Made by a program: the position numbers and the translations under genes. Under the pieces are notes generated by a model, which was not told where the DNA came from, made no database searches, and worked only from the letters and a program-made list of their open reading frames with translations. From a virus: DNA of 20,339 bases. The stretch is taken from positions 1 to 20,339 of the IMG/VR virus record IMGVR_UViG_3300028837_002785; one strand, written 5' to 3'. Positions 1-20,339 of the stretch are shown here, piece by piece; positions within the stretch are counted from its first letter, which is position 1; the number at the start of each line of letters is the position of its first letter.

Positions 1-1
1 C

Positions 2-1495
2 ACCGGAACTAAAGTAGATTCCTTTTTGGATGATTATTATTATCGTGTTCATATATCACCTGCATTAACAGCATTTGGACCGATAGTAAGTCCTACCGAG
101 GAAACTTTTATGTTGTGGAATGCTTGGTTTGTTACTAAGTCCTGTTCTGCGGTTAATGAGTCTCATCCTTCTGAATACAGCCTTGACCCAGTGGCAGGGA
201 CTTTTGGTTTAAATGCGTTAGAAATGAAAACATATACTGTGTCTGTAGATACTGAAGGCTCTTTAGAATTTGAAGCCACAATAACATTTACTACTGGTTC
301 TGAAACAGTAATCGAAACAATAACAGGAACAAGAGTTGCATCTTTTACTTTTGTTCCTAAATTTTCGATGATAGAAAATTTAGAATGGTTGACTGACATA
401 TTAAAATCTATTGATGGTAGTGAACAACGATTAGCTCTAAGAAAAACACCACGACAGCATTATAGATTTAATTGTGTTATACCAAATGAACAACAACAAG
501 CTGCTCTTGAAGCAATTATGTTTGCGTGGACTAAAAGACTGTGGGGCATACCTGTATGGGGTGAATTGGTATTACATAGTGCTGTTATAAATGTAAATGA
601 TACAACGATTAGTTTTGATACTCAATATGCAGACTTTAGAGATTCTTCATATGCAATTATTTGGCAGGATTATGATTCTTATGAAGTTGTAAAAATAGCA
701 ACAGTTGATGCAGATAAGTTAAATCTTGAAAAACCTGTGTTGAATGAATGGACTGGCAGTAAATTTATTATGCCGTTCAGAATAGGATATATGAATGGAA
801 ATCCAACTTTGTCATATGATGCTGATGAGTTTGGTATTTTCACTTGTGGTTTTATTATTCGATATAATGAATTAATAGAAGACTTCACACCATCAGGAGA
901 CGGTGTTTATGATGGCTATCCTGTATTGGATGCTACACTGGAAGGAAGTGGTTTGGAGTTATCTACTAATCCTGATATGAAGTCAATAGATTTTGGCATG
1001 TCTGATTTTAGTTTGGTCTCAGACAGCGATTTTAATACATACGTTCAAAAGCATGTGTTTCGTTATGCCACCAAAAGTGATATTTGGGAATTTAGAGGTT
1101 TGTTACACTACCTATATGGACGTCAAGGCATTTGTTGGATAATAACAGATAAGGATGATTTTGAACAAACGCAAACTTTAGGAGCAGCAGTCACAGAACT
1201 TATTGTGACTAATGTGGGATGGGCACAGTATATGGGTTTGAACACTTTGAGAACTCACATTGCTTTTATATTCCCGGATGGTACAAAATACTATCGTGAG
1301 ATAACAGGCATTACAGAATCAGGCGATGAAGAAATCATAGGACTGTCCTCAGCTTTGGGTGTGGAGGTAGCTGTTGGTGATTGTAATATATGCATGATGG
1401 ATAAATGCAGATTAACAGACGATAAAGTAGAAATTGAATGGCAAGAACCAAACACAATAATCTCCAGAATAAATTTTACTAAGGTAAAAGCATGA
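2..1495 (+). CDS. Phage tail protein upstream of DUF2163 gene (5' end outside window)
   Basis: The frame is open to the left window edge. The first start-like codon, TTG at 26, has no ribosome binding site, so I read this as the last 497 or so residues of a longer protein. About residues 119-146 after that TTG carry LEWLTDIL..DGSEQR..LRKTPR, a pattern I recall from tail proteins encoded just before DUF2163/BR0599-type genes. A later stretch, LLHYLYGRQGICWI, fits the same family. No membrane segment or enzyme motif is visible. The stop overlaps the next gene as ATGA. The position, upstream of two tail-tip proteins, suggests a distal-tail or baseplate-hub structural part. The family match is from memory of motif layout, and the exact role is inferred. 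Confidence 0.7.
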   Translation, partial: TGTKVDSFLDDYYYRVHISPALTAFGPIVSPTEETFMLWNAWFVTKSCSAVNESHPSEYSLDPVAGTFGLNALEMKTYTVSVDTEGSLEFEATITFTTGSETVIETITGTRVASFTFVPKFSMIENLEWLTDILKSIDGSEQRLALRKTPRQHYRFNCVIPNEQQQAALEAIMFAWTKRLWGIPVWGELVLHSAVINVNDTTISFDTQYADFRDSSYAIIWQDYDSYEVVKIATVDADKLNLEKPVLNEWTGSKFIMPFRIGYMNGNPTLSYDADEFGIFTCGFIIRYNELIEDFTPSGDGVYDGYPVLDATLEGSGLELSTNPDMKSIDFGMSDFSLVSDSDFNTYVQKHVFRYATKSDIWEFRGLLHYLYGRQGICWIITDKDDFEQTQTLGAAVTELIVTNVGWAQYMGLNTLRTHIAFIFPDGTKYYREITGITESGDEEIIGLSSALGVEVAVGDCNICMMDKCRLTDDKVEIEWQEPNTIISRINFTKVKA

Positions 1496-2292
1496 CTTAT
1501 GCTGATTATGAAAGTTCTGTTGATGAAGCACAACCAGTAGAGCTTTATGATATTTACACTTCAGATGGTGTTCATTATCGTAAACATACAGGCGATGATG
1601 ATATTACTTATTTGAGTAATGTCTATTCCAAAGGAATAGTAGATAGAACTGAAATAATAATAGGTGGTGAAATTGAAGATGATAATGCAGTGACTATCAA
1701 ATTAAATAGAGGAGATAGTTTTGCAGTTTTATTTGTTGGTGCTCCAATAGATGCTTTGGTGTTTTTGAATATTTATAGGCAATATAATACAGACTATTCT
1801 AAATTGTGGAGTGGCTATCTGACGCATGTTGGATTTGATAAAAAGGGAATGCCTATTTGTAGATTTGAAAACATATTAACCAGCAGCATAAGAATGGGAC
1901 GCCGGAGACGATGTAGTAGATTATGTAATTATTCTTTGTATTGTTCAGGGTGTAATGTAAATCAGGAATTATATAAAGTCACGGGAACAATAACTAACAT
2001 ATCAGGATTAGTTATCACGAGTTCTCAATTTGCTACTGAATCTGACGGGTATTGGGTAGGTGGTAAAATACGAGTAGGCACGGCATACAGATTAATAACA
2101 GCACATACAACAAATACAATCACAATAGATAGATTGTTTGTAGATGCTGAAATAGGTGATTCTTTTACAGCTTATGCAGGATGCTTTCATACACCTACTG
2201 TATGCCTTGTTAAATTTGGTAATAAAATAAATTTCGGTGGAAATGAATTTCTGCCTATGGAAAATCCTTTTGTGAAAAGTGTAATATTATGA
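1492..2292 (+). CDS. DUF2163 / BR0599-like phage tail tip protein
   Basis: This 266-residue protein carries the hallmark cysteine cluster of the DUF2163 (phage BR0599) family at residues 141-154 (C141, C145, C151, C154, in CSRLCNYSLYCSGC). It is followed by the typical YKVTGTITNISG strand. The N-terminal half is beta-rich with GGEIEDDNAVTIKL near residue 58. In lambda-like and gene-transfer-agent tails this family lies between the distal tail protein and the tip or hub protein, and is thought to build the tail tip; the cysteines may bind a metal or an Fe-S cluster. The start overlaps the upstream stop as ATGA, and its own stop overlaps the next start in the same way, so the three tail genes are translationally coupled. 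No NlpC/P60 peptidase gene follows, although one often does in related clusters. Confidence 0.82.
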   Translation: MTYADYESSVDEAQPVELYDIYTSDGVHYRKHTGDDDITYLSNVYSKGIVDRTEIIIGGEIEDDNAVTIKLNRGDSFAVLFVGAPIDALVFLNIYRQYNTDYSKLWSGYLTHVGFDKKGMPICRFENILTSSIRMGRRRRCSRLCNYSLYCSGCNVNQELYKVTGTITNISGLVITSSQFATESDGYWVGGKIRVGTAYRLITAHTTNTITIDRLFVDAEIGDSFTAYAGCFHTPTVCLVKFGNKINFGGNEFLPMENPFVKSVIL

Positions 2293-4784
2293 CAATAAAT
2301 GTGCTGGCTCTTTTTGGTATTGATGATGCATTGCTGTGGTCTTGGTTTCTTGCCACAACAATTGCCACAGGAATTGCTTTTGCTATGAGTCAGTTATCTC
2401 AAAAAACACCGAAGGTAAGAAATGCAGAACCAGACAGTTATAATGTACCAACTCAAAGGGAAGGTGTAAAATATCCTATCGGTTTTGGAACTAATTGGTT
2501 TGAAGCTCCTGTTGTTGATTGGTGGGGTAATTTATTAGTTGACCCTATTTGGCGTAATTATAAAGTCAAGAAATGGTTTAATGGTAAACGAGTATGGTAC
2601 ATAGTAGGTTATCATTATGGTGTGAGTATGAATCTTCATATAGCTCAAGGAGTGTATGATGGAGTGAAACAAATTAAAGTAGGTGATAATATAGCATGGC
2701 CTGATTCAAGCGATATTACTGTTTGGAATGCCGATGGAGCGGCATCCGCAGTAATAAATGAACCAAGTTTGTTTGGTGGTGAAGATAGAGAAGGAGGTGT
2801 TGTAGGGACTGTTCGTTTTCGTTATGGAGAATCTACACAAGCTGTAGATTCTCATTTGAGTGCTCAACTTGGCAGTGATATATCAGCGAATAGAGGAATT
2901 ACTTCTGCTTTATTAGTAGGTGTTAGATGTGGAACGTCTCCATATCTAAAAAAATGGAAATTACTGTTGAAACGGACAGATATATTAGCAGATGGCACAA
3001 CACAATGGTATCCAGCAAAAGCTGATATTAATAATAACTTAAATGCTGCTCATATTTTGCACGAGTGTTTGACTAATACAGAATGGGGGATGAAAATTTC
3101 ATCAGCATTGTTACCATCAGCTACTTGGAAGGGTGTTGCAGATACTTTGTACGATGAAAGTTTTGGGTTGAGCATGAAATGGGAGGATGAAAATCAAACA
3201 TTAAAACAATTTGTACAAGATGTTTTGAGACATATAAATGGAAAACTTTATCAAGACCTAACAACTGGAGAAATTATAATCAAGCTCATCCGAGACGATT
3301 ATGTTATTGGGAGTCTTGATGTTTATGATAATAGTGACATATTAGAAATTACTGACTACGGTCGTGGCACTGTTTATGAAACTATTAATTCACTACAACT
3401 CAAGTATTGGAATACTGTATATAATCAACCAGTGTCTATTCCCGACCATAACATAGCACTCATGGATATGCAGGAGGGCAAGGGAATAGAACATTCTGTA
3501 GAATATTTAGGTATTAATGATGATAATTTAGCAGGCACGATAGTAGCAAGGGAACGTCAGCAATTAGGTTCGTTTCCAGTGTTTATGAAAATAAAAGCTA
3601 AAAGAACAATGGCGATACTTAGGCCGGGAGATGTTTTCAAACTAACATGGCCACTTCTGGGTATTGTTGAAATGGTTGTTAGAGTTGAAAAAGTAAATAT
3701 CGGAACACTTAAAGATAACTATATAAAATTAGATTGTATGCAAGATGTATTTAGTATTCAAACAGCTTTGTACTCACCACCACCAACAAGTGAATGGACA
3801 GACCCGCGTAATGTGGCTGTAGATGTAACATATCACACCTTAGCAGAGGCAACATTCTGGGACATATACTTAGATGGTGGTTTGAGTGCTGCTCTTGCCT
3901 TAGATGATGATACTGGTTTCTTGCTTGCCGCAGCTAAAAAAACTTCCAGTGATGCTTATGATTATGAATTGCATATGAGAGTGAGTCCAACGGATGATTT
4001 TGTTTTAGATGGTAAAGGTCATTTTACTCCAAATGGAACTTTAGATGCTCAATTATTATTAAATGCTACTGATGTAACAATTACCATGTCAGATGTGGAT
4101 AGTTTGTTAGATGTAGAAGTTGGAAGTTGGTGTTTAATAGAGGATGAAATTTGTAAGGTTTTATCTGTCACAGTCGCAAGTAATCAAGTGCAGATTGCAA
4201 GAGGTTGTTTAGATACAGTACCAGCTGCACATGCTGCTTCTACACGAGTATGGTTCATAGATACATTATCTTACATTGTAGGCAGGGAATTTACAACAAC
4301 AGACCAGCCCGGAGTGAAATTCCTGCCACGGACAGGTCTTGGACAATTGGATATTGGCTCAGCTACTGCACACAATGCAAGTGCTATGAACAGTCGTATG
4401 ATTCGTCCATATCCTCCGGGTAATGTAAAGATAGACGGTTCCAGTTACCCAACAAGCTTTTCAGGACAACCAACAATTACATGGAATCATAGAGATAGAA
4501 CAGAACAGATTGTTGAAATAATTGAGCATGACGATTCTACAGATTATGGGCCGGAAGCAGGTACTACTTACACATTAAAAATTTATGATGAGAATGATGT
4601 TTTAGTTAGAACCGAAACAGGACTGTCAGGTAAAACATATACTTATTCCGAAGAAGATGAAATTGATGATTGTGGTATTGAATCAGGTGGAGCATTAAAT
4701 ACTCAATTGCGGTTTGTTCTTTATTCTGTAAGGGATGGTTATGACAGTTGGCAGGAATATGATATAACAGTAGCAAGAGTATAA
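2289..4784 (+). CDS. Tail tip / host-specificity (J-like) protein
   Basis: The 831-residue protein begins with a hydrophobic segment (about residues 12-35), then a small-residue and basic region, then a beta-rich body including YPIGFGTNWFEAPVVDWWGN near residue 57. Such an N-terminus is common in phage tail-tip proteins of the Phage-tail_3 type. Around residues 440-500 it has PGDVFKLTWPLLGIVEMVVRV followed by a SPPPTSEWTDP turn, a pattern seen in tip proteins encoded next to DUF2163 genes. The C-terminal 170 residues look like beta-sandwich domains (RPYPPGNVKIDGSSYP, then a fibronectin-like stretch). It probably forms the central tip that contacts the host. The next gene starts 11 nt after its stop. 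No separate tail fibre gene is seen, so this may be the only adhesin-like protein in the window. Confidence 0.75.
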   Translation: MTINVLALFGIDDALLWSWFLATTIATGIAFAMSQLSQKTPKVRNAEPDSYNVPTQREGVKYPIGFGTNWFEAPVVDWWGNLLVDPIWRNYKVKKWFNGKRVWYIVGYHYGVSMNLHIAQGVYDGVKQIKVGDNIAWPDSSDITVWNADGAASAVINEPSLFGGEDREGGVVGTVRFRYGESTQAVDSHLSAQLGSDISANRGITSALLVGVRCGTSPYLKKWKLLLKRTDILADGTTQWYPAKADINNNLNAAHILHECLTNTEWGMKISSALLPSATWKGVADTLYDESFGLSMKWEDENQTLKQFVQDVLRHINGKLYQDLTTGEIIIKLIRDDYVIGSLDVYDNSDILEITDYGRGTVYETINSLQLKYWNTVYNQPVSIPDHNIALMDMQEGKGIEHSVEYLGINDDNLAGTIVARERQQLGSFPVFMKIKAKRTMAILRPGDVFKLTWPLLGIVEMVVRVEKVNIGTLKDNYIKLDCMQDVFSIQTALYSPPPTSEWTDPRNVAVDVTYHTLAEATFWDIYLDGGLSAALALDDDTGFLLAAAKKTSSDAYDYELHMRVSPTDDFVLDGKGHFTPNGTLDAQLLLNATDVTITMSDVDSLLDVEVGSWCLIEDEICKVLSVTVASNQVQIARGCLDTVPAAHAASTRVWFIDTLSYIVGREFTTTDQPGVKFLPRTGLGQLDIGSATAHNASAMNSRMIRPYPPGNVKIDGSSYPTSFSGQPTITWNHRDRTEQIVEIIEHDDSTDYGPEAGTTYTLKIYDENDVLVRTETGLSGKTYTYSEEDEIDDCGIESGGALNTQLRFVLYSVRDGYDSWQEYDITVARV

Positions 4785-4795
4785 TAGGGATTGAT

Positions 4796-5443
4796 ATGAA
4801 TAATGGAAAGGACATTTATATCGTCGGTGGAGGACCAAGCCTCAAAAAATTCAATTTTGAGCGGTTAAAAAACAAGACAACAATAGCAACTAACATGGCT
4901 ATTTTTGATGTTCCTGAAGCAGATTATTTTATCACTGTTGATTATACTTTTTTGAAAAAGATGGGCAGTTTAACAGGTAAGTTTCTATCAAATAAAAGTT
5001 CCAAATTTTTCATTGTTAATTTAGCTAATAATTATCTCAAAGAAAGCAATGGCAATATTACAGATAATCGTTTTAATTGGGTTTATGATTTGTCTTTGTT
5101 TGATATAATCATAAAGTCCAGACAAGCATGCGGTTTTGGTTTTAGTTTTAATGACTTTCGTTCGGGTACAAATTCAGGGTATTGTGCCATTCAATTGGCA
5201 ATCCTTATGGGTTATACCAGAATTCATTTATTAGGTATTGATTTGACAGTAAGGGTAAGAACACATTATCATAGGAAGTATAGAAACAACCCTAAATTTG
5301 CAAGAGCATTAAATACGTATGTTTCTTATTTTATTAGCGGTATTGAACAGTTGAAAACATCTGGCGTTGAACTTATCAGTCGTAGTGATATTAGTTTATT
5401 AAACAAAACCATAGAACATATTCCATTAGATAGTTCATTATGA
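4796..5443 (+). CDS. DUF115 / MptE-like protein, possible Maf-type glycosyltransferase
   Basis: This 215-residue protein opens with a glycine-rich loop (YIVGGGPSLKKF, residues 8-19) and continues with TTIATNMAIF, ADYFITVDYTFL and SGYCAIQLAILMGYTRIHLLGID. That series is typical of the DUF115 / 6-hydroxymethylpterin pyrophosphokinase MptE-like superfamily. A histidine-containing HYHRKY follows, and the C-terminal LISRSDISLLN is also usual. The family includes Maf flagellin glycosyltransferases, which attach nonulosonic acids to protein, as well as true pterin kinases. With sugar-modifying genes all downstream, a glycosyltransferase-like role is more likely than a pterin one, but this is inference. 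An AGGGA ribosome site lies just before the ATG. It is the first gene of the cassette, and its stop overlaps the next start (ATGA). Confidence 0.7.
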   Translation: MNNGKDIYIVGGGPSLKKFNFERLKNKTTIATNMAIFDVPEADYFITVDYTFLKKMGSLTGKFLSNKSSKFFIVNLANNYLKESNGNITDNRFNWVYDLSLFDIIIKSRQACGFGFSFNDFRSGTNSGYCAIQLAILMGYTRIHLLGIDLTVRVRTHYHRKYRNNPKFARALNTYVSYFISGIEQLKTSGVELISRSDISLLNKTIEHIPLDSSL

Positions 5444-6717
5444 AAATTGCTTTGATATATTTACCACATCCACATCTTAAACAACCAGATGCACAAGCAC
5501 CAATTGGTCTTTTGTATTTAGCTGGTGTTTTGGAAAAATCAAATGATGTTAGTGTTTGTAATTTTTCTTCTTTATCAACCAACGAAGCTATAAAACAATT
5601 GCCAAATGTTGCTGTGTATGGTATTAGTGTAACGAGTATAGAATTACCTCAAGCAAATAAATTTGCTTATTTGATTAAGCAGCGTTTTCCTAATTGTGTT
5701 GTTATATTAGGAGGACCGGGAACTTATTCAAAAGAGTTTGTTGATTGGGATGTGATTGATTCTGTGTGTATAGGAGAAGGGGAAATCACTATAAAAGAAA
5801 TGTTGGAAGATATAAAAAAACAAAATCTCCAATCAGTATATTATGGAAAACCAGTTAAGGATTTGAATACAATATCTTTTCCTGCTCGTCACTATTTGAA
5901 AAAACAAGGTGGAAATATCTTTGCCTACAATAAAAAATACACCAAAGGAGAAAGTACAATTATTTTAACAAGCAGAGGATGTCCATATAAGTGCAGCTTT
6001 TGTGGCTCTCCTAAATTTACATTGTTATCTAAAGGTGTGAGGTACAGAACACCTAAGAATGTAATTGCTGAAATGAAAGAAGTAAAAGAAAAATATGGCA
6101 TAACACAATTCCGTTTTTCTGATGATATGTTTACTTCAAACAAAAAAAGACTTTTGAAACTTTGCTCACTGATAAAAAAATTAGGAGTTGTCTGGAGGAT
6201 AAGTTGCAGAGTAAAACCTTTTGATTATGAAATGGCTCAAGCATTGTTTGATAGTGGGTGTAAGGAAGTTTCTTTAGGAGTTGAAAGTTTTGATGATGAT
6301 GTTTTGAGTGCCTTAAATAAAGATACCACTGCAGAAGATAATGCAAAGGCTCTGTGGATATGCAAGGGTGTAGGAATAACAACAAGAGTCTTATTTATGA
6401 TTAGAACGCCGGGACAGACTGCTCAAACAGTAAATAAAAATATAGAATGGTTGAAAGAAGTACCCTATGACATAATAGCTTGTACATCTTTTGTTCCGAT
6501 TCCTGGTTCTGATATATGGGACAATCCTGATAAATACAACATCGAGATTTTGAATAAGGATTTAGATGATTACAATTTTTATTTTTTTGGCAAGTATGGT
6601 GAGAATGAACTTAAAGATATTATTAAAATTAAAGGACGTAGTTTAGCTGATTTTAATACAGAAAGTCAACACTTTAGAAATTATCTTAAAACTACAGGAA
6701 AATTGAATGAAGGATAA
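5440..6717 (+). CDS. Radical SAM enzyme with N-terminal B12-binding-like domain
   Basis: The protein has 425 residues. Residues 1-130 form a Rossmann-like domain of the cobalamin-binding type (APIGLLYLAGVLE, VILGGPGTYS, VCIGEGE), but I see no DxHxxG motif, so the lower-axial histidine of B12 proteins seems absent. Residues 181-188 hold the radical SAM CxxxCxxC motif (C181, C185, C188 in CPYKCSFC), which binds the 4Fe-4S cluster. FRFSDDMF, ISCRVK and VSLGVESFDDDVL are further strands of the radical SAM barrel. The family includes methyltransferases and ring-forming enzymes acting on unactivated carbons; the substrate here is unknown. ATGA coupling to the preceding DUF115-like gene and an 11-nt overlap with the next gene put it in the same pathway as the sugar genes. 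Confidence 0.85.
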   Translation: MKIALIYLPHPHLKQPDAQAPIGLLYLAGVLEKSNDVSVCNFSSLSTNEAIKQLPNVAVYGISVTSIELPQANKFAYLIKQRFPNCVVILGGPGTYSKEFVDWDVIDSVCIGEGEITIKEMLEDIKKQNLQSVYYGKPVKDLNTISFPARHYLKKQGGNIFAYNKKYTKGESTIILTSRGCPYKCSFCGSPKFTLLSKGVRYRTPKNVIAEMKEVKEKYGITQFRFSDDMFTSNKKRLLKLCSLIKKLGVVWRISCRVKPFDYEMAQALFDSGCKEVSLGVESFDDDVLSALNKDTTAEDNAKALWICKGVGITTRVLFMIRTPGQTAQTVNKNIEWLKEVPYDIIACTSFVPIPGSDIWDNPDKYNIEILNKDLDDYNFYFFGKYGENELKDIIKIKGRSLADFNTESQHFRNYLKTTGKLNEG

Positions 6718-7651
6718 TAATACAGTTTTAACTCAAACTCAAAGAGAACGAGACAATGAGTTGTGTGCTTTGTGTGATGTGTCTTTGGAAGAAGTAGAGA
6801 GCAATAAAATAGCAAGTCCAAAAACCATAATGATACACAAAGGAGAAAACATACCAGCAAGTGAAGAGGCAATGTCTAATTTGTATTCCTATCCTCAACA
6901 TTTAGATTGGGTAGGGTATTTAAGAACACTCATGTACACAAGTGTTTACAAACGCGGTGGTTTAATTTCTTTTCTTAAAAAACAAAAAGGAAAAAAGTGT
7001 TTAGATTATGGATGTGGCACTGCCACTCATTCTATTATACTCGGTGAAAATGGAAATGATATTAATATATTGGAAGTACAAGGTCAGATGCTTTTCTTTG
7101 CTATAAAAAGACTTCTGTTACATAACATACCTTCCAAACCATTTGAACATCAGGACATACTTCCATCTAATACATTTGATTTGGTGTTGTGTGTAGAAGT
7201 ATTAGAGCACGTGCATAGTCCCAAAAGAGTAATAGAATATGGTGGTTCTATTATTCTTGGAAATAAAGTAAGAATAAGACATAACGTTATCATCAGAAGC
7301 TGCACAGGAAAAATCGTAATAGATGATAATGTTGTTATTAATTATGGTTGTATTATTCATGGTTTGGGTGGCATTACAATAGGACATCATACAATGCTCA
7401 GTCCTAATTGTCAATTGTATGCTCAAAATCATGGCCTTGCAAAAACTAAATTGTTAAGCTCACAAAAGAATATAGGCAAAGGTATTCATATAGGGTTTGA
7501 TGTTTGGTTGGGAGCGAGTGTGATAGTGGTGGATGATGTTACAATAGAAAACGGTGCTGTTGTAGGAGCAGGTTCTGTTGTAACAAAAAACATACCATCT
7601 TATGAAATATGGGCTGGCAATCCAGCAAAAAAAATAGGAGTTAGAAAGTGA
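6707..7651 (+). CDS. Fusion of truncated SAM methyltransferase and hexapeptide acyltransferase
   Basis: Residues 1-176 look like the front of a class I SAM methyltransferase: motif I CLDYGCGTATHS (98-109), the acidic post-I strand (ILEVQ) and the motif IV region DLVLCVEVLEHVHSP (158-172). At about residue 177 the sequence changes directly into a left-handed beta-helix acyltransferase of the WbbJ/colanic-acid acetyltransferase type: repeated hexapeptides (IILGNKVRIRHNVII, IVIDDNVVI), catalytic-type His242 in AQNHG, and the terminal GAGSVVTKNIPSYEIWAGNPAKKIG. The back part of the methyltransferase (the usual LKPGG strand onward) and the N-terminal 50 or so residues of the acyltransferase are missing. 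The frame runs through without a stop. AGGA lies 8 nt before the ATG. The acetyl-transfer half may work; the methyl-transfer half is doubtful. Confidence 0.85.
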   Translation: MKDNNTVLTQTQRERDNELCALCDVSLEEVESNKIASPKTIMIHKGENIPASEEAMSNLYSYPQHLDWVGYLRTLMYTSVYKRGGLISFLKKQKGKKCLDYGCGTATHSIILGENGNDINILEVQGQMLFFAIKRLLLHNIPSKPFEHQDILPSNTFDLVLCVEVLEHVHSPKRVIEYGGSIILGNKVRIRHNVIIRSCTGKIVIDDNVVINYGCIIHGLGGITIGHHTMLSPNCQLYAQNHGLAKTKLLSSQKNIGKGIHIGFDVWLGASVIVVDDVTIENGAVVGAGSVVTKNIPSYEIWAGNPAKKIGVRK

Positions 7652-8547
7652 AAATAGTTTATTTTAGTGATAACTATACTTGGGGTGTGATGGGCACTAA
7701 ACGTTCTATATTTGAAGAAATGAAAAGAAGAGGACATGACATCTTATGGTATGATAAAAAAAAGATTACAAATATTTTGAAAATAGAGCAACAACATAAA
7801 CCGGAACAGATTTGGTTGGCTCATTCTGGTTTGCAATTACCTTCGTCTGTCAAAAAACAAATAAAAGCGACTGTTGTGGGATTTGGATTCAGTGACCCTT
7901 ACTACTTCAAACCAACACGATTAAACAGTTATGATATGTATGTAACCAATAATTGGAAAATTCAGCAACAGTATAAAAACTTTGGTTTTATTTTTTATAA
8001 TCCTACTGCTTGTGATGTTGCATTTCATAAAAATTTACACCTTCCCAAAAATACAGATATGTCTCTTATTGGCTGTGGAAGGCATCCAAGGTTTCCAAAC
8101 AAAAATGAAAGAATTGATATAATTAGTAAATTAAGGATTATTTTCAAAACAAAAACAATCAAAGTGTATGGCAGACGATGGAATACACATTCTAATAACT
8201 TTTCTCATATTCAAGGACTTGAATTCTTAAATGTCATTGGTTCTTCTATTATAGGATTAGACATTCAAGCAGTACACAGTCCTTTAGCTCATAGAATGTT
8301 TGAATATTTAGCATGTGGAACACCTATTATAACACGGAGTCGTGATGAGGTTTTTTTACACCTTGAAAATGGAAAGGAAGTAATAACATATGAAACTAAA
8401 TATGATTTAATTTCAAAATTAAAATACTATATGAATCATTTGGATGAGCTTGCTGATATTGCTAAAGCAGGATATATAAGAACAAGAAAAGAACATGATA
8501 TTAAAAATAGAATAAATCATTTGGAAAAGGTTTTGAAATTGAAATGA
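7648..8547 (+). CDS. CgeB-like GT-B glycosyltransferase
   Basis: The protein has 299 residues. It opens with MKIVYFSDNY and a TKRSIFEEMKRRGHDILWYD helix, which is the N-terminal Rossmann start of a GT-B enzyme. It ends with AVHSPLAHRMFEYLACGTPIITRSRDEV, the donor-nucleotide region seen in CgeB/YkvP-like proteins (Glyco_trans_1_2 family). It likely transfers a sugar from a nucleotide donor in the cytoplasm; donor and acceptor cannot be told. The start is GTG, sharing GTGA with the preceding stop, and GGAG lies 7-8 nt upstream. The end overlaps the next ATG as ATGA, so it sits in a coupled string with its neighbours. It is somewhat shorter than many CgeB proteins but has both Rossmann halves. 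Confidence 0.8.
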   Translation: MKIVYFSDNYTWGVMGTKRSIFEEMKRRGHDILWYDKKKITNILKIEQQHKPEQIWLAHSGLQLPSSVKKQIKATVVGFGFSDPYYFKPTRLNSYDMYVTNNWKIQQQYKNFGFIFYNPTACDVAFHKNLHLPKNTDMSLIGCGRHPRFPNKNERIDIISKLRIIFKTKTIKVYGRRWNTHSNNFSHIQGLEFLNVIGSSIIGLDIQAVHSPLAHRMFEYLACGTPIITRSRDEVFLHLENGKEVITYETKYDLISKLKYYMNHLDELADIAKAGYIRTRKEHDIKNRINHLEKVLKLK

Positions 8548-9350
8548 AAGTAACATTGCCTTTATTTAGCTATCCCAGAAAAGAATATCATGAAAGATAT
8601 GTACAGTATCTTATTAAAATATTTAGGTATGGCGGAGGAATTGTTTCTTTGAATGGTATTGATTATGATGGAAGGTTTATTTTTGAAGTAAATGGAAAAA
8701 AAGCATATATGGATTATTCCGACCATCCCAGTATAAATCCAAAAAGGGATGAGAGTATTCCATATTTCAAATTTCATTGTCATGAAAAATATTTAGCGTT
8801 ACCAAATATACATCCTTTTTCTCCCACCAGTTTTTATGAATGGGAAAGGTTTAGAAGATTAGAAAAACAAATTAAATACACTGCAAAAGGATATAAGATA
8901 ATAAATAAACAAAAACCTTATGGAAACGCTACAATCAGACGTAGAGAAGTTCGGAGTATATTAAAAAGAAAGTATGCAAATAATGTAGAGATAAAACCTG
9001 ATTCTGAACAAGTAATTTTTTGGAAAGATATAAATGATTGTTTAGTTTCTGTTTTCGTTCCGGGAGCTTACAATTTTATGTTAGACAGAGGACATATACA
9101 GTACATGGCTTTTGGGTGTTGTACTATTAGTCCTTTTCTTAAAGATGTTCTTCCTTACAACAGAAACATAATTCCTAATATTCATTATATACAGTGCCGT
9201 GATGATTATTCAGATTTGATAAATATTATTGAGTGGTGCAAACACAACAGACAAACGTGTATTGATATAGGAGCTAACGCAAAAAAATTATTTGACCAGA
9301 CTTCCAGACCATCTGTATTAGTAAAGTGGGTATTAAAATGCCTGAAATAA
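8544..9350 (+). CDS. Putative glycosyltransferase (GT-B / GT90-like)
   Basis: This 268-residue protein lacks a clear signature in its first 120 residues, which are rich in aromatic and basic residues. The C-terminal part reads MLDRGHIQYMAFGCCTISP, then NIIPNIHYIQCRDDYSDLINIIEW. This is the donor-site layout of GT-B enzymes related to CAP10/GT90 or CgeB: an acidic-basic pair, a small-residue turn at the place of the usual ACG, and a final helix after HYI. I infer a glycosyltransferase from this and from its neighbours. ATGA coupling joins it to the CgeB-like gene. Its last codons overlap the pyruvyl transferase gene by 13 nt. An alternative is another sugar-related GT-B fold protein. Confidence 0.6.
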   Translation: MKVTLPLFSYPRKEYHERYVQYLIKIFRYGGGIVSLNGIDYDGRFIFEVNGKKAYMDYSDHPSINPKRDESIPYFKFHCHEKYLALPNIHPFSPTSFYEWERFRRLEKQIKYTAKGYKIINKQKPYGNATIRRREVRSILKRKYANNVEIKPDSEQVIFWKDINDCLVSVFVPGAYNFMLDRGHIQYMAFGCCTISPFLKDVLPYNRNIIPNIHYIQCRDDYSDLINIIEWCKHNRQTCIDIGANAKKLFDQTSRPSVLVKWVLKCLK

Positions 9351-10027
9351 TTGTAAGAAAATGTCGTGTTCCTAATTTGGGTGATTCAATGAATGACAAT
9401 TTGCTTGAATTTATTGCCCAGAGGAAACTACCAACAATAAATCATCAGGTTAAAACTGATAAAACAGTTTTGATAGCTATTGGAAGCATTCTACAATGGG
9501 CAACACCAACAACATTGGTATGGGGTTCAGGTTTCATAACTGCCAAGTCATCTATTCATGCACAACCTAAAAAGATATGTGCTGTAAGAGGCCCATTAAG
9601 CAGAGAAAGAATTTTAACTTTGGGATTTACCTGTCCTGAAATATATGGTGACCCTGCTTTGCTTTATCCCTTGTACTATAAACCTAAAATTGCAAAAAAA
9701 TATAAGCTGGGCATTGTAGCTCATTACATAGATAGGCATAGTCTTTTATTCAAGCGTTTGTTAAAAGATAAATCTATTTTAGACATTAATGTAAAAGGTA
9801 ATGTGAATAAAACTGTAAATCAAATTTGCTCTTGTGAGAGAATAGTTTCCAGTTCTCTTCATGGTTTAATTGTTGCCGATGCTTATGGTATTCCTTCTGC
9901 GTGGATTAAGATAACAGACAAAGTGATAGGTGCTGGCTTTAAGTTTAGAGACTATTTTGCTTCTGTAGGCAGAACAGATATAGTTCCTTTAATTGTGAAT
10001 AATAAAACAACTACTAAAGATATGTAG
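9338..10027 (+). CDS. Polysaccharide pyruvyl transferase family protein
   Basis: The sequence begins with VRKCRVPNLGDSMNDNLLEF and continues with VLIAIGSILQW, LVWGSGFI, KKICAVRGPLSRERI, EIYGDPALLYPLYY, LGIVAHYID and IVSSSLHGLIVADAYGIPSAWI. This is the full motif series of the polysaccharide pyruvyl transferase family (ExoV/WcaK-like), which adds a pyruvate ketal from phosphoenolpyruvate to a glycan. I chose ATG 9338 over GTG 9326 because AGTGGG sits before it and it overlaps the upstream gene less; this gives 229 residues, short for the family. The C-terminus ends in a lysine- and threonine-rich NNKTTTKDM right where the broken front of the next gene begins, so the tail may have been changed by the same event. 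Confidence 0.85.
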   Translation: MPEIIVRKCRVPNLGDSMNDNLLEFIAQRKLPTINHQVKTDKTVLIAIGSILQWATPTTLVWGSGFITAKSSIHAQPKKICAVRGPLSRERILTLGFTCPEIYGDPALLYPLYYKPKIAKKYKLGIVAHYIDRHSLLFKRLLKDKSILDINVKGNVNKTVNQICSCERIVSSSLHGLIVADAYGIPSAWIKITDKVIGAGFKFRDYFASVGRTDIVPLIVNNKTTTKDM

Positions 10028-10049
10028 AGAGAAATTTTTAGAGGAAGCA

Positions 10050-10667
10050 TTGAAATGTGTAACACAACAGATGTACAAAGATATTCAAATAATAATTTAT
10101 GATGATGGTTCTGTTGATGGAACACAAAATATGATACAATGCTTTTCTTCATACTGCAATATTCCAATCTTATATAATAGGTCAGATAACAATAATGGAG
10201 TTGCTTTTGCTCGAAATAGATTATTAGAATTATGCAATACAGAGTACGCCTGTTGGTGGGATAGTGATGACTTGTGTAATATTTATCGCATACAAAAACA
10301 GATGAGACAAATTCAAAGAGGATTTGATGTGGTATTTACTGCATTTAGAAGTTTTGGGTCAGGGAGTAAACATAAAGCAATTCCAAACTGTGTAAGCATT
10401 CCCAAGAAACAAAGAACACCATACGCTTTTGCTTCTATGTTATTTAAGGCAGATAAAAATATCAAATTTAATGAAGCTAAAAAATTTGGAGGGGAGGATT
10501 GTGCATGGAGTGTTATGATGCAAAAGAATATAAAAACCAAACACATTCCAGAGATATTATATTTTGTACGTTATCATTCAAAAAGAATAGGTGTTGTTAA
10601 AAACAGAATTAGAAGACAGGATAAATCAAAAACTTATGCAGAAGTGGAGCGTAGATTATGTTCATAG
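10050..10667 (+). CDS. GT2-family glycosyltransferase, N-terminal strand missing
   Basis: The 205-residue frame has MYKDIQIIIYDDGSVDGTQ, NGVAFARNRLLELC, ACWWDSDDLCNIYRI (DSDD as the metal-binding DxD) and a late FGGEDCAWSVMM helix with its acidic pair, all typical of a GT2 (GT-A fold) transferase. The family normally starts with a strand like VSVIIPTYN followed by a REKFLEEAL helix. That helix is still encoded in the same frame at 10026-10049, before the first possible start (TTG 10050), but the strand that should precede it is gone: the frame runs back only to a TGA at 9996 and has no start codon there. AGAGGA lies 4 nt before the TTG. Missing the first nucleotide-binding strand, the product is probably inactive or impaired. 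Confidence 0.72.
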   Translation: MKCVTQQMYKDIQIIIYDDGSVDGTQNMIQCFSSYCNIPILYNRSDNNNGVAFARNRLLELCNTEYACWWDSDDLCNIYRIQKQMRQIQRGFDVVFTAFRSFGSGSKHKAIPNCVSIPKKQRTPYAFASMLFKADKNIKFNEAKKFGGEDCAWSVMMQKNIKTKHIPEILYFVRYHSKRIGVVKNRIRRQDKSKTYAEVERRLCS

Positions 10668-11263
10668 TAGTTGGGTATTACACAAGAAATACTTTATATG
10701 AAGCAAGCTCAAAAGTTTTAATCAGGTCGTTAGAACGTCATGGAATACCATACTGTATTGAGGGCATAGACACTATTGGTTCATGGTACAAAAATACAGG
10801 ATACAAACCTACATTCCTTTTAAGAATGATAGACAAGTTTCCTGATTGTAGTATTGTATATGTAGATGTGGACGCTGAGTTTTTAGCTTATCCAAAGTTA
10901 TTTGATAACTGGTCAACTTTGACTCATGTTAATGTTGGTGTTTATGTTTTTGATAGAAGTAATTATAGACGGAGTGCAAAAGGAAAAGAAGTATTAAGCG
11001 GTACTATCTTTTTGAATAACAATAAAGAGGTTCGTAATATATTATTAAAATGGCAAAAATTACAAAATTCAAAACCAAACACATGGGACCAAAAAAATCT
11101 TGAACACGTGTTAAATGGAAGGTTCTCTTTATTGCCGCCTGAGTACTGTAAAATATTTGACAGAATGGAAAAAGTAACAGAGCCTGTTATAGTTCATTAC
11201 CAGCATAGCAGGAAAGTGAAGAATAAACATAAGCCATTATCAATAACACAGAAAGTACAATAG
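10658..11263 (+). CDS. GT-A type nucleotide-sugar transferase
   Basis: This 201-residue protein starts with a strand (FIVVGYYTRNTLYEASS) and has IVYVDVDAEF at residues 66-75; D70 and D72 form the DxD motif that binds metal and nucleotide sugar in GT-A enzymes. GTIFLNNNKEVRNILLKW and TWDQKNLEHVL follow, as in the nucleotide-diphospho-sugar transferase family, where a WDQ motif lies in the second half. A C-terminal VIVHYQHSRKV provides a conserved-looking histidine. The ATG overlaps the GT2 stop by 10 nt and has GGAG about 8 nt upstream. It is the last gene of the + strand block, followed at once by a terminator. Donor and acceptor are unknown. Confidence 0.75.
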   Translation: MFIVVGYYTRNTLYEASSKVLIRSLERHGIPYCIEGIDTIGSWYKNTGYKPTFLLRMIDKFPDCSIVYVDVDAEFLAYPKLFDNWSTLTHVNVGVYVFDRSNYRRSAKGKEVLSGTIFLNNNKEVRNILLKWQKLQNSKPNTWDQKNLEHVLNGRFSLLPPEYCKIFDRMEKVTEPVIVHYQHSRKVKNKHKPLSITQKVQ

Positions 11264-11265
11264 CT

Positions 11266-11332
11266 AAAAAGCCCGTTGGGAAACTGTCCTTTCCATGTAT
11301 TTTATGCAGTAAAAACCCAACGGGCCTTTTTT
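11266..11332. terminator. Bidirectional intrinsic terminator between convergent operons
   Basis: GCCCGTTGGG (11271-11280) pairs perfectly with CCCAACGGGC (11316-11325). The right arm is followed by CTTTTTT on the + strand; the left arm is preceded by AAAAA, giving a T run on the - strand. The 35-nt loop holds a smaller possible helix (ACTG 11283-11286 with CAGT 11307-11310). It begins 3 nt after the last + strand gene and ends transcription from both sides. Confidence 0.88.
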
Positions 11333-11489
11333 CTGCTCCTATTTACTTGTTATACATACTGAATAAGCTTGTTACCTTTAGCTGTAAGCTGTTAAAATTA
11401 AAATTTAGTATAATTATGTACCTAAAACGTTTTAACGTCTTAAAAACGATTTATGAGCTTTTTTATAAGAGAGTGAAGGGATGTTTTTT
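11333..11489. other. Gene-free stretch between convergent operons, with small palindromes
   Basis: No credible gene is seen here. TAAAACGTTTTA (11423-11434) is a perfect 12-bp palindrome, and its second half also pairs with TTAAAAACG at 11441-11449. Two near-identical repeats, TAAGCTTGTTA (from 11365) and TAAGCTGTTA (from 11385), lie about 20 nt apart. These could be weak hairpins at the end of the - strand transcript or protein-binding sites. A TATAAT at 11409-11414 has no good -35 partner. Confidence 0.35.
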
Positions 11490-11921
11490 TCATATTCCTA
11501 AACTGGTTGTGTGAATTGTTACTGGATGCTTTAGATTTTCAAGACAAAGAGGTATCATCCATTTTATATCATTCATACAATCAGTTAAACTCGACAGGTC
11601 ACTTAATAAAACCACTTTCGTTTTTTGCTTCGATAGTTTTAGATTCAGTGTGCTATATGTCGTGGCGTTTTGTATAAAAATAAATACAGTACCACCCGGA
11701 CATATCATAGTAATACGAGGAGTCCATACACATGCATAAGACATGCCTACTTCTTCATGGGCTTCCCTTATCATGGAATGGTTTGGTTCTTCATTCTCAA
11801 TAACATGACCTCCTATACCATTCCATCTTTTTTCCATCCAAGGACAAGAAGCCTGTTATAGCAACACACTCTTGTTTTTTCTATTAAAAATAAAACCTAA
11901 AACATAATGTTCTCGTTTCAT
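11490..11921 (-). pseudogene. Nudix hydrolase gene interrupted by in-frame TAA
   Basis: From ATG 11921, which overlaps the preceding stop as ATGA, the frame reads MKREHYVLGFIFNRKNKSVLL, then TAA at 11858-11856, then QASCPWMEKRWNGIGGHVIE without any frame change. The full Nudix box follows, matching Gx5Ex7REUxEExGU exactly (GHVIENE, then REAHEEVGM). The region before the TAA is the normal first strand of a Nudix domain and the region after it the usual linker, so one ancestral 142-residue gene is broken by one codon. Nudix enzymes hydrolyse nucleoside diphosphates linked to another group, for example oxidised dNTPs or ADP-ribose. A shorter product from ATG 11837 would keep the box but lose strand 1, and it lacks a clear ribosome site. 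TAA ends several other genes here, so recoding is unlikely. Confidence 0.85.
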
Positions 11922-12514
11922 AACTCAACTACCTTTCCTATCATAAATTCAGGTTCATGCGTAACGATTAAAAACTGAACACCAAAATCTTTTGCTAATT
12001 TATATATCATATTTTTTACTGCTGGTCTGTATTTTTTAGAGACATGATGAAATGGTTCATCCATTACAATAAGTTTTCTTTGTTTTGGTTTGGTAGCTAT
12101 TATGCAAGCCATTCGTAAAACAAAGGCAGCTACATTAATTACTCCTCCTGAATCCTCGTCTGTTGGTTTCTCTATTGCCACTCCATTTTTAATCAGGATT
12201 AAATTAGCTTCTGTTGTACCACGTTTGCGTACAATCTTTATTTGAAAGTCATAAACATCATCTGTAAATACAGAATGCAAGCAAGAAGTAACCACACCAG
12301 CAATCCGAGCATGTGCTTGTTGTTGAATAGTTTGAGCAACAACTTGAGCTTTGGACCATATTATGTTTACATCCTTCAAATACCTGTGAGCTTTTTTATA
12401 AGCTTTGCGTTCTCGTTTCAGTGATTCTTCTGCGGAGAATACTTGTTGGTTTAATTGGTCTATTTGATATTGTATTGTTTCAAGATTCAAGTTGGTCTTT
12501 CCATTTTCTTTCAA
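11918..12514 (-). CDS. C-terminal half of a split Rad50/SbcC-type ATPase
   Basis: The protein has 198 residues. Residues 12-70 are coiled coil. Then come DSGGVINVAAFVLRMA (121-136, the ABC-type signature), KLIVMDEPF (147-155, Walker B with catalytic Glu153) and LIVTHEPEF (182-190, H-loop His185). These are the C-terminal ATPase elements of Rad50/SbcC/gp46, with no Walker A. That is supplied by the separate gene at 13839-14759. The start is non-AUG: TTG 12514, or TTG 12490, which has GGAAAG just upstream. It overlaps the small coiled-coil gene by up to 35 nt in the +1 frame, so its translation probably depends on that gene. Its stop overlaps the Nudix start as ATGA. It is expected to act with the Mre11-like nuclease at 12725-13645 on DNA ends. 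Confidence 0.85.
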   Translation of the reverse strand: MKENGKTNLNLETIQYQIDQLNQQVFSAEESLKRERKAYKKAHRYLKDVNIIWSKAQVVAQTIQQQAHARIAGVVTSCLHSVFTDDVYDFQIKIVRKRGTTEANLILIKNGVAIEKPTDEDSGGVINVAAFVLRMACIIATKPKQRKLIVMDEPFHHVSKKYRPAVKNMIYKLAKDFGVQFLIVTHEPEFMIGKVVEL

Positions 12515-12728
12515 ACTTTTTCAATTTGATAGTAGCTTTATTGTGTAGTTTTTTAACTTTAGATTTCAAACGAGACAGCAAAGCAACACCATCATTAATA
12601 GTTTCACAGTTAAACTTCTGAGCTAAATCTTCTTTGGCATGTTCCAAAGCACCTTCGGCCATATCTACTTGACGTCGGGCTTTGTCAACTTGTTTACGGT
12701 ACTGAAGAACTTTATCAAGATTGCTCAT
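12480..12728 (-). CDS. Small coiled-coil protein between Mre11-like and Rad50 C-half genes
   Basis: This 82-residue protein is charged and almost wholly helical: KVLQYRKQVDKARRQVDMAE, then KFNCETINDGVALLSRL, then KVKKLHNKATIKLKKFERKW. It has one cysteine (NCETI) and no CxxC. It starts with ATG overlapping the Mre11-like stop (ATGA) and runs into the Rad50 C-half gene. It may supply part of the returning arm of the coiled coil that is missing from the split Rad50, or act as a small accessory subunit. Sequence alone does not decide between these. Confidence 0.75.
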   Translation of the reverse strand: MSNLDKVLQYRKQVDKARRQVDMAEGALEHAKEDLAQKFNCETINDGVALLSRLKSKVKKLHNKATIKLKKFERKWKDQLES

Positions 12729-13645
12729 TTTTTATTTTCCATAGCACTTAATAATATTTTCTTTTGTTGTTTTGAAGCATTGATGAGTAATTGTCGGAAA
12801 GAACTTTCTACATCTAACATATCCTGTCCCAATTTACCAAGAGATTTAAGGAGTCCTGATATATCTACGTTTGTTATGCTTTGTGCCGATTCCATTTCTT
12901 TGGCATCTTCAATGTCTAAATATTTGTCTTTTGAAATATCTAATTTATATCTCAGCACTTCACCATGTTCACGGAGTAGCCAAATACTTGGATGCCATTG
13001 CAGGTCTGTTGATTTCCTGCGTATGATACTACCACAGTTAATGAACAGAGTGTCTGCTATGGATGTACGGAAAGGAATATGGTTGTCACCACTAAAGATA
13101 CAATTGTAATTTCTAAATTCAGTACGTGCAGAACCTATGCGTTCATATTCATTTATCTGACCTTTATGACGAGCTATGGGAATCCAATTATACTGATGAA
13201 TGATTGCTATTTTAAGTTTTGAAAATTGACCACTCACTTTGAAAGGAGTACATTGTTGTCCGTAGTTAAATCCTTTTATCCATAATTCAGATGTTTGTAA
13301 ACCAGAAGGTACCGGACATATAACATGAGACATTACTAATGTTTGATAAGCGGACCTGTGGATTTGTTGAATATCATGTTCTGGTAAGTCGTGTTGTCCT
13401 GCAATACAATACATGGGAGGCATATTATCTATGAGCCAATTGATTAGTTCGGGAGGACTGTTCCATCGGTCACATATATCACCACAGCAAAACACAGGAC
13501 ATTTATGTGCTTTTTGTATTTCTTTTATTTCATCAAGCGGTCTTTTCATTGCTGCAAACCAGTCAGGTTCGGCAGAACGTAGTGGTGGTGGGTTGAGTGA
13601 AAAATGTGGGTCACTAAAAAATATTCCTATTATTTTACTTTTCAT
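12725..13645 (-). CDS. Mre11/SbcD-like metallophosphoesterase nuclease
   Basis: This 306-residue protein carries the calcineurin-type metal-site motifs in order: FFSDPHF (D12, H14), CCGDICDRW (D56, D59), IAGQHDLP (GNHD position, Q84, H85, D86), AIIHQYNW (H150) and FSGDNHIPF (GHxH position, D187, H189). Two ligands differ from textbook Mre11 (Asn to Gln and the first His of GHxH to Asp). I have seen such forms in phage relatives, and both can still bind metal. A C-terminal helical tail (about 240-306) would be the Rad50-binding part. With Rad50 it should form the end-processing nuclease, the counterpart of T4 gp47 or SbcD. It lies between the two Rad50-half genes. The start overlaps the upstream stop (ATGA) and GGTG precedes it. 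Confidence 0.88.
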   Translation of the reverse strand: MKSKIIGIFFSDPHFSLNPPPLRSAEPDWFAAMKRPLDEIKEIQKAHKCPVFCCGDICDRWNSPPELINWLIDNMPPMYCIAGQHDLPEHDIQQIHRSAYQTLVMSHVICPVPSGLQTSELWIKGFNYGQQCTPFKVSGQFSKLKIAIIHQYNWIPIARHKGQINEYERIGSARTEFRNYNCIFSGDNHIPFRTSIADTLFINCGSIIRRKSTDLQWHPSIWLLREHGEVLRYKLDISKDKYLDIEDAKEMESAQSITNVDISGLLKSLGKLGQDMLDVESSFRQLLINASKQQKKILLSAMENKK

Positions 13646-13857
13646 TTTGGCACCTTTATTGTTTGAGTGTATATAGTATCTACAGGATAATTTTTTGCTG
13701 ATGGCATCTCACATAAATAAATGGGAAGTCCTATAAGGTCTTTATCTGGATGTTTTGTAATAACCCAAATTTTGTGTTCTTTGTGCGTGTGTTCTTTAGA
13801 ACGAATAACAACTTTACATTCTGTTTCTTCTATAATTTTCATGTTATTTTTAGACAT
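13642..13857 (-). CDS. Small protein of unknown function in the Mre11-Rad50 operon
   Basis: I do not recognise this 71-residue protein. It is beta-rich and charged (CKVVIRSKEHTHKEHKIWVI, then LIGLPIYLCEMP). I chose ATG 13857 over an upstream in-frame GTG because GGTG lies 6 nt before it; that ribosome site is made of the zinc-hook codons of the preceding gene, which it overlaps by 19 nt. Its stop overlaps the Mre11-like start as ATGA, so it is a genuine operon member. A role near the nuclease complex is only guessed from position. Confidence 0.65.
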   Translation of the reverse strand: MSKNNMKIIEETECKVVIRSKEHTHKEHKIWVITKHPDKDLIGLPIYLCEMPSAKNYPVDTIYTQTIKVPK

Positions 13858-14759
13858 AACGGACACCTTTTACCAAATGCTTTTTTATAGTTTAATTCTG
13901 CTGTTTTCAAATTCTTTTTGTTAGTTATTAAATTTTGTTTAGCTTCTTTTATATTGTCTAAAGCAACGGATAAATCTTCAATCTGTTCTTCTATATTTAT
14001 TATCGTATCGTGTAAAGATTCTAATGTTTGTAATTCTTGTTCTTGTGTTTCATTACTCGATTGTAATTTATCCACAACAGCTTGCTGCTTTGTTATTTCA
14101 TTAATCAAATTTTTTAGCTGTTCTACTTGTGTTTCATATTTGGTAGTTTTTTCATCTAATGAACATATTACTCCCCATTCTTGTTTCAGTTCTTCTACAA
14201 AAGATAATTCAGCAGCTTGTTGTTTGGCTTCTTTCCTGCGGTCTTTACACACACTTAATATAGATTTAGCAGAACGTGCTTCCGATTGTAAATTGGAAAG
14301 TGTTCTATCAATTAAATCAAGATTTACTATTTGGTTTAATCGTTTGCTAACTTGTCCCGGAGTCAAAGCAAACCAAAACAAAGGACCTTCACCATGCGGC
14401 ATTTCCTGTTGTTTTTGGAAGTTTATATTTGTGAGATTAAATAACTTAGATACTGAGTCAGGTACTTTGCTACCAAAAGCTTCCATCTTCCTGTCATCTA
14501 CATAGTAGGCATTGATACTTTTACTTCGTTCTTTTTTGATTTTATGTTTACCTATGCGAACAGTGACTGTGGATTTCTTAGTTCCCCATTTAATATGATT
14601 GGTGCCAGCAGGTTGATTTAATGCTATCCATCGAAGTGCTCTTAATATCCAGCTTTTTCCTGTGTAGCTTTCTCCTGTAATACAAGTCACATAACGGTCA
14701 AGTTTTATAAAAACTTTTTTGTTACTTCCAAAATTGCGAATGGAAATACTATTAATCAT
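13839..14759 (-). CDS. N-terminal half of a split Rad50/SbcC-type ATPase, ending at the zinc hook
   Basis: The protein has 306 residues. INSISIRNFGSNKKVFI (2-18) is the usual first strands of a Rad50/RecF ATPase. ITGESYTGKSW (27-37) is Walker A (Lys35). INFQKQQEMPHG (112-123) is the Q-loop region. Residues 140-290 form a long coiled coil. The chain ends with KRCPLCLKIT: C299 and C302 form the CPLC zinc-hook motif through which Rad50 dimers join. In whole Rad50 proteins the hook lies mid-chain and the coil turns back; here a stop follows four residues after it. Walker B and the signature motif are in the gene at 11918-12514. The start overlaps the KOW-like gene's stop as ATGA. The half is well formed, so the split looks like a real gene arrangement and not damage. 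Confidence 0.87.
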   Translation of the reverse strand: MINSISIRNFGSNKKVFIKLDRYVTCITGESYTGKSWILRALRWIALNQPAGTNHIKWGTKKSTVTVRIGKHKIKKERSKSINAYYVDDRKMEAFGSKVPDSVSKLFNLTNINFQKQQEMPHGEGPLFWFALTPGQVSKRLNQIVNLDLIDRTLSNLQSEARSAKSILSVCKDRRKEAKQQAAELSFVEELKQEWGVICSLDEKTTKYETQVEQLKNLINEITKQQAVVDKLQSSNETQEQELQTLESLHDTIINIEEQIEDLSVALDNIKEAKQNLITNKKNLKTAELNYKKAFGKRCPLCLKIT

Positions 14760-14983
14760 ACTGTTTTATATTGTCCTTCTCGTAGTGTTATTCTGTTACC
14801 ATCATCTAATTTAACATGAATAGAACCTTGATTATTAAATACACAAGCTAATTTATCCATGTTTTCAACATCTTCTATCGTTCCACAATGTCCTGCGTAC
14901 ATGTGATTTGAGATGACTTTTATTCTTTGTCCTCTTTTTATTGGAGGAACGAAGTCTTTGTTTTTCTTTGTGTTTTTTGTCAT
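14756..14983 (-). CDS. Small KOW/SH3-like protein
   Basis: This 75-residue protein has a basic N-terminus (MTKNTKKNKDFVPPIKRGQR) and then one KOW-like barrel: RIKVISNHMYAGHCGTIEDV, HVKLDDGNRITL, REGQYKTV. Such barrels bind nucleic acid or protein, as in NusG and ribosomal L24/L26. A TAGAGGA ribosome site lies 8 nt before the ATG. The stop overlaps the Rad50 N-half start as ATGA. It could be a small partner of the recombination proteins; the ssDNA-binding protein of this phage ends in a similar-looking barrel. Confidence 0.75.
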   Translation of the reverse strand: MTKNTKKNKDFVPPIKRGQRIKVISNHMYAGHCGTIEDVENMDKLACVFNNQGSIHVKLDDGNRITLREGQYKTV

Positions 14984-15203
14984 TGTTAAATTCCTCTAAC
15001 AAATTCCAACGCTCACCTAATTCTATAAGACTACTGGTGCCAAACATCAGTTTGCGAATTTCATTCATTTTTTCTGTCATTTGAAGGTACACATCACCAT
15101 AGACCTGCCAGCCCACTGGAGCAAGTCGTGCTACTATTTCACAACGGGTATGTTCTTCTATTAGTTCGTAAAGTTTTATTCGTTCTTCACAATTCATATT
15201 CAT
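14865..15203 (-). CDS. Small protein of unknown function with long out-of-frame overlap
   Basis: The first 73 residues (CEERIKLYELIEEHTRCEIV, then WQVYGDVYLQMTEKMNEIRK, then IELGERWNLLEEFNN) look like a compact helical protein. The last 39 or so (KKHKEKQRLRSSNKKRTKNK onward) are read out of frame through the KOW-like gene and have the lysine/arginine-rich make-up of a shifted reading. I infer that the original stop, near 14980, was lost and translation now runs on for about 119 nt. ATGs at 15203 and 15197 are both possible; neither has a good ribosome site, and the start overlaps the upstream stop by 17 nt. I do not recognise the family. Confidence 0.55.
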   Translation of the reverse strand: MNMNCEERIKLYELIEEHTRCEIVARLAPVGWQVYGDVYLQMTEKMNEIRKLMFGTSSLIELGERWNLLEEFNNDKKHKEKQRLRSSNKKRTKNKSHLKSHVRRTLWNDRRC

Positions 15204-15831
15204 TAACTAATTCAATTATATTTTTTGGTGTTATTATTTTCAAAAAAGAATCAAAAGTGATGCCTGTTATTTTTAATCTCATACCTCGTTTCTTGTTTTT
15301 ATTTTTTATTTTTGTTTTGTCCAACTTCATTCGAAATATTAAGGACATAAAAGGTTCGAATATTTCTTGTGATTGTTCTTCTAATTGAATAAACAAACTC
15401 AAAGGCATGAATACCATAATTTGTCTGCCGCGTCTGCGAGCTATTAACAACCAGTCGAAAGATTGTGATTCTAAACTGGATGAACGTGCTTGTTTTATGA
15501 ATTGTTCGTACAAAGGATTATGACGTGACTCTTTGTCAAGTAAATCTGCAATAGATGCTGAAGCATAGCCATCCTTGCATTCAATCACACACAAGTCTAT
15601 TAATGGTTGTCCTATTGGGTCTGCTGCCTGTATATCTCCATACTGACCAAAGGTGGTTTTGTTTTTTTTACTGCGTTGAGTAGCACGTCCTCCGGAAGAA
15701 GCTGTGCGAGCAAATACATCATCCCTTTTGCCTTTCGTCCACCACAGAGATAATTTTTTACATATCAAACGTTCAAAAGCACCACCTTTGTTTTTACCTC
15801 TGCCTTTTTTACTTTTTACTTTTTTTGCCAT
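15187..15831 (-). CDS. PD-(D/E)XK nuclease, Hjc-like Holliday junction resolvase candidate
   Basis: This 214-residue protein has a lysine-rich start, then KGGAFERLICKKLSLWW (E20), ARTASSGGRATQR, FGQYGDIQAADP (D66) and CVIECKDGY (E84, K86). This E...GD...ExK order is the active site of PD-(D/E)XK nucleases, and with the SGG loop it most resembles archaeal Hjc-type resolvases. A role in cutting branched recombination or replication DNA fits its neighbours (FEN, RecA, Mre11-Rad50). I chose ATG 15831 because AGGAGA lies 6-8 nt upstream; an in-frame ATG at 15858 lies inside the exonuclease gene and has no such site. The gene overlaps the exonuclease by 23 nt. The C-terminal 90 residues are unassigned. 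Resolvase specificity is inferred, the nuclease fold is clear. Confidence 0.78.
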   Translation of the reverse strand: MAKKVKSKKGRGKNKGGAFERLICKKLSLWWTKGKRDDVFARTASSGGRATQRSKKNKTTFGQYGDIQAADPIGQPLIDLCVIECKDGYASASIADLLDKESRHNPLYEQFIKQARSSSLESQSFDWLLIARRRGRQIMVFMPLSLFIQLEEQSQEIFEPFMSLIFRMKLDKTKIKNKNKKRGMRLKITGITFDSFLKIITPKNIIELVNEYEL

Positions 15832-16693
15832 GTCTATTTCTCCTATTTCTAAAATCATGATTAATTAATGTTTTGAATCCTAATTTTTTACAAACATTAT
15901 GCCATTCTTGCTTACTTATATTATCGTTGGTCAAACTCATTTTTTTAGTACCTTCATATGGCAGTTTGACGAGTGGATAATTAGTATCAAATATAATTTT
16001 GGATTCTGGAGAATCTAATGTTTTGTAAGCTTTGCTCGTTTTTTTTAACTCTTCACGTATCCATCGCAATGCTGTCTTCTCTCCTATACCGGGAAGTCCT
16101 TTTATATTATCAGTAGAACATCCAGCAAGTGCTTTAACAACACACCATTCATGTGGTGCTATTCCATATTGTTTATAGAAATGTTGGGATGTCATGATGT
16201 GTTTCTTATGGGGATTGTAAACACATATTCTGCTTTTACGGATGCATTGAAATAAATCCTCATCACTTGTAACAATAATAACATCTTTGTTTTTTTGTCC
16301 TAATTCATAAGCAAGTTTAGCGAGCAGGTCATCACTTTCATAGCCATTTTGAATAAATATATTATTGAATCCTATTTGTGGTAGATAGGATGTTCTTAAT
16401 AATTTAATTTGTTTATGAAAATCTGACTCCAATTGTATTTCTTCTTTGGTCATTGGTAGTCTGTTTTTGCGATTAGCTTTATATTTTGGATATGCTTCTT
16501 CACGTTTGCTGTGTTTAGAGTCAAAACAAAAAGCAATATTAGATGTACTGAATTGTTTTTGAAGTTGTAATATAGTATAAAGGAATCCGTAAATAACTCC
16601 CGTAGCTTTGCCATCGTGTATTAAATTACTCATAGACCAACGTGCTCTATGGCATAAATAATTGCTATCTATCAACAACCACGTGTTTTTCAT
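15809..16693 (-). CDS. 5'-3' exonuclease / flap endonuclease (FEN, Pol I 5'-nuclease-like)
   Basis: The 294-residue protein shows the full FEN series: WLLIDSNYLCHRA (D9), IAFCFDSKHSKREEAYPKYK (D58, then the arch start with basic residues), NGYESDDLLAKLA (E119, D121, D122), VIIVTSDEDLFQC (D144, D146), LAGCSTDNIKGLPGIGEKTA (D195 and the helix-three-turn-helix). This matches phage T5 D15 and the 5'-nuclease domain of bacterial DNA polymerase I, which remove flaps and RNA primers and trim 5' ends. All expected metal-binding acidic residues are present. The ATG overlaps the stop of the upstream zinc-binding gene (ATGA). A lysine/arginine-rich tail (RNRRNRHGKKSKK) ends the protein, and its final codons overlap the resolvase-like gene. 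Confidence 0.9.
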   Translation of the reverse strand: MKNTWLLIDSNYLCHRARWSMSNLIHDGKATGVIYGFLYTILQLQKQFSTSNIAFCFDSKHSKREEAYPKYKANRKNRLPMTKEEIQLESDFHKQIKLLRTSYLPQIGFNNIFIQNGYESDDLLAKLAYELGQKNKDVIIVTSDEDLFQCIRKSRICVYNPHKKHIMTSQHFYKQYGIAPHEWCVVKALAGCSTDNIKGLPGIGEKTALRWIREELKKTSKAYKTLDSPESKIIFDTNYPLVKLPYEGTKKMSLTNDNISKQEWHNVCKKLGFKTLINHDFRNRRNRHGKKSKK

Positions 16694-17030
16694 TCTTTAC
16701 ATTGTCCTTTCTTGTCTGGGATAACAAAGCTACTCAAGCCATGTCTTTTGCCAAAAGCACCACATACACTACAACGATAACGGTCATAACCTCCTTTTTC
16801 TGTTACCAGACTATACTTTGCCCATGTATGTGATTTATTTTTATTTATAGGAATTGCTGCTATAAGTTGTCTTGCTTTTTCTCCCGGCTTCAATGTATCA
16901 TTAAATTGTTGTATGCATTCTTCAGGAGTGGTTTCTAATTCTGCTTCTTCAATCCACTCTATGTCAGGTCTATGTCAGGGTCAATTTCATCATCTTTATA
17001 TTGAACTATTAATCTCCATTCTCGTTTCAT
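16690..17030 (-). pseudogene. Zinc-binding protein gene frameshifted by an 11-bp tandem duplication
   Basis: From ATG 17030 (overlapping the previous stop as TAATG) the frame reads MKREWRLIVQYKDDEIDPDI and then hits TAG at 16961-16959. An exact 11-bp tandem repeat lies at 16958-16979. If one copy is removed, the frame continues through EWIEEAELETTPEE, QQFNDTLKPGEKARQL and YRCSVCGAFGKRHGL to the TGA at 16692-16690: exactly 110 codons including stop. The downstream part has a CxxC pair (YRCSVCG) and a later Cys (GQCKE), suggesting a small zinc-binding protein. The only downstream start in frame is TTG 16893. The stop overlaps the exonuclease start as ATGA. It is a recently broken gene, or possibly a switchable one; its function is unknown. 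Confidence 0.85.
16958..16979. repeat. Exact 11-bp tandem duplication (TCTATGTCAGG x2)
   Basis: Two perfect head-to-tail copies, 16958-16968 and 16969-16979, lie inside the zinc-binding gene. The second copy shifts the frame by +11 (two bases modulo three); one copy would restore a single 109-residue protein. Two copies with no third partial unit suggest a recent slippage or short-homology event. Confidence 0.93.
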
Positions 17031-17230
17031 TATTTTTTCTCCCAACAAGAGCAGTAATGTCCATCATTTTTGTTCATAAATGCTTTGGAACAAACAGTGG
17101 GCATGCTGTCTGGCACTTTATTATGGAATATCCATATACATCGTAATCTTTCTTTACCTTCAATTGTTTTATGCTCACTACTGCATTCCAGAGCATCCGA
17201 CCATTTACATGTACCACAACACTTATTCAT
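17030..17230 (-). CDS. Cysteine-rich small protein, probable zinc binder
   Basis: The 66-residue protein has eight cysteines: KCCGTCKW at the start, LECSS, LRCIWIF, TVCSKAF and YCSCWEKK at the end. Such CxxC...C...C...CxC mini-proteins are common in phage early operons and probably fold around zinc or iron. I chose ATG 17230 because AAGGAA precedes it and because the longer open frame (to 17326) runs inside the recA-like gene; the start overlaps the recA-like stop by 8 nt (ATGAATAA). Its stop shares TAATG with the next gene. The function is unknown; a regulatory or DNA-processing accessory role is only suggested by context. Confidence 0.75.
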   Translation of the reverse strand: MNKCCGTCKWSDALECSSEHKTIEGKERLRCIWIFHNKVPDSMPTVCSKAFMNKNDGHYCSCWEKK

Positions 17231-18314
17231 ATCTTGGTTTCCTTTTAAGACTGCACGCTTCTTCGATTTCATCCCATACATCTGAAACATATTCTTGAAT
17301 GTCACGTTCCAAATCATTCTTTTCAATAAAGCGTATTATTTTTTCTCTGTTTCCTTTTATTTTCAAATCAACAGCGTCAATTATACCACTTTTATTTTTC
17401 GTCCATTGTTTTTCATCGCAAAGAAAGTCCACGCAAGAACCAATATCATCCAGTCCCGATTTCCTAAGTATAGGTACAACTACTTTACTATCATTGCCTT
17501 GCAACCTGTTTTTTCGAGTGCGTAATTCACAAAACGTGCCTATCTGCCTTTGCTTGCCTCTTACTGTTTTTGCTACCTGTCCTACAACTTTGCTCCATAT
17601 TTCAATACCCACGTAAAAGCCAGGAGCATTTCCACCACTACGTGTATCAGGTTGGTACATAGCACCTATACCCATTCGTTGTCTTGTTTGATGTATGGTG
17701 ATGAGAATACTTTTCTTGTTGAATAATGGTGTTAGTAAAACTCGTATATTCTGAGAATTGAGTTTTGCTTTACCATCTGTCATTGTTCCAGTTATTTCTT
17801 TGTTTCTTTCCTTGGCTTGTTTTCGCTTATGGAATTTATTAACCTCTTGATTGGAAGTTAGTGAATCCATACTATCTAAGATGTAAATAAAAGGTTTATC
17901 ATCATCAATAGCATCTTGAACATTAAAATAAAAATCTTCCATATAATATGATGAACCTTTTTTTGGGGGTTCAATTCGCCGTGTTAATTTTTTACCAAAG
18001 AAATGACCCTTGTCCATTAATGCACCGTGCTCTACATCATCATAGATAATTCTATGATTGTCGAAATTGGGATTGTTAGCTGCTTCAGCCAGAGCACTTA
18101 ATGCTAACCATGTCTTGCCGCTTTTGCTCGTACCTGTTAATAGATAATAATGACCCATGAGATAGCCACGATTGGGATTGCCTGTTATGGCGAGATTCAG
18201 TAACGTGCTGCCGGTGGAAAGAAAATCTTTTGAGGTTGGTTTGTGTTCTTTTTTATGTTTGAGCTTTAGTTTTAGTTTTTTAGCTTTGTTTTTTTGTGTT
18301 TGGTTTTTTTTCAT
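17223..18314 (-). CDS. RecA/UvsX-like recombinase
   Basis: The protein has 363 residues from ATG 18314. A very lysine-rich N-terminus (residues 2-25) is followed by STGSTLLNLAITGNPNRGYL and LLTGTSKSGKTWLALS (58-73; Walker A GTSKSGKT, Lys67), PFIYILDSMDSL (141-152, Walker B) and DTRSGGNAPGFYVGIEIW, the L2-type region that matches TGGNALKFYAS in RecA. It should form filaments on ssDNA and drive strand exchange in recombination-dependent replication and repair. I chose ATG 18314 because AGG lies 8-10 nt before it; an earlier GTG or ATG would place the start inside or before the stem-loop at 18337-18378. The neighbouring ssDNA-binding and UvsY-like genes make a T4-like recombination set. Confidence 0.88.
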   Translation of the reverse strand: MKKNQTQKNKAKKLKLKLKHKKEHKPTSKDFLSTGSTLLNLAITGNPNRGYLMGHYYLLTGTSKSGKTWLALSALAEAANNPNFDNHRIIYDDVEHGALMDKGHFFGKKLTRRIEPPKKGSSYYMEDFYFNVQDAIDDDKPFIYILDSMDSLTSNQEVNKFHKRKQAKERNKEITGTMTDGKAKLNSQNIRVLLTPLFNKKSILITIHQTRQRMGIGAMYQPDTRSGGNAPGFYVGIEIWSKVVGQVAKTVRGKQRQIGTFCELRTRKNRLQGNDSKVVVPILRKSGLDDIGSCVDFLCDEKQWTKNKSGIIDAVDLKIKGNREKIIRFIEKNDLERDIQEYVSDVWDEIEEACSLKRKPRYE

Positions 18315-18336
18315 GTTATTACCTGAGTAAAACATA

Positions 18337-18378
18337 TGGGGCTGGATTAATTCCGGATCCGTCCTAAATCCAGCCCCA
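18337..18378 (-). terminator. Strong stem-loop between ssb-like and recA-like genes (attenuator-like)
   Basis: GGGGCTGGATT (18338-18348) pairs perfectly with AATCCAGCCCC (18367-18377), plus one T-A pair outside, around an 18-nt loop that contains GGATCC. On the - strand the first arm encodes the last residues of the ssDNA-binding protein (GWI-stop). A weak U-rich stretch (ATATGTTTTA) follows, then the recA-like ribosome site. It may stop part of the transcripts or protect the ssb mRNA end, lowering recA-like expression relative to ssb. Confidence 0.6.
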
Positions 18379-19584
18379 AGGCACATAAACATTTTTTAGT
18401 GTGGCCAGAGTTAAATCTTTCAAAGGCACTTTGAACTGGTCATTGTCTTCATCTTCCACTGTTGCTTTCTTGCCTTTGATTGAGACGATTGTTCCTGTCA
18501 TGTCGTCATCATCTTCATCTGTCCATGTTACCACAGAGCCAACTTCGATGTCATCGTCCGCTTTCTTTTTGTCTTTGCCTTTACCCTTGCTTTTGCCTTT
18601 GCCTTTAGGCTCTTCAGTAGCTTCTTTGATTTCCGCCACCACAGCATCGACCAGACCATCAAGGTCGTCCTCGAAATCGTCCAATTCAACATCCATGTCA
18701 TTTACAATCACAAAACGCTTCAACTGCTTGTCACTCATTTCTCTTACTTTTTGCACGTCGTTTCTCCTAAATTTATTGTTGCTTTCACTGTCGGTGTCTG
18801 CATCATCAGTTTGCATAAACACCTTTTTTAATTGTTTGTATGTCGGGACTTTTATTAACGAGTCCAGACACAATACTTTGCCCTCCATGTTTTTGTATTC
18901 TTTTTTACGGGTTTGAAAACTTACACTAATTGGTTTGTACTGTTCTCTGTTGTTATATGTTGATTTATCAATTGTTATACGAAGTGACAAACCTCCTTTC
19001 TTGGATTTCCATTCTGAAAAATCTTGGTATTCATTATCACCTTCGTCACGGTCAGCAGACAGTTCAGCATCCAATATTTTACCAAACAGAAAGTGAGTTA
19101 TGTCGAAGATTTGGACTTCAGCATTCTTGTCACGACCATCACAAACATTAAACAATTGTCTCTCTTGTAATCGAATTGACTTTATTAGTTCTTTGTTGTC
19201 TTGATAATCTTCAACCAGAGACAACATATGCTCACATATAGGACACGGCTTAGAACCACCAGTTGCTGCTCCATGCCATTTTAGAGTGCCGCCGGATTCC
19301 ATCTGAGGACAAACATATTTTTGATTATCAGCACCAATACCCTTATGTACAAAAAAGGTACGTTCCCAGCACCACATTCCTTCATCGGCAAATGGATTGC
19401 CTTTACCTGCTCTGTATTTAAGAATATCCAACACGACAGGTTTGGCATTTTGAAATGCGAACATTTCCGTGCCTTGAGGTTTTTGAATGGTAGTCCTGTC
19501 GAATCCTTCCACTCGATTGTCAAGCCGTCTGTTTGTGCTATTGCCGCGACGGCTTGTTTTGTTTCTGTCCCTTCTGTTTTCCAT
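18364..19584 (-). CDS. gp32-like single-stranded DNA-binding protein with C-terminal KOW/SH3-like domain
   Basis: The protein has 406 residues. It has a basic N-terminus (RRDRNKTSRRGN), then an OB-type core with VCPQMESGG and KPCPICEHM (a Cys-rich knuckle like the zinc site of T4 gp32), IFDITHFLFGKIL and GLSLRITIDKS. The region 285-350 is strongly acidic (DVELDDFEDDLDG) and then lysine/glycine-rich (KGKGKSKGKGKDKKK). A small barrel follows: VGSVVTWTDEDDDDMTGTIV, KKATVEDEDN, FKVPLKDLTLATL. The acidic tail fits the partner-binding tail of gp32. It should coat ssDNA and work with RecA/UvsX and the UvsY-like protein. AGGA lies 7 nt before the ATG. GC content is visibly higher than in its neighbours (about half of the bases in 18601-18660), perhaps codon selection for high expression. 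Confidence 0.83.
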   Translation of the reverse strand: MENRRDRNKTSRRGNSTNRRLDNRVEGFDRTTIQKPQGTEMFAFQNAKPVVLDILKYRAGKGNPFADEGMWCWERTFFVHKGIGADNQKYVCPQMESGGTLKWHGAATGGSKPCPICEHMLSLVEDYQDNKELIKSIRLQERQLFNVCDGRDKNAEVQIFDITHFLFGKILDAELSADRDEGDNEYQDFSEWKSKKGGLSLRITIDKSTYNNREQYKPISVSFQTRKKEYKNMEGKVLCLDSLIKVPTYKQLKKVFMQTDDADTDSESNNKFRRNDVQKVREMSDKQLKRFVIVNDMDVELDDFEDDLDGLVDAVVAEIKEATEEPKGKGKSKGKGKDKKKADDDIEVGSVVTWTDEDDDDMTGTIVSIKGKKATVEDEDNDQFKVPLKDLTLATLKNVYVPWGWI

Positions 19585-19602
19585 GTTTAATTCCTTTTTT
19601 AA

Positions 19603-19779
19603 TTATCCGTCATCATTAACACTACTATTATTATCGTCGTTATAATCTTGTTCATATTTTTTAGTAAAGGCTTTGGCACGGTGGTAGCCGGAAACGCCCC
19701 ACCAAATTGTAAAATAAGTTAAGAACGGAATCACAAGAAAAAGTCCTGCAATTATTAATAATATATTTTTAAGAGTCAT
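19603..19779 (-). CDS. Small single-pass membrane protein
   Basis: This 58-residue protein reads MTLKNILLIIAGLFLVIPFL, then TYFTIWWGVSGYHRAKAF and an acidic, asparagine-rich tail (DYNDDNNSSVNDDG). Residues 5-28 form one clear hydrophobic segment. By the positive-inside rule, the basic residues just after it (HR..K....KK) place the C-terminal tail in the cytoplasm. AGGAG lies 8 nt before the ATG, and the start overlaps the upstream stop by 11 nt, so it is a real operon gene. I do not recognise a family. A membrane protein among recombination genes might link phage DNA work to the membrane or act on the host; this is a guess. Confidence 0.75.
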   Translation of the reverse strand: MTLKNILLIIAGLFLVIPFLTYFTIWWGVSGYHRAKAFTKKYEQDYNDDNNSSVNDDG

Positions 19780-20335
19780 TACTCATACTCCTGTTTCTTT
19801 TCTTTTTTCTTTTTGTTGCCATATCATTTATCATGTCTTTATTGTCGTTACTTACTTTTGGTGATGCAAAATATTGACGTCCTTGCAACACAATTAAATT
19901 TTCAATAGCAGATTTACGATTCTCCAAAGCTTTGGCTGCTGCTTCCAGTAGGTTATTGTAATTCTCTGCTTTGTTCAGCAAAGATTCAACTCTCCAGATT
20001 TCTTTTTCAGCTTCCTTATGTGTTTTTTGTAACAATATTTTATTTGCCACACTGGATTCTGTGATTTTTTCCAATTTGAATTTTGCTGGCATTCTTCTTA
20101 TTTGAGCATCTAATCTTGCATCTGTTCTTTTTAATTCGGCAGTAGCTACTTTCAATTCAGACTTCAAACCTCTAATTAACGCTTGTGTTTCTGCTTTTTC
20201 TTTCAAATAAGCAAATACAAGCCTTGGTTGGATGATAGATTCTTTGTCCAATTCAAACTGGTTTGGTTCAAGAATATCAAAATCCTCAAGGTCTAATGTA
20301 ATGCCTGCTTGTATTTTTCGTTTTTTATTTTTCAT
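19769..20335 (-). CDS. Coiled-coil protein, possible UvsY-like recombination mediator
   Basis: The 188-residue protein has an acidic start (LEDFDILEPNQFELDKES), then a long helical region (LVFAYLKEKAETQALIRGLK, then ELKVATAELKRTDARLDAQI), a middle KLEKITESSVANKILLQ and a final helix (NLLEAAAKALENRKSAIENL) followed by IVLQGRQYF. This layout resembles T4 UvsY: a lysine-rich helix, a middle segment, and a last helix with AIK.II..R.F. Together with gp32-like and RecA/UvsX-like genes downstream, a mediator that loads the recombinase on coated ssDNA is a good guess, but similarity is weak and by eye. The C-terminus is basic (ATKRKKKRNRS). It starts with ATG 4 nt from the window edge, so its ribosome site is not visible. 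Confidence 0.55.
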   Translation of the reverse strand: MKNKKRKIQAGITLDLEDFDILEPNQFELDKESIIQPRLVFAYLKEKAETQALIRGLKSELKVATAELKRTDARLDAQIRRMPAKFKLEKITESSVANKILLQKTHKEAEKEIWRVESLLNKAENYNNLLEAAAKALENRKSAIENLIVLQGRQYFASPKVSNDNKDMINDMATKRKKKRNRSMSNDS

Positions 20336-20339
20336 AATC

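Follow-up and report, generated by a model that had tools for sequence, protein, structure and literature searches.

A phage Rad50-like ATPase encoded as two separate genes, divided just past the zinc hook and accompanied by an Mre11-like gene and a small coil protein

Closest described systems and the layout of the locus

Few parts of Mre11-Rad50 are as poorly understood as its zinc hook and its long coil. The phage system analysed here shares with Rad50/SbcC and Mre11/SbcD, as known from archaeal Rad50, E. coli SbcCD and T4 gp46/gp47, the ABC head motifs, a helical arm, a CPxC hook, an Mre11-like partner gene and a neighbourhood of recombination genes. Unlike Rad50/SbcC, it consists of two chains cut just past the hook and has an extra subunit, a small coil protein that we call K; the signature Ser is replaced with Gly in most split members and, in Bacillota, the arm of the split forms changes in length by 47-residue steps with no matching return strand. 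In all split loci the two lobes are encoded by separate genes rather than in one polypeptide with an antiparallel coil.

Separate N- and C-terminal ABC lobes forming a single head are also seen in the two-chain catalytic domain of P. furiosus Rad50 (1f2t, 3qkr). However, these two-chain forms were made in the laboratory with the coil left out, whereas the split described here is natural and its N chain retains both the hook and an arm of considerable length. Some phage enzymes whose genes were split by homing endonucleases still work as two chains, among them Aeh1 nrdA and T4 39/60. Here too a single-chain enzyme appears to have been turned into interacting subunits, but the split is widespread, and in many lineages there is no endonuclease at the site. 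An alternative architecture of the same enzyme is found in Mimivirus R555 and its relatives, which are Mre11/Rad50 fusion proteins (PMC3175470): in these Mre11 is joined to Rad50, while here it is Rad50 that is divided. The fusions in Anaerostipes and in Bacillus phage 0305phi8-36 lack one P-loop segment (PMC3175470), and these might be split members. We found no description of a split Rad50/SbcC in open-licence papers; a split Rad50 with a small partner is apparently a widespread, undescribed way of building this machine.

The window, i.e. the whole stretch of DNA that was analysed, is a viral record of 20,339 bp in total. The split Rad50 genes of this virus all lie on the minus strand with overlapping ends, and are transcribed in the order N-half, 74-aa ORF, Mre11-like gene, K and C-half:

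13839-14759, minus strand: Rad50-like N-half, 306 aa; an ABC N-lobe bearing Walker A and the Q-loop leads into a long helical arm with a CPLC hook at the terminus
13642-13866, minus strand: 74-aa ORF that begins at GTG and overlaps both the end of the N-half and the beginning of Mre11
12725-13645, minus strand: Mre11/SbcD-like metallophosphoesterase, 306 aa (Pfam Metallophos_2, 1.6e-8)
12480-12728, minus strand: small coil protein K, 82 aa, of a conserved family adjoining split Rad50 halves
11918-12514, minus strand: Rad50-like C-half, up to 198 aa, an arm helix followed by an ABC C-lobe (signature, Walker B, H-loop)

This layout agrees with what had been noted earlier from the sequence. The N-half frame of 306 aa ends in KRCPLCLKIT and a stop, four residues after the hook motif; the C-half is a separate gene whose start lies 1.33 kb from the N-half stop (previously put at 1.3 kb downstream); and the Mre11-like gene and the two small genes lie between the halves. 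In the window the C-half lacks a recognisable ATG start, the candidates being TTG 12514 and TTG 12490, both inside the 3' end of the coil gene. The 74-aa ORF gave no convincing family match and does not occur at the corresponding position in Microcystis phage Mvi-JY20. Neighbouring genes in the window match a PD-(D/E)XK nuclease, a 5'-3' exonuclease and a RecA-like protein, so that the setting, as judged from these matches, is one of recombination and replication; from these neighbours we infer that the split Rad50 may have a role in phage recombination and replication.

Head motifs, fold and the Mre11-like partner

The following features lie within the two halves, with invariance counted over an alignment of 22 systems:

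14652-14675, minus strand: Walker A GESYTGKS, N-half residues 29-36; G29, G34 and K35 invariant in 22/22 N-halves
13875-14360, minus strand: helical arm of the N-half, residues 134-295, with AF2 helices 134-234 and 239-295
13854-13865, minus strand: CPLC zinc-hook motif, N-half residues 299-302, followed by LKIT and the stop; both Cys invariant (22/22)
12269-12484, minus strand: arm helix of the C-half, residues 11-82 (72 residues; AF2 model, block pLDDT 72-93)
12143-12151, minus strand: ABC signature S122-G-G, which is G-G-G in relatives
12056-12076, minus strand: Walker B (LIVMDE) with D152-E153, invariant in 22/22
11957-11959, minus strand: H-loop His186 (TH), invariant in 22/22

Q117 of the N-half is likewise invariant across the 22 systems, while the signature Ser of the window's C-half is Gly in all 21 aligned relatives. 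The catalytic residue set is whole only when both chains are combined. Since the invariant residues of both halves and the hook cysteines are kept across the 22 systems, the N-half and C-half appear to be under selection as an ATPase.

The N-half carries a Walker A/Q-loop ABC lobe related to Rad50: it matches Pfam AAA_23 at 7e-9, the 22-member N-half profile matches Rad50 5f3w at 6.7e-12 in a PDB profile search, and the best Foldseek match of its AF2 model is Mre11-Rad50 3av0_B. The C-half, correspondingly, carries a Rad50-related signature/Walker B/H-loop lobe; the window protein matches phrog_15167 at 3.8e-22 and the 22-member C-half profile matches Rad50 3qkr_B at 5e-13. The AF2 models of both halves resemble Mre11-Rad50 and SMC heads. 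Among solved structures, Rad50 comes first for either half in the profile searches, and for the N-half in the fold search as well. An SMC, RecN or RecF identity was rejected, Rad50 ranking above all three in both PDB profile searches; for SMC, the arm end moreover bears a CxxC and not a hinge. Along the arm, the N-half model has a block pLDDT of 46-86 and its pTM is 0.39, which leaves the model silent on whether helix 239-295 folds back. The profile-search matches to Rad50 include two-chain head entries (1f2t A/B, 3qkr A/B), and the fact that these have been solved makes a two-chain head feasible.

The metal motifs of the window's Mre11 are DPH, GD, GQHD, H and GDNH, where the standard forms are DxH, GD, GNHD, H and GHxH. 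Because GQHD and GDNH replace GNHD and GHxH, the nuclease of this protein could be altered. Most of the relatives inspected have canonical motifs; that of Mvi-JY20 is of the GQHD and GDxH type, like the window.

Relatives of the split system and the favoured reading

Relatives came from tblastn of phage records, which gave few matches, and from Bacillota alignment scans; IMG/VR single-protein scans using the window's own halves returned no match, and the alignment of six C-halves was too divergent for use in scanning. Distant phages share the split, at sequence identities of 18-31%. The gene order N-half, Mre11, small coil, C-half, which the earlier note suggested looking for in other phages, recurs exactly in Mvi-JY20, whose N-half ends in CSQC plus 14 residues and whose coil has 94 aa. 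The N-half of Bacillus phage vB_BboS-125 is 471 aa long and ends CPLCEQTHKGGGC; the phage further has an AP2-domain gene, a coil protein of 78 aa, a C-half and an unannotated Mre11 ORF. In the 485-kb phage LR745208 the first gene of the set is an N-half ending CPVCGSLPGTKCSKPSS, followed by Mre11, a nuclease-like gene, the coil, a clamp-like gene and the C-half. The pieces can also be dispersed: the N-half and coil of Tunturi_5 adjoin with the C-half 108 kb off, and those of Magritte are scattered, with an N-half (gp155) that lacks a terminal CxxC. Two candidates were set aside, namely Magritte gp247 as the N-half, which resembles a sliding clamp, and a phage G match (H4/H5), which is a plain ABC transporter.

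In Bacillota, N, K, C and Mre11 were all separate genes in 33/33 loci from the genome scan and the IMG/VR scan, a set that includes near-copies of one another. The Mre11 gene adjoins the Rad50-like ATPase genes in the window and in all 33 of these loci. Its position between the halves holds for the window and Mvi-JY20 but is one arrangement among several, the Bacillota order being N, K, C, Mre11. In a phylum-wide sample of 398 Bacillota genomes, about 63 (roughly one in six) have a stand-alone C-half, once three coil-less fusions and one RecN-like protein are left out of the 67 that matched. The putative split Rad50, which occurs in dozens of other phages besides these bacterial genomes, is thus a common design and no oddity of this phage. 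Continuous-gene relatives, with a frame break confined to this assembly, would have pointed the other way; instead, distant phages and Bacillota share the split.

We consider it highly probable that the locus encodes a multi-subunit Mre11-Rad50 made of separate chains, with the distal arm and hook on the N-half alone and K associated with the arm. A working multi-subunit variant had been proposed before, and the proposal is supported by the recurrence of the gene order in Mvi-JY20 and by the fact that continuous-gene relatives did not appear. We infer chain assembly, zinc bridging and nuclease activity along the following lines. The N-half (Walker A, Q-loop, distal arm and CPxC) and the C-half would join via the proximal arm into one ABC head; two of these heads would close with ATP bound and regulate the Mre11-like nuclease; a single zinc held by the CPxC motifs could link a pair of N-half tips; and K would be a dedicated subunit tied to the arm or the hook.

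Arm, hook and coil protein, and the alternatives

Counted from a fixed point at the arm base, the N-arm measures 143-147 residues in the window and Mvi-JY20, ~249, 296 or 342-343 in most Bacillota (clostridial lengths were taken from the alignment, those N-half ORFs being cut by short flanks) and 238-317 in the other members. The successive Bacillota classes (~249/296/343) are ~47 residues apart, and the hydrophobicity of these arms autocorrelates at a lag of 47, with z values of 9.0 and 7.0 in the better-sampled classes and 5.2 in the smallest; a second peak stands at 94 and each unit has one break enriched in Pro/Gly. Together, the length classes and the lag-47 periodicity indicate that the arm of these Bacillota members is modular and carried by one chain. 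No 47-residue repeat was found in the short arm of the window itself. As a tentative elaboration of the favoured reading, which may well turn out otherwise, the distal arm could be one-stranded: a rod of 47-residue modules, gained or lost as whole units, that takes the partner subunit's arm in place of a return strand and is closed by a terminal zinc clasp, with K a new obligatory subunit confined to systems that have an arm.

A CPxC stands at the end of all 22 aligned N-halves; Magritte, whose N-half has no terminal CxxC, shows that one lineage at least can do without the hook. The tails that follow the CPxC are of two types. Long tails (17-28 residues) look as if a return helix began there and contain few Cys/His (4 vs 11.5 expected), whereas short tails are rich in them (38 vs 4.8 expected), often as HxH, GGGC or CC; these counts are drawn from related, not independent, sequences. 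The window's tail, CPLC plus four residues, fits neither the long nor the Cys/His-rich type.

The extra Cys/His of the short tails might close a zinc site within one chain. The terminal CPxC would then be, with its downstream Cys/His, an intrachain zinc knuckle that caps the end structurally or provides a site for docking. We regard this as unlikely, even though 20 of the 24 distinct short tails carry Cys or His after the motif and the long tails are depleted: the short tails of the window, Tunturi_5 and two more have no further ligand, the long-tail forms look like a conventional hook after which a return helix begins, and ordinary hook sequences may also have His nearby. Published work reports Zn(Cys2)2 dimers even for a hook peptide cut down to the four residues CXXC (PMC5093744).

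K was found in 33/33 and in 29/29 split loci. At E<=10 there was none around T4 gp46, E. coli SbcC or the JWF single-chain Rad50, nor around three Mre11-Rad50 fusions that lack the coil and hook. K accompanies every Bacillota split locus examined and none of the single-chain or coil-less forms compared, which links it to the arm; this co-occurrence involves few comparisons, related lineages that are not independent, and coil-rich small proteins, which match easily. For the same reasons it is likely but not proven that the K proteins of the most distant phages, with 15-26% identity, are homologous. A conserved central break in K, with the consensus GVTP, suggests a helical hairpin and not one straight strand. 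K is best read as an extra subunit associated with the arm.

The earlier note had proposed that the returning arm comes from K plus the C-half, and this finds no support. K is mostly 75-97 aa long (near 78) and the arm of the C-half is near 84 residues, both nearly constant while the N-arm ranges over 143-343 residues, so that the two together would be unable to span the longer arms. Were K the return strand, its length would be expected to rise with that of the N-arm; the correlation is instead negative (r = -0.50). That K and the C-half helix form the return strand of a classical antiparallel Rad50 coil whose apex is the hook is accordingly improbable, more so than a zinc knuckle. The lengths nearly fit in the window (162 residues in the N-arm helices, 82 in K and 72 in the C-half helix) and most operons place K between N and C; elsewhere, however, the N-arm has 238-343 residues while K stays at ~78 and the C-arm at ~84, and the GVTP break sits better with a hairpin than with a straight strand.

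It is very unlikely that the halves are two independent SMC-like ATPases, each with its own partner, and not one Rad50. Profile and fold searches do also match SMC, RecF and RecN heads, but the N-half has no Walker B and the C-half no Walker A, so neither would be an ATPase alone; furthermore, the halves co-occur with Mre11 and a CPxC hook, and in profile searches both match Rad50 best. A recently broken and decaying single-chain Rad50, through gene insertion or assembly error, can practically be discounted: phage genes are often split by insertions, and in vB_BboS-125 and Brevibacillus an AP2-domain gene does separate N from K, but the split site and intact catalytic residues are common to dozens of divergent systems and the split C-lobes cluster in the tree. 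In this tree, where long branches make finer claims unsafe, the split C-lobes fall together with weak support (83/22) and the coil-less fusions nest among them (86/87).

The split at the hook, the constant K, the discrete arm lengths and the arm-less relatives offer a ready natural series for testing parts, which could show what arm length, return strand and hook each contribute. The N-half, C-half and K of Bacillota correspond to phrog_16465 ('exonuclease'), phrog_15167 ('ATPase') and phrog_18563 (function unknown), annotations that link these families neither to one another nor to a split Rad50; the present assignment suggests a function for all three, in about one in six of the Bacillota genomes sampled.

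Coil-less Mre11-Rad50 fusions

Single-chain Mre11-Rad50 fusions of about 690 aa, ordered Mre11, Rad50 N-lobe, short linker and Rad50 C-lobe and missing both the coil and the CxxC motif, are encoded in three Bacillota genomes:
L095:2764-4818, fusion
L096:4652-6754, fusion
L097:4583-6670, fusion
The tree places them among the split C-halves, a position that looks as if the chains had been re-fused once the arm was lost.

Genes and tails at split loci

In the Mre11 proteins of the window (12725-13645) and of L009, apparently Microcystis phage Mvi-JY20 (4633-5592), two metal motifs depart from the common form: GNHD is replaced by GQHD, and GHxH by GDxH. In Bacillus phage vB_BboS-125 (L001), an Mre11-like ORF of 326 aa (9247-10227), which the record leaves unannotated, matches the SbcD-like phrog_100 (3e-21). 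At two loci the N-half is separated from the small coil gene by a further gene, possibly a mobile endonuclease:
L001:7407-7979, annotated as AP2 domain
L027:7062-7601, apparently Brevibacillus

Short N-half tails (L001 and the apparently Bacillota loci L024-L058) have additional Cys/His C-terminal to the CPxC motif, as HxH, GGGC or CC; these are mostly missing from clostridial N-halves with long tails.

Other window genes

Directly downstream of the C-half lies an ORF with a Nudix-box-like motif, recognised by eye:
11490-11837, minus strand, GGHVIENEEPNHSMIREAHEEVGM
A block of ORFs (4796-11263), glycosyltransferase-like, radical-SAM-like and methyltransferase/acyltransferase-like judging from translations only, is flanked by tail-like genes and the replication module.
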